Source: Streptomyces sp. SCUT-3
Lineage (GTDB): Bacteria; Actinomycetota; Actinomycetes; Streptomycetales; Streptomycetaceae
Assembly (NCBI RefSeq): GCF_014083985.1
Contig: NZ_CP046907.1
Location: forward strand, 1,654,001-1,718,000
Length of the DNA stretch: 64,000 nt
Reading direction: 5' to 3'
Shown: in pieces, positions 1 to 64,000 of the stretch
How the letters are laid out: each line of letters opens with the position of its first letter
Numbering within the stretch: the first letter of the stretch is position 1
Notes under the pieces: model-generated
Database searches by the model: none
Told to the model about the DNA's origin: nothing
Seen by the model: only the letters and a program-made list of their open reading frames with translations
Program-made: the position numbers and the translations under genes

Positions 1-528
1 GCGGAGCAGGCCGCGCAGCTCGTCGGGGGTGCGGGTGCCGAGCACCTTCACCCGGGTGCGCAGCCGGTCCACCAGTTCCTGGGTGGGTGCGACGCCGACG
101 TCCGCGGTGAGCAGGGTGTCCTCGATCTCCTCCCACGTGTCCTCGTCGAGGTGCTCGCGGGAGAGCAGGGAGAGCAGGCCCTTGCCGAGGGAGGTCTGGG
201 AGCGGGAGAGCCGGGAGCGCAGCCGGACCAGGCGGCCGGCGGTCGGTTCGGGGACCTCCAGCTCCGGGACCGGCAGCGGGGCCGGCGGGGCGGCCGGGGC
301 CGGCGGCTCCTCGACGACGACCGGCGCCCCGGGCAGCCCGACGTCCTCGACGGTCCGGCGGGGTTCCTCCCGCGGTGGCGCGGCCTCCTCGCCGACCTGC
401 GGCTCGGCGGGCGCGACCGGGCGCCGCGGGGGCGGCAGGGGCTTCCTGCGCCGGGTGGTGACCACCAGCGCGCCGGTCGCACCGATCACGACCAGGGCGA
501 TGACTGCGATGAGGATGACGATTTCCAT
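1..528 (-). CDS. ftsY: Signal recognition particle receptor FtsY, N-terminal part (cut by window edge)
   Basis: Only the first 176 codons are present; the GTPase NG domain lies outside the window. The protein begins MEIVILIAVIALVV, a hydrophobic membrane segment (about residues 3-24) followed by basic residues. A Pro/Glu/Ala-rich acidic linker (about 30-85) follows, then a helical N-domain start with SLGKGLLSLLS and the segment WEEIEDTLLTADVG, which is typical of actinobacterial FtsY. FtsY is the membrane receptor that docks SRP-bound ribosomes for co-translational membrane insertion. The ATG at 528 fits because the hydrophobic anchor starts at once. smc lies upstream on the same strand, the usual actinobacterial neighbourhood, but here a kinase and a sugar porter separate the two. 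Confidence 0.9.
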   Translation of the reverse strand, partial: MEIVILIAVIALVVIGATGALVVTTRRRKPLPPPRRPVAPAEPQVGEEAAPPREEPRRTVEDVGLPGAPVVVEEPPAPAAPPAPLPVPELEVPEPTAGRLVRLRSRLSRSQTSLGKGLLSLLSREHLDEDTWEEIEDTLLTADVGVAPTQELVDRLRTRVKVLGTRTPDELRGLLR

Positions 529-556
529 AACCCGTCCAGTATCGGCCACGCTCCCC

Positions 557-1207
557 TCATCGGGGCACTGCTCGCCATTCCCCGTGCGCCGTGTGGCGGA
601 CCACCAGGTCGGCGCGCTCCCTTCCCGCGGCCACCCGCCGCGCGTTGGCCTCGTCGGACTCGCGCACGAACCGCTCGGCCTCGGCGCGGGGCCGGCCGAA
701 CCGGTGGTGGCGTTCGACGAGCCTGCGCACGCGCTCCCCGTCGTCGAGGTCGACCCACCACACCTCGTCCAGCAGGGCGGTGACGCGGGGCCAGGGGTCG
801 TCGTCGAGCAGGAGGTAGTTCCCCTCCGTGATCACCAGCGGGGTCCGCGCGGGCACGGGGATGCTGCCGGCGACCGGCTGGTCCAGTTCCCGGTCGAAGG
901 CCGGGGCGTGGACGGTCTCCCCCTCCCGCGGGCTGCGCAGGCGTTCCAGGAGGGCGGCGTAGCCGTGCGGGTCGAAGGTGTCGGGGGCTCCCTTGCGGCC
1001 CAGGCGGCCGGTGCGGCGCAGTTCCGCGTCGGCGAGGTGGAAGCCGTCCATCGGCACCACCGCGGCCAGGTCGCCCAGGCGGTCCGCCAGGTGCCGGGCC
1101 AGGGTGGACTTGCCCGCGCCCGGAGGGCCGGTGATGCCCAGGACGCGGCGGCCCGGTGCGGCGGCGAGCCGGCGGGCCCGCTGTTCCAGTGACTGCGCTC
1201 GTGTCAT
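557..1207 (-). CDS. Nucleoside/nucleotide kinase family protein (PRK/uridine kinase-like P-loop kinase)
   Basis: 216 aa with a Walker A motif GPPGAGKST at about residues 26-34, then VVPMDGFHLAD, a segment typical of the uridine kinase/phosphoribulokinase/pantothenate kinase superfamily where the Asp helps bind substrate. The C-terminal half has the Arg-rich lid region (RVRRLVERHHRFGRPRAEAE). Family members phosphorylate a hydroxyl of a sugar or nucleoside with ATP; the exact substrate cannot be read from sequence. It lies 99 bp downstream of a sugar porter on the same strand, suggesting that the imported sugar may be its substrate (inference). A hairpin (1220-1249) separates the two genes, and the ribosome binding site is weak. 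Confidence 0.8.
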   Translation of the reverse strand: MTRAQSLEQRARRLAAAPGRRVLGITGPPGAGKSTLARHLADRLGDLAAVVPMDGFHLADAELRRTGRLGRKGAPDTFDPHGYAALLERLRSPREGETVHAPAFDRELDQPVAGSIPVPARTPLVITEGNYLLLDDDPWPRVTALLDEVWWVDLDDGERVRRLVERHHRFGRPRAEAERFVRESDEANARRVAAGRERADLVVRHTAHGEWRAVPR

Positions 1208-1219
1208 GGAACCAGCGTG

Positions 1220-1249
1220 CCCCGCCGTCCCGGACGGGGGACGGCGGGG
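1220..1249 (-). terminator. Hairpin between sugar porter and kinase
   Basis: Perfect 11-bp stem (1220-1230 with 1239-1249) and an 8-nt loop, GC-rich, no T tract. It lies 57 bp after the transporter stop and 12 bp before the kinase start, so it could end or attenuate transporter transcription. Confidence 0.45.
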
Positions 1250-1289
1250 GCACTCGGGCCGGGCGCTCGGGCCCGGGCACTCGGGCCGG
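1250..1289. repeat. Short tandem repeat, three units of 13-14 bp
   Basis: Units gcactcgggccgg, gcgctcgggcccgg and gcactcgggccgg follow each other head to tail in the sugar porter-kinase gap. No function is apparent. Confidence 0.5.
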
Positions 1290-1306
1290 GGCGGGCGCGG
1301 CGGGCG

Positions 1307-2734
1307 TCAGCCCATTTCCTCCAGCGCCTTGCCCTTGGTCTCGGGCACGTACTTCAGGACGAAGAAGAAGGACAGCACGGCGAAGACGGCGTACATCCAG
1401 TAGGCGCCCGACAGGTTCCACTCGGACAGGCTGGGGAACGTCACGGTGATCACCCAGTTGGCGATCCACTGGGCCGCGGCGGCGACGCCCAGGGCCGCGG
1501 CGCGGATCCGGTTGGGGAACATCTCGCCCAGGAAGACCCAGACGACCACGCCCCAGGACAGGGCGAAGAACAGCACGAAGACGTGGGCGGCGACCAGGGC
1601 GACCGCGCCCTGGGTGTCCGGGATGGTGATGTCGTCGCCGGTGCCGGTCTTGAAGGAGAAGGCCCAGGCGGCCACGGCCAGCGAGACCGCCATGCCGGCC
1701 GATCCGACCAGGGCCAGCGGCTTGCGGCCGACCCTGTCGACCAGGGCGATGGCGACGAAGGTGCCGACCAGGTTGATGATCGAGGTGGTGAGGCTGTAGA
1801 AGAGCGAGCCCTCGGTGTCGATGCCGACCGACTGCCACAGCGCCGACGAGTAGTAGAAGATCACGTTGATGCCGACGAACTGCTGGAAGACCGACAGCAG
1901 GATCCCGACCCAGACGATCGGCAGCAGGCCCAGGCGGTTGCCGCGCAGGTCGGACAGGGTCGGCTTGCGGTCGCTGCGCAGCAGCGCCTCGATCTCGTCG
2001 GCCCGGCGGTCCAGGTCCATGGTGTGGCCCTCGACCTCGCCGAGGACCTGCTTGGCCTTCTCCCTGCGCCCGACGGAGATCAGGTACCGCGGCGACTCGG
2101 GGATGGCCAGCGTCAGCAGGCCGTAGAGCGCCGCGGGGACGAACATGATGCCGAGCATCCACTGCCAGGCCTCCAGGCCCGCCAGTTCGTTGCGGGTCTC
2201 GCCGCCGGCCGCCTGCGCGACGGCGTAGTTGACCAGCTGGGAGATGACGATGCCGGAGACGATGCCCAGCTGCTGCAGCGAGCCGAGCCGGCCGCGGTAG
2301 GCCGGAGGGGCGACCTCGGCGATGTAGGCGGGGGCGATGACCGAGGCCATGCCGATGCCCAGGCCGCCGACGATCCGCCAGAAGCCGAGGTCCCAGACGG
2401 AGAAGGGGAGCATCGAGCCGATGGCGCTCGCGGTGAACAGCACCGCGGCGATCTGCATGGAGCGGATGCGGCCGATCCGGTCGGCGAGGCGGCCCGCGGT
2501 GGCCGCTCCGACGGCGCAGCCGAGGAGGGCGGACGAGACGACGATGCCGATCTCGGCGCTGCCCACGCCGAAGCGGTCCCGGATGCCGGTGACGGCGCCG
2601 TTGATCACGGCGCTGTCGTAGCCGAAGAGGAAACCGCCCATGGCGGCCGCCGCGGTGATGAACAGGACGTGGCCGAGGTGCTCCGGATGGGCCTTGCGGG
2701 CCTCCGGTTCGACCACCGGTTCGGGACTCGTCAC
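1307..2734 (-). CDS. Sugar porter family MFS transporter
   Basis: 475 aa, normal for 12-helix sugar porters. Family signatures are visible: GYDSAVINGA in helix 1 (about residues 37-48), the loop 2-3 motif GRLADRIGRIRSM, PESPRYL at the end of helix 6 (about 215), the helix 7 region SVFQQFVGINVIFYYSS (about 280-297), the matching motif DRVGRKPL (about 330) and the C-terminal signature VPETKGKALEEM. Such proteins are mostly proton symporters for hexoses, pentoses or polyols; the substrate cannot be decided. The gene begins with ATG or GTG after CAGGAG (5-8 nt). Its upstream region carries a perfect inverted repeat (2758-2800), a possible operator. The kinase downstream may act on the imported sugar. 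Confidence 0.92.
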   Translation of the reverse strand: MTSPEPVVEPEARKAHPEHLGHVLFITAAAAMGGFLFGYDSAVINGAVTGIRDRFGVGSAEIGIVVSSALLGCAVGAATAGRLADRIGRIRSMQIAAVLFTASAIGSMLPFSVWDLGFWRIVGGLGIGMASVIAPAYIAEVAPPAYRGRLGSLQQLGIVSGIVISQLVNYAVAQAAGGETRNELAGLEAWQWMLGIMFVPAALYGLLTLAIPESPRYLISVGRREKAKQVLGEVEGHTMDLDRRADEIEALLRSDRKPTLSDLRGNRLGLLPIVWVGILLSVFQQFVGINVIFYYSSALWQSVGIDTEGSLFYSLTTSIINLVGTFVAIALVDRVGRKPLALVGSAGMAVSLAVAAWAFSFKTGTGDDITIPDTQGAVALVAAHVFVLFFALSWGVVVWVFLGEMFPNRIRAAALGVAAAAQWIANWVITVTFPSLSEWNLSGAYWMYAVFAVLSFFFVLKYVPETKGKALEEMG

Positions 2735-2757
2735 GGGTGCTCCTGGGCGTGGGGTGA

Positions 2758-2800
2758 CCTTCGAGTGTCAGGTGGTTCTGCTCGTCTCACCACTCGAAGG
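2758..2800 (-). promoter_or_regulatory. Perfect 10-bp inverted repeat upstream of the sugar porter
   Basis: Arms ccttcgagtg (2758-2767) and cactcgaagg (2791-2800) are exact complements separated by 23 bp. Position just upstream of the transporter start suggests a regulator site; it could also form a hairpin at the end of the smc transcript, which stops at 2907. Confidence 0.4.
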
Positions 2801-2906
2801 CTTTGGAAACCTCCCAGAGGTTATTCGTTCATCTCTCGAAGCCGAAACCCGGCATTGACCATGGAAGACCAAGTCCGACGTTCACCGCGTGAACGTTCTT
2901 CGGGTG

Positions 2907-5900
2907 TCAGCGCAGTCGCTGACTGACCACCTTGGAGACGCCGTCCCCCTGCATGGAGACGCCGTAGAGTGCGTCGGCGACCTCCATCGTGCGCTTCTGG
3001 TGCGTGATCACGATCAGCTGCGAGGCGTCCCTGAGCTCCCTCAGGAGCCCGATCAGCCGCTGCAGGTTGGTGTCGTCCAGGGCCGCCTCCACCTCGTCCA
3101 TGACGTAGAACGGGCTGGGCCTGGCCTTGAAGATCGCTACCAGCACCGCGACCGCGGTCAGCGACCGCTCCCCGCCAGACAGCAGGGAGAGCCGCTTGAC
3201 CTTCTTGCCCGGCGGCCGCGCCTCCACCTCGACGCCGGTGGAGAGCATGTCGCCGGGGTCGGTCAGCACCAGCCGCCCCTCGCCGCCGGGGAACAGGCGG
3301 GAGAAGACCCCCTCGAACTCGCGGGCGGTGTCGTGGAACGCGGCGGAGAACACCTGCTCCACCCGCTCGTCCACCTCCTTGACCACCGCCAGCAGGTCCG
3401 CCCTGGTCCTGCGCAGGTCCTCGAGCTGCTCGGTGAGGAACTTGTGCCGCTCCTCCAGGGCCGCGAACTCCTCGAGCGCCAGGGGGTTGACCCGGCCCAG
3501 CCGGGCGAACGCCTTCTCGGCCGCGGCCAGGCGCCCCTCCTGCTCGGCCCGGTCGAAGGGACGCGGCCGGTTCCTCGGGTGCTCCGGGTCCTCGGGCAGC
3601 TCCTCCCCCGGGGCCGGAGGGGACGCGGGGACCGGCCGGTCCGGTCCGTACTCGGCGATCAGGGTCTCCGGTTCGACCCCGTGGTCCTCCAGCGCCTTGG
3701 CCTCGAGCTGCCCGATGCGCGCCCGCTTCTCCGCGCCCAGCACCTCGCCCCGGTGCACCGAGTCGGTCAGCGCGTCCAGCACCGCCTCCAGCTCGCGTCC
3801 CCGCGCCCGCTCCGCGGTGAGCTCCGCCTCGCACCCGGCGCGTTCGCGTTCGGCCGCGGCCCGGTCCTGTTCGGCCCTCGCCAGTGAGGCCTCGACGTGG
3901 CGGAGCAGGTTCTGCGCGCCCGCGGCCACGGCCCCGGCGACCGCCGCCTCCCTGGCCGCCCGGGCCCGGTGCGCCCGGGCGCGGGCGCGGGCCTCGCGCT
4001 CGGCGCGGGCGGCGCGGTCCAGGGCGTCGGCCCGGCCCGCGAGCGCCCGGACCCGCTCCTCGTGGGTGCGGACCGCCAGCCGCGCCTCGGTCTCGGCACG
4101 GCGGGCGTCCGCGCCCTCCTCGGCGAGCCGGTCGCGCCGCGAGGTGTCCGGCTCCTCGTGCGCGGGCGCGCCCCCGCCCCCGGCCTCCGCCTCCGCCTCC
4201 GCCTCCGCCTCGGCCAGTCTCCGGCCCAGCTCCCCGGCCCGCTCCTGCGCCTCCTCCAGCGAGGCCCGCGCGTGCTCCACGGCCGCCGCGGCCCGCTCCG
4301 CCTCCGCCTCCGCGGCGCGCGCCTGCCCGCCGAGCAGGCCCAGCTGCCGGTCGACCGCCGACTTCTCCTTGTCGGCACGCCGCCGGGCCCGCGCCAGTTC
4401 CTCGACGCGGTCCGCGCACCGGGTCCGCCGTTCCTGCGCCTCCTGCTGGGCCCGGGCGGCCGCGGCGCAACGCACGGCCAGCCGCCCGAGTTCGGCGGCC
4501 GCCTCGTCCACCGCGGCCCGGACCTCCAGCAGGCTGGGGGCGCCTGCGGACCCGCCGTGGGCGAAGTGGGTCCCCAGCACGTCGCCCTCCGCGGTGACCG
4601 CGGTCAGGTCCGGACGGGCGGTGACGAGCGCGCCCGCCTCCTCCAGCGAGGGCACCACCACGACCTTGTGCAGCAGCCGCCGCACCGCGGGCAGCAGCCG
4701 CTCCGGACCGCTCACCAGCGACGCCGCCCACAGCGCCCCGGCGGGCGGCTCCCCCGCGGGCCCCCCGTCGTCCGGGCCTCCGTCCCCCGGGCCCCCGTCC
4801 CGGGCCACCGCCGCGGGCTCCGGGGCCCGCTCCGCCGCCAGGATCAGGGCCGCGCGTCCCGCGTCCTCCTTGCGCAGCAGGTTCAGCGCCTCCACGGCGG
4901 CCTCCGGACCGGAGACCGCCACGGCGTCCGCCGCCGCACCCAGGGCCGCGGCGACGGGGACCTCGTGCCCGGGGGCGGCGGTGAGCAGTTCGGCGGCCGG
5001 CCCCAGCAGCCCGGTCAGGCGCTCGCCCGCGGCGAGCAGGGCGCCGCTGCCGTCCTTGCGGCGCAGCCCGAGGGCCAGTGCCTCGTGGCGGGCGGAGAGC
5101 GCGGCGTGCTCGCGCTCGGCCCGGGTGGCCTCCTGCCGCGCCTCCCGGTGCGCCCGCTCCGCCCCGGCCAGCTCCTGCGCGGCCTCCTCCAGCTCGGCCT
5201 CCAGGCCTTCGCCCCCCGCCTCGGCGTCCTCGACCCGGGCCCTGAGCTCCTCGTACTCCTCACGGGCCGCCTGCGCGCGCCCGGCCGCCTCGTCCCGCAC
5301 GGCACCGAGGCGGTCGGTCTCCGCCCGGGCCGCGGCCGCGCGGTCGCGCGCCGCGCCCGCCCGGGCGTGCAGCCGGGCCAGGCCCTCCCGCCGGTCCGCG
5401 GCCGCCCGCGCGGCCTCCCGGAGCCGGCGGTCCTCGTCCGCCAGGGCGTCCTCCAGGCCGGCCCGCAGTTCCTCGGCCTCCTCCAGTGCGGCCCGGGCCG
5501 CATCGAGGGCCTCGGCGAGTTCCGCCTCCTGCTCGCGGATCCGGGCCGCCTCGCACTCGGTCTCCTCGGGGTCGCGCCCGGGAGGACGCTCCCCGGACCC
5601 GACGCTGCTCGCGTGCCGCACACGCTGCCGGGCGAGTCCGACGGTGCCGTGCACCCGTTCGGCCAGCCGGGACAGCCGGTGCCAGGTGTCCTGGGTGCGG
5701 GCGAGCCCGGGGGCCAGCCGGGCGGCCCGATCCTCCAGCTGCGCCTCCCGCCGCCGGGAGGCGGCCAGCTCAGCCTCGGCCTCCGCCCTGCGGCGCTTGA
5801 GCTCGGCCTCGTCGGCGAGTTCGGAGCGCAGCGCCTCGCGCAGGGTCACCAGGTCGTCGGCGAGCAGCCGCAGGCGGGCGTCGCGCAGTTCCGCCTGGAC

Positions 5901-6551
5901 CACCGCGGCGCGGCGCGCGGCCTGCGCCTGCCGGCCCAGGGGTTTGAGCTGCCGCCGCAGTTCGGCGACGAGGTCCTGCACCCGGGTGAGGTTCGCCTGC
6001 ATGGCGTCCAGCTTCCGCAGCGCCTTCTCCTTGCGCTTGCGGTGCTTGAGGACGCCTGCGGCCTCCTCGATGAACGCCCTGCGGCCCGTCGCGTCGGCGT
6101 GCAGGACCGAGTCCAGCTGCCCCTGCCCGACGATGACGTGCATCTCCCGGCCGATGCCGGAGTCGGACAGGAGTTCCTGGATGTCGAGCAGGCGGCAGGT
6201 GTCCCCGTTGAGCCGGTACTCGCTGCCGCCGTTGCGGAACATCGTCCGGGTGAGGGTGACCTCGGCGTACTCGATCGGCAGGGCGCCGTCGCCGTTGTCG
6301 ATGGTCAGGCTCACCTCGGCCCGTCCGAGCGGGGGCCTGCCGGAGGTGCCGGCGAAGATGACGTCCTCCATCTTGCCGCCGCGCAGGGACTTGGCCCCCT
6401 GCTCGCCCATCACCCACGAGAGCGCGTCCACCACGTTGGACTTGCCGGAGCCGTTGGGCCCGACCACGCAGGTGATGCCGGGTTCGAAGCGCAGCGTCGT
6501 CGCCGATGCGAAGGACTTGAAGCCGCGCAGGGTCAAGCTCTTCAGGTGCAC
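2907..6551 (-). CDS. smc: Chromosome segregation protein SMC
   Basis: 1214 aa, standard length. The ATPase head begins at the N-terminus with Walker A GPNGSGKSNV (residues 31-40) and the Q-loop segment VGQGQLDSVLHAD. Long coiled coils follow, with a hinge near residues 480-640 (GLLGPAAELLTAAPGHEVPV and onward), a second coiled coil, and the C-terminal head with the signature LLSGGERSLTA and Walker B VMDEVEAALDD. SMC with ScpA/ScpB condenses and separates chromosomes. I chose the GTG at 6551 because the conserved start HLKSLTLRGFKSFA follows at once; the reading frame stays open upstream to 7070, but that stretch crosses the terminator and the 67-aa gene. There is an unusually Gly/Pro-rich insert near residues 590-605 (GGPGDGGPDDGGP). 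Confidence 0.97.
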   Translation of the reverse strand: MHLKSLTLRGFKSFASATTLRFEPGITCVVGPNGSGKSNVVDALSWVMGEQGAKSLRGGKMEDVIFAGTSGRPPLGRAEVSLTIDNGDGALPIEYAEVTLTRTMFRNGGSEYRLNGDTCRLLDIQELLSDSGIGREMHVIVGQGQLDSVLHADATGRRAFIEEAAGVLKHRKRKEKALRKLDAMQANLTRVQDLVAELRRQLKPLGRQAQAARRAAVVQAELRDARLRLLADDLVTLREALRSELADEAELKRRRAEAEAELAASRRREAQLEDRAARLAPGLARTQDTWHRLSRLAERVHGTVGLARQRVRHASSVGSGERPPGRDPEETECEAARIREQEAELAEALDAARAALEEAEELRAGLEDALADEDRRLREAARAAADRREGLARLHARAGAARDRAAAARAETDRLGAVRDEAAGRAQAAREEYEELRARVEDAEAGGEGLEAELEEAAQELAGAERAHREARQEATRAEREHAALSARHEALALGLRRKDGSGALLAAGERLTGLLGPAAELLTAAPGHEVPVAAALGAAADAVAVSGPEAAVEALNLLRKEDAGRAALILAAERAPEPAAVARDGGPGDGGPDDGGPAGEPPAGALWAASLVSGPERLLPAVRRLLHKVVVVPSLEEAGALVTARPDLTAVTAEGDVLGTHFAHGGSAGAPSLLEVRAAVDEAAAELGRLAVRCAAAARAQQEAQERRTRCADRVEELARARRRADKEKSAVDRQLGLLGGQARAAEAEAERAAAAVEHARASLEEAQERAGELGRRLAEAEAEAEAEAGGGGAPAHEEPDTSRRDRLAEEGADARRAETEARLAVRTHEERVRALAGRADALDRAARAEREARARARAHRARAAREAAVAGAVAAGAQNLLRHVEASLARAEQDRAAAERERAGCEAELTAERARGRELEAVLDALTDSVHRGEVLGAEKRARIGQLEAKALEDHGVEPETLIAEYGPDRPVPASPPAPGEELPEDPEHPRNRPRPFDRAEQEGRLAAAEKAFARLGRVNPLALEEFAALEERHKFLTEQLEDLRRTRADLLAVVKEVDERVEQVFSAAFHDTAREFEGVFSRLFPGGEGRLVLTDPGDMLSTGVEVEARPPGKKVKRLSLLSGGERSLTAVAVLVAIFKARPSPFYVMDEVEAALDDTNLQRLIGLLRELRDASQLIVITHQKRTMEVADALYGVSMQGDGVSKVVSQRLR

Positions 6552-6654
6552 CTCGACGACTCTACCGGCCGTCCCCGCGAGACCCCCGGTTTCACCGGCG
6601 GGTCGGAAGGGCAGATCACCTGTGGGCGACCGGCCCGGGAGGGGGCCATGAAGA

Positions 6655-6674
6655 AGGGACGCCGAAGCGTCCCT
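6655..6674 (-). terminator. UUCG-tetraloop terminator after the 67-aa gene
   Basis: On the minus strand this is an 8-bp perfect stem agggacgc/gcgtccct closed by the very stable loop ttcg, followed by ttcttc. It lies 53 bp past the stop of the small coiled-coil gene and before smc. Confidence 0.75.
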
Positions 6675-6726
6675 GCACATCCTCAAGCGGTGACGTTGCT
6701 CCCCGTCGCCCGCACGGGCGGGGAGA

Positions 6727-6930
6727 TCAGGTGAGCGCCGGCTCCGCCTGGTGCATGTCGATCCCGCTGAGCAGCGAATCGTCGCGCGACGCCGCAGCCA
6801 GCGCGTCGTTCTCGGCCTGCATCCGAACGATCTCGGACTCCAGGTCCTGAACGCGCTGCTGAAGGCGTCGCATCTCGGCGAGGAGTCGAGGGTCGGGGCC
6901 GCCGACGTAACCGAGAAGCGCCTTTGCCAT
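6727..6930 (-). CDS. Small conserved coiled-coil protein, unknown function
   Basis: 67 aa, starting MAKALLGYVGGPDPRLLAEM. Residues about 16-45 (RRLQQRVQDLESEIVRMQAE) show heptad spacing of Leu/Val/Ile/Met and should form a short coiled coil; the C-terminus is acidic and disordered. From memory, near-identical small proteins occur in many actinomycetes close to smc, but I do not know a function. It starts with ATG at 6930, preceded on the minus strand by a GGAGG-like sequence (gtggaggaccatc). It has its own strong terminator (6655-6674), so it is probably monocistronic and not co-transcribed with smc. Confidence 0.8.
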   Translation of the reverse strand: MAKALLGYVGGPDPRLLAEMRRLQQRVQDLESEIVRMQAENDALAAASRDDSLLSGIDMHQAEPALT

Positions 6931-7317
6931 GATGGATGGTCCTCCACGCTGAGTGACCGACCGTACGGAGCGGTAAGGTCATTGAGGGTGTCGCACCCGC
7001 CGTGTGCGCCATTGCCGCGGTTCCGAACGCCGAACGGCTGGGGTGCGCGGGGCTTCCAGCGTCTCACCAATTGGTTTGAGGGTCAACACGATCACGGCTC
7101 GCTCGACCGGACCGCCACTCCTCCGGCCGTGTGCGAAGGCCGGTGCGCGGGCCTGCTGCCACTGCGCGGGGCGGCCCGGGGGGCCGTGTCGATCATCCTT
7201 GGGACCGGAGTCAAGCACGGCCGACCCCTGGTTGGCAACCGTCCGCCGGTGCCTGCCCGGCGGGCATGACGCCGGCACGGAAACAGCAGGTCGCCCTCCG
7301 CTTGTGCGGCAGCCGGG
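6931..7317. other. Intergenic region between the 67-aa gene and acyP
   Basis: About 390 bp without a credible gene; open frames here lack family similarity. It contains the exact palindrome accaattggt (7066-7075), part of a looser inverted repeat ctcaccaattggtttgag, which could be a regulator site for the 67-aa gene. No tRNA or clear promoter hexamers were seen. Confidence 0.4.
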
Positions 7318-7599
7318 TCAGCGGATCGCGAAGCCGTCGTACCCCCCTCGCGGCTCACCCCACAGATCGGCGACGCCGTCGACCCTCCCCGGCGCCCCTC
7401 CCGTGCGCAGCTTCTCCAGCAGCAGTTCGCACCTGTCCCTGGGGCCCTCGGCCACCACCTGCACCCGCCCGTCCTCCAGGTTGGAGGTGTAGCCGGCCAG
7501 CCCGCCGATCTCGAGCGCCCTGGCCCTGGTCCACCAGCGGAATCCCACACCCTGCACACGGCCCCGCACCCAGGCGGTCAGCCGGACATTGTCGTTCAT
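7318..7599 (-). CDS. acyP: Acylphosphatase
   Basis: 93 aa, the usual size. The signature [18 protein letters not shown] (residues about 11-28) holds the catalytic Arg that binds the acyl phosphate, and [17 protein letters not shown] (about 36-52) holds the catalytic Asn. The enzyme hydrolyses carboxyl-phosphate bonds, such as those of acetyl phosphate or carbamoyl phosphate, in the cytoplasm. ATG start at 7599 with ATGAACGACAATGTC; no strong Shine-Dalgarno is seen. acyP between mutM and smc is a common actinobacterial arrangement, here interrupted by a CAP-domain gene and a membrane protein gene. Confidence 0.95.
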
Positions 7600-7727
7600 C
7601 TCAGCACGCTACCGCGGGAGTTGCGGAGGCTCCGCAGCCGCCGTCCCCACACATGGCGTACAGTCCCCCGCCAAGGGATTCACCCGTTCGAGTGATCTCG
7701 AACGTCCGGTCACACGGAAGGCAGGAG

Positions 7728-8579
7728 ATGGGCAGCCACCGTCGCACCGCCCCGGTCCCCGAGCCCGCCGCGACGCCCCGCGGCCGGCGCGCGGCGCGCC
7801 GACGCGGAAGCCCGGTGCGCACCGGGCTGCTGGCGTCGTCCGCCGCTCTCGCGGCAGGAGCCGTGGGCATGGCCTCGGGGCTGATCCCCGCCCCCGGGGG
7901 AGAGCCGGGGTTCGGCCACTCCCTGGCCCGGCAGGACTCCGACGCCGTCGCGGGCGCCGACCGCTCCCCCTCCGCCCCGGCCGTCGTCGCCCCCTCGGCC
8001 CCTCCGGACCGGGGCCGGGCCCCCGCCGGCCGGGACGACAGGCGCGCCCCGGCCCCGTCCCCCTCCGCCTCCTCCCCGGGGCGGCCGGAGTCCCGGGAGC
8101 CGGAGAAGGCCGCCGCACCCACCAGGACGGCCCGGCCGGCGCAGGAGGCGCCCGCCCCGAGGACGCCGGGGGCGCAGGAGGCCTCCGGCCGGGACGACGG
8201 CGTCGCCGGCCTGCGGGCCGCGGTGCTGACCCTGGTCAACAAGGAGCGGGCACGGGCCGGTTGCGGGCCGGTCGCCGAGGACGGCGCACTGACCCGGCTG
8301 GCGCAGGGCTTCAGCGAGGACATGGCGCTCCGGAACTTCTTCGACCACGTCGACCCCGACGGCGACAGCCCCTGGGACAGGGCCGCCGAAAAGGGCATCA
8401 CCAACCTCGGCGGGGAGAACATCGCCCGGGGCCAGGCCGACGCCCGCGCGGTGATGGAGGCCTGGATGAACAGCCCCGGTCACCGCGCGAACATCCTCAA
8501 CTGCGACTACCGCACCCTCGGCGTCGGGGTGGAGACGGGGTCCGGCGGCCCGTGGTGGACGCAGAACTTCGGGTTCTGA
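7728..8579 (+). CDS. Secreted CAP-domain (SCP/PR-1-like) protein
   Basis: 283 aa. The start at ATG 7728 is set by a strong ribosome site (aaggcaggag directly upstream) and by the basic N-terminus followed by a hydrophobic segment (LLASSAALAAGAVGMASG, about residues 31-48), a signal peptide or anchor. A long Pro/Ala/Ser-rich linker (about 60-155) leads to a CAP domain (about 160-283): LTLVNKERARAGC, LTRLAQGFSEDMA, NFFDHVDPDG, GENIARG, VMEAWMNSPGHRANIL and the terminal WWTQNFGF. The CAP His and Glu cavity residues (FDH, GEN, GHR) are present. Bacterial CAP proteins are secreted; their biochemical roles are mostly unknown. The open frame extends upstream to 7131 but that part overlaps acyP on the other strand and is rejected. 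Confidence 0.88.
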   Translation: MGSHRRTAPVPEPAATPRGRRAARRRGSPVRTGLLASSAALAAGAVGMASGLIPAPGGEPGFGHSLARQDSDAVAGADRSPSAPAVVAPSAPPDRGRAPAGRDDRRAPAPSPSASSPGRPESREPEKAAAPTRTARPAQEAPAPRTPGAQEASGRDDGVAGLRAAVLTLVNKERARAGCGPVAEDGALTRLAQGFSEDMALRNFFDHVDPDGDSPWDRAAEKGITNLGGENIARGQADARAVMEAWMNSPGHRANILNCDYRTLGVGVETGSGGPWWTQNFGF

Positions 8580-8609
8580 CACCGCCGCGGGCCGGACGCC
8601 GCCCGCCGG

Positions 8610-9740
8610 TCACCCGCCGGCCCGCGCCGCCCCTGCCGGGGACCGCCCGCCGGCGGTGACGGCGAACGCGCGGACCGCGACGGCCGCGATCAGCACCGCG
8701 GCCGCCATCTGGACCGCCCACAGGAGCTCGACGGGGGTCGGCGCGCGGAGGACGTCCCCGGTCCCGCCGGGTCCCACCACCGAGGTGAGCAGCGTCCAGC
8801 CGGCGCCGGTGAACAGCACGCCCGTACCGATCCACACGGCGGTCATGACGGTGCCCGTGCGCACCCGCCGCCCCGCCGGGCGCAGCAGTGCCCACAGCCC
8901 CAGGGCCGCGCAGACCGCGGCGATCACGTGCACCCCCTCCGTGAGGCGGACGCCGACTCCGAGCGGGAGCGCGTCCCTCTCGAACAGCGGCACCTCTGCA
9001 CCCGCGGCCCACAGCCCGTGCAGGACCGCGGCGGCAAGAACCGTCGCGGAGGCCGCCGCGGCGACGGTCCGCGCCACCGCGCCGGGCCCGGGGGCGGACG
9101 CCCGGCTCCCGACCGGCTCCGTCAGCGCGCCGCCCCAGCGGGCCCGGACCCACAGGGCGAGAGCCGCCACCAGGGCCAGGCCCTGGACTGTGAACCCGGT
9201 GTACACGACGCCGAACACCCACGGCTGCACCAGGGGGGCCTGGCCTGATCCGGCCGCCTGCGCCTCTCCCCCGCCGTCGGCCCCCAGCAGGAGGACCAGC
9301 CCGGCGACCGGGGCGGCCAGGACGACCGGGACGAGCAGTCCGGTGCCCACCCACGTGGGGAGCAGCAGCGGCCAGGCAGGGGCCCGCAGGCTCCGGGCGC
9401 CGGCCAGGAAGACGCCCACGCCCAGGGCTCCGACGGCCAGGCCGACGGTGAGCATGTTGAGCCAGAAGAAGGCGGGTGCGTCGGCGAGGGCGCCGTCACC
9501 GAGCCCGGTGGTCCCTCCGGTGACCCAGTGGACCTTCAGCGCCAGGTACGGCACGACGGCCACCATCTCCGTCAGGCACAGCAGCCGCAGCGCCCGGCGG
9601 GAACGGGGCCGGTCCCCCGGCGGCCCGTTCCGGGACGCGTCGGCGGACGACTCGGCGGAGGACGACTCGGCGGCGGACGGCGCGGTGGCGGACGGTAAGG
9701 AGGGGAACAGCGCAAGGGGCCGGAGCGGCTTTTCGGTCAT
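8610..9740 (-). CDS. Polytopic membrane protein, unknown function
   Basis: 376 aa. A Ser/Ala-rich cytoplasmic N-terminus (about 1-50) is followed by about eight hydrophobic helices, for example [115 protein letters not shown] and AVQMAAAVLIAAVAV. I do not recognise a family. The start at ATG 9740 has GGAG about nine bases upstream. It converges with the CAP-domain gene (30 bp between the stops), and the AAGEAD-type low complexity at the N-terminus reflects a run of gac/gcc/tcg codons. Confidence 0.65.
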   Translation of the reverse strand: MTEKPLRPLALFPSLPSATAPSAAESSSAESSADASRNGPPGDRPRSRRALRLLCLTEMVAVVPYLALKVHWVTGGTTGLGDGALADAPAFFWLNMLTVGLAVGALGVGVFLAGARSLRAPAWPLLLPTWVGTGLLVPVVLAAPVAGLVLLLGADGGGEAQAAGSGQAPLVQPWVFGVVYTGFTVQGLALVAALALWVRARWGGALTEPVGSRASAPGPGAVARTVAAAASATVLAAAVLHGLWAAGAEVPLFERDALPLGVGVRLTEGVHVIAAVCAALGLWALLRPAGRRVRTGTVMTAVWIGTGVLFTGAGWTLLTSVVGPGGTGDVLRAPTPVELLWAVQMAAAVLIAAVAVRAFAVTAGGRSPAGAARAGG

Positions 9741-9856
9741 GCCCCGATACTCCGGCCGGCGGGCCCGACCGTCGTCGCCCCGCGGCCCGAAGGGGCGTCA
9801 TCCTGCCGGATGATTCCGGGGCCGGGGCGCGCAGTCCCGCGGAACGAGGCCGCGGT

Positions 9857-10771
9857 TCAGCCCGCGGAAGGGCGCGGCGGGCGCTGGCAGGCGGGGCAGT
9901 AGTAGCTGGAGCGGTTCATGAACGGCCGCCGCCGGATGGCGGTCCCGCAGCGGCGGCACGGCTCGTCCTGGCGCCCGTAGGCGTCGAGCGAGCGGTCGAA
10001 GTAGCCGCTCTCCCCGTTGACGTTGACGTACAGGCTGTCGAAGCTGGTGCCGCCCTGGGCCAGGGCCTCGGCCATCACCTCGCGCACCGCCGCGACGAGT
10101 TCGGCGGTGCGGGGGCGGGTCATCGTCGCCGTCGGCCGGTCGTAGTGCATCCGCACCCGCCACAGGGCCTCGTCGGCGTAGATGTTGCCCACGCCGCTGA
10201 TCAGGGACTGGTCGAGCAGGGCGCGCTTGAGGGTGGTGCGGCGGCGGCGCAGGGCGAGGTGGAAGGCGTCCTCGTCGAAGGCCGGGTCCATCGGGTCCCG
10301 GGCGATGTGGGCGACGACCGACGGGGTCGCCTCCGGGTCGTGCGGGTCCGCCTCGTGCACGGACAGGCCGCCGAAGGTCCGCTGGTCCACGAAGCGCAGT
10401 TCGGTGCCGAGGGCGTCGGCGAAGCGCACGCGCACCCGCAGGTGGGTCTCGTCCGGGGCGTCGTGCGGCTGCACCAGGAGCTGCCCGCTCATTCCCAGGT
10501 GCGCCAGCAGCGACTCCCGTGCCCGTCCGGGCGGTGCGTCCTGGGGCTCCGGTGCGGCCCCCGGCTCCTCCAGCGGCAGCCACAGGTACTTGCCGCGCCG
10601 GTGCGGGGCGCCGAGGACGCGGCCGGTCAGCCGTCCGGCGAAGTCGGCCGGGCCGGCGGCGTGCCGTCGCACCGCGCGGGGGTGGCGGACCTCGGCGGAG
10701 GCCACGCGGCGGCCGGCGACCCAGCGCTCCAGTCCGCGCCGGACGACTTCGACCTCGGGGAGTTCGGGCAC
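9857..10771 (-). CDS. mutM: Formamidopyrimidine-DNA glycosylase (MutM/Fpg)
   Basis: 304 aa. The GTG start at 10771 is chosen because the family's obligatory PELPEVE follows directly, so Pro2 becomes the catalytic N-terminal nucleophile, and CAGGAG lies about seven bases upstream. The helix-two-turn-helix region contains [20 protein letters not shown], and the C-terminal zinc finger has CRRC and CPAC pairs ([12 protein letters not shown] and YYCPACQ). The enzyme removes 8-oxoguanine and Fapy lesions and cleaves the abasic site. It lies downstream of rnc in the conserved rnc-mutM-smc neighbourhood. The longer open frame (to 10900) would bury the catalytic Pro and is rejected. Confidence 0.96.
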
Positions 10772-10895
10772 GGGAACGCTCCTGGAACGGGGAAGCGGGA
10801 CGGTGGGAAGGGGTGGGACGGGAACGGAAGGCGGGAGGGGGCGGGACTGCACGGGACGCGGGCGGGGCCCGGCGGGCGGGCGCGGGCCGCGGACG

Positions 10896-10932
10896 CGCAC
10901 GGCCCACCTGGCGGATGCCGGTGGGCCGTGCG
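10896..10932 (-). terminator. Hairpin downstream of rnc
   Basis: Perfect 13-bp GC-rich stem (10896-10908 with 10920-10932) and an 11-nt loop, 24 bp past the rnc stop on the minus strand; no T tract. Confidence 0.55.
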
Positions 10933-10956
10933 ACTGGTGCCGGTGCGGACCGGCCG

Positions 10957-11747
10957 CTACAGGGCGGCCGTCTCCGCGGAGTCCGCGGGCGCGGGACCGC
11001 CGGAGGCGGCCTCCTGCTGCTCGCGGATGGTGTTCCAGGCCGCCTCGGCGGCCTGCTGCTCGGCTTCCTTCTTGCTGCGGCCGGTGCCGGTGCCGTACTC
11101 GACACCACCGACGCGGGCGGCAGCCGTGAAGGTCTTCTCGTGGTCCGGCCCCGACTCGCTGACCAGGTACTCCGGGACGCCGATGCCCGCCGTCGCGGTG
11201 AGCTCCTGGAGGCTGGTCTTCCAGTCCAGTCCGGCCCCGAGGTTGGAGGACTTCTCGATGAGCGGGTCGAAGAGCCGGTGGATCAGCTCGGTGGCCGCCT
11301 TGAGTCCCTGGTCGAGGTAGACCGCGCCGATGACGGCCTCCAGGGTGTCCGCCAGGATCGACGCCTTGTCCCGGCCGCCGGTCCCCTCCTCGCCCCGGCC
11401 GAGCCGGACGAAGGTGCCCAGCTCCAGCCCCGGGCCACCTCTGCGAGGGCCCGCGAGTTGACCACCGCGGCCCGGAGCTTGGCCAGCTGGCCCTCCGGCA
11501 GGTCGGGGTGGACGCGGTAGAGCGTGTCCGTCACGACCAGGCCGAGCACGGAGTCCCCGAGGAACTCCAGCCGCTCGTTGGTGGGCAGGCCGCCGTTCTC
11601 GTACGCGAAGGAGCGGTGGGTCAGCGAACGCACCAGAAGGGCGGGATCGAGTGTGTACCCGAGCCGCCCTTCCAGGAGCGTGAGGGACGAGGCCGTCTGC
11701 GCCGGCTCGCTCCCGCGGCTGCGGGAGGGCTTGGTGGCGTCCGACAT
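10957..11747 (-). pseudogene. rnc: Ribonuclease III, broken by a one-base deletion (or sequencing error)
   Basis: Read across the break it encodes about 263 aa, a full-length RNase III, which cleaves double-stranded RNA in rRNA processing and regulation (AbsB in Streptomyces). The first frame gives the catalytic signature [14 protein letters not shown] and [11 protein letters not shown], then becomes nonsense. After adding one C near 11427 the expected [33 protein letters not shown] and a complete dsRNA-binding domain (DWKTSLQEL to [10 protein letters not shown]) follow, to TAG at 10957-10959. I take ATG 11747 as start; a GTG at 11759, 7 bp after the rpmF stop, is an alternative. Because both halves are otherwise intact, either a very recent mutation or a read error in a GC run is likely. 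Confidence 0.85.
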
Positions 11748-11766
11748 AGCGCCTCTCACCCGCCGA

Positions 11767-11940
11767 TCAGACCTCGAGGACCTGACGACGGTTGTAGGTG
11801 CCGCAGCTCGGGCACGCGATGTGCTGCAGCTTCGGCTCGTGGCAGCGCTCGCACGCCACGAGGGTCGGAACCGCAGCCTTCCACTGCGAACGGCGGTGGC
11901 GCGTGTTGCTGCGCGACATCTTCCGCTTCGGAACAGCCAC
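11767..11940 (-). CDS. rpmF: 50S ribosomal protein L32
   Basis: 57 aa, too short for most gene calls but certain. It starts with GTG at 11940 and reads [20 protein letters not shown]. The zinc-ribbon cysteines are intact (CERC and CPSC, residues about 30-46), so this is the Zn-binding form, and the protein ends RRQVLEV. L32 is a structural component of the large subunit near the peptidyl transferase region. It lies directly downstream of the YceD/DUF177 gene (2 bp gap) and 7-19 bp upstream of rnc, the classical yceD-rpmF pairing. Confidence 0.97.
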
Positions 11941-11942
11941 GG

Positions 11943-12575
11943 CTACTTCTCCTGGTTCTCGTCGGCGCCGTCGGCGCCGCTCGCGTCATCGGTCGCGCCG
12001 TCCTCGGTGGAGTCGGCGAATCCCTTCAGTGCCGCCCACCGGATGTCGACGGCTTCGTGGTGGTGGTCCGGGTCGTCCGCGAGCCGCTCTCCGCACTCGG
12101 AGCACAGGCCCGGGCAGTCCTCCCGGCACACCGGCTGCAGGGGCAGTGAAAGCACCACCGCGTCCCGCAGCACGGGCTCGAGGCCGATCAGATCGTCCTC
12201 GACAACGAGTTCCTCCTCCTCGTCGCCGTCCTCGTCCGGGGCGGGCTTGACGCCGCCCCGCCGGTCGTCGGCGTCGGGGTAGGAGTACATCTCCTGGAAG
12301 CGCACGTCCAGCTGCTGCTCGACGGGCTCCAGACAGCGTACGCACTCTCCTTCGAGCGGTGCGGTGGCGGTCCCCGTGACGAGCACGCCCTCCATCACCG
12401 ACTCGAGGCGCAGGTCCAGCTCGACCGTCGCGCCCTCGGGGACGCCGATCACGTCGAGACCGAGGTCCGCGGGAGCCGGCACCGAGCGGGAGACCTTCTT
12501 CATCGCGCCAGGACGACGGCCCAGCTCGCGTGTGTCGAACACGAGCGGGTCGCGGTGGTCAAGGCGGGCGTTCAG
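11943..12575 (-). CDS. YceD/DUF177 family protein
   Basis: About 210 aa if started at CTG 12575, or 199 aa from GTG 12542. The core has [33 protein letters not shown], the cysteine segment [21 protein letters not shown], and [16 protein letters not shown], the conserved DUF177 cysteine cluster (about residues 150-165). The family is linked to 23S rRNA processing and ribosome assembly and is nearly always next to rpmF, as here. The eleven codons before the GTG read [11 protein letters not shown], which from memory matches the conserved N-terminus of actinobacterial homologues, yet no ATG/GTG/TTG lies in frame before an upstream stop. A CTG start is therefore possible. Confidence 0.88.
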
Positions 12576-12712
12576 GGCTTCCTGCTTTCCTCGGTGTGGC
12601 CTTCCCGGACACGGTCACGGGCAGCCGACATCACCAGCACTCCGAACAGCTGGAGGTGTCAGGATAACGGACGCGCCGTCCTGCCCCAACTCGCCCCTTG
12701 CGCCCCGGGCCG

Positions 12713-13972
12713 TCAACGGCCCTGGTCCAGCTCCCGCAGCCGGTCCAGGTCGATCATGGCGGTGTCGAAGAAGCTGGTCTCGTCCAGTCCGCCACCGGGC
12801 AGGGGGGCCGCCGCGGAGGGCTGCTGAGGGAGGGCCGGCTGCGAGGACTGCGCCTGCTGCTGCCAGTCGTGGCCGGCGCCGTACGCGCCCTGCCCGTACG
12901 CGTCCTGTCCGTACCCGTCCTGCCCGTAGGCGCCCTGGCCGTGCGTGCCCCGGCCGTCGCCGGGCTGCCCGTAGGGGTCCTGGGCGTAGGGGGCCTGGCC
13001 GTAGGAGTCCTGGGCGTAGCCGTCCTGCGTGTAGGGCTGCTGGGCGTAGCCGTCCTGGGCGTAGGGCTGCTCCTGCCCGTACCCGGACTGCGCGTAGGCG
13101 TCCTGGCCGTAGCCGGACTGCTGGTGGTCGTAGCCGCCGTCCCCGTACTGCGCGGCGGGCGCGTACGGGTCCGGGTACGCCTCGGCGGGCGCGTGGCCCG
13201 GCTGCTGCGGGGCGGGCCGCACCGGGACCTCGGGGACCTCCGAGGGCACCCCGGCAAGGCCGGCCAGGTACTCGGCGTCGCTCTGCGCGCCGCCGGGGAG
13301 CGCCATCGAGTCCTGGGCCGCCATGTGGGCGGCGAGGTCGTCGGCCTCGCGGTGGCCGACGAGCTTGAGCCGGCCGCGGCCGACCGCCTCCAGCGTCTTG
13401 GACAAAACGGCCTCGAAGGCGCCGAGCTTGGCGTCCACGTACGCGTCGGCGCGGCGGCGCAGGGTCTCGGGGTCCGAGCTGCGCTCGGGGGCGTCCTCGT
13501 CGGCCGTTCCGTGCTCGTCGAGGCCCGGGCCGCGGCCCAGGAGCTTCTCGCGGCCCCGGTCCACGGAGCCGATGGTCTTGGTCAGGACGACCTCGAAGTT
13601 GGCGAGCTTGCTGTCGACGTAGTCGTCGGCCTCCGCCCGGACCTCCTCGGCCTCGCGCCGGGCCTCGGCCAGGATCCGGTCCGCCTCCTCCTGGGAGCGC
13701 AGGGCGATCTCCGTGGCGGAGAGCAGCGAGGCGCGCTCGGCCTGCGCGGCCTCGATGATCCGCTCCGCCTCCCGGCGGGCCTCGACGACCACCTGCTCCC
13801 GGTCGCCCAGCACGCTCTGCGCCTGCGCCAGGGAGTCGGGCAGCGCGGAGCGGACCTCGTCGAGCAGGGCGAGCAGGTCCGACCGGTTGACCACGCAGGA
13901 CGCCGACATGGGCATGGCACGGGCGCCCTCGACCACCGCGACGATCTCGTCCAGCTTCTTCTGCACGTCCAC
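12713..13972 (-). CDS. sepIVA: SepIVA-like/DivIVA-type coiled-coil cell division protein with YGQ-rich tail
   Basis: 419 aa, GTG start at 13972 (VDVQKKLDEIVAVVEGAR). The N-terminal 230 residues are rich in charged heptads (REAERIIEAAQAERAS, RSQEEADRILAEARREAEE) and predicted to form long coiled coils, interrupted by an acidic stretch near 155-170. Residues about 285-385 are a low-complexity tail built from repeats such as YGQDGYGQDAYGQ and YAQDGYAQQPYTQ. Homologues next to DUF177/rpmF/rnc correspond to Mycobacterium Rv2927c (SepIVA), a DivIVA-domain protein acting in septation and polar growth; I infer a similar role. The gene sits upstream of DUF177 on the same strand with a 137-170 bp gap. 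Confidence 0.78.
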   Translation of the reverse strand: MDVQKKLDEIVAVVEGARAMPMSASCVVNRSDLLALLDEVRSALPDSLAQAQSVLGDREQVVVEARREAERIIEAAQAERASLLSATEIALRSQEEADRILAEARREAEEVRAEADDYVDSKLANFEVVLTKTIGSVDRGREKLLGRGPGLDEHGTADEDAPERSSDPETLRRRADAYVDAKLGAFEAVLSKTLEAVGRGRLKLVGHREADDLAAHMAAQDSMALPGGAQSDAEYLAGLAGVPSEVPEVPVRPAPQQPGHAPAEAYPDPYAPAAQYGDGGYDHQQSGYGQDAYAQSGYGQEQPYAQDGYAQQPYTQDGYAQDSYGQAPYAQDPYGQPGDGRGTHGQGAYGQDGYGQDAYGQGAYGAGHDWQQQAQSSQPALPQQPSAAAPLPGGGLDETSFFDTAMIDLDRLRELDQGR

Positions 13973-14113
13973 TTCGACTCAGGCTCTCCTCGGGCTGGGT
14001 CCGCCCGGGACCGGGCGGACCGGAACGACTCTACGTCCATCCGCCCGCCGGGCGGGGCCGGTTGACGGGGCGTCGCCCCCCGGGGGCCGCCGGGCCCGCG
14101 GCGGGCCGGCGGG

Positions 14114-14623
14114 TCAGCGGGCGGCCAGCCGCTCGGTCAGTTCCCCGAGCACCTCCGCGGGGACCAGGTGGGAGACGTCGCCCCCGTAGGCGGCGACCTC
14201 CTTGACCAGGCTGGAGGAGAGGAAGCTGTACGTGGGGTTGGTGGGGACGAAGAGCGTCTCCACCCCGGACAGGCCGTGGTTCATCTGGGCCATCTGCAGC
14301 TCGTAGTCGAAGTCGCTGACGGCGCGCAGGCCCTTGACGATGGCCGGGATGTCCCGCTCCTTGCAGAAGTCGACCAGCAGGCCGTGGAAGGCCTCCACCA
14401 CGACGTTCCCGAACTCGGCGGTGACCCGTTCGATCAGCCGCATCCGCTCGTCGATGGTGAACAGGCCCTGCTTGGACTTGTTGATCATCACTGCGACGTG
14501 CACCACGTCGTACAGCTTCGAGGCACGGCCGATGATGTCGAGATGCCCGTTGGTGATGGGGTCGAACGACCCCGGGCAGACTGCACGGCGCAACGGTGGT
14601 TCCTCGCTTCCGGGTCCGGTCAT
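14114..14623 (-). CDS. coaD: Phosphopantetheine adenylyltransferase
   Basis: 169 aa. The nucleotidyltransferase signature [20 protein letters not shown] (about residues 12-31) includes the His of the T/HxGH motif (NGHL); substrate-binding segments [29 protein letters not shown] and the second signature [15 protein letters not shown] are all present. The enzyme makes dephospho-CoA from 4'-phosphopantetheine and ATP. The ATG at 14623 overlaps the rsmD stop as ATGA, indicating translational coupling; homologues often begin at the RRAVCPG segment, so a TTG at 14593 with gaggaa upstream is an alternative start. Confidence 0.96.
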
Positions 14624-15216
14624 GGCGCTTCAGCTGTGGGTTCCGAAGCTCCGTCGGCGGCGCGACCGTACCAAAGCGTCCCCTCGCCGTAGCGGCGGGC
14701 CCTGAGTGCCTCGAACCCGTCCGGCCACTGGTACTCGCCGCCCCTCGTCCTGCGTTCCACAGTGACCAGGGCACCGGCCGCGAGCCACCCTCCCGCGGCG
14801 AGTGTGAGCAGGATCTCCCGGACCTCCTCGTCGGTGACGGAGTAGGGCGGGTCGAGGAAGACCACGTCGTACGGCTCCTCCGGAGGGGGTCCGGCGATCA
14901 CCTGCCGGGCCCGTCCGGCGTGCACCCGGGCCCCGGGCAGGCCCACCGTGCGGGCGTTCTCCCGGACGGTGCGGGCGGCCCGCGGGTCGGCCTCGACGAG
15001 CAGCGCGTGGCCGGCGCCCCGGGAGAGGGCCTCGAGTCCCACCGCGCCGGAGCCGGCGAACAGGTCCAGCACCCGGGCCCCGTGCAGGGTGCCGCGCAGC
15101 GACTCCCAGGTGGAGAACAGCCCTTCGCGTGCCCGGTCGGAGGTGGGGCGGGTGCCCTGCCCCGGCGGCACGGCCAGCCGGCGGCCCCCGGCGGCCCCGG
15201 CGATCACGCGCGTCAT
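14620..15216 (-). CDS. rsmD: 16S rRNA (guanine(966)-N(2))-methyltransferase RsmD
   Basis: 198 aa, ATG at 15216, beginning [19 protein letters not shown], typical of the family. The [16 protein letters not shown] segment and the SAM-binding motif [20 protein letters not shown] (about residues 51-70) are present, and the catalytic motif IV reads FLDPPYS (about 118-124). The enzyme methylates G966 of 16S rRNA during 30S assembly. It is coupled to coaD by a 4-bp overlap, the standard rsmD-coaD pair. The open frame continues upstream to 17697 antisense-in-frame to recG, which is not real coding. Confidence 0.95.
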
Positions 15217-15395
15217 CTGCGGTTCCCTAACGTGTGGCGTGGGGCGGCGGGCGGAGCGCGTCCGCCGCCTCCACCACGATATGCGGCCCCGGACACCGGA
15301 GCGGTCCGGTGTCCCGGGCGGCCCCCGCCGGGACGGCCCGGGCGGGGCGACAGGGCGGTGCGCGGCGGGGCAAGGCGCGGCGGGGGCGGGGCGGC

Positions 15396-17666
15396 TCAGC
15401 CCTTGTCCAGGTACTCCGCGCGCCGGGCGTCGAGCAGGCTGTCCAGGGCGCTGCGCAGCTCCGGGTGTGCGGCCAGCTCCGGGTCGGCGGCGACCAGCGC
15501 GGCCGCCTCGTGGCGGGCGGCGGCGATGACCTCCTCGTCGTCCATGACGGCGAGCATGCGCAGCGAGGAGCGGGCCCCGGACTGGGCCTGGCCGAGCACG
15601 TCGCCCTCGCGGCGCTGCTCGAGGTCGATGCGGGAGAGTTCGAAGCCGTCCAGGGTGGCCGCGACCGCGTCCAGGCGGGTGCGGGCGGGGGTGCCCTCGG
15701 GCATGTCGCTGACGAGCAGGCACAGTCCGGGCGCCGATCCGCGGCCGACGCGGCCGCGGAGCTGGTGCAGCTGGGAGACGCCGAACCGGTCGGCGTCCAT
15801 GATCACCATCGCCGTGGCGTTGGGCACGTTGACGCCGACCTCGATGACGGTGGTGGCGACCAGGACGTCGACCTCGCCGTCGGAGAAGCGGCGCATCACG
15901 TCGTCCTTGGCGTCGGGCTGCATGCGGCCGTGCAGCACCTCCACCCGCAGGCCGGCCAGCGGGCCGGCGGCGAGCCTGTCCGCCGTCTCCAGGACGGCCA
16001 GGGGCGGGCGGCGCTCCTCCCCGCCGTCCGGGCCGTCGCCGTCGGGGCCGTCCCCGTCGGGACCGTCGCCGCCGGGGCCTGCCGCGCTCCTCCCCCGCGC
16101 CCCGCCGCGCTGCTCCTTCTCGTCCTGCTCGTCGCCGATGCGCGGGCAGACCACGTAGGCCTGGTGGCCGCCCTCGACCTCCTCGCGGACCCGGTCCCAG
16201 GCGCGCGCCAGGAAGTGCGGCTTGTCCTTGGCGGGGACCACGTGCGTGGCGATGGGCGAGCGGCCGGCGGGGAGCTGGTCCAGCACCGAGGTCTCCAGGT
16301 CGCCGAAGACCGTCATCGCCACCGTGCGCGGGATGGGGGTGGCGGTCATCACCAGCAGGTGCGGGGGCTGCGCGGCCTTGGCGCGCAGGGCGTCGCGCTG
16401 CTCCACCCCGAAGCGGTGCTGCTCGTCCACGACGACCAGTCCCAGGTCGTGGAAGCGCACCACGTCCTCGATCAGGGCGTGGGTGCCGACGACGATGCCC
16501 GCCTCGCCGGTGGCCAGGTCCAGCAGCGCCCGCCGGCGGGCGGCGGCCCCCATGGAGCCGGTCAGCAGCACGACCTTGGTGGCCCTCTCCGCCCCGCCGA
16601 GCATGCCCCCCTCCGCCAGGTCGCCCATCATCGCGGTGATGGAGCGGTGGTGCTGCTGGGCGAGGACCTCGGTGGGCGCGAGCATCGCGGCCTGCCCGCC
16701 GGTGTCGACGACGGCGAGCATGGCCCGCAGCCCCACCATCGTCTTGCCCGAGCCGACCTCGCCCTGCAGGAGCCGGTGCATGGGGTGTTCGCGCGCCAGG
16801 TCGGCGAAGATCTCCGCGGAGACCTTCTCCTGGCCCTCGGTGAGGGTGAACGGCAGGCGCGCGTCGAACGCGTCCAGCAGCCCGCCGGCCGTGCGGGGGC
16901 GGGGCACGGCGGGGAGGGCGGAGTCGGCGAGGCGGCGGCGGGCCAGTTCGGCCTGGAGGACGAACGCCTCGTCCCACTTGAGGCGTTCGCGGGCGTCGGC
17001 CACGTCCGCCTTCGTGCGCGGGCGGTGGACCTTGGTCAGCGCCTCGGGGAGCGCGACCAGGCCGCGCCCGTCGCGCAGCGCGGGCGGCAGCGGGTCGGTG
17101 ACGCCCTCCCAGCCGGTGGCCTGGAGGGAGTCCAGGAGGGTGTCGACGGCCTTGGCGATCTTCCAGGTGGGCAGTTTGGCCGAGGCCGGGTAGATCGGCA
17201 GGAGCCGGCCGGCGAACTCCTCCGCGGCGTCCTCCCCCGGCTCGCCGTCCAGCAGGGCGTACTCGGGGTGGGCGAGCTGGCGGGTGCGGTTGAACACCGT
17301 CACCTTGCCGGCGAACATGCCGCGCCGGCCGGGGACGAGGGCCTTGTGGTGCATGTGGGCGGCCCGGCTGAAGAAGACCAGGGTCAGGTGCCCGCTGCCG
17401 TCGGTGACGAGCACCTCCAGCCGCACGCCCCTGCCCTGGTTGTAGCGCTTGAGCTCGGCCCTGGCGACGCGGGCGACGACGGTGACGTGCTCGTCGACGG
17501 GCAGCTCGGAGAGCCGGGTCAGCTCCCCGCGCTCGGCGTAGCGGCGCGGGTAGTGGTGCAGCAGGTCCCCCGCGGTGTGCAGGTCGAGGGCGTCGGCGAA
17601 CACCTTGGCGGTGCGGTCGCCGACCGTCTTGCGCAGCGGTTCGTCCAGGGCAGCCACGCCGTCCAT
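15396..17666 (-). CDS. recG: ATP-dependent DNA helicase RecG
   Basis: 756 aa. An N-terminal wedge/OB domain (residues about 50-180) is followed by the SF2 helicase core: Walker A LQGEVGSGKTMVG (about 300), the DEQH box VVVDEQHRFGVEQR (about 410), motif III VMTATPIPRT and the C-terminal QLRGRVGRG (motif VI). RecG rescues stalled replication forks and branch-migrates Holliday junctions. ATG at 17666. An unusual Gly/Asp/Pro insert with repeats GDGPDGDGPDGDGPD lies in the second RecA-like domain (about residues 515-550), after the segment IGDEQDEKEQ; it is probably a surface loop. It is upstream of rsmD by 179 bp, so not tightly coupled. Confidence 0.97.
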   Translation of the reverse strand: MDGVAALDEPLRKTVGDRTAKVFADALDLHTAGDLLHHYPRRYAERGELTRLSELPVDEHVTVVARVARAELKRYNQGRGVRLEVLVTDGSGHLTLVFFSRAAHMHHKALVPGRRGMFAGKVTVFNRTRQLAHPEYALLDGEPGEDAAEEFAGRLLPIYPASAKLPTWKIAKAVDTLLDSLQATGWEGVTDPLPPALRDGRGLVALPEALTKVHRPRTKADVADARERLKWDEAFVLQAELARRRLADSALPAVPRPRTAGGLLDAFDARLPFTLTEGQEKVSAEIFADLAREHPMHRLLQGEVGSGKTMVGLRAMLAVVDTGGQAAMLAPTEVLAQQHHRSITAMMGDLAEGGMLGGAERATKVVLLTGSMGAAARRRALLDLATGEAGIVVGTHALIEDVVRFHDLGLVVVDEQHRFGVEQRDALRAKAAQPPHLLVMTATPIPRTVAMTVFGDLETSVLDQLPAGRSPIATHVVPAKDKPHFLARAWDRVREEVEGGHQAYVVCPRIGDEQDEKEQRGGARGRSAAGPGGDGPDGDGPDGDGPDGGEERRPPLAVLETADRLAAGPLAGLRVEVLHGRMQPDAKDDVMRRFSDGEVDVLVATTVIEVGVNVPNATAMVIMDADRFGVSQLHQLRGRVGRGSAPGLCLLVSDMPEGTPARTRLDAVAATLDGFELSRIDLEQRREGDVLGQAQSGARSSLRMLAVMDDEEVIAAARHEAAALVAADPELAAHPELRSALDSLLDARRAEYLDKG

Positions 17667-17715
17667 TCCACACCATGGGGCGGACAGTGCGGGGCACCCG
17701 GGCCGCCCGGCCGGT

Positions 17716-19407
17716 TCACTCGACGCCGATGAGCAGCGGGCAGCCGCGGCGCCCGCCGCGGTAGACGACCGTGTCGACGGCCAGGTGCTCCTCGCGCACG
17801 TGGGCCTCGAGCCGGTCGGCCAGGTCGGCCGGGGCGTCCTCGCCGACGACGAGGGTGACCATCTCCCCGCCGGCGGCGAGCATGCGGTCCAGGACGACCG
17901 TGCCGGTCCCCACGAGGTCGCCGCCGATCACGGCGACGTCGCCGTCGATGAGGCCCAGGACGTCCCCGGCCTGGCACACCCCCGCCATGGTCCACGACCG
18001 GTGCTCGGCGACGGCGAGTTCGGCGTGGCGGGTGGCTCCGGCGGCGGCGGTCATGGCGACCACGTCCTCGTCGAAGCGGCGCGAGGGGTCGTGCACCGCC
18101 AGCGCCGCGATGCCCTGGACCGTGGAGCGGGTGGGGACGACGGCGACCCGCACCCCGTCGGCGCGGGCCTGCTCGGCGGCCGCGCCGGCGGCGGAGCGCA
18201 GGGCCTCGTCGTTGGGCAGCAGGACGACCTCGGCCGCGCGGGCGCGGCGGATCGCCGCGGCGATGTCCCCGCTGGAGGCGGGCGCGTCCGGGGTGTCGGC
18301 GACGACGGTCGCCCCGGCCTCCTCGCACAGGCGCGCGACGCCCTCGCCGCGGACCACGGCGACCACGCCGCGGCCGGTGCCCTCCCCCGGCCGGCCGGGC
18401 ACGGCTGCCGCGGCGGCGCCGAAGTGGGTGATCCGGATCCGGTGGGGGCGGCCGCACTCGACGCCGGCCTCGACCGCGGCGCCCGCGTCGTCGACGTGGA
18501 CGTGGACGTTCCACAGCCCCTCGCCGCCGACGACGACGAGGGAGTCCCCCAGGGCGTCGAGGCGGGCGCGCAGGGCGGGGACGGCGCCGTCCTCGGCGTC
18601 CAGCAGGTAGGTCACCTCGAAGGCGGGGCCGCCGGGCGCCGGGGGCGGGTCCCCGGCCGTCCCCGCGGAGGCGGCGGAGGCGGCGGAGGCGCAGGCGGCC
18701 GGCCGGGCGGCCCGCTCCCCGGGGCGGCCGTCGGCGAGCGGCCCCATGGGGCTCTCCCCGGTGACCGCCTCGACCAGGGCGCCCAGGACCACGACCAGGC
18801 CGCGGCCGCCGGCGTCCACCACCCCCGCCCGGGCGAGTGCCCCCAGCTGCTCGGGGGTGCGGGCCAGCGCGGTGCGGGCGGCGGCGTGGGCGGCGCGGAC
18901 CACCTGCGCCGGGGGCTCCGCCGCCACCGCGGCCGCCGCCCGGGCGGCGGCCGCGGCCACCGTCAGCACCGTTCCCTCCACGGGGTGGGCGACCGCCTCG
19001 TAGGCCGAGGCCGCGGCCCGCTCCAGGGCCGCGGCCAGCAGGGCCCCGTCGACGGGCGCGGCGGCGGGCGCGGCGGCGAGGACCTCGGTCATGCCGCGCA
19101 GGAGCTGGGCGAGGATGGTCCCGGAGTTGCCGCGTGCGCCCAGGAGCGCGCCGCGGGCCATGGCGCGGACCGCCTCGGCCGGGGAGGGCTGCGGGCCGGA
19201 CGCGGCGCGGGCGTCGAAGAGCGCCTCCACCGCCTCGGCCGCGGACTCCGCGGTCAGGTAGAGGTTGGTCCCGGTGTCCCCGTCGGGGACCGGGTAGACG
19301 TTGATCGCGTCCGTCTCCTCGCGCGCCCGGCCGAGCGCCTCGAGTGCCAGACGGCACCAGCTGCGCACGGCAGCCGCGTCCACACCGGTCGTTGCGGCAG
19401 CCGGCAC
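17716..19407 (-). CDS. DAK2 domain protein, fatty acid kinase FakA-like
   Basis: 563 aa, GTG start at 19407. The N-terminal DhaL/DAK2 domain (about 10-205) shows the ATP-Mg binding segments INVYPVPDGDTGTNLYL and GALLGARGNSGTILAQLLRG. The central region (about 220-330) contains the segment FEVTYLLDAEDGAV, and the C-terminal half has VAVVRGEGVARLCEEAGA and the ending RGGRRGCPLLIGVE. This is the FakA layout (kinase domain, middle domain, C-terminal FakB-contacting domain), an enzyme that phosphorylates FakB-bound fatty acids. Whether this actinobacterial protein does so is inference. recG follows 49 bp downstream, as in many Gram-positives; rpmB diverges upstream. Confidence 0.85.
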   Translation of the reverse strand: MPAAATTGVDAAAVRSWCRLALEALGRAREETDAINVYPVPDGDTGTNLYLTAESAAEAVEALFDARAASGPQPSPAEAVRAMARGALLGARGNSGTILAQLLRGMTEVLAAAPAAAPVDGALLAAALERAAASAYEAVAHPVEGTVLTVAAAAARAAAAVAAEPPAQVVRAAHAAARTALARTPEQLGALARAGVVDAGGRGLVVVLGALVEAVTGESPMGPLADGRPGERAARPAACASAASAASAGTAGDPPPAPGGPAFEVTYLLDAEDGAVPALRARLDALGDSLVVVGGEGLWNVHVHVDDAGAAVEAGVECGRPHRIRITHFGAAAAAVPGRPGEGTGRGVVAVVRGEGVARLCEEAGATVVADTPDAPASSGDIAAAIRRARAAEVVLLPNDEALRSAAGAAAEQARADGVRVAVVPTRSTVQGIAALAVHDPSRRFDEDVVAMTAAAGATRHAELAVAEHRSWTMAGVCQAGDVLGLIDGDVAVIGGDLVGTGTVVLDRMLAAGGEMVTLVVGEDAPADLADRLEAHVREEHLAVDTVVYRGGRRGCPLLIGVE

Positions 19408-19684
19408 CGGGCTCCTCCTGACACTGGGCGCTTGCGTCCGCGCTGCGGACTGGTTCCGGTTCCGCAGGCTATCGGCGACGGGCCGCGGACCCCGAGCCGC
19501 CCCGGACGGACCTGCCCGGCCCCGTGGTAGTTTCGTGGCACTGGAGTGGCCGTTGTATGCTGCTCCGGTTGCCCGGCACAGTTCGGGCCTTCACGTCCCC
19601 CAGGGCCTGCCGGACCTGTCGAATCCGGCAACCGGCGCCGACGGGACATCACCGTAAGAGCATCTGAAGTCTTTGGAGTGTCCC

Positions 19685-19870
19685 GTGGCTGCCAACTGCG
19701 ACGTCTGCGGCAAGGGGCCGGGCTTCGGCAACAACATCTCCCACTCGCACCGTCGCACCCGCCGTCGTTGGAACCCCAACATCCAGACGGTGCGTGCTGT
19801 GGTCGGGCGGACGCCGAAGCGGCTCAACGTCTGCACCTCGTGCATCAAGGCCGGCAAGGTCGCGCGCTGA
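19685..19870 (+). CDS. rpmB: 50S ribosomal protein L28
   Basis: 61 aa, the usual actinobacterial length. I place the start at GTG 19685, giving [20 protein letters not shown], because GGAG at 19675-19678 has an ideal 6-nt spacing; an upstream in-frame ATG at 19673 is part of the leader. The Cys pairs CDVCGKG and CTSCIKAGK form the zinc-binding version of L28. It is transcribed divergently from the DAK2 gene and ends at a strong terminator (19899-19927), so it is monocistronic. Confidence 0.97.
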
Positions 19871-19898
19871 CGTTCAGCGCCGCCCTGGCGGTTGCTCG

Positions 19899-19927
19899 AA
19901 GCCGGTCCGTCCATGACGGACCGGCTT
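19899..19927 (+). terminator. rpmB terminator
   Basis: Perfect 12-bp stem aagccggtccgt/acggaccggctt with loop ccatg, followed by a short T-rich run, 28 bp after the rpmB stop. It may also serve thiD from the other side. Confidence 0.85.
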
Positions 19928-20024
19928 TCTGCATGCCCTTTTCCCGTCCGGCCCTCCCGGGCGGTGTCCCGGTGCGCCGCGGCGCGGGTGCCGCGGCGCA
20001 CCGGTCCGCACCGGGCCGCGGCGG

Positions 20025-20837
20025 TCAGCCGCGCAGCCGCCAGGCGTGGTCGACGGGACCGAGCCCGGACCCGAGCGGGAAGCCCGCGGCTATCGCCCCC
20101 GTGACGTAGTCCTTGGCCCCCGCGACCGCCTCCGGGACGTCGTGCCCGAGCGCGAGGCGGGAGGCGACCGCGGCGGCCAGGGTGCAGCCGGTGCCGTGGG
20201 TGTGCCGGTTGTCGTGGCGGCGGGCGCGGAACCAGTGCTCCTCGCGCCCGTCGGTCAGCAGGTCCACGGCCGTGTCCGGATCGGCCAGATGGCCGCCCTT
20301 GACCAGCGCCCACCGGGGGCCGTGCTCCAGCACCGCGGCCGCGGCCCGCCGCATCCCGGCCTCGTCCTCCACCCGGACCCCGGTGAGCTGCGTCACCTCG
20401 TCGAGGTTGGGGGTGGCCACCGTGGCCACGGGCAGCAGGCGGGTGCGCACCGTCTCGACGGCGTCCTGCGCCAGCAGCGGGTCGCCGTGCTTGGAGACCC
20501 CCACCGGGTCGACGACCACGGGGGCGTCCAGTCCGGCAAGGAGCCCGGCGACGGTGGCGGCCAGTCCGGCCGAGGACAGCATCCCGGTCTTGACCGCGTC
20601 GACGCCGATGTCGTCCGCCACGCTGCGGAACTGCGCCCGCACCGCCTCGGCGGGGAGTTCCCACGCCCCCTGCACGCCCAGGGAGTTCTGGGCGGTCACC
20701 GCGGTGAGCACGCTCATCCCGTGCACGCCCAGGGCCAGCATGGTCTTGAGGTCCGCCTGGATGCCCGCGCCGCCGCCGGAGTCGGAGCCGGCGACGGTGA
20801 GCACCCGCGGCGGCGCCGCGGAGGGGGTCTGTTCCAT
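20025..20837 (-). CDS. thiD: Hydroxymethylpyrimidine/phosphomethylpyrimidine kinase ThiD
   Basis: 270 aa. Ribokinase-fold signatures: [18 protein letters not shown] (about 15-32), [52 protein letters not shown], and the anion-hole/catalytic segment [15 protein letters not shown] (about 217-231) with the catalytic Asp replaced by Cys in the GTGC version typical of ThiD. The enzyme phosphorylates HMP and HMP-P for thiamine synthesis. It lies 10 bp downstream of thiL on the same strand, so the two form an operon joining pyrimidine activation with the last thiamine kinase step. Confidence 0.96.
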
Positions 20838-20847
20838 GCGGCCGAAT

Positions 20848-21804
20848 CTACTGGTCCCCGAAGTGGTCCCATCCTCCGGCCTTGTCCCAGGGGGCCCCGT
20901 CCACGGTGACCTGCCCGGCGGCCGCCGCGTGGACGTGGCCGATCACCCGCCAGCGGGCGGGGAGCTTGGTGTCGGCGGGGAAGGTGGCGACGATGGCGTG
21001 GTCCTCGCCCCCGGTGAGGACCCACTGCAGCGGGTCGACCCCGACGGCCTGGCCGATCTCCGTCATCTGGGAGGGGACGTCGATGTCGGCCGAGTGCAGG
21101 TCGATGCGCACCCCGCTGGCGGCGGCCACGTGGCCGAGGTCGGCGACGAGGCCGTCGCTGACGTCGATCATGGAGGTGGCGCCGAGGTCCGCGGCCGCGG
21201 GCCCGGCGTGGTACGGGGGCTCGGGGCGGCGGTGCGCCTCGACGAAGGCCCGGGGGGACCTGAAGCCGCGGGAGAGCACGGCGTGCCCGGCGGCCGACCA
21301 GCCGAGCCAGCCGGTGACGGCCACCACGTCCCCGGGCCGGGCGCCGGCCCGGGTGACCGGGGCGCGGTCGCGCAGGTCGCCCAGCGCGGTGACGGCCACG
21401 GTGATCGTGTCGCCGCGCACGACGTCGCCGCCGGCCACGGCGGCGCCCGCCACCTGGCACTCGTCCCGCAGCCCGTCCATCAGTTCGCAGGCCCACGCGG
21501 CGGGCAGGTCGGCGGGCACGACCAGGCCCAGCAGGAGCACGGTGGGGACCGCGCCCATGGCGGCGACGTCCGCCAGGTTCTGGGCGGCGGCCTTGCGTCC
21601 CACGTCGTAGGCGGTGGACCAGTCCCGGCGGAAGTGCCGGCCCTCGAGCAGGACGTCGGTGGTGGCCACCACGCGTCCGTCGGGAGCCGCCACGACCGCG
21701 GCGTCGTCGCCCGGGCCGAGCCGCACTGCCTCGGTGGCGGTCAGCCGGGAGGTCATCTCCCGGATGAGGCCGAACTCCCCCAGCTGGCCTACGGTGCCCT
21801 TCAT
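20848..21804 (-). CDS. thiL: Thiamine-monophosphate kinase ThiL
   Basis: 318 aa from ATG 21804, with GAAGGGGA about five bases upstream. The PurM/ThiL fold motifs are [15 protein letters not shown] (about 32-46), [52 protein letters not shown] and [11 protein letters not shown]. ThiL phosphorylates thiamine monophosphate to the active diphosphate. The frame is open upstream to 21939, but the extra 45 residues are low-complexity and lack a ribosome site. It heads a thiL-thiD operon and diverges from the RAM-domain gene, so the 164-bp gap 21805-21968 must hold both promoters. Confidence 0.95.
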
Positions 21805-21968
21805 CGTTTCCCCTTCGGATGATGTCGTCGCGTCGGGCGCGGTGCACGCCGCGGCACCGGGCGGCCGGGGCGCCGCGCCGCGCCGCGGGTCTCCCCGCCC
21901 CGCCCGGGGACGCGGTAACGTTGCGTCCCCTTCCCGCATGATTCTCGTAGCCGCCCTGGAGATCGCCC

Positions 21969-22202
21969 GTGGTACAGGCCTACATCCTGATCCAGACCGA
22001 GGTCGGCAAGGCCTCGGCCGTCGCAGAAGTCATCTCGAGGATCCCCGGCGTCCTGCAGGCCGAGGACGTCACCGGTCCGTACGACGTCATCGTGCGCGCC
22101 GAGGCCGAGACCGTGGACGAGCTCGGCCGCATGGTCGTGGCCGAGGTGCAGCGGGTGGACGGGATCACCCGCACCCTTACCTGCCCGGTCGTCCACATCT
22201 GA
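21969..22202 (+). CDS. Stand-alone Lrp/AsnC ligand-binding (RAM) domain protein
   Basis: 77 aa, GTG start at 21969 with GGAG eight bases upstream. The whole protein is a RAM domain: MVQAYILIQTEVGKASAVAE, then VTGPYDVIVRAEAETVDELG and a C-terminal TRTLTCPVVHI strand. There is no DNA-binding helix-turn-helix. Such proteins bind small molecules (amino acids) as oligomers and may sense or modulate Lrp-type regulators; the function is unproven. Conserved in this position between thiL and the DUF3515 gene in actinomycetes (from memory). Confidence 0.88.
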   Translation: MVQAYILIQTEVGKASAVAEVISRIPGVLQAEDVTGPYDVIVRAEAETVDELGRMVVAEVQRVDGITRTLTCPVVHI

Positions 22203-22221
22203 CCCCGTCTATGCTCGGCCG

Positions 22222-22713
22222 GTGAAGTTCCTCCGCCGCCCTGCCGTCCTGTCCGCCGCCGCTGCCTGCCTGCTCCTCGCGTCGGCGGGCTGTTCGGCGT
22301 TCACCGGGGCGGTGGAGGTCGCCGCCCCGTCCCCGTCCGGGGACGCCGCCCGCGCCTGCCGCGCCCTGGACGGGGCGCTGCCCGGCAGCGTCGACGGCCT
22401 GCCCGGCCGGGAGACCGACCCCGCCTCGCGCTGGACCGCCGCCTGGGGGGACCCCGCGGTGACGCTGCGCTGCGGGGTGCCGAAGCCGGAGGTCCTGACT
22501 CCCGGGAGTGAACAGTACAACCCGACGAGCGAATCGGTGGAGGTCGACGGCGTCCAGTGGCTGCCGGAGGACGTCGGGGACGGCTACCGGTTCACCACCC
22601 TCCGGCGGGAGGCCGACGTCGAGGTGTTCGTCCCGCACGCCCACGCCCCCGGGCCCGAGGTGCTGGTCGACCTGGCGGAGGCGGTCGGCCGGGCGGTGCC
22701 GCGCACGTCGTGA
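22222..22713 (+). CDS. DUF3515 family lipoprotein
   Basis: 163 aa. GTG start at 22222, followed by KFLRRPAVLSAAAACLLL and the lipobox LASAGC, so Cys24 is the likely lipidated residue. The mature part contains RACRALDGALPGSVDGLPG and WGDPAVTLRCGVPKPEVL, the conserved DUF3515 core with two cysteines that could pair. Function unknown; conserved next to ddl in actinomycetes. A possible -10 hexamer TATGCT (22210-22215) lies only six bases before the GTG and no ribosome site is visible, so a leaderless transcript is likely, overlapping the end of the RAM gene 19 bp upstream. Confidence 0.85.
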   Translation: MKFLRRPAVLSAAAACLLLASAGCSAFTGAVEVAAPSPSGDAARACRALDGALPGSVDGLPGRETDPASRWTAAWGDPAVTLRCGVPKPEVLTPGSEQYNPTSESVEVDGVQWLPEDVGDGYRFTTLRREADVEVFVPHAHAPGPEVLVDLAEAVGRAVPRTS

Positions 22714-22765
22714 ACCGCGGCCCCGGCCGGCCCGTCCCCGGGGCGGGGCCGGCCGGGGCCGCGGT
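22714..22765. terminator. Bidirectional terminator between DUF3515 gene and ddl
   Basis: Perfect 20-bp stem (22714-22733 with 22746-22765) and a 12-nt loop, placed exactly between the two convergent stop codons and touching that of ddl. Entirely GC-rich, without a T tract. Confidence 0.8.
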
Positions 22766-23910
22766 CAGCGCAGTCCGGTGGAGCGGCGCAGGGCCGCCTC
22801 GACGAGCCGGTCCACCAGTTCGGGGTAGCTCACTCCGCTCTCCTGCCACATGCGCGGGTACATGGAGATGGGCGTGAACCCGGGCATGGTGTTGATCTCG
22901 TTGATCACGAACTCGCCGTTGTCCAGCAGGAAGAAGTCGGCGCGGACCAGGCCCTCGCAGGAGGCCGCCTCGAAGGCCGCGACGGCGAGTTCCTGCACCC
23001 GGGCGGTCTCGGCCGCGGTCAGCGGCGCCGGCACCAGCCCCTCGGCCGAGTCGATGTACTTGGCCTCGAAGTCGTAGAAGTCGTGGGCGGTCACCGGCGG
23101 GATCTCGGCGGGGACGCTGGCCCGCGGGCCGTCCTCGAACTCCAGGACGCCGCACTCGATCTCGCGGCCGCGCAGCAGCGACTCCACGATGATCTTGGGG
23201 TCGTGGGCGCGTGCCTCCTCGATCGCCGCGTCGAGGCCGTCGGGGCCGTCCACCTTGGAGATGCCCATGCTGGAGCCGGCCCGGGCGGGCTTGACGAACA
23301 GCGGCCACCCGTGGTCGTCGGCGAAGCCGGTGATCCGGGCCCGCACGGCTGCCGGGTCCTTCTCCCACTCGCGGGGGCGCACCACCGTGTAGGGGCCGAC
23401 GGGCAGCCCGAAGGAGGCGAAGACCCGCTTCATGTACTCCTTGTCCATGCCGACCGCGCTGGCCAGCACCCCGGAGCCGACGTAGGGCACGCCGGCGAGC
23501 TCCAGCAGCCCCTGCAGGGTGCCGTCCTCGCCGTACGGGCCGTGCAGGACGGGGAAGACGACGTCGACCTCGCCCAGCGCCTTGGGCACCGACCCCGGCT
23601 CGGTGTAGACGAGTTCGCGGTCGGCGGGGTCGACGGGCAGGACGACCGTGCCCTCGCCCTCCACCACGTGGTCGACCGAGGGCATCCGGCGGTCGGTGAT
23701 GGCCATCCGCTCGGCGTCGTCGACGGCGAGCGCCCACCGGCCGTCGGTGGTGATGCCGACCGGCAGCACGTCGTACTTGGTGCGGTCGATGGCGCGCAGC
23801 ACGGCGCCCGCGGTGACCACGGAGATGCCGTGCTCGGAGCTGCGTCCGCCGAAGACGACGGCGACGCGCGGCTTGGCGGCGGTGCTGGGGGAAGAGGACT
23901 CGTTGCTCAT
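22765..23910 (-). CDS. ddl: D-alanine--D-alanine ligase
   Basis: 381 aa. ATP-grasp enzyme with the N-terminal VAVVFGGRSSEHGISVVTA (about 16-34), VFPVLHGPYGEDGTLQGLLE (about 110-129), YVGSGVLASAVGMDKEYMK, the ATP-binding LFVKPARAGSSMGISKV and the C-terminal RADFFLLDNGEFVINEINTM and PGFTPISMYPRMW (Mg and D-Ala ligands). It makes the D-Ala-D-Ala dipeptide of peptidoglycan. The active-site segment GLVPAPL precedes the ligand-binding domain. The Tyr of the canonical Ddl (KYID) is present in DFEAKYID, arguing against a D-Ala-D-Lac ligase. Upstream gpsA is 28 bp away on the same strand, so plsC-gpsA-ddl is probably one operon. Confidence 0.96.
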   Translation of the reverse strand: MSNESSSPSTAAKPRVAVVFGGRSSEHGISVVTAGAVLRAIDRTKYDVLPVGITTDGRWALAVDDAERMAITDRRMPSVDHVVEGEGTVVLPVDPADRELVYTEPGSVPKALGEVDVVFPVLHGPYGEDGTLQGLLELAGVPYVGSGVLASAVGMDKEYMKRVFASFGLPVGPYTVVRPREWEKDPAAVRARITGFADDHGWPLFVKPARAGSSMGISKVDGPDGLDAAIEEARAHDPKIIVESLLRGREIECGVLEFEDGPRASVPAEIPPVTAHDFYDFEAKYIDSAEGLVPAPLTAAETARVQELAVAAFEAASCEGLVRADFFLLDNGEFVINEINTMPGFTPISMYPRMWQESGVSYPELVDRLVEAALRRSTGLR

Positions 23911-23938
23911 GTCGCTTTGAGACTACCGTTCGCTGGAA

Positions 23939-24940
23939 TCAGTGGCGTTCGGGCTTGGCGGAGCGGGACATGAGCTCCTTCAGCCCCACCATGGGCGGCT
24001 TTCCGTCGTGCACGATGTCCACCACGGTCTCGGTGATCGGCATCTCCACGCCGTGTCGACGCGCCAGATCGAGCACGGACTCGCAGGACTTGACCCCTTC
24101 GGCGGTCTGCCTGGTGACGGCGACGGTCTCCTGCAGCGTCATGCCCCTGCCGAGGTTGATGCCGAAGGTGTGGTTGCGCGACAGCGGGGAGGAGCAGGTG
24201 GCCACCAGGTCGCCCAGGCCCGCCAGTCCGGCGAAGGTGTGCGCGTCGGCCCCCATGGCGAGGCCGAGGCGGGTCGTCTCCGCCAGGCCGCGGGTGATCA
24301 GCGACGCCTTGGTGTTGTCGCCCAGGCCCATCCCGTCGGCGATGCCGACGGCCAGCGCGATGACGTTCTTGACGGCGCCGCCGAGTTCGCAGCCGACCAC
24401 GTCGGTGTTGGTGTAGGGGCGGAAGTAGGGCGTGTGGCAGGCGGCCTGGAGCCTCCGGGCGACCGACTCGTCGCGGCAGGCCACCACGGACGCCGCGGGC
24501 TGGCGGGCGGCGATCTCCCGGGCGAGGTTGGGGCCGGAGAGGACGGCGACCCGCTCGGGGCCCGCCCCCGTCACCTCCTGGACGACCTCGCTCATCCGCT
24601 TGGCGGTGCCCAGTTCGACGCCCTTCATCAGGCTCACCAGCACGGTGTCCCCGGCCAGGGAGGGGGCCCACTGCGCGAGGTTGGCCCGCAGGGTCTGGGA
24701 CGGGACGGCCAGGACGGCGAACTCGGCGCCCCGGGCCGCCAGGACGGGGTCGGTGGTGGCGGTGACGCCCTCGGGGACCGTCATGCCGGGCAGGTAGTCG
24801 GGGTTCTCCCTGGTGGTGTTGATCCGCTCCGCGAGCTCCGCGCGGCGGCCCCACAGGGACACCTCGCACCCGGCGTCGGCCAGGACCATCGCGAACGCGG
24901 TTCCCCAGGAACCCGTGCCGTAGACCGCGCAGCGAGTCAC
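23939..24940 (-). CDS. gpsA: Glycerol-3-phosphate dehydrogenase [NAD(P)+]
   Basis: 333 aa. The GTG at 24940 overlaps the plsC stop as GTGA and has AAGGGAG upstream. The dinucleotide-binding motif is [16 protein letters not shown] (about 6-21); the catalytic region has [29 protein letters not shown] (with the catalytic Lys), [20 protein letters not shown] (about 240-260) and EGVKSCESV. The enzyme reduces dihydroxyacetone phosphate to sn-glycerol 3-phosphate for phospholipid synthesis. Coupling to the acyltransferase gene plsC puts backbone supply and acylation together. The open frame extends upstream through plsC in another frame and is not used. Confidence 0.96.
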
Positions 24941-25704
24941 CGGCGCTCCCTTCCCTTTTCGTGCTTGCCCGTGCTCGCCGCGCGCAGCCGCAGCCACTCG
25001 GCCCGGGCGTCGAACCGCTCGGCCGGGGCGGTCTCGCCGCGCAGGTCGGCGAGGAGCACGGTGATGGCTTCCATGATCGTCTCGGTGACCGCGCGCAGGG
25101 TCTCCGGCGTCGGGTCGAGGCCGTAGTAGGCGGACAGGTCCACCGGCGGGCCGGCGACGACCTTCAGGGTCTTGCGCGGCAGCAGCCGCAGCCGCTTCCC
25201 GGTGGCGTACGGCGGCATGGCCTCGTTGGCGCCCCACTGGGCCACCGGGATCACCGGGGCCTTGGTCATCAGGGCGACCCGGGCGGCGCCGGTCTTGCCC
25301 GTCATGGGCCACTGGTCGGGGTCGCGGGTGAGCGTCCCCTCGGGGTATATGGCCACGCACTCGCCCGCGTTGACCGCGTCGACCGCCGCCCGGAAGGCGT
25401 TCGCGGCGTCGGTGGTCTCCCGGTAGACGGGAATCTGGCCGGTGGCGCGCAGCATCATTCCGACGAACGGGACCTTGAACAGCCCCGCCTTGGCCAGCAG
25501 CCGCGGCACGCGTCCGGTGTTGTACTGGAAATGCGCGTACGAGAGCGGGTCGAGGTACGAGTTGTGGTTCACCACGGTGATGAATCCGCCCTCGGCAGGA
25601 ATGTTCTCCATTCCGCGCCAGTCACGTTTGAAGAACACCAGCATCGGCGGTTTCACCAAGACCGCTGCAAGCCGGTACCAGAAGCCGATTCTGCGGCGGG
25701 GCAC
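24937..25704 (-). CDS. plsC: 1-acyl-sn-glycerol-3-phosphate acyltransferase (PlsC family)
   Basis: 255 aa, GTG start at 25704. The acyltransferase block I is [10 protein letters not shown] (HX4D, about residues 45-54), block II is GQIPVYRET, block III is [12 protein letters not shown] (about 116-127) and block IV is [10 protein letters not shown]. The enzyme transfers an acyl chain to lysophosphatidic acid at the membrane. A hydrophobic segment ([16 protein letters not shown]) lies before block I. The stop overlaps gpsA by 4 bp. The gene diverges from cofC, with 167 bp between the two starts. Confidence 0.92.
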
Positions 25705-25871
25705 CCGAACTCCTCCTCGTTACGCCGTCGGCCGGTAGCCGCGGCCGTCGCCGGCCCTGCACTCGGGCGGCCGCACAAGTGTCGCTGTACGGCTCTTCCC
25801 CTGTCGAGGAGCCGCCGGAGGTGCCACTTTAAGCCCGGGGCGGGTGATCCGAGGGGGTCGGGGCGGTCACA

Positions 25872-26708
25872 ATGAGGACGATGCTGTGGACCCTCGTCGT
25901 GCCGTTGAAGCCGCTCGCCGTCGCCAAGAGCCGTCTGGCCCCGGCCGCGGGCGGTCTGCGGCCGGGCCTGGCGCTGGCGTTCGCCCAGGACACCGTGGCG
26001 GCGGCGGCGGACTGCGCGGCGGTGGGCGGCGTGGTGGTGGTCACCGACGACCCGACTGCGGGGGCGGCCCTGGCCGCGCTGGGCGCCGAGGTCGTCCCGG
26101 ACGAGCCGGCCGCGGGGTTGAACGCGGCGCTGCGGCACGGGGCCCGGCGGGCACGGGCGGGGGGCCGCCCGGTGCCGGTGGCCGCGCTCTCCGCCGACCT
26201 TCCGGCCCTGCGCGCGCGGGAGTTGCAGCGGGTGCTGGAGCACGCCTCGGAACACGGCAGGTCGTTCCTGCCGGACGCGGCCGGGACCGGCACCACGCTG
26301 CTGGCGGCGTCCCCCGGGCACGCGCTGCGGCCCCTCTTCGGCGGCGCCTCCCGGGCGGCCCACCGCGCCTCCGGGGCGGAGGAGATCACGGCGGCGGACG
26401 TCGACTCGGTGCGCCGGGACGTGGACACCGCCGAGGACCTGCGGGCGGCGCTGCTCCTGGGGGTGGGGCCGCACAGCGCTACGCTGGCCGGCATGCAGGC
26501 GACCGCTTACACCTACTCGGCCGAGACCCGCTCCGGCAGCGTGCTGCTGGACGACGGCACCCCGGTGCCCTTCGACGCGGCGGCCTTCGACGCCGGGGGC
26601 CTGCGGCTGCTGCGGCCCGGCCAGCGGGTGCGGATCCGGACGGAGGGCGAGGGCGGGGACCGGCGGGTGGTCTTCCTCACACTCCAGACCTTCCCGGACC
26701 CCGTCTAG
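25872..26708 (+). CDS. cofC: CofC/FbiD guanylyltransferase with a C-terminal OB-like extension
   Basis: 278 aa. Residues about 5-205 are the CofC nucleotidyltransferase of coenzyme F420 synthesis: WTLVVPLKPLAVAKSRLAP, VVVVTDDPTAGAALAALGA, AALSADLPALRAREL and ADVDSVRRDVDTAEDL. It activates phospholactate (or phosphoenolpyruvate in mycobacterial FbiD) with GTP. Residues about 208-278 form an extra domain with short beta segments (GSVLLDDGTPVPFDAAAFDAG, LLRPGQRVRIRTEG) resembling a cold-shock/S1-like OB fold. An internal ATG at 26493 with TACGCT eight bases upstream may instead start a separate leaderless gene. No clear ribosome site precedes 25872; ATG 25881 is an alternative start. Confidence 0.85.
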   Translation: MRTMLWTLVVPLKPLAVAKSRLAPAAGGLRPGLALAFAQDTVAAAADCAAVGGVVVVTDDPTAGAALAALGAEVVPDEPAAGLNAALRHGARRARAGGRPVPVAALSADLPALRARELQRVLEHASEHGRSFLPDAAGTGTTLLAASPGHALRPLFGGASRAAHRASGAEEITAADVDSVRRDVDTAEDLRAALLLGVGPHSATLAGMQATAYTYSAETRSGSVLLDDGTPVPFDAAAFDAGGLRLLRPGQRVRIRTEGEGGDRRVVFLTLQTFPDPV

Positions 26709-26740
26709 GACCACCGGGCGCGCAGGACCACCGGGCGCGC
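26707..26740. repeat. 17-bp perfect tandem duplication at the cofC stop codon
   Basis: aggaccaccgggcgcgc occurs twice in a row (26707-26723, 26724-26740), starting inside the TAG stop and running into the terminator arm. Confidence 0.75.
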
Positions 26741-26788
26741 CGCGGCGGGCCGTGCACCCCCGTGGGACGCACGGCCCACCGCGGCGCG
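26736..26788. terminator. Bidirectional terminator between cofC and hup
   Basis: 20-bp stem with one mismatch (26736-26755 with 26769-26788) and a 13-nt loop, between the convergent cofC and hup stops; GC-rich, no T tract. Confidence 0.75.
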
Positions 26789-26793
26789 TCCGG

Positions 26794-27399
26794 TCACTTG
26801 TTGGCGGCCCGCTTGGCCGTGCTCTTGCGCGCGGGGGTCTTCTTGGCCGGGGCGGTGGTCTTCTTCGTCGCGGCCTTCTTCGCCGCGGTCGTGGCCGGGG
26901 CCTTCTTCGCGGCGGTCTTCTTCGCCGGAGCGGGCTGGGCCGGGGCGGTGGTCTTCTTCGTCGCGGCCTTCTTCGCCGCGGTCGTGGCCGGGGCCTTCTT
27001 GGCGGCCGCCTTCTTCGCGGCGGCCTTCTTGGCCGCGGCCTTGGCGGTGGTGCGGGTCGGAGCGCCGCCGCTGAGGCTGCCCTTGGGCGCCTTCTTGACC
27101 GCGACGTCGTTCTTGGGGAGCTTCTTGCTGCCGCTGACCAGGTCCTTGAAACCCTGGCCGGGGCGGAAGCGCGGCACGGAGGTCTTCTTGACCCGAACCC
27201 GCTCGCCGGTCTGCGGGTTGCGTGCGTAACGGGCGGGGCGCTCGATCTTCTCGAACGAACCGAATCCGGTCACCGAGACCCGGTCGCCCGCGACGACCGC
27301 GCGGACGATCGCGTCCAGGACCACGTCGACCGCGTCTGCGGCGGCCTGGCGGCCGCCGAGCTTGTCGGCCACTGCCTCAACGAGCTGCGCCTTGTTCAC
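26794..27399 (-). CDS. hupB: HU-family nucleoid protein with Lys/Ala-rich C-terminal tail
   Basis: 201 aa, GTG start at 27399 ([16 protein letters not shown]) with GAAGGGGA upstream. Residues 1-90 are a complete HU domain, including [20 protein letters not shown] and the DNA-wrapping arm. Residues about 100-201 are a histone H1-like tail of KKAAAKK, KKTTAPA and [16 protein letters not shown] units, as in mycobacterial HupB and Streptomyces HupS. The protein compacts and protects DNA. The tail contains an exact 63-bp DNA repeat. A near-consensus promoter lies 50-80 bp upstream, and a long terminator follows the stop. Confidence 0.96.
26845..27000 (-). repeat. 63-bp direct repeat inside the hup tail
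   Basis: Bases 26845-26907 and 26938-27000 are identical as read; the period is 93 bp (31 codons). Both encode the same 21 residues ending in KKTTAPA units, so the tail grew by recent in-frame duplication. Confidence 0.85.
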
Positions 27400-27449
27400 G
27401 TCTTCCCCTTCAGAACCCTACCGGAACCACTGCGTTCAAGCCTTTTCGC

Positions 27450-27478
27450 ACGCTAGAAGGATATATACCTCAAATCAA
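27450..27478 (-). promoter_or_regulatory. hup promoter
   Basis: On the minus strand TTGATT (-35, 27478-27473), a 17-bp spacer and TAGCGT (-10, 27455-27450). It sits in an AT-rich island rare in this window; the start point would be near 27443, giving a 44-nt leader. Confidence 0.65.
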
Positions 27479-27532
27479 ATACGAAACGGGCGAATCACCC
27501 TTGTGCCGCAACACATTCGGCGACGGGGAAGT

Positions 27533-27757
27533 TCAGGGCCCGGGGATTCGCCCGGCGTCCAGATCCGCCACCAGGACGTCCAGGCGCCTTGCCGCATCTG
27601 CGAGATCGTGTTTCGACGCAGCTGTGATGACGAGCAGGCGGCGGGAGAGGACCACCCTGGTCTCCTCCGGGATTTCCAGGGCGCGGACTCGCGCGTGGGC
27701 CTGCTTCAACCGGGCTGCGACGACCCCGAAGAGCTCGAGTTGGTCATCGCGTTCCAC
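27533..27757 (-). CDS. Small helical protein, unknown function
   Basis: 74 aa from GTG 27757 (MERDDQLELFGVVAARLKQA). Mostly charged amphipathic helix: HARVRALEIPEETRVVLSRR and DLADAARRLDVLVADLDAG. I do not recognise a named family, but the acidic start and helical core look like a real protein and codon third-position GC is high. The open frame continues upstream to 27802 with cysteine-rich low-quality sequence (MCRGRATRPGCHNRC), so the later start is preferred. It lies between hup and leuD on the same strand with gaps of about 133 bp and 100 bp. Confidence 0.6.
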   Translation of the reverse strand: MERDDQLELFGVVAARLKQAHARVRALEIPEETRVVLSRRLLVITAASKHDLADAARRLDVLVADLDAGRIPGP

Positions 27758-27804
27758 ACACCGATTGTGACATCCCGGGCGAGTCGCCCGCCCCCGGCAC
27801 ACGG

Positions 27805-27838
27805 CAGTGCCCCCCGCCGGTCGCGGCGGGGGGCACTG
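27805..27838 (-). terminator. leuD terminator
   Basis: Perfect 15-bp stem (27805-27819 with 27824-27838) and a 4-nt loop, 19 bp after the leuD stop on the minus strand. Confidence 0.75.
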
Positions 27839-27857
27839 TCCGGAACTGCCGGGGCGC

Positions 27858-28451
27858 TCAGGTCTGCAGGGTCCGCGGCTTGAAGGAGGGGCGATTCGCC
27901 TCGTAGGCGGCGATGTCGTCCTCGTTCTTCAGCGTGAGGCTGATGTCGTCGAGCCCTTCCAGCAGGCGCCAGCGCACGTTGTCGTCCAGCTCGAACGCGG
28001 CGCTGACGTCACCGGCGGTGACCCTGCGCTCCACCAGGTCGACGGTGATCCGCGCGGTGGGGTCGGCCTCGGTGCACTCCCACAGCCTCTCCACCGTCTC
28101 CTGCGGCAGGACGACGGTGAGCAGGCCGTTCTTGAGGGAGTTGCCGCGGAAGATGTCCGCGAAGCGCGAGGAGATCACGGCCTTGAAACCGTAGTTCTGC
28201 AGCGCCCACACGGCGTGCTCGCGGGAGGAGCCGGTGCCGAAGTCGGGGCCGGCCACCAGGACGGTGGCGCCCTGCCGCTCGGGCAGGTTCAGGACGAACT
28301 GCGGGTCCTTGCGCCACGCCTCGAACAGTCCGTCCTCGAAACCGTTGCGGGTGACCTTCTTGAGCCAGTGCGCCGGGATGATCTGGTCGGTGTCGACGTT
28401 GCTGCGGCGCAGCGGGACGGCGCGGCCGGTGTGCGTGGTGAAAGCTTCCAT
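27858..28451 (-). CDS. leuD: 3-isopropylmalate dehydratase small subunit
   Basis: 197 aa. Swivel-domain motifs [20 protein letters not shown] (about 10-29), [20 protein letters not shown] (the family GxGSSREHA signature, about 68-87) and [17 protein letters not shown] are intact. With LeuC it isomerises 2-isopropylmalate to 3-isopropylmalate in leucine synthesis. It follows leuC after 6 bp and is certainly co-transcribed; a 15-bp hairpin ends the operon. Confidence 0.97.
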
Positions 28452-28457
28452 GGCGGT

Positions 28458-29882
<1,425 letters not shown>

Positions 29883-29894
29883 CGCTTTCCCTTC

Positions 29895-29914
29895 GGCCGG
29901 CGTCGCTGCCGGCC
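29895..29914 (-). promoter_or_regulatory. Hairpin in the leuC leader next to the ribosome site
   Basis: ggccggc/gccggcc, 7-bp perfect stem with 6-nt loop, directly upstream of the leuC Shine-Dalgarno. Possible translational control, unproven. Confidence 0.3.
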
Positions 29915-29971
29915 ACAACTAGGCCCGGCTTCTCTTGCTCTTCGACAGTAGGGGCGTCTCGGGAAAATTGA

Positions 29972-30000
29972 ACTTGCGTTTCACACTTTGAGACGTAAGT
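29972..30000. promoter_or_regulatory. Candidate NdgR operator between leuC and ndgR
   Basis: Inverted repeat acttgcgtttca-N5-tgagacgtaagt, 10 of 12 positions complementary, in the 126-bp divergent gap. It ends eight bases before the ndgR ATG and overlaps its presumed promoter. IclR regulators bind such palindromes. Confidence 0.6.
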
Positions 30001-30008
30001 ATCGGAGC

Positions 30009-30728
30009 ATGGACAACTCTAGCGGTGTCGGCGTTCTCGACAAGGCGGCGCTGGTGCTCGGCGCCCTGGAATCCGGCCCGGCCACCCTGGCCGGCCTCGT
30101 CGCCGCCACCGGACTCGCCCGCCCCACCGCCCACCGCCTCGCGGTGGCGCTCGAACACCACCGGCTGGTCGCCCGCGACATGCAGGGCCGGTTCATCCTC
30201 GGCCCCAGGCTGGCCGAACTCGCCGCGGCCGCGGGCGAGGACCGGCTGCTGGCGACCGCCGGCCCGGTGCTGACGCACCTGCGCGACGTCACCGGGGAGA
30301 GCGCCCAGCTCTACCGCCGCCAGGGCGACATGCGCATCTGCGTGGCCGCCGCCGAGCGGCTGTCCGGACTGCGGGACACCGTCCCGGTGGGCAGCACGCT
30401 GCCGATGAAGGCCGGCTCCGCCGCGCAGGTGCTCCTCGCCTGGGAGGAGCCCGAGCGGCTCCACCGCGGTCTGCAGGGGGCCCGTTTCACCGCCACCGCG
30501 CTGTCCGGGGTGCGCCGCCGCGGCTGGGCCCAGTCCATCGGCGAGCGGGAGCCGGGCGTCGCCTCGGTCTCCGCGCCGGTGCGCGGCCCGTCGAACCGCG
30601 TGGTCGCCGCCGTCTCGGTCTCCGGGCCGATCGAGCGGCTGACCCGCCACCCGGGACGCATGCACGCCCAGGCGGTCATGGACGCCGCCGGGCGCCTCAG
30701 CGAGGCGCTGCGCCGCAACGGCGGCTGA
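30009..30728 (+). CDS. ndgR: IclR-family regulator NdgR
   Basis: 239 aa, ATG at 30009. N-terminal winged helix (about 8-65): GVGVLDKAALVLGALE, TLAGLVAATGLARPTAHRLA. C-terminal IclR effector domain (about 80-239): LYRRQGDMRICVAAAERL, GWAQSIGEREPGVASVSAPV. From memory it is almost identical to Streptomyces NdgR, which controls leuCD and other amino acid genes. A TAAGTA hexamer ends seven bases before the ATG and the only GGAG is too close to be a ribosome site, so a leaderless mRNA is likely. Divergent from leuC, it converges with the DUF4188 gene at a strong terminator. Confidence 0.95.
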   Translation: MDNSSGVGVLDKAALVLGALESGPATLAGLVAATGLARPTAHRLAVALEHHRLVARDMQGRFILGPRLAELAAAAGEDRLLATAGPVLTHLRDVTGESAQLYRRQGDMRICVAAAERLSGLRDTVPVGSTLPMKAGSAAQVLLAWEEPERLHRGLQGARFTATALSGVRRRGWAQSIGEREPGVASVSAPVRGPSNRVVAAVSVSGPIERLTRHPGRMHAQAVMDAAGRLSEALRRNGG

Positions 30729-30773
30729 GCCCGCCCCGGGCCTCCCCGCAGGCCGGGGCGCCGCCGCCGACGA

Positions 30774-30821
30774 CCACGGGGCCCGACCGCCGCCGGGTTC
30801 GGCGGCGGTCGGGCCCCGTGG
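30774..30821. terminator. Bidirectional terminator between ndgR and the DUF4188 gene
   Basis: Perfect 21-bp stem (30774-30794 with 30801-30821) with a 6-nt loop gggttc, between convergent genes. Confidence 0.85.
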
Positions 30822-30835
30822 CGGCGCGCGGGCGC

Positions 30836-31345
30836 CTACCTGCCCAGTCGCTCCCCGGCGGTCAGGCCGCGGCGGGCGAGCGGGACCGCGCCGTGGGCCG
30901 CCGACAGGCCGTACGGCGGCATGCCCCAGTAGATCGACTCGTGGGAGCCGGCCGGCACCACGTACGTCTCGTGCCAGATGCCGACCCGGCCCCGGGACCG
31001 CCGCGCGCGCCGGTAGAAGTCCGCCCGGGCCGGGTGGTGCCGCTTGTCCCGGTCCGAGGCGTACGCCAGGAGCTTGCCGGCGGACTCCCAGTACTGGACG
31101 ACCGTGTACTCGCGCGGCGACGCGGTGAGCCGCCGGTGCCACAGCAGCCCCGCCTCCCGGTCGCCCTCCAGCTCCCGCAGCATGCGCAGCATGCCCGTCA
31201 TCACCGGCAGCCAGGACCGCACGGCCGCGAAGCGGTTGATGCGCATCCCGATCAGCAGGACGACCACCTCCCCCTCGGCCCCCGCGGTCCTGCGCTCCTC
31301 CAGCAGCCTCGCGGCCTCCTGCTCCGTCGGCATTTCCGCAGCCAT
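30836..31345 (-). CDS. DUF4188 domain protein
   Basis: 169 aa, ATG at 31345. Typical family segments: VVVLLIGMRINRFAAVRSWL (about 27-46), TVVQYWESAGKLLAYASDRD (about 81-100), VGIWHETYVVPAG and YWGMPPYGL near the C-terminus. It resembles dimeric alpha/beta-barrel proteins related to monooxygenase-like folds; the biochemical role is unknown. It is transcribed divergently from a MerR regulator 81 bp away with a palindrome between them, so the two are probably regulator and target. Confidence 0.82.
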   Translation of the reverse strand: MAAEMPTEQEAARLLEERRTAGAEGEVVVLLIGMRINRFAAVRSWLPVMTGMLRMLRELEGDREAGLLWHRRLTASPREYTVVQYWESAGKLLAYASDRDKRHHPARADFYRRARRSRGRVGIWHETYVVPAGSHESIYWGMPPYGLSAAHGAVPLARRGLTAGERLGR

Positions 31346-31376
31346 GGCGGGCTCCCTCCATCATGTAGGGCAGCGA

Positions 31377-31400
31377 CACTGTCCAATAGGTTGGATAGTG
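31377..31400. promoter_or_regulatory. Candidate MerR operator
   Basis: cactgtccaa-tagg-ttggatagtg, 9 of 10 positions complementary, in the 81-bp gap between DUF4188 gene and MerR gene; typical size for a MerR dyad. Confidence 0.6.
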
Positions 31401-31426
31401 GCACTCACCAATGAAGGGCGCAAGAG

Positions 31427-32065
31427 ATGCGGCTGGCCGAACTGAGCGATCGCAGCGGGGTGTCCACCGCCACGATCAAGTACTACCTGCGGGAAGGGGT
31501 ACTGCCCCCCGGTCGCCGGATCACCGCCACACAGGCCGAGTACGACGAGGAGCACCTGCGCCGGCTGCGCCTGGTGCGGGCGCTCGTCCAGATCGCCCGG
31601 GTCCCGGTCGCCACCGTCCGCGAGGTCCTGGCGTCCGTCGACGACACCTCGCTCAACCGGACCTTCCGGATGGGGGCGGCCCTGTGGGCGCTGCCCGGCG
31701 GACCGGAGCCGGAGGACGACGACGCCCTCGCCGCGGCCCGCCGGGAGGTCGACCGCCTGCTGGAGCGGGACGGCTGGGCGCACGCCCGCGAGATCGGGGA
31801 GCTCTCCCCCGCCCACCGGGCCCTGACGGGCGCCGTGGCGACACTGCTGCGGCTCGGCTACCCGTGCGACGCGGACCTCCTCGCCCCGTACGCCCGACAG
31901 GTCCGGCAGATGGCCGTGCAGGGCCTGGACGACATCGAGGAGTTCCCCACGCACCTGGAGCAGGTGGAGGCCGCAGTCGCGTACACGCTGCTCTTCGAGC
32001 CGGTGCTGCTCGGGCTGCGCCGCCTGGCGCTGGAGGAGGAGACGGTGGAGCGGTTCGGCCTGTGA
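31427..32065 (+). CDS. MerR-family transcriptional regulator
   Basis: 212 aa, ATG at 31427. The N-terminal MerR winged helix reads MRLAELSDRSGVSTATIKYY and LREGVLPPGR, then EEHLRRLRLVRALVQIARVP (about 45-64). A dimerisation helix and a C-terminal helical effector domain (about 100-212) with FPTHLEQVEAAVAYTLLFE follow; no cysteines suggest a metal site. Ligand unknown. Divergent from the DUF4188 gene, which it probably regulates by the dyad at 31377-31400. It ends in a strong terminator that also faces the tRNA cluster. Confidence 0.9.
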   Translation: MRLAELSDRSGVSTATIKYYLREGVLPPGRRITATQAEYDEEHLRRLRLVRALVQIARVPVATVREVLASVDDTSLNRTFRMGAALWALPGGPEPEDDDALAAARREVDRLLERDGWAHAREIGELSPAHRALTGAVATLLRLGYPCDADLLAPYARQVRQMAVQGLDDIEEFPTHLEQVEAAVAYTLLFEPVLLGLRRLALEEETVERFGL

Positions 32066-32069
32066 ACGC

Positions 32070-32105
32070 GAGGAAGGCCTCCCGCATGTGCGGGAGGCCT
32101 TCCTC
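32070..32105. terminator. Terminator between the MerR gene and the tRNA cluster
   Basis: Perfect 16-bp stem (32070-32085 with 32090-32105), 4-nt loop atgt. It sits five bases after the MerR stop and five bases beyond the last tRNA, so it serves both directions. Confidence 0.88.
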
Positions 32106-32110
32106 CGACG

Positions 32111-32183
32111 TACCCCCGACCGGATTCGAACCGGCGCTACCGCCTTGAGAGGGCGGCGTGCTAGGCCGCTACACAACGGGGGC
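32111..32183 (-). tRNA. tRNA-Glu (CTC), copy 3 in transcription order
   Basis: 73 nt. Acceptor GCCCCCG pairs with CGGGGGT (one G-U), TTCGAATCC T loop, anticodon stem CCGCC/GGCGG with loop CTCTCAA, anticodon CTC reading GAG. CCA not encoded. Last tRNA before the terminator. Confidence 0.97.
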
Positions 32184-32195
32184 GTGAGTACTGCG

Positions 32196-32267
32196 CTGGG
32201 CTACCAGGACTCGAACCTAGACTAAATGAACCAGAATCACTCGTGCTGCCAATTACACCATAGCCCA
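32196..32267 (-). tRNA. tRNA-Gln (CTG), copy 2 in transcription order
   Basis: 72 nt. Acceptor TGGGCTA/TAGCCCA, G discriminator, anticodon loop TTCTGGT with anticodon CTG reading CAG, anticodon stem AGTGA/TCATT with one G-U. The tRNA-Gln copy at 32528-32599 carries a flipped C-G/G-C acceptor pair. Confidence 0.96.
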
Positions 32268-32280
32268 TGGTATGGACCAG

Positions 32281-32353
32281 TACCCCCGACCGGATTCGAA
32301 CCGGCGCTACCGCCTTGAGAGGGCGGCGTGCTAGGCCGCTACACAACGGGGGC
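32281..32353 (-). tRNA. tRNA-Glu (CTC), copy 2 in transcription order
   Basis: 73 nt, identical in sequence to the tRNA-Glu at 32111-32183; anticodon CTC. Confidence 0.97.
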
Positions 32354-32415
32354 CCCAGACGATCCCGCATTCCGACGCCGGCGACTGACCGGATGTCGAC
32401 GATCTGCAGGATCAG

Positions 32416-32488
32416 TACCCCCGACCGGATTCGAACCGGCGCTACTGCCTTGAGAGGGCAGCGTGCTAGGCCGCTACACAACGGGGGC
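32416..32488 (-). tRNA. tRNA-Glu (CTC), copy 1 in transcription order
   Basis: 73 nt, identical to the other two tRNA-Glu genes except for a compensated pair in the anticodon stem (CTGCC/GGCAG instead of CCGCC/GGCGG). Anticodon CTC. Confidence 0.97.
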
Positions 32489-32527
32489 TCGGTACTGCTC
32501 TGCCAGAAGATCCTCAGGGATCCTCTG

Positions 32528-32599
32528 CTGGGGTACCAGGACTCGAACCTAGACTAAGTGAACCAGAATCACTCGTGCTGCCAATTACACCATACCCCA
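32528..32599 (-). tRNA. tRNA-Gln (CTG), copy 1 in transcription order
   Basis: 72 nt. Acceptor TGGGGTA/TACCCCA, anticodon CTG, anticodon stem AGTGA/TCACT fully paired. First gene of the tRNA-Gln/Glu cluster. Confidence 0.96.
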
Positions 32600-32683
32600 C
32601 CAAAACGCAACCCCCGGAAGGGTTTTGTTCGGTTTGCGCCTTGCGGTCCGGGCCTTTCGGCCTTCCCGGGCGGCGCAGGAAGA

Positions 32684-32712
32684 ACATTACCCGATGGTGA
32701 GCGGGGCTCCAA
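32684..32712 (-). promoter_or_regulatory. Candidate promoter of the tRNA cluster
   Basis: On the minus strand TTGGAG (32712-32707), 17-bp spacer, TAATGT (32689-32684). The start point would be near 32677, about 78 nt before the first tRNA. Confidence 0.45.
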
Positions 32713-32801
32713 AACCGATATCCCCGCCCCCCGGAGCACCCCGGACCGCTCGTCCGCCCGCGGCCGGCCCCCGGAGACGGGAGCGGGGCCGCACCGGCGC
32801 G

Positions 32802-33584
<783 letters not shown>

Positions 33585-33667
33585 GGGTGACTGCCGCCCC
33601 TCACTGGATCACTGGCCGGAGACTGGCGCTCCAGGCTATCGCGGGGCGGATCGGCCCCGGACGTGCG

Positions 33668-33709
33668 CGGGCCCCCGGGCCCGGCGGCGTGCCGCGACCC
33701 GGGGGCCCG
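33668..33709 (-). terminator. Hairpin downstream of the ANPRRT peptide gene
   Basis: Perfect 12-bp stem (33668-33679 with 33698-33709), 18-nt loop, 51 bp beyond the stop of the small gene and also before the FAH-family start. Confidence 0.5.
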
Positions 33710-33760
33710 GAGGACCCGTCCGCGCGACCGCGCGCCCCGGGGGCCGGTGCTTCCTCGGGA

Positions 33761-33946
33761 TCAGGCGGTGGGGAGGTCCATGAGCACGGTGCGGCGGGGG
33801 TTCGCCGTGCTGGAGGGCAGCGCCTCGGCCGCGGGCTCCTCCGTGCCGGCCAGTGCGCCCGGCTTCGGCGTCTCGGCGTCCTTCAGGTGCGCCAGGGTGG
33901 TGCGCCGCGGGTTGGCGATGGAACGGGAGAGCATGGTCGTCTTCAT
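33761..33946 (-). CDS. 61-aa peptide with two copies of an S-x-ANPRRT-x-L motif, unknown function
   Basis: ATG start at 33946 (MKTTMLSRSIANPRRTTLAH), AAGG seven bases upstream; a longer frame to 34015 has poor sequence. Residues 9-18 read SIANPRRTTL and residues 46-55 STANPRRTVL; the copies are 37 residues apart, use different codons, and are joined by an acidic Ala/Pro/Glu linker (TPKPGALAGTEEP). There is no signal peptide or membrane helix. I do not recognise the family. A two-repeat precursor peptide or a bivalent docking peptide would fit. It is transcribed away from the first conservon, 570 bp from the sensor kinase start. Confidence 0.6.
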   Translation of the reverse strand: MKTTMLSRSIANPRRTTLAHLKDAETPKPGALAGTEEPAAEALPSSTANPRRTVLMDLPTA

Positions 33947-34516
33947 GGGCGGGCCTTGACCTCGGAAGTGTCGGAGACGGAATCTGGATACCGGCGGCTT
34001 GTCGGGAACGCGCACCCCGGGTAGAGCGTCAGATTAGGACGGTGCTTCCCGGACCCGGGCCCCCGCACCCCTCCGCGAGCCTGTGATTTTCCTCACCAAC
34101 TGGCGGACAAACAAGGCGATTCGGGCGCACGAATCCGACATCCGCACCACCGCGAACCGGTCATTGCGGACCAATGTCCCTCGATCGGCGCGAGCGGGAC
34201 AGGCCGCTCCACCGCGAAGCCACGGGTCAAAAGTCCGTTATCGCGGAAACGTCGTGGACCCGCCGTAGTTGACCACGAGCTGAGCGTCACCGAGTGCTGC
34301 GTCCGGCCCGTGCACCTTGTTGCGGGTGCCCGGCTGTGCTGCAATTCCACGGACCGCCGTGTCAGTAAACAGCCGGTGCGCAGGGGGGAAGGGCAGCACG
34401 GCGCGGCGGGGAACCGGCCACGCCCGGCCGCCCCGAGTCGGGGGCACGGGTTCCACAGACTCGACACCGTCCTGCCGTTCGTGCGGCGGACGCCTGGTCC
34501 AGAGGTTGCGACGCTA
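33947..34516. other. Intergenic region upstream of conservon 1
   Basis: 570 bp with lower GC than the surroundings. It holds a short perfect dyad cattg-cggac-caatg (34162-34176) and the string gtgctgcaat (34337-34346), which recurs upstream of the second sensor kinase (39790-39799) and may be part of a shared promoter (TGCAAT as -10). I see no further gene. Confidence 0.4.
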
Positions 34517-37500
34517 GTGCAGGGACGTTTCAAGAAGGATGGCGGCGCTGCGGGTGACCCGGAGCCGCGCGGCGGAGCCGGCCGCGGCCCCGTGCCGCCG
34601 CACGCCCCGACTGCCGAAACGCGCGGGGCCACCCCTTCCGCAGGTCCGCGGAAGGGCCCCGGTTCCTCAGGCCCCGAGCCCAAGGGCCCGGTGGTGCCCG
34701 ACGAGGAGGCCCCGCCCGCCCGGGAGGGAGGCAGGCACGCCTCCCGAATACGCATGCGCAACTGGAGCATCAGCACCCGTCTGCTCTCGCTGCTGGCCCT
34801 CCCCGTGGTCGCGGCGACCTCGCTGGGCGTGCTCCGCATCCAGCAGTCCCTGCAGAACGTCGACCAGCTCGAGCACATGACCACGCTCACCGAGATGACG
34901 CGCCAGGCGACCCTGCTCGCCGACGCGTTGCAGGAGGAGCGCGACAAGTCGGCCGACCCGCTGACCGCCGGCAACCGCAAGGACGACGACGTCGTCGCCA
35001 CCCGCGAGGCGACCGACGCCGCCATCTCGTCGTTCACCTCGGCCAGCAAGGACCTCGAGAACGACAACGACCTGCCGGGCATCCGCAGCACGGCGACCCA
35101 GATCATCAACCAGCTGAACACCATCAACCAGCTGCGCAACGACGCCTACACCAACGAGGACTACCTGTCCCAGACGGTCTCCTCGTACAACCAGCTGATC
35201 GAGCTGCTCCTGGCCCTGTCCCAGGACATGGCGCAGGCCACCAGCAACACCGAGATGATCGGCGCCACCCGCGCCCTGGCCTCGTTCTCCAACGCCAAGG
35301 AGTACGAGTCGATGCAGCGGGCGCTGATCAGCGCCGCGCTGGCCCGCAAGGGCGGCCCCGAGCTGTCCGAGGCCGACGCGTTCTTCGGCAACACCACCGC
35401 CCAGGCGGAGGAGGCCGCCCTCGCCCGGTTCGCGCAGATCTACGGCAACGAGGCGTCCCTGAAGCTGACCAGGGCGATCGACGGCGACATCCCCGAGGTC
35501 CGCGAGGCCGACGAGTTCCGCGAGCGGGTGCTCAAGAAGCCCTCCACGCTGAAGACCGGCGGGCTGTCCTCGCGCGACTGGTACGACAAGTCGTCGACGA
35601 AGATCGACGAGATGAGCAAGATCCAGTCGCAGCTGCTCAACGACATGGAGCAGCAGGCCCGTCAGCTGCGCACCGAGGCGCAGCGCGACGCGCTCCTCAA
35701 CGGCGCGGTGGTCGTGCTCGTCCTCGGCGTGGCGCTCGTCGGCTCCTTCGTCATGGCCCGCTCCATGATCCGCAGCCTGCGCAGGCTCCAGGACACCGCG
35801 CAGGAGGTCTCGCAGAAGCGGCTGCCGGAGCTGGTCAAGCAGCTGTCCGAGGCGGACCCGCAGGACGTGGACACCTCGATCGAGCCGATCGGCATCGACT
35901 CGACCGACGAGATCGGCCGGGTGGCCCACGCGTTCGAGGAGGTGCACCGCGAGGCGGTGCGCCTGGCCGCCGAGCAGGCGCTGCTGCGGGGCAACGTCAA
36001 CGCGATGTTCACCAACCTCTCGCGCCGCAGCCAGGGACTGATCCAGCGCCAGCTGACGCTCATCTCCGAGCTGGAGAGCCGCGAGGCGGACCCGGACCAG
36101 CTGTCCAACCTGTTCAAGCTGGACCACCTGGCCACCCGCATGCGCCGCAACGGCGAGAACCTGCTGGTCCTCGCGGGCGAGGAGCCCGGACGCCGCTGGA
36201 CGCGCCCCGTGCCGCTGGTCGACGTGCTCCGCGCCGCCGCCTCCGAGGTGGAGCAGTACGAGCGCATCGAGCTGACCTCGGTGCCCGCCACCGAGGTCGC
36301 CGGCCGCGTCGTCAACGACTTGGTGCACCTGCTGGCCGAGCTGCTGGAGAACGCCACCTCGTTCTCCTCCCCGCAGACCAAGGTCCGCGTCACCGGCCAC
36401 GCCCTGCCCGACGGCCGGGTGCTGATCGAGATCCACGACACCGGCATCGGCCTGTCCCCGGAGGACCTGGCCGACATCAACGAGCGGCTCGCCAACCCCC
36501 CGACGGTGGACGTGTCGGTCTCGCGCCGCATGGGCCTGTTCGTGGTCGGCCGCCTGTCGCGCCGGCACGGCATCCGCATCCAGCTGCGCCCCTCCGACTC
36601 GGGCGGCACAACCGCCCTGGTCATGCTGCCGGTGGACGTCACGCAGAACGGCAAGGCCGTCCCCGGCAACCGCGGCCGGAACGGGCAGCCCGGCGGCGGG
36701 CAGGGCCAGGTGCCGCCCGCGGGCCTCGGTCCGCAGCCCGGACAGGTCGCGGCCGGACGCCAGCGCCCGGCGCTGCCCGGCGCCGACGGACCGGGGCCCG
36801 CGGGCCGCGGACCGGCCGGCCGCGGCGGACCGGGGGCCGGCGGCAGGCCCGGAGCCCCGCAGCGGCCGGGAGGCCGCGGCACGGGCCACGCGCCCGGCAG
36901 GAACCCCGGCGCCCCGGGCGACGCCGTCGCCCGGCCGGCGCAGCCCTCCGCGGGCCCGCAGGGGCCCCGCCACGCCCAGCAGCCCTCCCCCGGCGCGCCG
37001 GGGGCACCGGGCCACGGGGACCGGCACCCCTCACCGTCCGGTGCGCCGGGCGGCCGGACGGGCCGGGGCGAGCCGCCCCTGCCCCCGCGCCGGGTGCCCT
37101 CCGAGCGGCCGGGCGCCGACTCGCCCCGCTCCGAGCCGGTCCGGGGCGAGTGGCCGCGGGAGCACCAGGACGCGGGCAGCACCCAGGCGTTCGCCCGCCC
37201 CGACCTCTTCTCGCCCGGCGGCCAGGGCGGCCGTGGGCCGGCGGCCCGGCCGCAGTACCCGGTCGAGGAGACCGGGGGCGGCCTGGTGCGCCGTCCCCAG
37301 CCGCCCGCGCCGCAGCCGCCCGCGCCGCAGCCGCCCGCGCCGCAGCCCGTGCGGCCGGAGCAGCAGCCCGTGCGGCCGGAGCAGCAGCTGCCGCCCTCCT
37401 CCTCCCCCATGGCCCTGCCCCCGGCACCCAGCCGCGGTGACGAGCGCACGCCCATATTCGAGGCGATCGAGTCGGACTGGTTCCACCAGTCGCAGGGCGG

Positions 37501-38020
37501 GGCCCCGCACCCCGACGCCCCGCAGGGGCCCGGAACCGCCGGGCAGGCGCAGGAGCCCCGGCTCCCCCGGGAGCAGCAGGCGCCGCAGGCCCCGCTGCCC
37601 CCGCGGCGTCCGGTGGCACCCGCCTCCCCGCACCACGAACCCCCCGCGTCCCGCACGGCCGGCCCCGACCTGGGCGGTCAGGCCGGTCCGGACGGCCGGG
37701 GCCGGGCGGAGGCCGCCGACCCCTCCGCCCCCCACTGGCGGTCCTCGCCGAACGACGAGGGCTGGCGGCGGGCCGAGCAGATCCGCAAGCCGCAGGCCGG
37801 CGGCATCACCCCGTCGGGCCTGCCCCGGCGGGTCCCCAAGGCCAACCTGGTCCCGGGTACCGCACAGCAGACCCCGCCCGTCGAGGGCCCGCAGGTCTCC
37901 CGCGCTCCGGACGACGTCCGGGGCAGGCTGACCAACCTGCGCCGCGGCATCCAGCAGGGCCGTCAGGCCGGCGGCAACGCCGGCGGCGGTTTCGGCACCT
38001 CTCACCAGCAGGAGCGTTAG
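34517..38020 (+). CDS. cvnA: Conservon 1 sensor kinase (CvnA-type, NIT-HAMP-HATPase)
   Basis: 1167 aa from GTG 34517 (MQGRFKKDGGAAGDPEPRGG). Order: disordered N-terminus; TM1 about 88-107 (LLSLLALPVVAATSLGVL); extracellular helical nitrate/nitrite-sensing-like domain about 110-390; TM2 about 392-415 (GAVVVLVLGVALVGSFVMA); HAMP-like linker to about 490; helical segment FKLDHLATRMRRNGENLLVL; HATPase with ELLENATSFSSPQTKVRV (about 608), DTGIGLSPEDL and GLFVVGRLSRRHGI; a 450-residue Pro/Gly-rich linker with PAPQPPAPQPPAPQP; and a conserved tail GLPRRVPKANLVPGTAQQ. It should sense an external cue and act on the GTPase module downstream. AGAGG lies 11 bases before the start. The stop TAG abuts the next gene. 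Confidence 0.9.
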   Translation: MQGRFKKDGGAAGDPEPRGGAGRGPVPPHAPTAETRGATPSAGPRKGPGSSGPEPKGPVVPDEEAPPAREGGRHASRIRMRNWSISTRLLSLLALPVVAATSLGVLRIQQSLQNVDQLEHMTTLTEMTRQATLLADALQEERDKSADPLTAGNRKDDDVVATREATDAAISSFTSASKDLENDNDLPGIRSTATQIINQLNTINQLRNDAYTNEDYLSQTVSSYNQLIELLLALSQDMAQATSNTEMIGATRALASFSNAKEYESMQRALISAALARKGGPELSEADAFFGNTTAQAEEAALARFAQIYGNEASLKLTRAIDGDIPEVREADEFRERVLKKPSTLKTGGLSSRDWYDKSSTKIDEMSKIQSQLLNDMEQQARQLRTEAQRDALLNGAVVVLVLGVALVGSFVMARSMIRSLRRLQDTAQEVSQKRLPELVKQLSEADPQDVDTSIEPIGIDSTDEIGRVAHAFEEVHREAVRLAAEQALLRGNVNAMFTNLSRRSQGLIQRQLTLISELESREADPDQLSNLFKLDHLATRMRRNGENLLVLAGEEPGRRWTRPVPLVDVLRAAASEVEQYERIELTSVPATEVAGRVVNDLVHLLAELLENATSFSSPQTKVRVTGHALPDGRVLIEIHDTGIGLSPEDLADINERLANPPTVDVSVSRRMGLFVVGRLSRRHGIRIQLRPSDSGGTTALVMLPVDVTQNGKAVPGNRGRNGQPGGGQGQVPPAGLGPQPGQVAAGRQRPALPGADGPGPAGRGPAGRGGPGAGGRPGAPQRPGGRGTGHAPGRNPGAPGDAVARPAQPSAGPQGPRHAQQPSPGAPGAPGHGDRHPSPSGAPGGRTGRGEPPLPPRRVPSERPGADSPRSEPVRGEWPREHQDAGSTQAFARPDLFSPGGQGGRGPAARPQYPVEETGGGLVRRPQPPAPQPPAPQPPAPQPVRPEQQPVRPEQQLPPSSSPMALPPAPSRGDERTPIFEAIESDWFHQSQGGAPHPDAPQGPGTAGQAQEPRLPREQQAPQAPLPPRRPVAPASPHHEPPASRTAGPDLGGQAGPDGRGRAEAADPSAPHWRSSPNDEGWRRAEQIRKPQAGGITPSGLPRRVPKANLVPGTAQQTPPVEGPQVSRAPDDVRGRLTNLRRGIQQGRQAGGNAGGGFGTSHQQER

Positions 38021-38443
38021 TTGAGTCCCATGAGCCAGGCGGCACAGAATCTGAACTGGCTGATCACCAATTTCGTGGACAACACCCCCGGGGTGTCCCA
38101 CACCGTGGTGGTCTCCGCCGACGGACTACTGCTGGCCATGTCCGAAGGCTTCCCCCGTGACCGCGCCGACCAGCTGGCCGCGGTGGCCTCCGGCCTGACC
38201 TCGCTCACCGCCGGAGCCTCCCGCATCTTCGAGGGCGGCAGCGTCACCCAGACCGTCGTCGAGATGGAACGGGGCTTCCTGTTCATCATGTCGGTCTCCG
38301 ACGGCTCCTCGCTGGCCGTCCTGGCCCACCCGGAGTGCGACATCGGCCTCGTCGGCTACGAGATGGCCCTGCTCGTCGACCGGGCGGGCACCGTCCTCAC
38401 CCCCGACCTGCGCGCCGAACTCCAGGGAAGCCTGCTGGGCTGA
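38021..38443 (+). CDS. cvnB: Conservon 1 roadblock/LC7 domain protein (CvnB-type)
   Basis: 140 aa if started at TTG 38021, which directly follows the kinase TAG and has GGAG six bases upstream; an ATG at 38030 is the alternative. The protein is a single roadblock/LC7 domain (NLNWLITNFVDNTPGVSHTV, VVSADGLLLAMSEGFPRDRA, RGFLFIMSVSDGSSLAVLA). In MglB-like systems such proteins act on a small GTPase; here the partner is the GTPase at 38912-39541. From 38030 to 38436 the DNA is identical to the copy at 43077-43483. Confidence 0.93.
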   Translation: MSPMSQAAQNLNWLITNFVDNTPGVSHTVVVSADGLLLAMSEGFPRDRADQLAAVASGLTSLTAGASRIFEGGSVTQTVVEMERGFLFIMSVSDGSSLAVLAHPECDIGLVGYEMALLVDRAGTVLTPDLRAELQGSLLG

Positions 38444-38517
38444 CCGAACCCGAGCACGATCCGCACCGCCCGGTACGCACAGCCCGACCGCCGCCGAGAG
38501 CTCCGCACGGAGGACCC

Positions 38518-38931
38518 ATGACACCGCCACCCGCCTCGCCGGGCCCGTACGGCGCTTCCCACCACGCGTCGTACGGGGGAGACGGCGACCAGCAGCCGCT
38601 GGTGCGCCCCTACGCCATGACCGGCGGCCGTACCCGGCCGCGGTACCAGCTCGCCATCGAGGCACTGGTCAGCACCACCGCGGATCCGTCCCGGACGACC
38701 GGCCTGCTGCCGGAGCACCAGCGGATCTGCCACCTGTGCATGGAGATCAAGTCGGTGGCGGAGATCTCCGCGCTGCTCTCCATTCCCCTCGGCGTCGCCC
38801 GGATCCTCGTCGCCGACCTGGCCGAGGCCGGCATGGTCGCCATCCACCAGCCCGGTGGCGACGAGTCCACCGGCGGCCAGCCCGACGTGACACTGCTCGA
38901 GAGGGTGCTCAGTGGACTTCGCAAGCTCTAG
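38518..38931 (+). CDS. cvnC: Conservon 1 DUF742 protein (CvnC-type)
   Basis: 137 aa from ATG 38518 with GGAGG four bases upstream. DUF742 core: QQPLVRPYAMTGGRTRPRYQ, EALVSTTADPSRT, LPEHQRICHLCMEIKSVAEI and SALLSIPLGVARILVADLAE, a winged-helix-like fold. The C-terminus LERVLSGLRKL overlaps the GTPase start by 20 bp, implying coupled translation. The N-terminal 28 residues (PPPASPGPYGASHHASYGG) are disordered and differ from those of the paralogue at 43604-44212, while the rest is nearly identical. Confidence 0.93.
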   Translation: MTPPPASPGPYGASHHASYGGDGDQQPLVRPYAMTGGRTRPRYQLAIEALVSTTADPSRTTGLLPEHQRICHLCMEIKSVAEISALLSIPLGVARILVADLAEAGMVAIHQPGGDESTGGQPDVTLLERVLSGLRKL

Positions 38932-39541
38932 ACCGCACCCGCAGACGGCGGACGGTCGGGGAGAGTACGCCGGGAGCGCCGCTCCGGCCGGCCGCTCCAC
39001 CACGTCGGCGAAGATCGTCGTGGCCGGTGGTTTCGGTGTCGGCAAGACCACCTTCGTGGGAGCCGTCTCCGAGATCAACCCGCTGCGCACCGAGGCCGTC
39101 ATGACCTCCGCCTCCGCCGGCATCGACGACCTCACCCACGCCCCGGACAAGACGACCACCACGGTCGCCATGGACTTCGGCCGCATCACCCTCGACGAGG
39201 ACCTCATCCTCTACCTGTTCGGCACCCCCGGACAGGACCGCTTCTGGTTCATGTGGGACGACCTCGTCCGCGGCGCCATCGGCGCCGTCGTCCTCGTCGA
39301 CACCCGCCGGCTCGCCGACTGCTTCCCCGCCGTCGACTACTTCGAGAACTCCGGCCTCCCCTTCGTCATCGCCCTCAACGGCTTCGACGGACACCAGCCC
39401 TACACCCCCGAAGAAGTCCGCGACGCCCTCCAGATCGGCCCCGAAGCACCCATCATCACCACCGACGCCCGCCACCGCGCCGACGCCAAGAGCGCCCTGA
39501 TCACCCTCGTCGAACACGCACTGCTGGCACGGCTGAAGTAG
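38912..39541 (+). CDS. cvnD: Conservon 1 Ras-like GTPase (CvnD-type)
   Basis: 209 aa, GTG start at 38912. P-loop KIVVAGGFGVGKTTFVGAVS (about 34-53), switch II LFGTPGQDRFWFMWDDLVRG (about 104-123; Gln follows the Gly as in Ras-type G3), ALNGFDGHQPYTPEEV carries a diverged G4 (NGFD). The family (MglA-like, ATP/GTP-binding) cycles nucleotide under control of the roadblock protein. Residues from the P-loop onward are almost identical to the GTPase at 44193-44828; the N-terminal 30 residues differ. Ends at the terminator 39572-39608. Confidence 0.94.
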   Translation: MDFASSRPHPQTADGRGEYAGSAAPAGRSTTSAKIVVAGGFGVGKTTFVGAVSEINPLRTEAVMTSASAGIDDLTHAPDKTTTTVAMDFGRITLDEDLILYLFGTPGQDRFWFMWDDLVRGAIGAVVLVDTRRLADCFPAVDYFENSGLPFVIALNGFDGHQPYTPEEVRDALQIGPEAPIITTDARHRADAKSALITLVEHALLARLK

Positions 39542-39571
39542 GGACCGGGCGAGGGAACCTGTCGGCCCCGC

Positions 39572-39608
39572 GAGGACCGGCCGCTGTCTTTGGACACGGC
39601 CGGTCCTC
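39572..39608 (+). terminator. Conservon 1 terminator
   Basis: 12-bp outer stem (39572-39583 with 39597-39608), one bulged C, 4-bp inner stem and tttg loop, 30 bp after the GTPase stop. Confidence 0.75.
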
Positions 39609-39863
39609 GTGTTCATAACATTTCGACAGAGAATCGCGCCGCAGTGGACACTGCGCGCGCCCGTTCGGCTCCACAGAGCGCAACTTACGAACCCGTAATG
39701 GGGATTCATCGACACGATTGGGCGTTTTGTCTCCCGCTGAGCGGGTGCTCAGCGGGATTCACCCGGTGTTTGGACAGCGTCCGTCCGACGTGCTGCAATC
39801 GCTGAACCCCTGAGTAGCACGGCACGTCGACTGCCGGGTTCCCGCCGAGAGGTTGTTGGTCGA
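39609..39863 (+). promoter_or_regulatory. Control region of conservon 2
   Basis: About 255 bp of reduced GC. It contains the perfect dyad cccgctgag-cgggtg-ctcagcggg (39733-39756) and gtgctgcaat (39790-39799) shared with conservon 1. TTGGAC, an 18-bp spacer and TGCAAT could be -35 and -10 hexamers. No gene seen. Confidence 0.45.
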
Positions 39864-42800
39864 GTGAGGCGTACGCAGACGGGTCCGGCGCAGCGGCGCG
39901 ACGCGACCCAGGACACCGCAAACGCGGAGTCGGGGCCGCGAGGCAACTTCACCCCGCCCAGCCGCAGAACGCCGCCCGCGACGGCGTCCCCCGCCGCGGC
40001 ACCCGTAACCCCCTCCGAGGAGGCCGTCTCCTCCGGGAGCAGGTTCGCGCTGCGCAACTGGCGTGTGCCCACCCGGCTGATGGCCATTCTCGTCATCCCC
40101 GTGCTGACCGGCCTGGTCTTCGCCGGCCTGCGGATCAACAGCTCCGTGGAGAGCGCGCAGGCGGCCGACGAGGCCGCGCGGGTCGCCATCCTCACCCGCG
40201 ACGCCACCGTGCTGTCCGACGCCCTGCAGAACGAGCGCGACATATCGGCCTACCCGCTCACCCGCGGCGACACCGGCAACGAGCAGATAGCCGCCGCCCG
40301 CAAGGAGACCGACGAGGCGCTGGCCGTGTTCCGCGCCTCCGCGGACGACATCGAGAACAACGCCCGCGTCACCAAGCGCGTCAGGGCGGCAGAGACGGCC
40401 CTCGCCGACCTCGAGGCGCTGCGCAGGGCCGCCTACAAGCCGCAGCTCTCCCCCAACGCCACGCAGCAGGCGTACTCCGAGATGTTCCGCCCGCTGATGA
40501 TGTTCGCCAACGAACTGAACTTCGGCGAGTCCGACATCAACAGCCGCGGCCGCGGCCTCTACACCATCTCGCTCACCAAGGCCTCGGTCTCCACCACCCG
40601 CGCCCTGGTCTCCACCGCCTTCGGCCGCGGGTACCTGCTGTCGGTCGACCCGAGCTCCATCCTGACCGCCGCCAAGACCAAGGAGACGGCCGAGGGCGAG
40701 TTCCGCGCCGCCGCCTCCGACGAGGACCTGGCGCTGTACGACCAGACGGTCTCCGCCAAGGACGGCGCCGCGGCCAAGGAGTACATGGGCCGCGTCATCG
40801 CGACCCCGCCGGGCACCTCCCTGAACAAGGCCGGGCTGAGCTACCGGACCTGGTACCGGCTGGCCTCGGCCGAGATGGACCAGATCGCCGAGGTCGAGTT
40901 CGCCGTCACCGAGGACATCCTCCGGCAGGCCGAGGAGATCCGCTCCGAGGCCCAGCGGGACGCGATCGTCAACGCGGTGGCCGTGCTGCTGGCCCTGGCG
41001 CTCGCCGGCGTCCTCACCGGCCTGGTGGCCCGGTCGATGGTCCAGGGCATGCGCACCCTGCGCACCTCCGCCATGGACATCGCCGAGACCCGCCTGCCCG
41101 AACTGGTCTCCAGCCTGTCCAGGACCGACCCCGGGCAGGTCGACACGACCGTCGGGCCGATCCCCCTCTTCGGCAGGGACGAGATCGGCGAGGTGGCCCG
41201 CGCCTTCGACCAGGTGCACCGCGAGGCGGTCCGCCTGGCCTCCGAGCAGGCGCTGCTGCGGGGCAACGTCAACGCGATCTTCACCAACCTCTCGCGCCGC
41301 AACCAGGGCCTGATCCAGCGCCAGCTGACGCTGATCACCGACCTGGAGAACAACGAGGCCGACCCGGACCAGCTGGAGAACCTGTTCAAGCTGGACCACC
41401 TGGCCACCCGCATGCGCCGCAACGGCGAGAACCTGCTGGTCCTCGCGGGCGAGGAACCCGGACGCCGCTGGACCCAGCCGGTCCCGCTGGTCGACGTGCT
41501 CCGCGCCGCCGCCTCCGAGGTGGAGTCCTACGAGCGCATCGAGCTGTTCGGGATCCCCGAGACCGAGATCCACGGCACCGCCGTGAACGACCTCGTCCAC
41601 CTGCTGGCCGAGCTGCTGGAGAACGCCACCACGTTCTCCTCCCCGCAGACCAAGGTCCGCGTCACCGCCACCCGGCTGCCCGACGGCCGCGTGATGGTCG
41701 AGATCCACGACAAGGGAATCGGCCTGACCGCCGAGGACTTCGCGGACATCAACCACAAGCTGGCCAACCCGCCGACCGTGGACGTGGCGATCGCCAAGCG
41801 CATGGGCCTGTTCGTGGTCGGACGGCTCTCCGCCCGGCACGGCATCCGCGTCCAGCTGCGCCCCTCCGGCGAGCAGGCCGGCACCACCTCGCTGGTCATG
41901 CTCCCCGAGCCGATCACCCACGGCGGCGGCGCCGCCGAGCCCGAGGAGACCGACTTCCAGGTCTCCCGGATCGTCCCCGACAAGCCGGTGGCCCGGCACG
42001 ATGCGGGCATGCGCACCGCCGCCGAACTGGGCTTCGACGACGGCCGCTACGAGCGTCCCGACACCCCGGCCCTCGACCCCGTGGGCCGCTCCGCGCTCCG
42101 CGAGGAGCGGCGGGCCGCGCTCGGCGCCGGCCCCTCGGACCGGCCCGCGGAGCAGCAGTTCCACGACGGGGGCCCCAAGGCCGCGCAGGGCGGCGGCCAG
42201 GACTACGGCCCGCAGCCGCCGTACCTGGACGACGCGTACACGGGCGAGGAGCCCTACACCGAGCAGCCCTACACCGAGCAGGGCTACGACGGCCAGGACT
42301 ACGCCGGGCAGGACTACCAGCGGCAGGACTACCGGGAAGCGGAATACCCCTCCACCGGGTACGGGGAGGACTCCCAGGCCGAACACCCTTATGCTGGTAA
42401 CCAGTTCGAGGCCACGGGGTACGACGGGGCCGCTTACGGCGACGACCGTTACGACCAGCAGCAGTACGGCCGGGACTACGGTTACGCCGGCGGACGGCCC
42501 GACGGGTACCCCGACTCCCCGGAGTACGCCGGCCCGACGGGTGCGGACTCCTACGCTCCGGAAGCGGAATCCGCCCCCGCCCCCTCCTACGGGGTGCAGG
42601 ACGGCGTAAGCTTCGACGGGCCCGGGCCCTCGCCGGACAACTCCCGTTCGTTCGACGACGCGGGCCTCCCGCGCCGTGAACGGCAGTGGGGGCGGTCCGA
42701 GGAGGGGAACGGCCCGGACGGCGGCGCGGCCGAGGACTTCCCCGCCGCCGCGGATCGGCAGAGGCAGAGCGGTGAGGGTGGTGACGAGTGGCTCTCCACC

Positions 42801-43067
42801 AATGACGAGCACTGGCAGCGGGCTTCCCAGGTCCGAGAGCCGCAGGCGGGCGGGGTCACCCCCTCCGGCCTGCCCCGGCGGGTCCCCAAGGCCAACCTGG
42901 TCCCGGGTACCGCACAGCAGACCCAGCAGGGAGGCCCCCAGGTCTCCCGCGCCCCCGAGGAGGTCCGCGGCCGGCTGAGCAACCTGCGCCGCGGTGTCCA
43001 GCAGGGGCGCAATGCAGGAACTGACACCAACGGACAGGGCTTCGGCCCCAACCACCAGGAGCGTTAG
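39864..43067 (+). CDS. cvnA: Conservon 2 sensor kinase (CvnA-type)
   Basis: 1067 aa, GTG start at 39864 with GAGAGG 11 bases upstream, as in conservon 1. Layout: disordered N-terminus to about 65; TM1 about 72-90 (MAILVIPVLTGLVFAGL); helical sensor domain to about 365 unlike that of conservon 1; TM2 about 368-390 (VAVLLALALAGVLTGLVA); HAMP-like region; FKLDHLATRMRRNGENLLVL; HATPase with ELLENATTFSSPQTKVRV (about 583), DKGIGLTAEDF and GLFVVGRLSARHGI. The linker (about 780-960) is Tyr/Asp/Gln-rich (YTEQPYTEQGYDGQDY), very different from the Pro-rich linker of conservon 1, but the tail GLPRRVPKANLVPGTAQQ is the same. Confidence 0.9.
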   Translation: MRRTQTGPAQRRDATQDTANAESGPRGNFTPPSRRTPPATASPAAAPVTPSEEAVSSGSRFALRNWRVPTRLMAILVIPVLTGLVFAGLRINSSVESAQAADEAARVAILTRDATVLSDALQNERDISAYPLTRGDTGNEQIAAARKETDEALAVFRASADDIENNARVTKRVRAAETALADLEALRRAAYKPQLSPNATQQAYSEMFRPLMMFANELNFGESDINSRGRGLYTISLTKASVSTTRALVSTAFGRGYLLSVDPSSILTAAKTKETAEGEFRAAASDEDLALYDQTVSAKDGAAAKEYMGRVIATPPGTSLNKAGLSYRTWYRLASAEMDQIAEVEFAVTEDILRQAEEIRSEAQRDAIVNAVAVLLALALAGVLTGLVARSMVQGMRTLRTSAMDIAETRLPELVSSLSRTDPGQVDTTVGPIPLFGRDEIGEVARAFDQVHREAVRLASEQALLRGNVNAIFTNLSRRNQGLIQRQLTLITDLENNEADPDQLENLFKLDHLATRMRRNGENLLVLAGEEPGRRWTQPVPLVDVLRAAASEVESYERIELFGIPETEIHGTAVNDLVHLLAELLENATTFSSPQTKVRVTATRLPDGRVMVEIHDKGIGLTAEDFADINHKLANPPTVDVAIAKRMGLFVVGRLSARHGIRVQLRPSGEQAGTTSLVMLPEPITHGGGAAEPEETDFQVSRIVPDKPVARHDAGMRTAAELGFDDGRYERPDTPALDPVGRSALREERRAALGAGPSDRPAEQQFHDGGPKAAQGGGQDYGPQPPYLDDAYTGEEPYTEQPYTEQGYDGQDYAGQDYQRQDYREAEYPSTGYGEDSQAEHPYAGNQFEATGYDGAAYGDDRYDQQQYGRDYGYAGGRPDGYPDSPEYAGPTGADSYAPEAESAPAPSYGVQDGVSFDGPGPSPDNSRSFDDAGLPRRERQWGRSEEGNGPDGGAAEDFPAAADRQRQSGEGGDEWLSTNDEHWQRASQVREPQAGGVTPSGLPRRVPKANLVPGTAQQTQQGGPQVSRAPEEVRGRLSNLRRGVQQGRNAGTDTNGQGFGPNHQER

Positions 43068-43490
43068 TTGAGCCCGATGAGCCAGGCGGCACAGAATCTG
43101 AACTGGCTGATCACCAATTTCGTGGACAACACCCCCGGGGTGTCCCACACCGTGGTGGTCTCCGCCGACGGACTACTGCTGGCCATGTCCGAAGGCTTCC
43201 CCCGTGACCGCGCCGACCAGCTGGCCGCGGTGGCCTCCGGCCTGACCTCGCTCACCGCCGGAGCCTCCCGCATCTTCGAGGGCGGCAGCGTCACCCAGAC
43301 CGTCGTCGAGATGGAACGGGGCTTCCTGTTCATCATGTCGGTCTCCGACGGCTCCTCGCTGGCCGTCCTGGCCCACCCGGAGTGCGACATCGGCCTCGTC
43401 GGCTACGAGATGGCCCTGCTCGTCGACCGGGCGGGCACCGTCCTCACCCCCGACCTGCGCGCCGAACTCCAGGGAAGCCTGCTCAACTAG
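43068..43490 (+). CDS. cvnB: Conservon 2 roadblock/LC7 domain protein (CvnB-type)
   Basis: 140 aa, TTG start at 43068 directly after the kinase TAG with GGAG six bases upstream; ATG 43077 is the alternative. It differs from the conservon 1 copy in the last residue only (Asn instead of Gly). The roadblock segments are the same, for example ASRIFEGGSVTQTVVEMERG. A GTPase regulator by family analogy. The 407-bp exact identity with the other copy, including third codon positions, points to recent gene conversion or duplication. Confidence 0.93.
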   Translation: MSPMSQAAQNLNWLITNFVDNTPGVSHTVVVSADGLLLAMSEGFPRDRADQLAAVASGLTSLTAGASRIFEGGSVTQTVVEMERGFLFIMSVSDGSSLAVLAHPECDIGLVGYEMALLVDRAGTVLTPDLRAELQGSLLN

Positions 43491-43603
43491 GCCGTCGGGC
43501 ATGCACGACGCGCCGCCGGACCGTAAGGTGCGGTGGCGCGTCGGGCGCTCCCCGAGTGCCCGACCGACCGGAAGCCGGCCCCAGACAAGCGTGAGGAGGA
43601 ACC

Positions 43604-44212
43604 GTGGCAACGCCCCCAGGCGGATACCCGTACGGCAGTCCCTACGGTGACGAAGGTGACCGGGACCCGTACCGGCAGGGCGCCCACCCGCAGCACGGGC
43701 AGGGCTCCGGGCCGCAGCAGTACGAGCACTTCGGCCTCCCCTCCTCGCCGTCCTCGCCGGCTTCCCCCCACACGGCGCCGCCCGCACCGTCCGCACCGCA
43801 CATACCCCCCGCGGCCCCCGGCCCGGCGGCACCGCCCGCCGCGCACCGAGGACCGGTCACGGGGTCGGACCAGCAGCCGCTGGTGCGCCCCTACGCCATG
43901 ACCGGCGGCCGTACCCGGCCGCGGTACCAGCTCGCCATCGAGGCACTGGTCAGCACCACCGCCGATCCGTCCCGGACGACCGGCCTGCTGCCGGAGCACC
44001 AGCGGATCTGCCACCTGTGCATGGAGATCAAATCGGTAGCCGAGATCTCCGCGCTGCTCTCCATTCCCCTCGGCGTCGCCCGGATCCTCGTCGCCGACCT
44101 GGCCGAGTCCGGCCTGGTCGCCATCCACCAGCCCGGTGGCGACGAGTCCGCCGGCGGTCAGCCTGATGTGACACTGCTCGAAAGGGTGCTCAGTGGACTT
44201 CGCAAGCTCTAG
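43604..44212 (+). CDS. cvnC: Conservon 2 DUF742 protein (CvnC-type)
   Basis: 202 aa, GTG start at 43604 with GAGGAGGAA upstream. The first about 90 residues are a disordered Pro/Ala/Gly/Tyr-rich region (GGYPYGSPYGDEGD, SPSSPASPHTAPPAPSAP) that is much longer than in conservon 1. The DUF742 core from SDQQPLVRPYAMTGG on is the same except for a few substitutions (Ser for Ala in ADLAESGLVAI). Overlaps the GTPase start by 20 bp. The variable N-terminus may give each conservon its own partner contacts (inference). Confidence 0.92.
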   Translation: MATPPGGYPYGSPYGDEGDRDPYRQGAHPQHGQGSGPQQYEHFGLPSSPSSPASPHTAPPAPSAPHIPPAAPGPAAPPAAHRGPVTGSDQQPLVRPYAMTGGRTRPRYQLAIEALVSTTADPSRTTGLLPEHQRICHLCMEIKSVAEISALLSIPLGVARILVADLAESGLVAIHQPGGDESAGGQPDVTLLERVLSGLRKL

Positions 44213-44828
44213 CCAGACTCCGGCCGGTTACGGGCAGGCCGGCAGCCCCGGGTACGACGGGAGTGCTGGTGCTGGGGCCCGCTCCACCACGTCGGCGAAG
44301 ATCGTCGTGGCCGGTGGTTTCGGTGTCGGCAAGACCACCTTCGTGGGAGCCGTCTCCGAGATCAACCCGCTGCGCACCGAGGCCGTCATGACCTCCGCCT
44401 CCGCCGGCATCGACGACCTCACCCACGCCCCGGACAAGACGACCACCACGGTCGCCATGGACTTCGGCCGCATCACCCTCGACGAGGACCTCATCCTCTA
44501 CCTGTTCGGCACCCCCGGACAGGACCGCTTCTGGTTCATGTGGGACGACCTCGTCCGCGGCGCCATCGGCGCCGTCGTCCTCGTCGACACCCGCCGCCTC
44601 GCCGACTGCTTCCCCGCCGTCGACTACTTCGAGAACTCCGGCCTCCCCTTCGTCATCGCCCTCAACGGCTTCGACGGACACCAGCCCTACACCCCCGAAG
44701 AAGTCCGCGACGCCCTCCAGATCGGCCCCGAAGCACCCATCATCACCACCGACGCCCGCCACCGCGCCGACGCCAAGAGCGCACTGATCACCCTCGTCGA
44801 ACACGCGCTGATGGCGCGTCTGCGCTAG
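44193..44828 (+). CDS. cvnD: Conservon 2 Ras-like GTPase (CvnD-type)
   Basis: 211 aa, GTG start at 44193. Same P-loop GGFGVGKTTFV, switch II GTPGQDRFWFMWDD and NGFDGHQPYTPEE as conservon 1; only the first 30 residues (SSQTPAGYGQAGSPGYDGSA) and a few near the C-terminus (ALMARLR) differ. The downstream genes cannot tell the two GTPases apart by their cores, so specificity, if any, must lie in the N-terminus or in co-translation with the upstream kinase. Ends before a 17-bp terminator. Confidence 0.94.
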   Translation: MDFASSSQTPAGYGQAGSPGYDGSAGAGARSTTSAKIVVAGGFGVGKTTFVGAVSEINPLRTEAVMTSASAGIDDLTHAPDKTTTTVAMDFGRITLDEDLILYLFGTPGQDRFWFMWDDLVRGAIGAVVLVDTRRLADCFPAVDYFENSGLPFVIALNGFDGHQPYTPEEVRDALQIGPEAPIITTDARHRADAKSALITLVEHALMARLR

Positions 44829-44879
44829 CCGCCGTGCCCGGCGCGCGGCACGGTCCGCGTACGCCGGGGAGGAACACGG

Positions 44880-44917
44880 GGAAGGGGCCCCGCCGCTGCC
44901 GCGGCGGGGCCCCTTCC
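44880..44917. terminator. Bidirectional terminator after conservon 2
   Basis: Perfect 17-bp stem (44880-44896 with 44901-44917), loop tgcc, between the conservon 2 GTPase and the convergent secreted-protein gene. Confidence 0.88.
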
Positions 44918-44931
44918 GCTGCCGGGCCGGG

Positions 44932-45456
44932 TCAGCAGCCGCCGCAGTTGTAGTACGTCACGTCCCAGTGGTTGCCCTCCTTGGCGTAGATGTTGCCGGA
45001 GCCGGACTTGTACTGGGGGGCGCCGTCGCCGCGCAGCCCGATGTAGGTGAAGTTGCCGGTGATGTAGTTGCTGACGCAGGTGTAGAGCGAGTAGTCCAGC
45101 TTGTAGCCGTTCCAGTGGCTGTAGGTGCCGCTGCTGTGGCCGGTCTCGGTGCCGCCGGTGATGTTCAGTGCGCAGCCGCTGGCGCTCTTGAGGGTCTGGG
45201 CGCCCTGGATGGTGGCCAGGTTGACCTGCTCGAACGAGGTGCAGGTGGAGTTGTAGCGGTCCGAGCACCCGCCGCTGGAGGACCAGGTGATGCCCGAGGA
45301 CTTGAGCATCGAGGTCGCCTGGGAGTGGGTGAGCTTGGTGACCGCGTGGGCCTCGCCGGCCGAGGAGACCAGGCCGACGCCGGGTGCGAAGAGCACCGAC
45401 AGGACGAGGACCAGGGCGGCCAGGACCGGGTGCAGCCGGGTGCGGGCTGATGTCAT
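44932..45456 (-). CDS. Secreted protein with D-Ala-D-Ala peptidase (M15/LAS)-like zinc residues
   Basis: 174 aa from ATG 45456, AGGAGG eight bases upstream. Residues 1-38 are a Sec signal peptide (PVLAALVLVLSVLFAPG, cleavage probably after AHA38). The mature protein is Ser/Gly/Tyr-rich with six cysteines (64, 72, 95, 127, 171, 174), probably disulfides. SHWNGYKLD (113-121) gives H114-x6-D121, and KEGNHWD (159-165) gives E160-x2-H163; these match the H-x6-D and E-x2-H zinc/catalytic pattern of VanX and other M15 peptidases. A role in peptidoglycan cleavage is inference. From memory, related secreted proteins occur in streptomycetes and fungi. Confidence 0.72.
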   Translation of the reverse strand: MTSARTRLHPVLAALVLVLSVLFAPGVGLVSSAGEAHAVTKLTHSQATSMLKSSGITWSSSGGCSDRYNSTCTSFEQVNLATIQGAQTLKSASGCALNITGGTETGHSSGTYSHWNGYKLDYSLYTCVSNYITGNFTYIGLRGDGAPQYKSGSGNIYAKEGNHWDVTYYNCGGC

Positions 45457-45582
45457 GGGGATTCCCTCCTGAGGGAACAGCCTTGCGGGAAAGGGGTGTT
45501 GGCGCCGTCGGCGCGGAGCGTGCGGCACGATGATGCCGCCGTCTACGCGCGTCCGCCAGAGGGCCCTCCCCGCGGACGGCGG

Positions 45583-45629
45583 CGGGCCCCGCCGCGGCCC
45601 CCGGATTCCGGGGGCCGGTGCGGGGCCCG
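45583..45629 (-). terminator. Nested hairpin terminator of cimA
   Basis: Outer 10-bp stem (45583-45592 with 45620-45629) encloses a second perfect 10-bp stem (45595-45604 with 45608-45617, loop att). It lies 22 bp beyond the cimA stop on the minus strand. Confidence 0.7.
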
Positions 45630-45651
45630 TCCCCCGCCGCGGCCGTACCGC

Positions 45652-47247
45652 TCACTCGGTGGGCAGCACCCCTGCGCGGATGAGGCCGTAGGTGTAGGCG
45701 TCCTCCAGGGCCTGCCAGGAGGCGGCGATGACGTTGGGGCCGACGCCGACCGTCGACCACTCGCCGCTGCCGTCGCTGGTCTCCACCAGCACCCGGGTCA
45801 CGGACTCGGTGCCGCGCCTCCCCTCCAGGATGCGGACCTTGTAGTCCACCAGCTCCAGCTTCGCCAGCTGAGGGAAGATCCGCTCCAGGGCCACCCGCAG
45901 CGCCCTGTCCAGGGCGTTGACGGGGCCGTTGCCCTCGCCGGTGGCGACGATCCGCTCCCCCTTGGCCCACAGCTTCACGGTCGCCTCGTTGGCGTGCGAG
46001 CCGTCCGGGCGCTCCTCGACGATGGCGCGCCAGGACTCGGGCCGGAAGAACCGCTCCCGGCGGCCGGCGACCTCGTCGCGCAGCAGCAGCTCGAAGGAGG
46101 CGTCGGCGGCCTCGTAGGTGTAGCCGGCGTTCTCCCGCTCCTTGACCCTGGCGACGACGCGGCCGAGGAGGTCGCGGTCGGACAGGTCGTAGCCGAGCTC
46201 CTTGCCCTTGAGCTCGATCGAGGCGCGGCCGGCCATGTCGGAGACCAGCATCCGCATGCTGTTGCCGACGAGTTCGGGGGTGATGTGCTGGTACAGGTCG
46301 GGGTCGACCTTGATGGCCGAGGCGTGCAGCCCGGCCTTGTGGGCGAAGGCGGAGACGCCCACGTAGGGCTGGTGGGTGGAGGGCGCCAGGTTGACGACCT
46401 CGGCGATCGCGTGGGAGATCCGGGTCATCTCGGCGAGGCAGCCCTCGGGCAGCACCCGCCGGCCGTACTTGAGCTCCAGGGCGGCGACGACGGGGAAGAG
46501 GTTGGCGTTGCCGACGCGCTCGCCGTAGCCGTTGGCCGTGCACTGGACGTGGGTCGCGCCGGCGTCGACGGCGGCCAGGGTGTTGGCCACGGCGCAGCCG
46601 GTGTCGTCCTGGGCGTGGATGCCCAGGCGCGCCCCGGTACGGGCCAGCACCTGCGCCACGACGTCCCGGACCTCTCCGGGGAGCATGCCGCCGTTGGTGT
46701 CGCACAGCACCACCACGTCCGCGCCGGCCCCGTGCGCGGCGCGCACCACGGCCTCGGCGTACTCGGCGTCGGCCCGGTGCCCGTCGAAGAAGTGCTCGCA
46801 GTCCACGAAGACCCGGCGCCCCTGCTCCCGCAGGTGGCGGACGGTGTCGCGGACCATCTCGAGGTTCTCCTCGAGGGTGGTGCGCAGGGCGAGTTCGACG
46901 TGCCGGTCGTGGGACTTGGCGACCAGGGTGATCACCGGGGCCCCGCTGGCCAGGAGCGCCTTGACCTGGGGGTCCTCGGCCGCGGTGGTGCCGGCCCTGC
47001 GGGTGGCGCCGAAGGCCACGAGCTGCGCGTGCTTCAGGTCGAGTTCGGTGGCGGCCCGGGCGAAGAACTCGGTGTCCCGCGGGTTGGCGCCCGGCCAGCC
47101 GCCCTCGATGAAGCCCACGCCGAAGTCGTCCAGGTGGCGGGCGATCGTGAGCTTGTCCGCCACGGTCAGGTTGATGCCCTCGCGCTGTGCGCCGTCGCGC
47201 AGCGTGGTGTCGAAGACATGGAAGCTGTCGTCGGGTGCGGCCGTCAT
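45652..47247 (-). CDS. cimA: (R)-citramalate synthase
   Basis: 531 aa. HMGL-like TIM barrel (about 8-280): FHVFDTTLRDGAQREGINLT (catalytic Arg and metal Asp), VVLCDTNGGMLPGEVRDVV, GIHAQDDTGCAVANTLAAV (metal His), TANGYGERVGNANLFPVVAA. C-terminal LeuA-like dimer/regulatory domain (about 400-525) with DYKVRILEGRRGTESVTRVL. It condenses pyruvate and acetyl-CoA to citramalate, feeding 2-ketobutyrate and isoleucine without threonine. The length and segments distinguish it from 2-isopropylmalate synthase. Its leader has an Ile-Ile leader peptide and a terminator, suggesting attenuation by isoleucyl-tRNA. Confidence 0.95.
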   Translation of the reverse strand: MTAAPDDSFHVFDTTLRDGAQREGINLTVADKLTIARHLDDFGVGFIEGGWPGANPRDTEFFARAATELDLKHAQLVAFGATRRAGTTAAEDPQVKALLASGAPVITLVAKSHDRHVELALRTTLEENLEMVRDTVRHLREQGRRVFVDCEHFFDGHRADAEYAEAVVRAAHGAGADVVVLCDTNGGMLPGEVRDVVAQVLARTGARLGIHAQDDTGCAVANTLAAVDAGATHVQCTANGYGERVGNANLFPVVAALELKYGRRVLPEGCLAEMTRISHAIAEVVNLAPSTHQPYVGVSAFAHKAGLHASAIKVDPDLYQHITPELVGNSMRMLVSDMAGRASIELKGKELGYDLSDRDLLGRVVARVKERENAGYTYEAADASFELLLRDEVAGRRERFFRPESWRAIVEERPDGSHANEATVKLWAKGERIVATGEGNGPVNALDRALRVALERIFPQLAKLELVDYKVRILEGRRGTESVTRVLVETSDGSGEWSTVGVGPNVIAASWQALEDAYTYGLIRAGVLPTE

Positions 47248-47366
47248 CTCGTTGAGCTCCTGTCGGGTGCGCGGTCTTCGGAATGACCGACTCCACTTGC
47301 CTCCTATGATCCCCCCGCGCGACTCCCGCCCGGGCGGTCGGCCCTGTCGTGGAGCTCCGGCAAACG

Positions 47367-47393
47367 AAAAAACCTCTCGCGGGTGCGAGAGGT
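47367..47393 (-). terminator. Transcription attenuator in the cimA leader
   Basis: On the minus strand acctctcgc-accc-gcgagaggt, 9-bp stem, followed by six T residues (47372-47367): the only classic U-tract terminator in the window besides the one before ilvB. It lies 119 bp before the cimA start, downstream of the leader peptide. Confidence 0.85.
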
Positions 47394-47425
47394 CTGCGCG
47401 CGGGTCGGGGGCTTCGTGTCCGCTT

Positions 47426-47444
47426 CCGCACCGGTCGGGTGCGG
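47426..47444 (-). promoter_or_regulatory. Upstream hairpin of the cimA attenuator
   Basis: ccgcacc/ggtgcgg, 7-bp stem, loop of five, between the leader peptide stop and the terminator. It could be the pause or anti-terminator element. Confidence 0.5.
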
Positions 47445-47451
47445 GGAGCGG

Positions 47452-47487
47452 TCACTGCGGACCGGCGCGCCTGCTGCCGATAATCAT
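47452..47487 (-). CDS. cimA leader peptide MIIGSRRAGPQ
   Basis: Eleven codons from ATG 47487 to TGA 47452-47454. Two isoleucine codons (ATT ATC) follow the start. No strong ribosome site is seen. It stops eight bases before the first hairpin of the cimA leader, the geometry expected for ribosome-dependent attenuation. Confidence 0.6.
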   Translation of the reverse strand: MIIGSRRAGPQ

Positions 47488-47691
47488 GGCGAACGAGGAC
47501 ACGAGGGGCAGTCTGCCACAGAGGCCGCCGGCCGCCGCACGGCGTCTCAGGATGCGAACGGCGGTCCCGCGGGCCGGATGCACGCGTCCGCGCGTCCGGC
47601 CCGCGCCGCTCCTCGACCGCCCGGCCGGCCCGGCCCGCCCGGCCCGCGGGTACGGGCGCGGGCTCGGACCGGGCAGGGCCGGGGCCGGGGC

Positions 47692-48813
47692 TCAGCCCAG
47701 GGGGTGCATCCAGTTGTGGGTGTCGGCGGCGACGCCGGTCTGGAGCTCGAGCAGGGCGCGGCGCAGCCGCATCGTGACCTCGCCCGGCTCGCCGTCGGCC
47801 ACGGTCCAGTCGGCGCTGGTGGACTTCACCGACCCGACCGGGGTGATGACCGCGGCGGTGCCGCAGGCGAAGACCTCGGTCAGGGTGCCGTCGGCGCAGG
47901 CGTTGCGCCACTCCTCGACCGAGATCCGCTCCTCGCCGACCCGGTGGCCGAGGTCGGCGGCGATCTCCAGCAGGGACTGGCGGGTGATGCCGGGGAGCAG
48001 CGTCCCGGTCAGGGCGGGGGTGACCACGCGGGCGTCCCGGCCCTCCCCGTACACGAAGTACAGGTTCATGCCGCCCATCTCCTCGATCCAGCGGCGCTCG
48101 GCGGCGTCCAGCCAGACGACCTGGTCGCAGCCGTGCTCGGCGGCCTGCGCCTGGGCGACCAGGGAGGCGGCGTAGTTGCCGGCGCACTTGGCCGCACCGG
48201 TGCCGCCGGGCGCGGCGCGCACGTACTCCTCGGAGAGCCAGACCGAGACCGGCTTGACCCCGCCGGGGAAGTAGGCGCCGGCCGGGGAGGCGATGACCAT
48301 GAAGAGGTACTCGTTCGCGGGCTTGACGCCCAGGCCGACCTCGGTGGCGAACATGAAGGGGCGGATGTACAGGCTCGCCTCCCCGCCGTGCTCGGGGACC
48401 CAGCCGCTGTCCTGCCGGACCAGGGCGTCGATGGCGGCGACGAAGGTCTCCTCCGGCAGTTCGGGCATGGCCAGGCGGCGGGCGGAGGCCCGGAAGCGCT
48501 CGGCGTTGGCGAACGGGCGGAAGGTGGCGACGGTGCCGTCGGGCTGCCGGTAGGCCTTGAGGCCCTCGAAGATGCCCTGGCCGTAGTGGAGCATCATGTT
48601 GGCCGGGTCGATCTGCAGCGGCGCGTAGGGGACGAGCTGGGCGTCGTGCCAGCCGCGGCCCTCGGTCCACCGGACGGTGACCATGTTGTCGGTGAAGCGG
48701 CGGCCGAACCCGGGGTTGCTCAGGATCCTGCGGCGCTCCGCGTCCGGCAGGGGGTGCGCGGTGGGCTTCAGCTCGATCGGGAGCGGGGCGGGGCTGCTTG
48801 CGGTCGTGGTCAT
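47692..48813 (-). CDS. ilvE: Branched-chain amino acid aminotransferase
   Basis: 373 aa, ATG at 48813, GAAGGA about eight bases upstream. PLP fold-type [44 protein letters not shown]-type Arg region [17 protein letters not shown], the PLP lysine in [16 protein letters not shown] (Lys about 212), [13 protein letters not shown] and [16 protein letters not shown], and [11 protein letters not shown]. It transfers amino groups to the keto acids of Ile, Leu and Val. leuB is 231 bp upstream on the same strand. An 8-aa upstream reading frame overlaps its ribosome site. Confidence 0.97.
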
Positions 48814-48826
48814 CTGTGCATGTCCT

Positions 48827-48853
48827 TCACCATGTGGTCGTGGTGGACCGCAT
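48827..48853 (-). CDS. Possible upstream [11 protein letters not shown] before ilvE
   Basis: ATG 48853 to TGA 48827-48829, eight codons with four successive threonine codons; the TGA is inside the ilvE Shine-Dalgarno (ggTGAAGGAC). Could couple ilvE translation to threonine supply, or be chance. Confidence 0.3.
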
Positions 48854-48897
48854 CCGCTTCCGCGATGGTCGGACGTCCTATCAACCCGGCGTACGCA

Positions 48898-48933
48898 ACG
48901 GCCCGACCGCGATTGTCACCGGGGTCGGGCCGT
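48898..48933 (-). terminator. Hairpin between leuB and ilvE
   Basis: Perfect 11-bp stem (48898-48908 with 48923-48933), 14-nt loop, about 110 bp past the leuB stop; no T tract. Confidence 0.5.
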
Positions 48934-49044
48934 ACGGGAAGGACGCGGCCCGATGTCGATGGTCGCACCCCGCCGCGCGTGAGCACAGTCGGCCCGCGCC
49001 ACCGCTCCCCGCGGGGCGGGGGCGGCGACGGGCGGGCGGGTGCG

Positions 49045-50082
49045 TCAGGCGGATACGCGGGCGGCGATCGCGTCGCCGATCTCGTGGGTGGCGCGCGGGC
49101 CGGTGCGCTCGGCGAGGTCCGCGGTGACCGCGGCCTCGATCCTGGCCGCCTCCTCGGCGTACCCGAGGTGCTGCAGGAGCATGGCGACGGAGAGCACCGC
49201 GGCGGTCGGGTCCGCCTTGGCCTGCCCGGCGATGTCCGGGGCGGAGCCGTGGACCGGCTCGAACATCGAGGGGAACGCGCCGGAGGGGTTGATGTTGCCC
49301 GAGGCGGCCAGGCCGATGCCGCCGGTGACCGCGGCGGCGAGGTCGGTGAGGATGTCGCCGAAGAGGTTGTCGGTGACGATGACGTCGAACCGCTCGGGCT
49401 GGGTGACGAAGAAGATGGTCGCCGCGTCGACGTGCAGGTAGTCGGTGGTGACCTCGGGGTACTCCCGGCCGACCCGGTCGAAGATGTTCTTCCACAGGTG
49501 TCCGGCGTGCACCAGCACGTTGTTCTTGTGGACCAGCGTCAGCTTCCTGCGCGGCCGGGCCTGGGCGCGGGCGTAGGCGTCGCGCACCACGCGCTCGATG
49601 CCGAAGGCGGTGTTGAGGCTGACCTCGGTGGCGACCTCGTGCTCGGTGCCGGTGCGCAGCGAGCCGCCGTTGCCGACGTAGGGGCCCTCGGTGCCCTCGC
49701 GGACCACCACGAAGTCGATCGCCGGGTCGCCGGCCAGCGGCGAGGCGGTGTTCGGGTAGAGCTTGGCGGGGCGCAGGTTGACGTGGTGGTCGAAGGCGAA
49801 GCGGAGCTTGAGCAGCAGGCCGCGCTCGAGGACGCCGGAGGGCACCGACGGGTCGCCGACCGCGCCGAGCAGGATCGCGTCGTGCTCCTTGAGCTGCTCC
49901 AGCTCGGCGTCGGGGAGGGTCTCGCCGGTGGCGTGCCAGCGCCGGGCGCCGAGGTCGTACTCCTTGGTCTCCAGCTTCACGCCCTCGGGGAGGACGGCGG
50001 CCAGGACCTTGAGTCCTTCGGCCACGACTTCCTGACCGATGCCGTCACCGGGGATCACTGCGAGGCGGATGCTGCTAGACAT
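49045..50082 (-). CDS. leuB: 3-isopropylmalate dehydrogenase
   Basis: 345 aa, ATG at 50082. Beta-decarboxylating dehydrogenase motifs: [18 protein letters not shown] (about 6-23), [49 protein letters not shown] (catalytic Lys), [20 protein letters not shown] (metal Asp) and [20 protein letters not shown] (NAD site). It is the actinobacterial short form. It oxidises 3-isopropylmalate to 2-ketoisocaproate. The start codon follows AAGGAG by twelve bases. It diverges from the phosphatase gene. Confidence 0.97.
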
Positions 50083-50210
50083 GCCGCGACCCTACTCCTT
50101 GTCTCGTTTCATGACACGTGCAGTCCGCCATACGGACACTTGACCGTCCGGTAGGACTCCGTTCACCCCGGCGCAGCACGGGGGTCGGGCCCCGCAGGCA
50201 GATTGCCCCC

Positions 50211-51839
50211 ATGGACACGCCACGCATGGGGATCGACGAACGGCTCGCGGCCCGGATGAGCATGCCGGAGCAGCACGAGTACCTGCGCGCACGACTGTCC
50301 CGCCGCGGGGTGCTGCGGCGCGGTGCGGCCGCAGCCGGGGTCGCCGCGGGCGCCGGCCTGCTCGGCGGATCGGCGGTGCACGCCGCGTCGGGTGCGCCCC
50401 GCTCCGGGCCCGTGCTGCTCTCCTCCCCCGCCACCGGCCGGGTGGACGGCTCCATGGTCGCCCCCTTCGGCCGCCACCTGGCCCTCGGCGCGGACCCCCG
50501 GACGCAGATGCGGGTGGCGTGGCAGGTCCCGTTCGCGGTGCGCGGCCCCTTCCTGAGGCTGGGCACCGAGCCGTGGGACCTCGGCCGGAGGATCCCCGCC
50601 GAGGTGCGCCACCTGCACACCCCGTCGCTGTCGCGCAGGCTGCCCGCGGTCGACCAGTACTACCTGCACGTCGCCCTGGACGGACTGCGGCCGGGCACCA
50701 CCTACTACTACGGCGTGGGCCACGAGGGGTTCGACCCGGCCGGGGCCCGTGTCCCGGCCGCGGTCGGCTCGTTCACCACCGCCCCGGCCCGGGCCGGCCG
50801 CTTCGTCTTCACCGCCTTCGGCGACCAGGGCGTCAGCTACCACGCGCTCGCCAACGACGCCCTGATCCTGGCCCAGGGCCCGGCCTTCCACCTGCACGCG
50901 GGCGACATCTGCTACGCCGACGGCAGCGGCCTGGGCAAGGAGTCCGACACCTACGACGCGCGCACCTGGGACCAGTTCCTCGCCCAGACCGAGCCCGTGG
51001 CCTCGCGCGTGCCGTGGATGGTGACGACCGGCAACCACGACATGGAGGCCTGGTACTCCCCCGACGGGTACGACGGGCAGCGGGCGCGCTTCGCCCTTCC
51101 CGGGAACGGCCCGGACGCGGTCCCCGGCGCGTACTCCTTCACCTACGGCAACGTCGGGGTGGTCGCCCTGGACTCCAACGACGTCAGCTACGAGATCCCC
51201 GCCAACCGCGGCCTCTCCCGGGGGCGCCAGACCGCCTGGCTGGAGCGGCGCCTGCGCGGGCTGCGCGCGACGGCGGGCATCGACTTCGTGGTGGTCTTCT
51301 TCCACCACTGCGCCTACTCCACGACCAGTGCCCACGCCTCGGACGGCGGGGTGCGCAAGGAGTGGACGCACCTGTTCGACACGTACGCGGTGGACCTGGT
51401 GGTCAACGGCCACAACCACGTGTACGAGCGCACCGACGCGATCCGCGGCGGCGAGGTCTCCCTGCCGCTGCCTGTCGGGGCGACGGTCCGCCCCGAGCGC
51501 GACGGCACCGTGTACGTGACGGCCGGCGGCGCCGGCAAGGAGCTGTACGGCTTCGCCGTGCCGGACAGCCACGAGGGAAAGGTCGAGGACCTCAGCCACG
51601 TGGCGACCTACCACTGGACGGAGTCCCGGGTCCCGGCCCCGGAGGTCGTCCGGTGGTCGCGGGTGCGGTACACCGGCTACTCGTTCCTCGCCGTCGAGGT
51701 CGAACCGGCCCCCGCCGGCGGCACCGCGACCCTGACGGTCAGCGCACTCGCCGAGGACGGCCGGCGGATCGACCGGTTCACCGTCGCCAGGAAGGCCGGG
51801 GCCGGAACCGGGGGCAGGTCCGGGTCCGGGGCCGGGTAG
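50211..51839 (+). CDS. Tat-exported purple acid phosphatase-like metallophosphoesterase
   Basis: 542 aa from ATG 50211 (MDTPRMGIDERLAAR). The twin-arginine segment LSRRGVLRRGAAAAGVAAGA (about 28-47) predicts Tat export, with cleavage near AVHAAS. A fibronectin-like N-terminal domain (about 70-200, MRVAWQVPFAVRGPFLRLGT, DGLRPGTTYYYGV) precedes the phosphatase core: TAFGDQGVS, LHAGDICYADG, TTGNHDMEAW, VVFFHHCAYS and VNGHNHVYERT, the full set of metal ligands. Family members hydrolyse phosphomonoesters or phosphodiesters outside the cell. The ribosome site is weak (aggcag). It ends in a Gly/Ser tail. Confidence 0.92.
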   Translation: MDTPRMGIDERLAARMSMPEQHEYLRARLSRRGVLRRGAAAAGVAAGAGLLGGSAVHAASGAPRSGPVLLSSPATGRVDGSMVAPFGRHLALGADPRTQMRVAWQVPFAVRGPFLRLGTEPWDLGRRIPAEVRHLHTPSLSRRLPAVDQYYLHVALDGLRPGTTYYYGVGHEGFDPAGARVPAAVGSFTTAPARAGRFVFTAFGDQGVSYHALANDALILAQGPAFHLHAGDICYADGSGLGKESDTYDARTWDQFLAQTEPVASRVPWMVTTGNHDMEAWYSPDGYDGQRARFALPGNGPDAVPGAYSFTYGNVGVVALDSNDVSYEIPANRGLSRGRQTAWLERRLRGLRATAGIDFVVVFFHHCAYSTTSAHASDGGVRKEWTHLFDTYAVDLVVNGHNHVYERTDAIRGGEVSLPLPVGATVRPERDGTVYVTAGGAGKELYGFAVPDSHEGKVEDLSHVATYHWTESRVPAPEVVRWSRVRYTGYSFLAVEVEPAPAGGTATLTVSALAEDGRRIDRFTVARKAGAGTGGRSGSGAG

Positions 51840-51914
51840 CGCACCGCGCGGAGGAGCCGGCGGCCGGACGCACCGGAGTGCGGGCGGCCGCCGGCTCCGG
51901 ACGGTGCGGGCGGC

Positions 51915-52007
51915 TCAGCCGCGGTGGCCGGTGCTGCCGCCGTTGTCGCGGCGGTCCAGGGCGCGCTGGAGGGCTTCTGCGGCGTTCTTGCGGGCGTTCT
52001 CGTCCAT
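51915..52007 (-). CDS. 30-aa microprotein MDENARKNAAEALQRALDRR..., unknown function
   Basis: Begins at ATG 52007, with GGAG nine bases upstream. Residues 2-20 form an amphipathic charged helix; the rest is DNGGSTGHRG. It has its own promoter candidate (52167-52195) and would have a 150-nt leader. Too short for certainty, but start, ribosome site and helix argue for a real gene. Confidence 0.5.
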   Translation of the reverse strand: MDENARKNAAEALQRALDRRDNGGSTGHRG

Positions 52008-52166
52008 GACGCGGTACTCCAATCCCGAAGGGCGGTCCGAAGACGCTGGAATGAGGTCTGAAGACGCCAAAGGAAGGGCGGGGAGCAGGCGCGGCAGGGG
52101 TGACCTGCCCGATGGCGCGGCTCTCGTCCGCGGTCGCTGGATGCAGCGAGTCGTTCGGCTCCTACA

Positions 52167-52195
52167 ACGCTAGGGCAGAGGGGCCGTGATGTCTG
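52167..52195 (-). promoter_or_regulatory. Promoter candidate for the 30-aa microprotein
   Basis: CAGACA (52195-52190), 17-bp spacer, TAGCGT (52172-52167) on the minus strand, in a lower-GC stretch. Confidence 0.5.
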
Positions 52196-52239
52196 CACAA
52201 TTACTCGGACTTCCTACTATCTGAGACGGCGAACACGGA

Positions 52240-52273
52240 ACGGGCGCCGCTCCCGGGTGGGAGCGGCGCCCGT
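52240..52273 (-). terminator. serA terminator
   Basis: Perfect 15-bp stem (52240-52254 with 52259-52273), loop gggt, 42 bp past the serA stop on the minus strand. Confidence 0.75.
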
Positions 52274-52315
52274 CGGGCTGTCCGCGCGGGCCGCCCCGGA
52301 GGGCGCCCGCGGTCC

Positions 52316-53905
52316 TCATTCCGCCAGGTCGACGGCGCGCGCGGAGGTCGCGCCGATCTCCGCGGCGATCTCGGCCAGCACCTGGTGCGGGATCGTGTCG
52401 TCCACGGTCAGCGCGACGAGCGCCTCCCCGCCGGCCGCCGCACGGGCCACCTGCATGCCGGCGATGTTCAGCCCGGCCTCGCCCAGGATCCGGCCGACGG
52501 TGCCGACGACGCCGGGCCGGTCCTCGTAGCGCAGGAACGCCATGTGGTCGGTCATCGCCAGGTCGACGTCGTAGGTGCCGATGCCGACGATCTTCTGGAT
52601 GTTCTTCGGCCCGGACAGGGTCCCGGAGACCGAGACCTCGGTGCCGTTGGCCAGCGTGCCGCGCACGGTCACCACGTTGCGGTGCTCCGGGCTCTCGCTG
52701 CTGGTGGTCAGCCGCACCTCCACGCCGCGCTCCTGCGCGAACAGGGGCGCGTTGACGTAGGAGACCGTCTCGTCCACCACGTCCTCGAAGACGCCCTTGA
52801 GGGCGGAGAGCTCGAGCACCTTGACGTCGTGCTGGGTGATCTCGCCGATCACCTCGACGTCGAGGCGGAGGGCGACCTCGCCGGCCAGCGCGGTGAAGAT
52901 CCGGCCGAGCCTCTCGGCCAGCGGCAGGCCGGGGCGCACGTCCTCGGCGATCACGCCGCCCTGGACGTTGACGGCGTCCGGTACCAGCTCGCCGGCGAGC
53001 GCCAGGCGCACCGAGCGGGCGACCGCGATGCCCGCCTTCTCCTGCGCCTCGCCGGTGGAGGCGCCCAGGTGCGGGGTGACCACGACGTTGTCGAAGTCGA
53101 ACAGCGGGGAGTCGGTGCACGGCTCGGACGAGAAGACGTCCAGGCCCGCGGCGGCGACCCGGCCCTCCTTCAGCGCGGAGGCCAGGGCCGCCTCGTCGAC
53201 GATGCCGCCGCGGGCGGCGTTGACGATGCGCACCTCCGGCTTGACCCTGCGCAGGGCCTCGTCGCCGATCAGGCCCAGGGTCTCGGGGGTCTTGGGCAGG
53301 TGCACGGTGATGAAGTCCGCGACCTCGAGGAGCTCGTCGAGGCTGAGCAGCTTCACGCCCATCTGCGCGGCGCGGGCCGGCTGCACGTAGGGGTCGTAGG
53401 CCACGATCTTCATGCCGAACGCGGACATCCGCTGGGCGACCAGCACGCCGATCCGGCCCAGGCCGACGACGCCGAGGGTCTTCTCCGCCAGCTCGACGCC
53501 GGTGTACTTGCTGCGCTTCCACTCGCCGTTCTTCAGCGCGGCGTTGGCCTGCGGGATGTTGCGGGCCACGGAGAGCAGCAGGCCGCAGGCGAGCTCGGCG
53601 GCGGTGACGATGTTGGAGGTCGGGGCGTTGACGACCATCACGCCGGCCTTGGTGGCGGCGGAGACGTCGACGTTGTCCAGGCCGACGCCGGCGCGGGCCA
53701 CGACCTTCAGCTTCCGGGCGGCGGCGATGGCCTCGGCGTCGACCTTGGTGGCGCTGCGCACCAGGATCGCGTCGACGTCGGCGATCGCGGGGAGGAGTTC
53801 GGCGCGGTCGGCGCCGTTGCAGTGCCGGATCTCGAAGTCCGGTCCCAGCGCGTCGACGGTGGCGGGCGACAGCTCTTCGGCGATGAGTACGACGGGTTTG
53901 CTCAC
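52316..53905 (-). CDS. serA: D-3-phosphoglycerate dehydrogenase
   Basis: 529 aa, GTG start at 53905 with GAGGA six bases upstream. NAD-binding domain with LGVVGLGRIGVLVAQRM (about 143-159), catalytic VNAARGGIVDEAAL (Arg), DVFSSEPCTDSPLF (Glu) and VVTPHLGASTGEAQEKAG (His). The allosteric substrate-binding domain (about 315-450) and the C-terminal ACT domain (about 455-529, HMAFLRYEDRPGVVGTVGR) make it the long form found in actinomycetes and inhibited by serine in several species. It starts serine synthesis. It follows ilvC on the same strand, separated by 233 bp with a hairpin, so is probably a separate unit. Confidence 0.97.
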   Translation of the reverse strand: MSKPVVLIAEELSPATVDALGPDFEIRHCNGADRAELLPAIADVDAILVRSATKVDAEAIAAARKLKVVARAGVGLDNVDVSAATKAGVMVVNAPTSNIVTAAELACGLLLSVARNIPQANAALKNGEWKRSKYTGVELAEKTLGVVGLGRIGVLVAQRMSAFGMKIVAYDPYVQPARAAQMGVKLLSLDELLEVADFITVHLPKTPETLGLIGDEALRRVKPEVRIVNAARGGIVDEAALASALKEGRVAAAGLDVFSSEPCTDSPLFDFDNVVVTPHLGASTGEAQEKAGIAVARSVRLALAGELVPDAVNVQGGVIAEDVRPGLPLAERLGRIFTALAGEVALRLDVEVIGEITQHDVKVLELSALKGVFEDVVDETVSYVNAPLFAQERGVEVRLTTSSESPEHRNVVTVRGTLANGTEVSVSGTLSGPKNIQKIVGIGTYDVDLAMTDHMAFLRYEDRPGVVGTVGRILGEAGLNIAGMQVARAAAGGEALVALTVDDTIPHQVLAEIAAEIGATSARAVDLAE

Positions 53906-54085
53906 GTGGTCCTCACTAGGTCCTTCGCGGGCGGCGGATGGCATGGAGCCGCGTGGAAGACGCACGACGCTGTGGGCCTGACGCGCACTGTGAAACACGA
54001 GTGTAACGACTCGGCCCACACGACCTGGCGCCGTCCCGCGAGGATCACCCTGACGAGGGTGGACGGGGTGGTCGGGCGGACGGTG

Positions 54086-54131
54086 CGCGGCGGCGGCCGG
54101 GCCGCGGGGAGCGGTCCCGGCCGCCGCCGCG
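54086..54131 (-). terminator. ilvC terminator
   Basis: Perfect 16-bp GC stem (54086-54101 with 54116-54131), 14-nt loop, 7 bp beyond the ilvC stop; ends the ilvB-ilvN-ilvC operon. Confidence 0.75.
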
Positions 54132-54138
54132 GGGAGGC

Positions 54139-57717
<3,579 letters not shown>

Positions 57718-57736
57718 TCAAAGGGTTCGGTGCAAC

Positions 57737-57770
57737 AAAAAACCCCTCGTGCCGAATGGCAGGCGAGGGG
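57737..57770 (-). terminator. Attenuator of the ilvB operon
   Basis: cccctcg-cc-tgcc-attc-ggca-cgagggg on the minus strand followed by six T (57742-57737). It stands between the leader peptide and ilvB, 90 bp before the ilvB start. Confidence 0.85.
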
Positions 57771-57809
57771 GGCGCGTCAGCTGCGGTCAAGGGGCGGGAA
57801 GGGCCCGGA

Positions 57810-57851
57810 TCAGCCGACGCGCTGTCCAATTACGAGAAGTCGGGTGCGCAT
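57810..57851 (-). CDS. ilvB leader peptide MRTRLLVIGQRVG
   Basis: Thirteen codons, ATG 57851 to TGA, with AGGAGGAAGG about ten bases upstream. It contains Leu-Leu-Val-Ile, the regulatory codons expected for attenuation by branched-chain aminoacyl-tRNAs. Similar ilvB leaders (MRTRILV...) have been predicted in other actinomycetes. Confidence 0.8.
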   Translation of the reverse strand: MRTRLLVIGQRVG

Positions 57852-57884
57852 GGTCAAGACCTTCCTCCTGTCAAGGGGCGGGTG

Positions 57885-60851
57885 TCAAGTGGGTGGGACG
57901 GACGTCTCACTATTCGGTCGGACCGAGGGGCCGGGAAGCGGCTCGGGCTCGGCGCCGCCGCCCGGGCCGACCGGCAGCGGGGCGGCCGGGGCCGTCCGCC
58001 CGGCCGCCAGCGGGTCGCGCGGCAGGGGGTACGCCCCCCGGGTGAGGGAGCTGCGCAGCCGGTGTTCGTCCAGCGGCCCGGAGAAGACCATTCCCTGGCC
58101 GTGGGTGCAGCCCATGGCGCGCAGCGCGAGCGCCTGCTCGGGCAGGTCCACACCCTCGGCGACGGTCTGCAGCCCCAGGTCGGCGGCGATCCGGAGCATT
58201 CCCGCGACGATCGTGCGCGCCCGGACCGACTCGGCGGCCTCGGCCACCAGGCCGCTGTCGAGCCGGAGCACGTCGACGGGGAGGCTGCGCAGGGCGGACA
58301 TCGTGGCGTGGCCGTCGCCGAAGCCGTCCAGGGCGATGCGCACCCCGAGCCGGCGCAGGGCCGTCAGGCGGCGCTGGAGGTCCTCCGGGTCGGGCCGGGG
58401 CCCGGTGCCGGCCAGGTACAGCACCAGCGCCCCGGGCGGCAGGCGGTGCCGGGCCAGCAGCGCCTCGAGGGTCCGCTCCGGGGGGCGGCGCTCCATCAGG
58501 CGCCGGGGCGACATCCGGACGGCGACCGGCACCGGGCACCCGGCCCGGTGGCGGCGGGCGGTGTGCTCGACGGCCTTCTCCAGCACCCACTGGCTCAGCT
58601 CCGCGGTGCGGTCGGTGTCCTCGGCGGCCTGGAGGAACTCGGCCGGGGTGAACAGGATCCCCCGGGAGGAGCGCCAGCGGGCCTGGGCCTCGACCGAGTG
58701 GACCTGCCCGGTGGCCAGGTCCACGACCGGCTGGTGCAGCAGGGTGAACTCCCCGGCGTGCAGGGCCGTGCGCAGCCGGTCGGCGAGCTCGGCCCGGCGC
58801 ACGGCCTCGGCCTGCATGTGCGGGGCGTACGTCTCGACCCGCCCCTTGCCCGCGGACTTGGCGCGGTACATCGCCAGGTCGGCGTTGCGCATCAGGTCGC
58901 CGGGGGCCAGGCCGGGTTCGGCGAAGGCGATGCCGATGCTGGCGGCGACCCTCACCTCGGTGCCGAAGACCCGGTAGGGGCGGGACAGGGCGGTGCGCAG
59001 GCGGTCGGCGACCTCCCTGACCTGCCGCTCGCGCGTGGCGCGGTCCCCGGCGACGCCGCGCACCAGGGCCGCGAACTCGTCGCCGCCGAGCCGGGCCACG
59101 GTGTCCTCGGCGCGCACCGACTCGGTGAGCCTGCGGGCCGCGTGCACCAGCAGTTCGTCCCCGGCCTGGTGGCCGACGGTGTCGTTGACCGCCTTGAAGC
59201 CGTCGAGGTCGATGAACAGGACCGCGACGCAGCCGTCGCCGCCGCGCCGGCCGTCGAGGGCCCGGCCCACCCGCTCGGTGAACAGGGAGCGGTTGGGCAG
59301 GTCGGTCAGCGGGTCGTGGGAGGCGTTGTGCTGCAGCTGGGCCTGCAGGCGCACCCGCTCGGTGACGTCCCGGCTGTTGAAGATCAGGCCGCTGCGGTAG
59401 CGGTTGACGGTTGACTCGATGTGCAGCCACCCGCCCGAGCCGTCGCGGAACCGGCACTCGATCCGGGTGGCGGGCTCCGTCTCCGGCGGGGCGGCGAGGA
59501 AGCGCCGGACCTCGTGGAGCACGCCGCCGCGGTCCTCCGGGTGGATGTGGGCGGCCAGGTCGGTGCCGATCAGTTCCTCGGCGGGGCGCCCGTAGACGCC
59601 GCGGGAGGCGGGGCTGACGTACCGCAGGGTGCCGCTGGGGGAGGCCATCATGATCACGTCGCTGGAGCCCTGGACCAGGGAGCGGAAGTGGTTCTCCTTG
59701 CGGGCGAGCTCGTTGGTGAGCGCGATGTTCTCCAGCAGCATGATGGCCTGCCGGACGACCAGGGCCAGGACGACGGCGCAGCCGGTGCTGAGCACCACCG
59801 CGTCGACGGGGCGGCCGGTCAGCGAGGCGTGCAGGATGCTCAGGACGCACACGGCCGCGGCCAGGTACGGCACGAGCGCGGTGAACGGGCGCGCGGCGGG
59901 GCGGGCGGGCCGGCGGGCGGGGCGGCCCCCGGACGCCGTCTGCGCGCGCCGGCCCGCCCAGGGGGCGTAGGCGAGCAGGAGGCTGGCGGCGAACCAGCCG
60001 GCGTCGAGGATCTGGCCGGAGCGGTAGCTCTCACGCAGCGCGGGCGAGGTGAACAGGGCGTCGCACAGGACGGTGAGCCCCAGTGCGGCGACGGCGGTGT
60101 TGACCGCCGCGCGGTTGACCGAGGACCGCCGGAAGGTCAGGGCGAGCACCGCGCTGACGAGCGCGATGTCCAGCAGGGGGTAGGACAGGGCGAGGGCCTG
60201 CCGCAGCGGGCCCTCGCCGGTCCGGTCCGCGGTGTGCGACAGCGCGAGGCTCCAGCACAGGGTCAGCAGGGAGCCGGCGACCAGCCAGGTGTCGAGGAGC
60301 AGGCAGACCCACCCGGCGCGGGTGACCGGCCGCTTCGCGAGCAGCAGCAGGCCGGCGATCGCTGACGGCCCGAAGCACAGGAAGGCCCAGTCGGCCGGGG
60401 AGGTCCCGGGGACGGGCTCGTCCAGCACGACCTCGTACCAGCCCCACACGCCGTTGCCGAGGGCGAGCATGGCGGAGGACAGGGCGAACAGCAGCCACGC
60501 GGGCCGGGAGGGGCCGGAGACGGTGCGTGCGTACAGCAGGCAGGAGACGGCGGCCGCGAGCGCGCCCGCGGCCAGGCCGAAGTCGCCCATGAAGAGCGCC
60601 GTCGCGGGGGACCCCCAGCCGAGCGACGCGCCGACGGCGTAGCCGCCGCACAGCGCCGCGAGCAGGAACTGGGGCAGGAGCACGCTGCGGGAGCCCTGCT
60701 CGGCCGACCGGGCCAGCAGGGCTCCCGGAGGACTCAACCCGACCTCCGCGCGCGGTGGTCGGTCGTCGACAGGTACGTACCTCGGCCGTGCATCACCCGT
60801 CGTCCCCCCAGCTCGTGTGGTGGTCTGCGCGCCGCCGTGCGGCTCCGGCAC
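57885..60851 (-). CDS. Membrane PAS-GGDEF-EAL protein, active-looking GGDEF, degenerate EAL
   Basis: 988 aa, GTG start at 60851. About ten hydrophobic helices (about 55-375; QFLLAALCGGYAVGASLGW, PAWLLFALSSAMLALGNG, CAVVLALVVRQAIMLL) form the sensor; a PAS domain follows (HFRSLVQGSSDVIMMASPSG, about 390-505). The GGDEF domain (about 515-680) has the intact signature RLGGDEFAAL. The EAL-like domain (about 695-945) has VEAQARWR in place of EAL, RMSPRRLM lacking the metal Asn, LDGFGDGHATMSAL for DDFGTG, and LRLDSG for KID. It could make cyclic di-GMP but probably cannot hydrolyse it; the EAL part may be a sensor. A disordered Pro-rich tail ends the protein. Its stop lies 34 bp before the ilvB leader. 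Confidence 0.9.
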   Translation of the reverse strand: MPEPHGGAQTTTRAGGTTGDARPRYVPVDDRPPRAEVGLSPPGALLARSAEQGSRSVLLPQFLLAALCGGYAVGASLGWGSPATALFMGDFGLAAGALAAAVSCLLYARTVSGPSRPAWLLFALSSAMLALGNGVWGWYEVVLDEPVPGTSPADWAFLCFGPSAIAGLLLLAKRPVTRAGWVCLLLDTWLVAGSLLTLCWSLALSHTADRTGEGPLRQALALSYPLLDIALVSAVLALTFRRSSVNRAAVNTAVAALGLTVLCDALFTSPALRESYRSGQILDAGWFAASLLLAYAPWAGRRAQTASGGRPARRPARPAARPFTALVPYLAAAVCVLSILHASLTGRPVDAVVLSTGCAVVLALVVRQAIMLLENIALTNELARKENHFRSLVQGSSDVIMMASPSGTLRYVSPASRGVYGRPAEELIGTDLAAHIHPEDRGGVLHEVRRFLAAPPETEPATRIECRFRDGSGGWLHIESTVNRYRSGLIFNSRDVTERVRLQAQLQHNASHDPLTDLPNRSLFTERVGRALDGRRGGDGCVAVLFIDLDGFKAVNDTVGHQAGDELLVHAARRLTESVRAEDTVARLGGDEFAALVRGVAGDRATRERQVREVADRLRTALSRPYRVFGTEVRVAASIGIAFAEPGLAPGDLMRNADLAMYRAKSAGKGRVETYAPHMQAEAVRRAELADRLRTALHAGEFTLLHQPVVDLATGQVHSVEAQARWRSSRGILFTPAEFLQAAEDTDRTAELSQWVLEKAVEHTARRHRAGCPVPVAVRMSPRRLMERRPPERTLEALLARHRLPPGALVLYLAGTGPRPDPEDLQRRLTALRRLGVRIALDGFGDGHATMSALRSLPVDVLRLDSGLVAEAAESVRARTIVAGMLRIAADLGLQTVAEGVDLPEQALALRAMGCTHGQGMVFSGPLDEHRLRSSLTRGAYPLPRDPLAAGRTAPAAPLPVGPGGGAEPEPLPGPSVRPNSETSVPPT

Positions 60852-60987
60852 CGGACGCCGCGGCAGGACGTGCAGTGCTTTCCCCTGTTCCCGGACGATA
60901 CACCAGTCCGGTCACTCACGGACATACTTCCTCTACACAGCGTAACCGCAGCTCCGTCCGGAATACGCCTTTCCGTCACCCCGCGCC

Positions 60988-61029
60988 CGGCCCGTCCCCG
61001 CCCGCGGTGCTCCCGGCGGGGACGGGCCG
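60988..61029 (-). terminator. Terminator of the hydroxyacid dehydrogenase gene
   Basis: Perfect 15-bp stem (60988-61002 with 61015-61029), 12-nt loop, 6 bp past the stop on the minus strand. Confidence 0.75.
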
Positions 61030-61035
61030 TGCACC

Positions 61036-61989
61036 TCAGGTGACGGCCACGACGTTGCGCAGGTCCTCCCCGGCGACGAACCGGAACAGCTGGCTCCGCA
61101 GCAGGCGGTGGGCGCGCGGCCGGAACGCCGAGCTGGAGCCGCCCACGTGGGGGGTGATCAGGACGTTGGGCGCGTGCCACAGCGGGTGGCCGGGGGGCAG
61201 CGGCTCGGGGTCGGTGACGTCCAGCGCCGCGTGCAACCTGCCCGACTCCAGCTCCGCCAGGAGGGCCCCGGTGTCGACCACCCGGCCGCGGGCGACGTTG
61301 ACCAGCAGCGCCCCGTCCTTCATGCGGGCGAGGAACCCCGCGTCGGCCAGCCCGGCGGTGGCCCCGGTCAGCGGCACGGACAGGATCACCACGTCGGCCC
61401 GGGGCAGCAGCCCGGGCAGGTCGGCGAGGGCGTGCACGGGGCCGCGCGGCGTGCTGCGGGCCGAGCGGGCCACCCGCAGGACGTCGCAGCCGAAGGGGGT
61501 GAGCCGGTCCTCGATCGCGCTGCCGATCGCGCCGTGGCCGACGACGAGCACCGTCCTGTCGGCCAGGGCCGGGTAGAAGCCGGCGTGCCACTGCTCGGCG
61601 TCCTGGCCCCGGACGAAGCGCGGGACGCCGCGCAGCGAGGCGAGGACGAGGGTGACGGCCAGTTCGGCGGTGGACGCCTCGTGCACCCCGCGGGCGTTGC
61701 ACAGCACGACGCCGGGCGGCACGTGGGGCAGGACGTCCTCGACCCCGGCGGTCAGCGTCTGGAGCACCCGCAGCCCTCCCATCAGCGGCAGGGGGCGCAG
61801 GCCCGCGTCGCCCTTCATGTAGGGCGGGACGTAGAACCGGACCCGGCCCGGGTCGCCGGGGTACTCCTCGCCGCCGTCCCAGAACAGGTAGCGGGGACCG
61901 GCGGGCAGGTCCTCGATCTCCTCGGGGGGCAGGGAGAGCCAGACCTCGGCGGGCTCGTGCCCGGTGCCCGGCGCAGCGTTGTCAGCCAT
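61036..61989 (-). CDS. D-isomer specific 2-hydroxyacid dehydrogenase
   Basis: 317 aa, ATG at 61989. NAD site VLVVGHGAIGSAIEDRL (about 146-162), catalytic Arg in VNVARGRVVDTGALL, Glu in DVTDPEPLPPGHPLW, His in LITPHVGGSSS. The His-Gly-His-Gly variant GHGAIG is normal for the family. It reduces or oxidises 2-keto/2-hydroxy acids; the substrate (glyoxylate, hydroxypyruvate, phosphoglycerate-like) is not fixed. It diverges from the aldo/keto reductase with 87 bp between the starts. Confidence 0.93.
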   Translation of the reverse strand: MADNAAPGTGHEPAEVWLSLPPEEIEDLPAGPRYLFWDGGEEYPGDPGRVRFYVPPYMKGDAGLRPLPLMGGLRVLQTLTAGVEDVLPHVPPGVVLCNARGVHEASTAELAVTLVLASLRGVPRFVRGQDAEQWHAGFYPALADRTVLVVGHGAIGSAIEDRLTPFGCDVLRVARSARSTPRGPVHALADLPGLLPRADVVILSVPLTGATAGLADAGFLARMKDGALLVNVARGRVVDTGALLAELESGRLHAALDVTDPEPLPPGHPLWHAPNVLITPHVGGSSSAFRPRAHRLLRSQLFRFVAGEDLRNVVAVT

Positions 61990-62076
61990 GCCAGGAGGCT
62001 AAGCGACAACCCCCCGGGGGCGGGCGTTACCTTGGTCTGCGCCCCCCGCGGGGCCACGGGAGGAGGGGGTCGGCAG

Positions 62077-63072
62077 GTGGAGCGCAGGACGATCGGTGCG
62101 ACGGCCCTCGAAGTGGGCGCCGTGGGACTGGGGTGCATGCCGATGAACTGGGCCTACACGTCTTCCCGGCAGGACGGCGAGGAGTCGCTGCGGGCGGTGC
62201 ACACCGCGCTGGACCTGGGTGCCTGCCTGCTGGACACGGCGGACATGTACGGCCCGTTCACCAACGAGCTGCTGCTGGGACGGGTGCTGCGGCAGCGGCG
62301 CGCCGACGCCTTCGTCTCCACCAAGTGCGGGCTGCTGGTGGGCGACCAGCACGTCGTGGCCGACGGCCGCCCCGAGTACGTCCGGCGGGCCTGCGACGCG
62401 TCGCTGCGCCGCCTGCAGACCGACGTCATCGACCTGTACCTGCTGCACCGGGTGGACCCCGAGGTCCCCGTGGAGGAGACCTGGGGCGCCATGGCGGAGC
62501 TGGTCGCGGCCGGGAAGGTCCGGGCGCTGGGGCTCAGCGCCGTGGGCGCCCGGGGCGGGCGCAGGTCGCGCGGGGACGGCCTGCACTCCGGCACCATCGC
62601 CCACCTGGCCCGCGTCCAGCAGGTGTTCCCGGTCTCCTGCGTGCAGGCGGAGTTGTCGGTGTGGTCGCCCGAGGCGCTGGACGCCCTGCTGCCGTGGTGC
62701 TCGGCCCGCGGGATCGGCTTCATGGCGGCGATGCCGCTGGGCAACGGGTTCCTCACCGGCACGCTCACCCCGGGACAGGGCTTCGAACCCGACGACCTGC
62801 GGGCCCGCCACCCCCGTTTCACGGCGGAGATGATGGCCGCGAACCAGCCGGTGGTGGCCGGGCTGCGACGGGTCGGCGAGCGGCACGGGGCGACCCCGGC
62901 CCAGGTGGCGCTGGCCTGGGTGCTGGCCCAGGGGCCGCACGTCGTCCCCGTGCCCGGGACCAAGAGGCGGCAGTGGGCCGCGGAGAACGCGGCGGCGGCC
63001 GACGTGCTGCTGACCGCCCGGGACCTGGCCGAGATAGCGGCGCTGCCGCCGGCCCGGGACTCGTGGGACTGA
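62077..63072 (+). CDS. Aldo/keto reductase
   Basis: 331 aa from GTG 62077 (MERRTIGATALEVGAVGLGC), AGGAGG ten bases upstream. AKR TIM barrel with the tetrad Asp/Tyr in LLDTADMYGP (about 47-56), Lys in FVSTKCGLL and His in YLLHRVDPEVPVEETW; NADPH site VPVPGTKRRQWAAENAAA near the C-terminus. The member type (YajO/YakC-like) reduces carbonyls; substrate unknown. The open frame upstream to 61108 is a shadow of the dehydrogenase. Confidence 0.93.
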   Translation: MERRTIGATALEVGAVGLGCMPMNWAYTSSRQDGEESLRAVHTALDLGACLLDTADMYGPFTNELLLGRVLRQRRADAFVSTKCGLLVGDQHVVADGRPEYVRRACDASLRRLQTDVIDLYLLHRVDPEVPVEETWGAMAELVAAGKVRALGLSAVGARGGRRSRGDGLHSGTIAHLARVQQVFPVSCVQAELSVWSPEALDALLPWCSARGIGFMAAMPLGNGFLTGTLTPGQGFEPDDLRARHPRFTAEMMAANQPVVAGLRRVGERHGATPAQVALAWVLAQGPHVVPVPGTKRRQWAAENAAAADVLLTARDLAEIAALPPARDSWD

Positions 63073-63225
63073 TTCCCGGCGCGCGGCGCGGTCCGTTGGT
63101 GTACTGGACGGGAGCCGGCCGCGCACGCGGCCCCGGCCGCCGCACCGTGCCCGCCCCGCCCCGCAACGCACCGCCTTCCCTGCACCGCCCGCACCGCACC
63201 GCCCGCGACCGTCCGGAGGGACCCG
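63073..63225 (+). other. Gap between aldo/keto reductase and lipoprotein gene
   Basis: 153 bp, CG- and CCG-rich, holding only the ribosome site (ggagggaccc) of the next gene and no clear terminator. Confidence 0.4.
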
Positions 63226-63408
63226 ATGAGACCCCGCCCCGCCACCGCGGCAGCGGCCGCAGCCGCAGCCGCAGCGCTCCTGATCGGCGGGTGCTCCGGC
63301 CCGGGCGGCGGCCCGGCGCCGTCGCCCTCCACCGCGTCCCCGTCCGCCCCGGCGTCCTCCTCCCCGGGCGGCACCCCTCCGCCCCGGCCCGCGGGACGGC
63401 AAAGGTGA
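63226..63408 (+). CDS. Lipoprotein signal and linker of the sugar dehydrogenase (out of frame with the enzyme)
   Basis: 60 codons from ATG 63226, GGAGGG six bases upstream. It begins MRPRPATAAAAAAAAAALLI and the lipobox IGGC (Cys23), then a Pro/Ser/Ala linker, and stops at TGA 63406, overlapping the GTG of the enzyme frame as GTGA. In homologues such a segment is the N-terminus of one protein, so a frameshift between 63300 and 63400 is likely. Confidence 0.65.
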   Translation: MRPRPATAAAAAAAAAALLIGGCSGPGGGPAPSPSTASPSAPASSSPGGTPPPRPAGRQR

Positions 63409-64000
63409 CCGGCACCGTCACCGAGGGGCTCGACTCGCCCTGGGGCGTGGCCCTGCTCCCGGGCGGGGACGCCCTGGTGGCCTCCCGGGACACCGGCACG
63501 GTCCACCGGGTGGACGCGGAGAGCGGGAGGAAGACCGAGGCGGGGCGGGTCCCCGGCGTCGCCGCCCGCGGCGAGGGCGGGCTGCTGGGGCTCGCCCTCT
63601 CCCCCGACTTCGGCTCCGACTCCTACGTCTACGCCTACGTCACCACCGGCTCGGACAACCGGATCGTGCGCATGGCCTACGACGACCGGCGGGACCCGGG
63701 CCAGCAGCTCGGCGCCCCGGACGTGGTGCTCAGGGGCATCCCGAAGGGGGAGATCCACAACGGCGGGCGGATCGCGTTCGGCCCGGACGGCATGCTCTAC
63801 GCCGGCACCGGCGAGACCGGCCGGCCCGGCCTGGCCCAGGACGAGGACTCCCTGGGAGGGAAGATCCTGCGGATGACCCCGGAGGGCGAGCCGGCCGGGG
63901 GCAACCCGGACGCCGGCTCGGTGGTCTACAGCCTCGGCCACCGCAACGTCCAGGGCCTGGCCTGGGACGGCGAGGGCAGGCTGTGGGCCTCCGAGCTCGG
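63405..64000 (+). CDS. PQQ-dependent sugar dehydrogenase/GDSL-like glucose-sorbosone dehydrogenase, enzyme part (cut at window end)
   Basis: About 198 residues are present; the rest is beyond the window. It reads VTGTVTEGLDSPWGVALLPG, DTGTVHRVDAESGRKTEAGR, GEGGLLGLALSPDFGSDSYV, KGEIHNGGRIAFGPDGMLYA and YSLGHRNVQGLAWDGEGRLW, the beta-propeller blades of the GSDH (glucose/sorbosone dehydrogenase) family. The HNGGRIAFGPDGMLY and GHRNVQGLAW segments carry the conserved PQQ/Ca site residues. Such lipoproteins oxidise sugars at the cell surface, with PQQ or an unknown cofactor. It must be read together with the preceding signal segment. Confidence 0.85.
   Translation, partial: MTGTVTEGLDSPWGVALLPGGDALVASRDTGTVHRVDAESGRKTEAGRVPGVAARGEGGLLGLALSPDFGSDSYVYAYVTTGSDNRIVRMAYDDRRDPGQQLGAPDVVLRGIPKGEIHNGGRIAFGPDGMLYAGTGETGRPGLAQDEDSLGGKILRMTPEGEPAGGNPDAGSVVYSLGHRNVQGLAWDGEGRLWASEL

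Follow-up and report, generated by a model that had tools for sequence, protein, structure and literature searches.

A predicted exported protein of Streptomyces sp. SCUT-3 is probably a LAS-type zinc metallopeptidase of an unnamed family

The gene analysed here lies on the minus strand of the window (the whole 64,000-nucleotide stretch of Streptomyces sp. SCUT-3 DNA). Its product, referred to below as the window protein, is probably an exported, disulfide-bonded zinc metallopeptidase of the LAS superfamily (clan MD), from a family without a name in the libraries searched, acting as a peptidoglycan endopeptidase on stem or cross-bridge peptides. Because the protein bears the apparent zinc site of wall peptidases, and because in relatives the domain is combined with wall-binding, lysozyme and phage-tail modules, cutting of bacterial cell walls is the most likely reading of its sequence.

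The gene product and its conserved residues

The ORF encodes 174 amino acids from an ATG codon; its GC content by codon position is 0.50/0.54/0.97, in a window of 74% GC. The family gene is present as a single copy in its own genome. Inspected by eye, the presumptive signal peptide (Table 1) showed neither a lipobox nor a twin-arginine motif. The original prediction had placed H114-x6-D121 and E160-x2-H163, with no strand given, in a small protein of six Cys and about 136 mature residues. The residue numbers proved exact on the minus-strand ORF, and both the number of cysteines (positions 64, 72, 95, 127, 171 and 174) and the mature length, with signal cleavage judged by eye, were borne out.

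Within one protein of 174 residues, the combination of H-x6-D and E-x2-H alone carries little weight against chance. The motif goes beyond chance because the four residues are invariant in all 18 rows of alignment A1, made of diverse relatives with 40-85% identity to the window protein. Thus, the search for homologues lacking these residues, suggested as a check at the outset, left standing the proposal that a compact secreted protein has a metallopeptidase site resembling that of M15/LAS enzymes. The other invariant positions of A1 are T100, T103, E104, H107, S113, G117, Y118, K119, W164, D165, C95 and C127. In alignment A3, also of 18 rows, two close rows of A1 were swapped for two phage members; here T73, T100, E104, H107, S113, H114, G117, Y118, K119, D121 and H163 are invariant, and E160 is nearly so, an Asp being aligned in the phage protein L101. 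Both phage proteins retain the first His, the Asp and the second His of the presumptive zinc set. The pattern looked for in LAS (clan MD) proteins, H-x(3-6)-D with a distant second His, was found in 18/18 rows of A1 and in the two phage rows of A3.

The comparison was extended to 98 distinct domain sequences, with the window protein included and L087 (one of 7/296 matches; E 6.7e-4, with stops inside) dropped as unrelated. A pattern search detected the signature from the TGG motif to the zinc Asp in 97 of the 98; the remaining sequence, L018, which lies outside A1, keeps the His and the Asp and has TGGAE for TGGTE, that is, Ala at the position of T103. The gap between Glu and the last His is 2 residues in 90 sequences, 4 in two and 6 in one by pattern, and 7 in five by eye. 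E-x2-H is therefore the form of most members, including the window protein, within a variable spacing. As to the cysteines, C64 and C72 are lost as a pair in three rows of A1, and C171 and C174 are found in 9/18. This pattern suggests three disulfides, C64-C72, C95-C127 and C171-C174.

Table 1. Positions of the gene, of its predicted functional residues and of adjacent elements in the window.
Feature	Position	Strand	Basis or remark
CDS, 174-aa secreted protein (predicted)	44932..45456	-	stop codon 44932-44934; best 80 of 440 related loci
Ribosome-binding site AGGAGG	45465..45470	-	8 bases ahead of ATG
Signal peptide, residues 1-38 (...EAHA/V)	45343..45456	-	cleavage site read by eye
Mature domain, 136 aa, predicted LAS-type fold	44935..45342	-	AlphaFold2 model and VIA-align
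Signature T100-G-G-T-E104-x2-H107-x5-S113-H114-x2-G117-Y-K119-x-D121	45094..45159	-	alignments A1 and A3; pattern search
H114 codon, predicted zinc ligand 1	45115..45117	-	invariant, 18/18 in A1, also A3
D121 codon, predicted zinc ligand 2	45094..45096	-	invariant, 18/18 in A1, also A3
H163 codon, predicted zinc ligand 3	44968..44970	-	invariant, 18/18 in A1, also A3
E160 codon, predicted catalytic base	44977..44979	-	18/18 in A1; Asp aligned in phage L101
E104 codon	45145..45147	-	weakly aligned by hhalign with the SGFR Arg of PF08291
K119 codon, two before zinc Asp	45100..45102	-	invariant, 18/18 in A1, also A3
C95 codon, likely disulfide with C127	45172..45174	-	18/18 in A1; missing in two phage members
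C127 codon, likely disulfide with C95	45076..45078	-	18/18 in A1; missing in two phage members
Conserved 42-bp upstream box (CCCTCTGGCGGACGCGCGTAGA...), probable gene-specific promoter/operator	45522..45563	-	upstream-region comparison
17-bp perfect hairpin, probable bidirectional terminator	44880..44917		between convergent genes; z -4.2 and -3.8

Relatives, domain fusions and gene context

The species-genome collection contained at least 440 related stretches among at least 596 pattern matches listed; the best 80 of the 440 are 68-83% identical and come from records titled Streptomyces (79) and Actinacidiphila (1). A profile search located the family in 62 of 150 genomes of the Streptomycetaceae and in 8 of 396 genomes of the phylum, the source genome being counted in both. 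Relatives were also detected in 35 of 72,556 plasmid records (Streptomyces 33, Deinococcus 1, Nonomuraea 1), where most are annotated as hypothetical or lack annotation. Neither the window protein nor the domain of the viral relative L100 matched any of 50,697 phage records; IMG/VR provided two contigs with relatives, recovered again as L119-L121. With no hit among the phage records and two viral contigs only, a phage origin of the window gene was rejected.

Pfam analysis of four fused relatives detected PG_binding_1 in every one: L088, L089 and L091 carry PG_binding_1, and L090 carries GH25 and two PG_binding_1 domains. By annotation, a further GH25 lysozyme or peptidoglycan-binding protein is encoded in the neighbourhood of these four genes and of that of L095. 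In Deinococcus sp. QL22 the family gene follows an annotated amidase gene on the same strand with a gap of 81 bp, and the viral members reside in proteins of 928 and 1216 aa with tape-measure PHROG matches, after a Phage_lysozyme2 or SLT domain. These muralytic neighbours and fusions from plasmids, Deinococcus and phages point to peptidoglycan as the substrate, and so strengthen the guess of a peptidoglycan hydrolase that accompanied the original prediction.

Some of these records contain further arrangements. On plasmids, a second peptidoglycan-binding protein is encoded after the fused peptidase gene (L089 3459-4310, L091 3446-4555, L095 3430-4542); in the L089 copy Pfam finds nothing but PG_binding domains, and the remainder may be another unnamed domain. 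The tape-measure-like phage proteins L100 (2874-5660) and L101 (2865-6515) pair lysozyme or SLT with the peptidase domain of this family, which comes second.

The box upstream of the gene was analysed in 84 regions (L001-L086 minus two with no detected start codon). At least 24 of the 42 consensus bases were matched in 71/84 regions as opposed to 18/1680 base shuffles, with a median best match of 35 over all 84, statistics that are inflated by the kinship of the loci and that use a consensus derived from the same loci. An exact copy of the core ACGCGCGTAGA occurs in 65/84 regions; counted from the core, the box lies 57-194 bases ahead of the start codon, with a median of 90. Information content amounts to 1.5-1.9 bits at the core and to 0.1-0.6 bits in the seven bases from -8 to -2; the fall-off downstream is less clean. 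With as many as 3 mismatches allowed over 20 bases, the source genome has one site, while a reversed pattern used as control matched 3 times by chance; a regulon sharing the box was accordingly rejected. A second pattern, which misses the copy of the source genome, matched at four sites across 21 related genomes, against 0 for its control; among these sites, L160 precedes a family member, and L161 and L162 have nothing obviously related nearby. Since the box stays with the gene despite differing flanks and is single in its own genome, it is probably the gene's own promoter or operator.

Scans for sigma-70-type promoters and for T-run terminators returned none. The hairpin between the convergent genes is GC-rich and has no T-run. 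Rfam gave no relevant riboswitch match over positions 40000-50000, and one weak miRNA match below the gathering score. A link to anti-phage defence was discarded, there being no PADLOC match. The adjacent segment at 39864-44828 (+), where a large sensor-kinase-like protein is encoded along with small genes, presumably resembles a Streptomyces conservon; no kinase-like flanking gene was reported at the best 80 loci, some of which have short flanks.

A peptidoglycan endopeptidase might be deployed as a bacteriocin-like weapon against neighbouring bacteria, a proposal that concerns the use of the enzyme and is compatible with the activity favoured here. The protein is small, apparently secreted and devoid of a wall-anchoring domain, its gene has a box of its own, and the family is found in only 62 of the 150 family genomes. 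Against this, no partner or immunity gene came to light, the four flanking genes tested each occurring at no more than 11 of the best 80 loci (citramalate-synthase-like 11, GTPase-like 8 and the next gene 5, with some flanks short and names assigned by reading). A conserved neighbourhood was therefore rejected. The bacteriocin-like idea, raised in the original prediction, thus gained no direct support, and we regard a role in competition as doubtful.

Family searches and predicted fold

The window protein gave no match in Pfam, PF01427, PF02557, PF01085 and PF08291 included, and only sub-threshold matches in NCBIfam and PHROGs. Scanned singly, 18 diverse members showed no consistent Pfam or NCBIfam family, and PF01085 was not among their matches; phrog_9664 (function unknown) overlaps the end of the L100 domain with an E-value of 0.02. 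Sequence and profile searches of the PDB returned no peptidase and no LAS protein, and a literature search weighted towards open-access papers brought up none recognised as describing the window protein. By these searches, the domain is without a named family in Pfam, NCBIfam and PHROGs. The source genome encodes separate PF08291 and PF01427 (VanX-family) proteins (G000:C1:1967622-1967966 and 450347-451012), and a PF01085 search of it was negative. A match of the precursor to the secreted protease inhibitors of NF009716 (E 0.0095 over residues 2-123) can safely be dismissed, as its score of 16.3 bits falls far below the cut-off of 197, the mature domain is left unmatched, and none of the five families reported for the 18 A1 members is an inhibitor.

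Profiles of known LAS families were built from small sets taken from related genomes: VanY (6/6 loci), PF08291 (9/10 loci) and two VanX sets, one of 5/20 loci chosen with a relaxed motif pattern, a stricter version having matched none, the other of the 7 best full-length loci. Alignment A3 scored 28.8 against VanY, a value reached by 0/100 column-shuffled decoys (maximum 23.2), at a match probability of only 32%. The block SHxNGYKxD...ExxHWD was aligned onto the VanY motif, and the alignment stops short of the region of the substrate Arg/Lys. The score against PF08291 was 19.5, borderline, as 1/100 decoys reached it. Those against VanX were 10.9 for the 5-sequence set and 13.0 for the 7-locus set, attained by 67/100 and 30/100 decoys, although in the latter the H-x6-D motifs do pair.

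These scores bear on whether the window protein could itself be an enzyme of the VanX or VanY type, a D,D- or L,D-carboxypeptidase or dipeptidase that trims stem peptides or free D-Ala-D-Ala. The affinity to VanY speaks for such an enzyme, as does the motif: H-x6-D with E-x2-H is the arrangement given for LdcB (PMC4087270), and E-x2-H that given for VanX (PMC3927764). However, the Arg or Lys named for the product carboxylate of LdcB (PMC4087270) has no clear counterpart, E104 falling on the Arg of PF08291 in a weak alignment. The VanX profiles stay at the level of decoys. Furthermore, the window protein has a signal peptide, and VanX is cytoplasmic. We consider a VanX- or VanY-type activity unlikely. 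Membership in VanX itself was rejected on the decoy-level profiles and the lack of a Pfam match, the latter being also the outcome of the comparison with VanX and PF02557 proposed initially. E-x2-H is found in LdcB too, and the VanX profiles do no better than decoys, so that the label "VanX-type" was too specific; the Arg of LdcB and VldE appears to be missing as well. The original prediction is thus partly supported, being right at the level of the superfamily and too narrow at that of VanX.

The structure prediction suggested at the outset placed the window protein among LAS proteins. The second of two AlphaFold2 models, from a 38-row alignment, has a pLDDT of 81.9 and a pTM of 0.80, with residues 24-33 and 134-136 below pLDDT 50. 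In it, two helices precede a strand running up to the TGG motif; D121, E160 and H163 are carried by strands E81-85, E118-122 and E125-129 (mature numbering). When VIA-align was applied to 992 aligned Foldseek candidates, LAS proteins took places 1-40 of the 50 shown, with Z from 6.8 to 4.0: 28 hedgehogs (to 6.8), VldE (5.6), 1lbu (5.4), MepA (5.1), LdcB (4.8), LysB4 (4.1) and Ply500 (4.0). Even the top Z of 6.8 falls short of 8, the level at which the score would suffice by itself, and the assignment rests on the clean break in the ranking rather than on Z. Since LAS proteins fill the first 40 of 50 rows and the next, a histidine-kinase domain, falls to 3.5, we assign a LAS-type fold to the window protein with moderate confidence. 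For the first model (pLDDT 79.4, weak near the motif), the top 20 rows were LAS proteins, but unrelated kinases appeared from Z 4.3. Foldseek found no match to the PDB at E<=0.001 with either model; the best row for the second (E 0.14) is not a LAS protein. The viral models gave weak Foldseek matches only, M15 among them.

The hedgehog LAS domain, whose catalytic status is debated, calls attention to a different outcome, namely that the window protein is a catalytically dead zinc- or ligand-binding LAS domain serving in wall binding or signalling after secretion. Hedgehog N-domains make up the highest Z rows and the Arg appears to be missing, a loss that could also mean an inactive enzyme. Yet E160 is conserved along with the three ligands, and in plasmid and phage proteins the domain is fused beside other muralytic domains. 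A dead domain therefore appears quite unlikely, and an active endopeptidase is the reading favoured here.

Proposed activity and comparison with known LAS systems

In the mechanism we propose, one zinc would be held by H114, D121 and H163; E160 would activate the zinc-bound water, which would then attack a peptide bond of peptidoglycan. E104 would stand in place of the Arg on the substrate side, together with the invariant K119 two residues before the zinc Asp. At this latter position the PF08291 and VanY sets have Ala and the VanX set has Thr. The exchange of Arg for Glu at E104 appears from an alignment that is weak. Because E104 seems to replace the Arg used by LdcB and VldE and because K119 sits near the zinc Asp, cleavage within stem or cross-bridge peptides is most likely, ahead of a D,D-/L,D-carboxypeptidase or a VanX dipeptidase activity.

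Tentatively, these features may define an unrecognised LAS family, spread across Streptomycetaceae, Deinococcus, Nonomuraea, plasmid muramidases and phage tape-measure proteins, in which the change from Arg to Glu, with a compensating Lys, has brought about a new substrate preference. If so, cleavage could for example be of the endopeptidase type and guided by the free amino group of a diamino acid or of a bridge peptide, a preference for which we know of no precedent in the LAS superfamily. Naming the family would give an annotation to these proteins and to some tail and plasmid lysins. It would also offer a small enzybiotic scaffold, probably stabilised by disulfides, and a test of how LAS enzymes choose their substrate once the usual Arg is gone.

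Compared with VanX (M15D, PF01427), the window protein shares E-x2-H, as well as H-x6-D as seen in the VanX sequences collected; it differs in its predicted export, in the decoy-level profiles, in having no Pfam match and in that no Arg was found at the expected place. LdcB/VanY (M15B, PF02557) likewise has H-x6-D and E-x2-H, and gave the highest of the three family profile scores (28.8) with a fold Z of 4.6-4.8. In SpLdcB the residues named are H153, D160, H207 and E204, with the product bonded by Arg120 (Arg or Lys on the product carboxylate; PMC4087270). The window protein, in contrast, has no Pfam match and no Arg or Lys found at the expected place, has six Cys and is reduced to a minimal domain of 136 residues.

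The L-Ala-D-Glu endopeptidase VldE (9flh, 9flj, 9flk, 9flm, 9fln) also has a small LAS domain with H-x6-D (fold Z 5.0-5.6). Its motif residues are given as H301 and D308, and the transition state is modelled as held by R294 (PMC11667670), for which a counterpart was not found in the window protein. For the hedgehog N-domain and BacHh (PF01085), which provide the top Z rows (6.8 over 101-106 residues), the zinc set is described as H141/D148/H183 with E177 (PMC6027127), and a stacked His, H181, two before the last ligand, and six calcium-binding acidic residues are named (PMC8052667). The window protein differs by the lack of the stacked His and of a PF01085 match.

The Zn DD-peptidase of Streptomyces albus G (1lbu, M15A, PF08291) resembles the window protein in fold (Z 5.4 over 104 residues). 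Its second motif is H-x-H, whereas the window protein has E-x2-H with Gly two before H163 and does not match PF08291. The S. albus enzyme combines PG_binding_1 with the peptidase, and this is the layout that the plasmid relatives of the window protein share.

Follow-up and report, generated by a model that had tools for sequence, protein, structure and literature searches.

The question raised by this locus is whether the region that separates cimA from ilvE is a leader through which cimA could respond to isoleucine, as an earlier note on the sequence had proposed, and, if so, by what arrangement of codons and hairpins. In the window, i.e. the whole stretch of 64,000 nt that was analysed, the minus strand carries ilvB (57560-55833), serA, leuB, ilvE, and cimA in this order. 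The cimA leader lies on the minus strand between the stop codon of ilvE (47692) and the start codon of cimA (47247), and ilvE, which is encoded on this strand as well, is situated 444 nt upstream. The identification of cimA as the gene for citramalate synthase was confirmed by TIGR00977 (623 bits; cut-off, 450), and all of the parts that had been claimed for its leader are present on the minus strand where they had been placed. The features of the region are as follows.

47510-47518, minus strand: extended -10 promoter element (TGG-CAGACT), recognized by its sequence and by its conservation before the uORF start.
47452-47502, minus strand: short upstream ORF (uORF) MSSFAMIIGSRRAGPQ, with a GTG start at 47502 and a TGA stop at 47454-47452, probably leaderless; the start is conserved across relatives.
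47479-47484, minus strand: control codons AUU AUC (Ile-Ile), conserved in the leaders of relatives.
47460-47470, minus strand: 5' arm of the P1 hairpin, GCGCGCCGGTC, with covariation in 7 of 10 pairs.
47426-47444, minus strand: 7-bp hairpin CCGCACC/GGTGCGG, a variable, non-conserved insert within P1.
47396-47406, minus strand: 3' arm of the P1 hairpin, GACCCGCGCGC, which abuts the terminator and is marked by covariation and by a spacing of 0 nt in 186 of 200 leaders.
47367-47395, minus strand: intrinsic terminator T, AGACCTCTCGC-ACCC-GCGAGAGGTTT plus a U-tract, recognized by its sequence, by covariation, and by a terminator scan.
45652-47247, minus strand: cimA, citramalate synthase, the gene predicted to be under regulation.

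The leader RNA is strongly structured, with a folding z-score of -5.4 that was equalled by none of 200 shuffled sequences, and a terminator scan identified one terminator compared with 0.1 expected. The T hairpin (47395-47370) contains 9 strong base pairs, or 11 when A-U and G-U pairs are included, and is accompanied by a T-run (47372-47367); the distance from the terminator to the ATG of cimA is 119 nt. The earlier note had described an 11-codon ORF, MIIGSRRAGPQ, starting at ATG 47487. This reading and its stop codon do exist, but the conserved start is GTG 47502, located 15 nt farther upstream and just 3' of the extended -10 element, and the uORF therefore comprises 16 codons, with ATG 47487 being internal to it. 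The 7-bp hairpin to which the note had drawn attention is likewise present but lacks conservation and lies inside P1, a hairpin that the note had missed; owing to its position in the variable interior of P1, it was rejected as the regulatory partner of the terminator. A palindrome, GGCGCGCC, occurs in the 5' arm of P1 (47471-47464 on the minus strand of the window) and in most of the leaders from L001 to L171, and is so far explained only by the hairpin.

Upstream regions of cimA were gathered from the window's own family and class, together with those of named genomes, mostly Streptomyces; the closest named relatives are ~87% identical in CimA, which points to a Streptomycetaceae-like genome as the source of the window. 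Of 209 regions searched by script, 200 yielded the leader, and 198 leaders were used for statistics after two calls judged to be wrong had been left out; some genomes are represented twice, and the counts thus refer to sequences and not to independent events. In this comparison, which the earlier note had itself proposed, the Ile codons proved to be the most conserved part of the uORF and the terminator was found to be kept. Ile-Ile is present in 179 of the 198 leaders, and the remaining 19 keep one Ile at this site (IM, MI, IT, IN, or IS); these single-codon leaders count against the attenuator reading. The spacer between the second Ile codon and P1 measures 5-8 nt in 192 of 200 leaders, and the 3' base of P1 (~10 bp) directly adjoins T, whereas the length of the P1 interior ranges from 3 to 76 nt. 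Of the 198 leaders, 154 have an extended -10 element (TGN plus a CANACT-type hexamer) ahead of the uORF start, at a distance of 6-8 nt in 152 and of exactly 6 nt in 129. This spacing places the start codon at approximately position +1, indicating from sequence that the uORF is probably leaderless, in agreement with the mapped leader peptides of S. lividans, which are leaderless (PMC8079986). With a conserved extended -10 element directly upstream of the uORF start, nothing indicates that transcription begins downstream of the leader. The codon preceding Ile-Ile, i.e. the position of the ATG proposed earlier, encodes Met in 93 of the 179 Ile-Ile leaders and mostly Leu, Val, or Thr in the others. 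Several Streptomycetaceae (L144, L147, L149, L155, L157, L159, and L160) have a short leader with a short P1 interior and peptide tails such as SCSAQV or SCSAPV, which resembles the form found in other families.

Both helices are supported by covariation. In an alignment of 46 diverse leader sequences (A1), double-sided changes were detected in the 7 pairs of P1 noted above and in 6 of the 11 pairs of T. The number of double-change cells was 61, compared with 15.9 in shuffled data and 0-5 when the structure was slid, and none of 500 shuffles reached the observed values. RNAalifold recovered the P1 and T helices unprompted, and the column 30-97 pair of the alignment is mostly unpaired (a mismatch in Streptomycetaceae). 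The covariance model R1 matched 100 of 100 loci (L001-L100), 92 of 100 cimA upstream regions (L111-L210, among which L181 ends early at its contig end), and 8 of 11 further regions from the class; the 46 sequences of the model lie within the tallied sets, and these tallies describe conservation and are not an independent test. The earlier reading had been staked on conservation of the leader ORF and terminator, and the element indeed lies upstream of cimA in all tested members of the family and in most of the cimA-carrying members of the class. R1 gave no match in the regions upstream of three divergent cimA paralogues (L246-L248), which are second copies, 61-64% identical, carried by three genomes. 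Genome G099 contains one cimA copy with the leader (L249) and one without it (L175). A scan of the whole genome for the element returned one site; its first pass was confined to 150 candidates, the ilvB leader described below escaped it, and the scan is thus not exhaustive. At the level of sequence, the uORF, its Ile codons, P1, T, the fixed spacings, and their conservation are established, and the element appears to be ancient and distributed class-wide in actinobacteria.

The choice of Ile codon is also distinctive. AUU accounts for 170 of the 200 leader Ile codons (85%) but for only 10 of 2,017 (0.5%) in the associated cimA genes, and for 2 of 85 Ile codons in the genes of the window. AUU may be decoded more slowly, and two slow codons may suffice for stalling; the objection that two Ile codons are few is eased by this strong use of a rare codon. 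The peptide following the Ile codons is not conserved (GSRRAGPQ, GSSAPVRSGH, TACAPAPEQR, or a bare G or T before the stop codon), and P1 is not tied to one reading frame of the uORF but occurs in all three. These two features indicate that selection acts on the codons and the RNA and not on the peptide, and a conserved arrest peptide was rejected on the same grounds.

The position of the ribosome relative to P1 was evaluated by assuming that a ribosome covers ~12 nt from the first base of the A-site codon. A ribosome holding the first Ile codon in its A site leaves the P1 5' arm entirely free in 180 of 198 leaders, and one holding the second Ile codon there mostly covers 1-3 nt of this arm. 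The stop codon of the uORF is located at the 5' base of P1 or inside P1 in 197 of 198 leaders, and once the ribosome has reached this codon, the 5' arm is covered completely in 157 leaders and to at least approximately half in 193. P1 would thus be free during an Ile stall and covered when isoleucine is plentiful, which is the position expected of an ON-state hairpin, and on this coverage model P1 is probably the antiterminator.

Taken together, the comparison of sequences gives good support to the view that the cimA leader is a real, conserved, isoleucine-coded attenuator with a putative regulatory function. It is likely a ribosome-mediated transcription attenuator that ties cimA to charged tRNA-Ile, with P1 serving as the ON-state hairpin. 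In this mechanism, the leaderless uORF would be translated once its 5' end emerges. When isoleucine is plentiful, the ribosome would clear both Ile codons, reach the stop codon, and cover the 5' arm of P1; with P1 blocked, the abutting T would fold and transcription would end before cimA. When Ile-tRNA is short, the ribosome would wait at AUU/AUC with its front edge just before P1, allowing P1 to fold, T to fail, and cimA to be transcribed. P1 could act by steric hindrance, i.e. a 10-bp helix joined to T without a linker would keep the base of T from being completed in the RNA exit channel. We infer the stalling on Ile, the ON-state role of P1, and its steric action from the geometry of the leader: the strict zero-nt junction together with the free P1 interior suggests that P1 acts through its position, either as a rigid helix at the base of T or, possibly, by pulling the stalled ribosome against T.

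The components expected of an attenuator are present, namely a short, putatively translated ORF with codons for the end product, an intrinsic terminator between this uORF and cimA, and a second conserved hairpin, P1, whose dependence on ribosome position is indicated by covariation, coverage geometry, and masked folds. A uORF with branched-chain codons, a hairpin adjacent to T, and a downstream gene for branched-chain biosynthesis are also the components of the ilvB type. The earlier note had called the layout classical, and this description did not hold, as folding revealed no antiterminator that shares bases with T. Attenuation as such is supported by the class-wide conservation, albeit with a corrected ORF start, a different hairpin partner, and a non-classical geometry.

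This geometry bears directly on a classical trp-type attenuator, in which the stalled ribosome would let a separate antiterminator pair with the 5' arm of T, P1 being an anti-antiterminator or a pause hairpin. Such a family is known in actinobacteria, including the three-hairpin model of C. glutamicum ilvBNC, in which the antiterminator and terminator share three bases; several pairing registers would be available to the GGUC/GACC repeats of Streptomycetaceae, and T varies less in its 5' arm than in its 3' arm, which could reflect a second pairing partner. Folding with ribosome masks at the first Ile codon, the second Ile codon, and the stop codon (full and partial transcripts of 29 diverse leaders; a purely thermodynamic calculation), however, revealed no other conserved segment with which the 5' arm of T could pair, and the GGUC/GACC registers, when scanned by eye for a 2:3 antiterminator, yielded only weak, non-conserved pairings. 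Neither a base-sharing antiterminator nor control codons within the first stem were found: P1 and T have no base in common, a ribosome positioned on the Ile codons is upstream of P1 and leaves it unmasked, which is the opposite of the trp geometry, and short leaders (e.g. L178 and L196) contain almost nothing but P1 and T. A trp-type mechanism is therefore rather improbable. The masked folds also show T forming in silico at every ribosome position (mean pair probability of ~0.8 for L001), and base pairing alone thus does not make P1 and T mutually exclusive. A solution that requires no base-sharing antiterminator is that P1 loops the RNA out, such that the Ile-stalled ribosome sits against T and RNA polymerase and blocks T folding, as a nearby ribosome blocks terminator folding in E. 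coli pyrBI. The fixed outer spacings (Ile to P1 and P1 to T) around a P1 interior of highly variable length are compatible with this tethering, and it predicts termination without translation, as in C. glutamicum ilvBNC. P1 would, however, have to persist beside the ribosome and the polymerase simultaneously; we regard tethering as unlikely, though less so than the trp-type mechanism. The steric-helix and tethering forms make different predictions for an untranslated leader. When the start codon of the C. glutamicum ilvBNC uORF is lost, expression falls by 80% (PMC11857589), whereas the simplest model in which P1 blocks T predicts readthrough in the absence of translation, and this result thus speaks, by analogy, against the simplest steric model. 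In addition, mutations of candidate control codons in the S. coelicolor ilvB leader were reportedly without effect on regulation (cited in PMC1262725), which also counts against the attenuator reading in Streptomyces.

Two further explanations were considered. T might merely end the upstream ilvE transcript, the small ORF being incidental, and the location of ilvE on the same strand is such that T could also stop its readthrough; the conserved promoter, uORF, and Ile codons before T, the covarying P1, the fixed spacing, and the retention of the leader where the upstream neighbourhood differs make this account highly improbable. Alternatively, a structured leader before an amino-acid gene could sense isoleucine or some other ligand as a riboswitch or T-box, and actinobacterial ileS genes do carry T-boxes (PMC1262725). 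The P1 interior, however, shows no conservation, and those unpaired bases that are conserved form codons; moreover, Rfam covariance models gave no match to the cimA leader at the gathering score and none that was meaningful at E-values up to 1, and a T-box, riboswitch, or other Rfam family was rejected on that basis. Among the explanations considered, this is the least probable.

The attenuator reading of cimA gains a wider context from a second leader in the window.

57734-57851, minus strand: leader with the layout of the cimA leader, located before ilvB and consisting of the uORF MRTRLLVIGQRVG (57851-57810), P1, and an adjacent terminator, identified by model R1.

R1 matched this leader at 57734-57839 (32.8 bits; E-value, 2e-8), its folding z-score is -3.8, and its two hairpins are 1 nt apart; the gene was assigned as ilvB by TIGR00118. 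The control codons of this leader include CUU, GUA, and AUU. In other Actinomycetota, where gene names were assigned by reading translations, R1 detected the order control codons, one codon, UAG, P1, and T before leuA and ilvB. In another class, a Leu-Leu-Leu layout (L223:1501-1576, minus strand) precedes a leuA-like gene, for which tblastn was also used (27% identity to CimA), and at L224, L225, L226, L230, L233, and L235-L239, Leu/Val/Ile runs (e.g. LVLIT* and LLVVVT*), together with a P1-like hairpin and a terminator downstream of them, precede ilvB or ilvB operons. Some of these operons start with a small gene or an isochorismatase-like gene. A weaker match (L228:1501-1580, minus strand) lies before an isocitrate lyase-like gene, with a uORF ending in FVAIA*, and may represent chance or a further use of the layout; weak matches in the phylum (e.g. 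L232, L234, and L240), which may be chance terminators, were left out. Tentatively, these leaders could represent an attenuator design, widespread in actinobacteria, whose antiterminator and T have no base in common: a 10-bp hairpin joined to T without a linker would block it sterically or hold the stalled ribosome against it, and a terminating ribosome would turn the hairpin off, with Ile codons serving cimA, Leu codons leuA, and Leu/Val/Ile codons ilvB; we consider this generalization possible but less probable than not.

If the attenuator reading is correct, a dedicated isoleucine sensor would govern the first committed step of isoleucine synthesis via citramalate in much of the Actinomycetes, and cimA would be a control point that matters for providing polyketides and other products with branched-chain precursors. 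The fixed zero-nt junction between hairpin and terminator, combined with a ribosome at the stop codon, would provide a simple, testable alternative to the textbook model of overlapping hairpins, and the same geometry might bear on the paradoxical results of codon mutations in the Streptomyces ilvB leader.

In the trp and his attenuators of enterobacteria, the position of the ribosome on the control codons decides between hairpins, and these codons lie inside stem 1. The control codons of the cimA leader are instead separated by 5-8 nt from P1, which lies downstream of them, and folding yielded no overlapping 2:3 pairing. The type of attenuator to which the cimA leader would belong, i.e. the actinobacterial uORF attenuators with branched-chain codons, is known, and as far as we have searched it is new for cimA, as the earlier note had surmised. 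The open-access literature searched contains no description of a cimA attenuator, an absence that does not prove novelty, and neither the list of eight attenuators in S. lividans (PMC8079986) nor the 2005 survey of actinobacteria (PMC1262725) includes one. Other RNA elements that control genes for branched-chain amino acids in this phylum are the LEU element and T-boxes, but the LEU element is a leuA pseudoknot without a terminator and the ileS T-boxes are translational (PMC1262725), whereas the cimA leader has no Rfam T-box match. Closer to the cimA leader is that of Streptomyces ilvBHC, represented by ilvL of S. lividans TK24 (MRTRILVLGKRVG), which also has a short uORF with branched-chain codons and a P1-like hairpin adjoining the terminator, and whose homologue in the window was detected by the cimA model; ilvL differs in its mixed Leu/Val/Ile codons and in the gene that it precedes. 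The Corynebacterium ilvBNC leader (ilvB-II motif) similarly combines a uORF containing branched-chain codons with an antiterminator adjoining the terminator (PMC11857589, PMC10272879), but there the two hairpins share a GCC trinucleotide and an additional anti-antiterminator is present, whereas P1 and T of cimA share no base. The logic proposed here for cimA is also that of M. tuberculosis ilvB1, whose uORF contains LVVI and in which a terminating ribosome has been proposed, with reporter support, to mask an anti-terminator that is allowed to form when the ribosome stalls (PMC13236596); that attenuator regulates ilvB1NC, its structures are described as mutually exclusive, and its likeness to the cimA leader is drawn from that published description.
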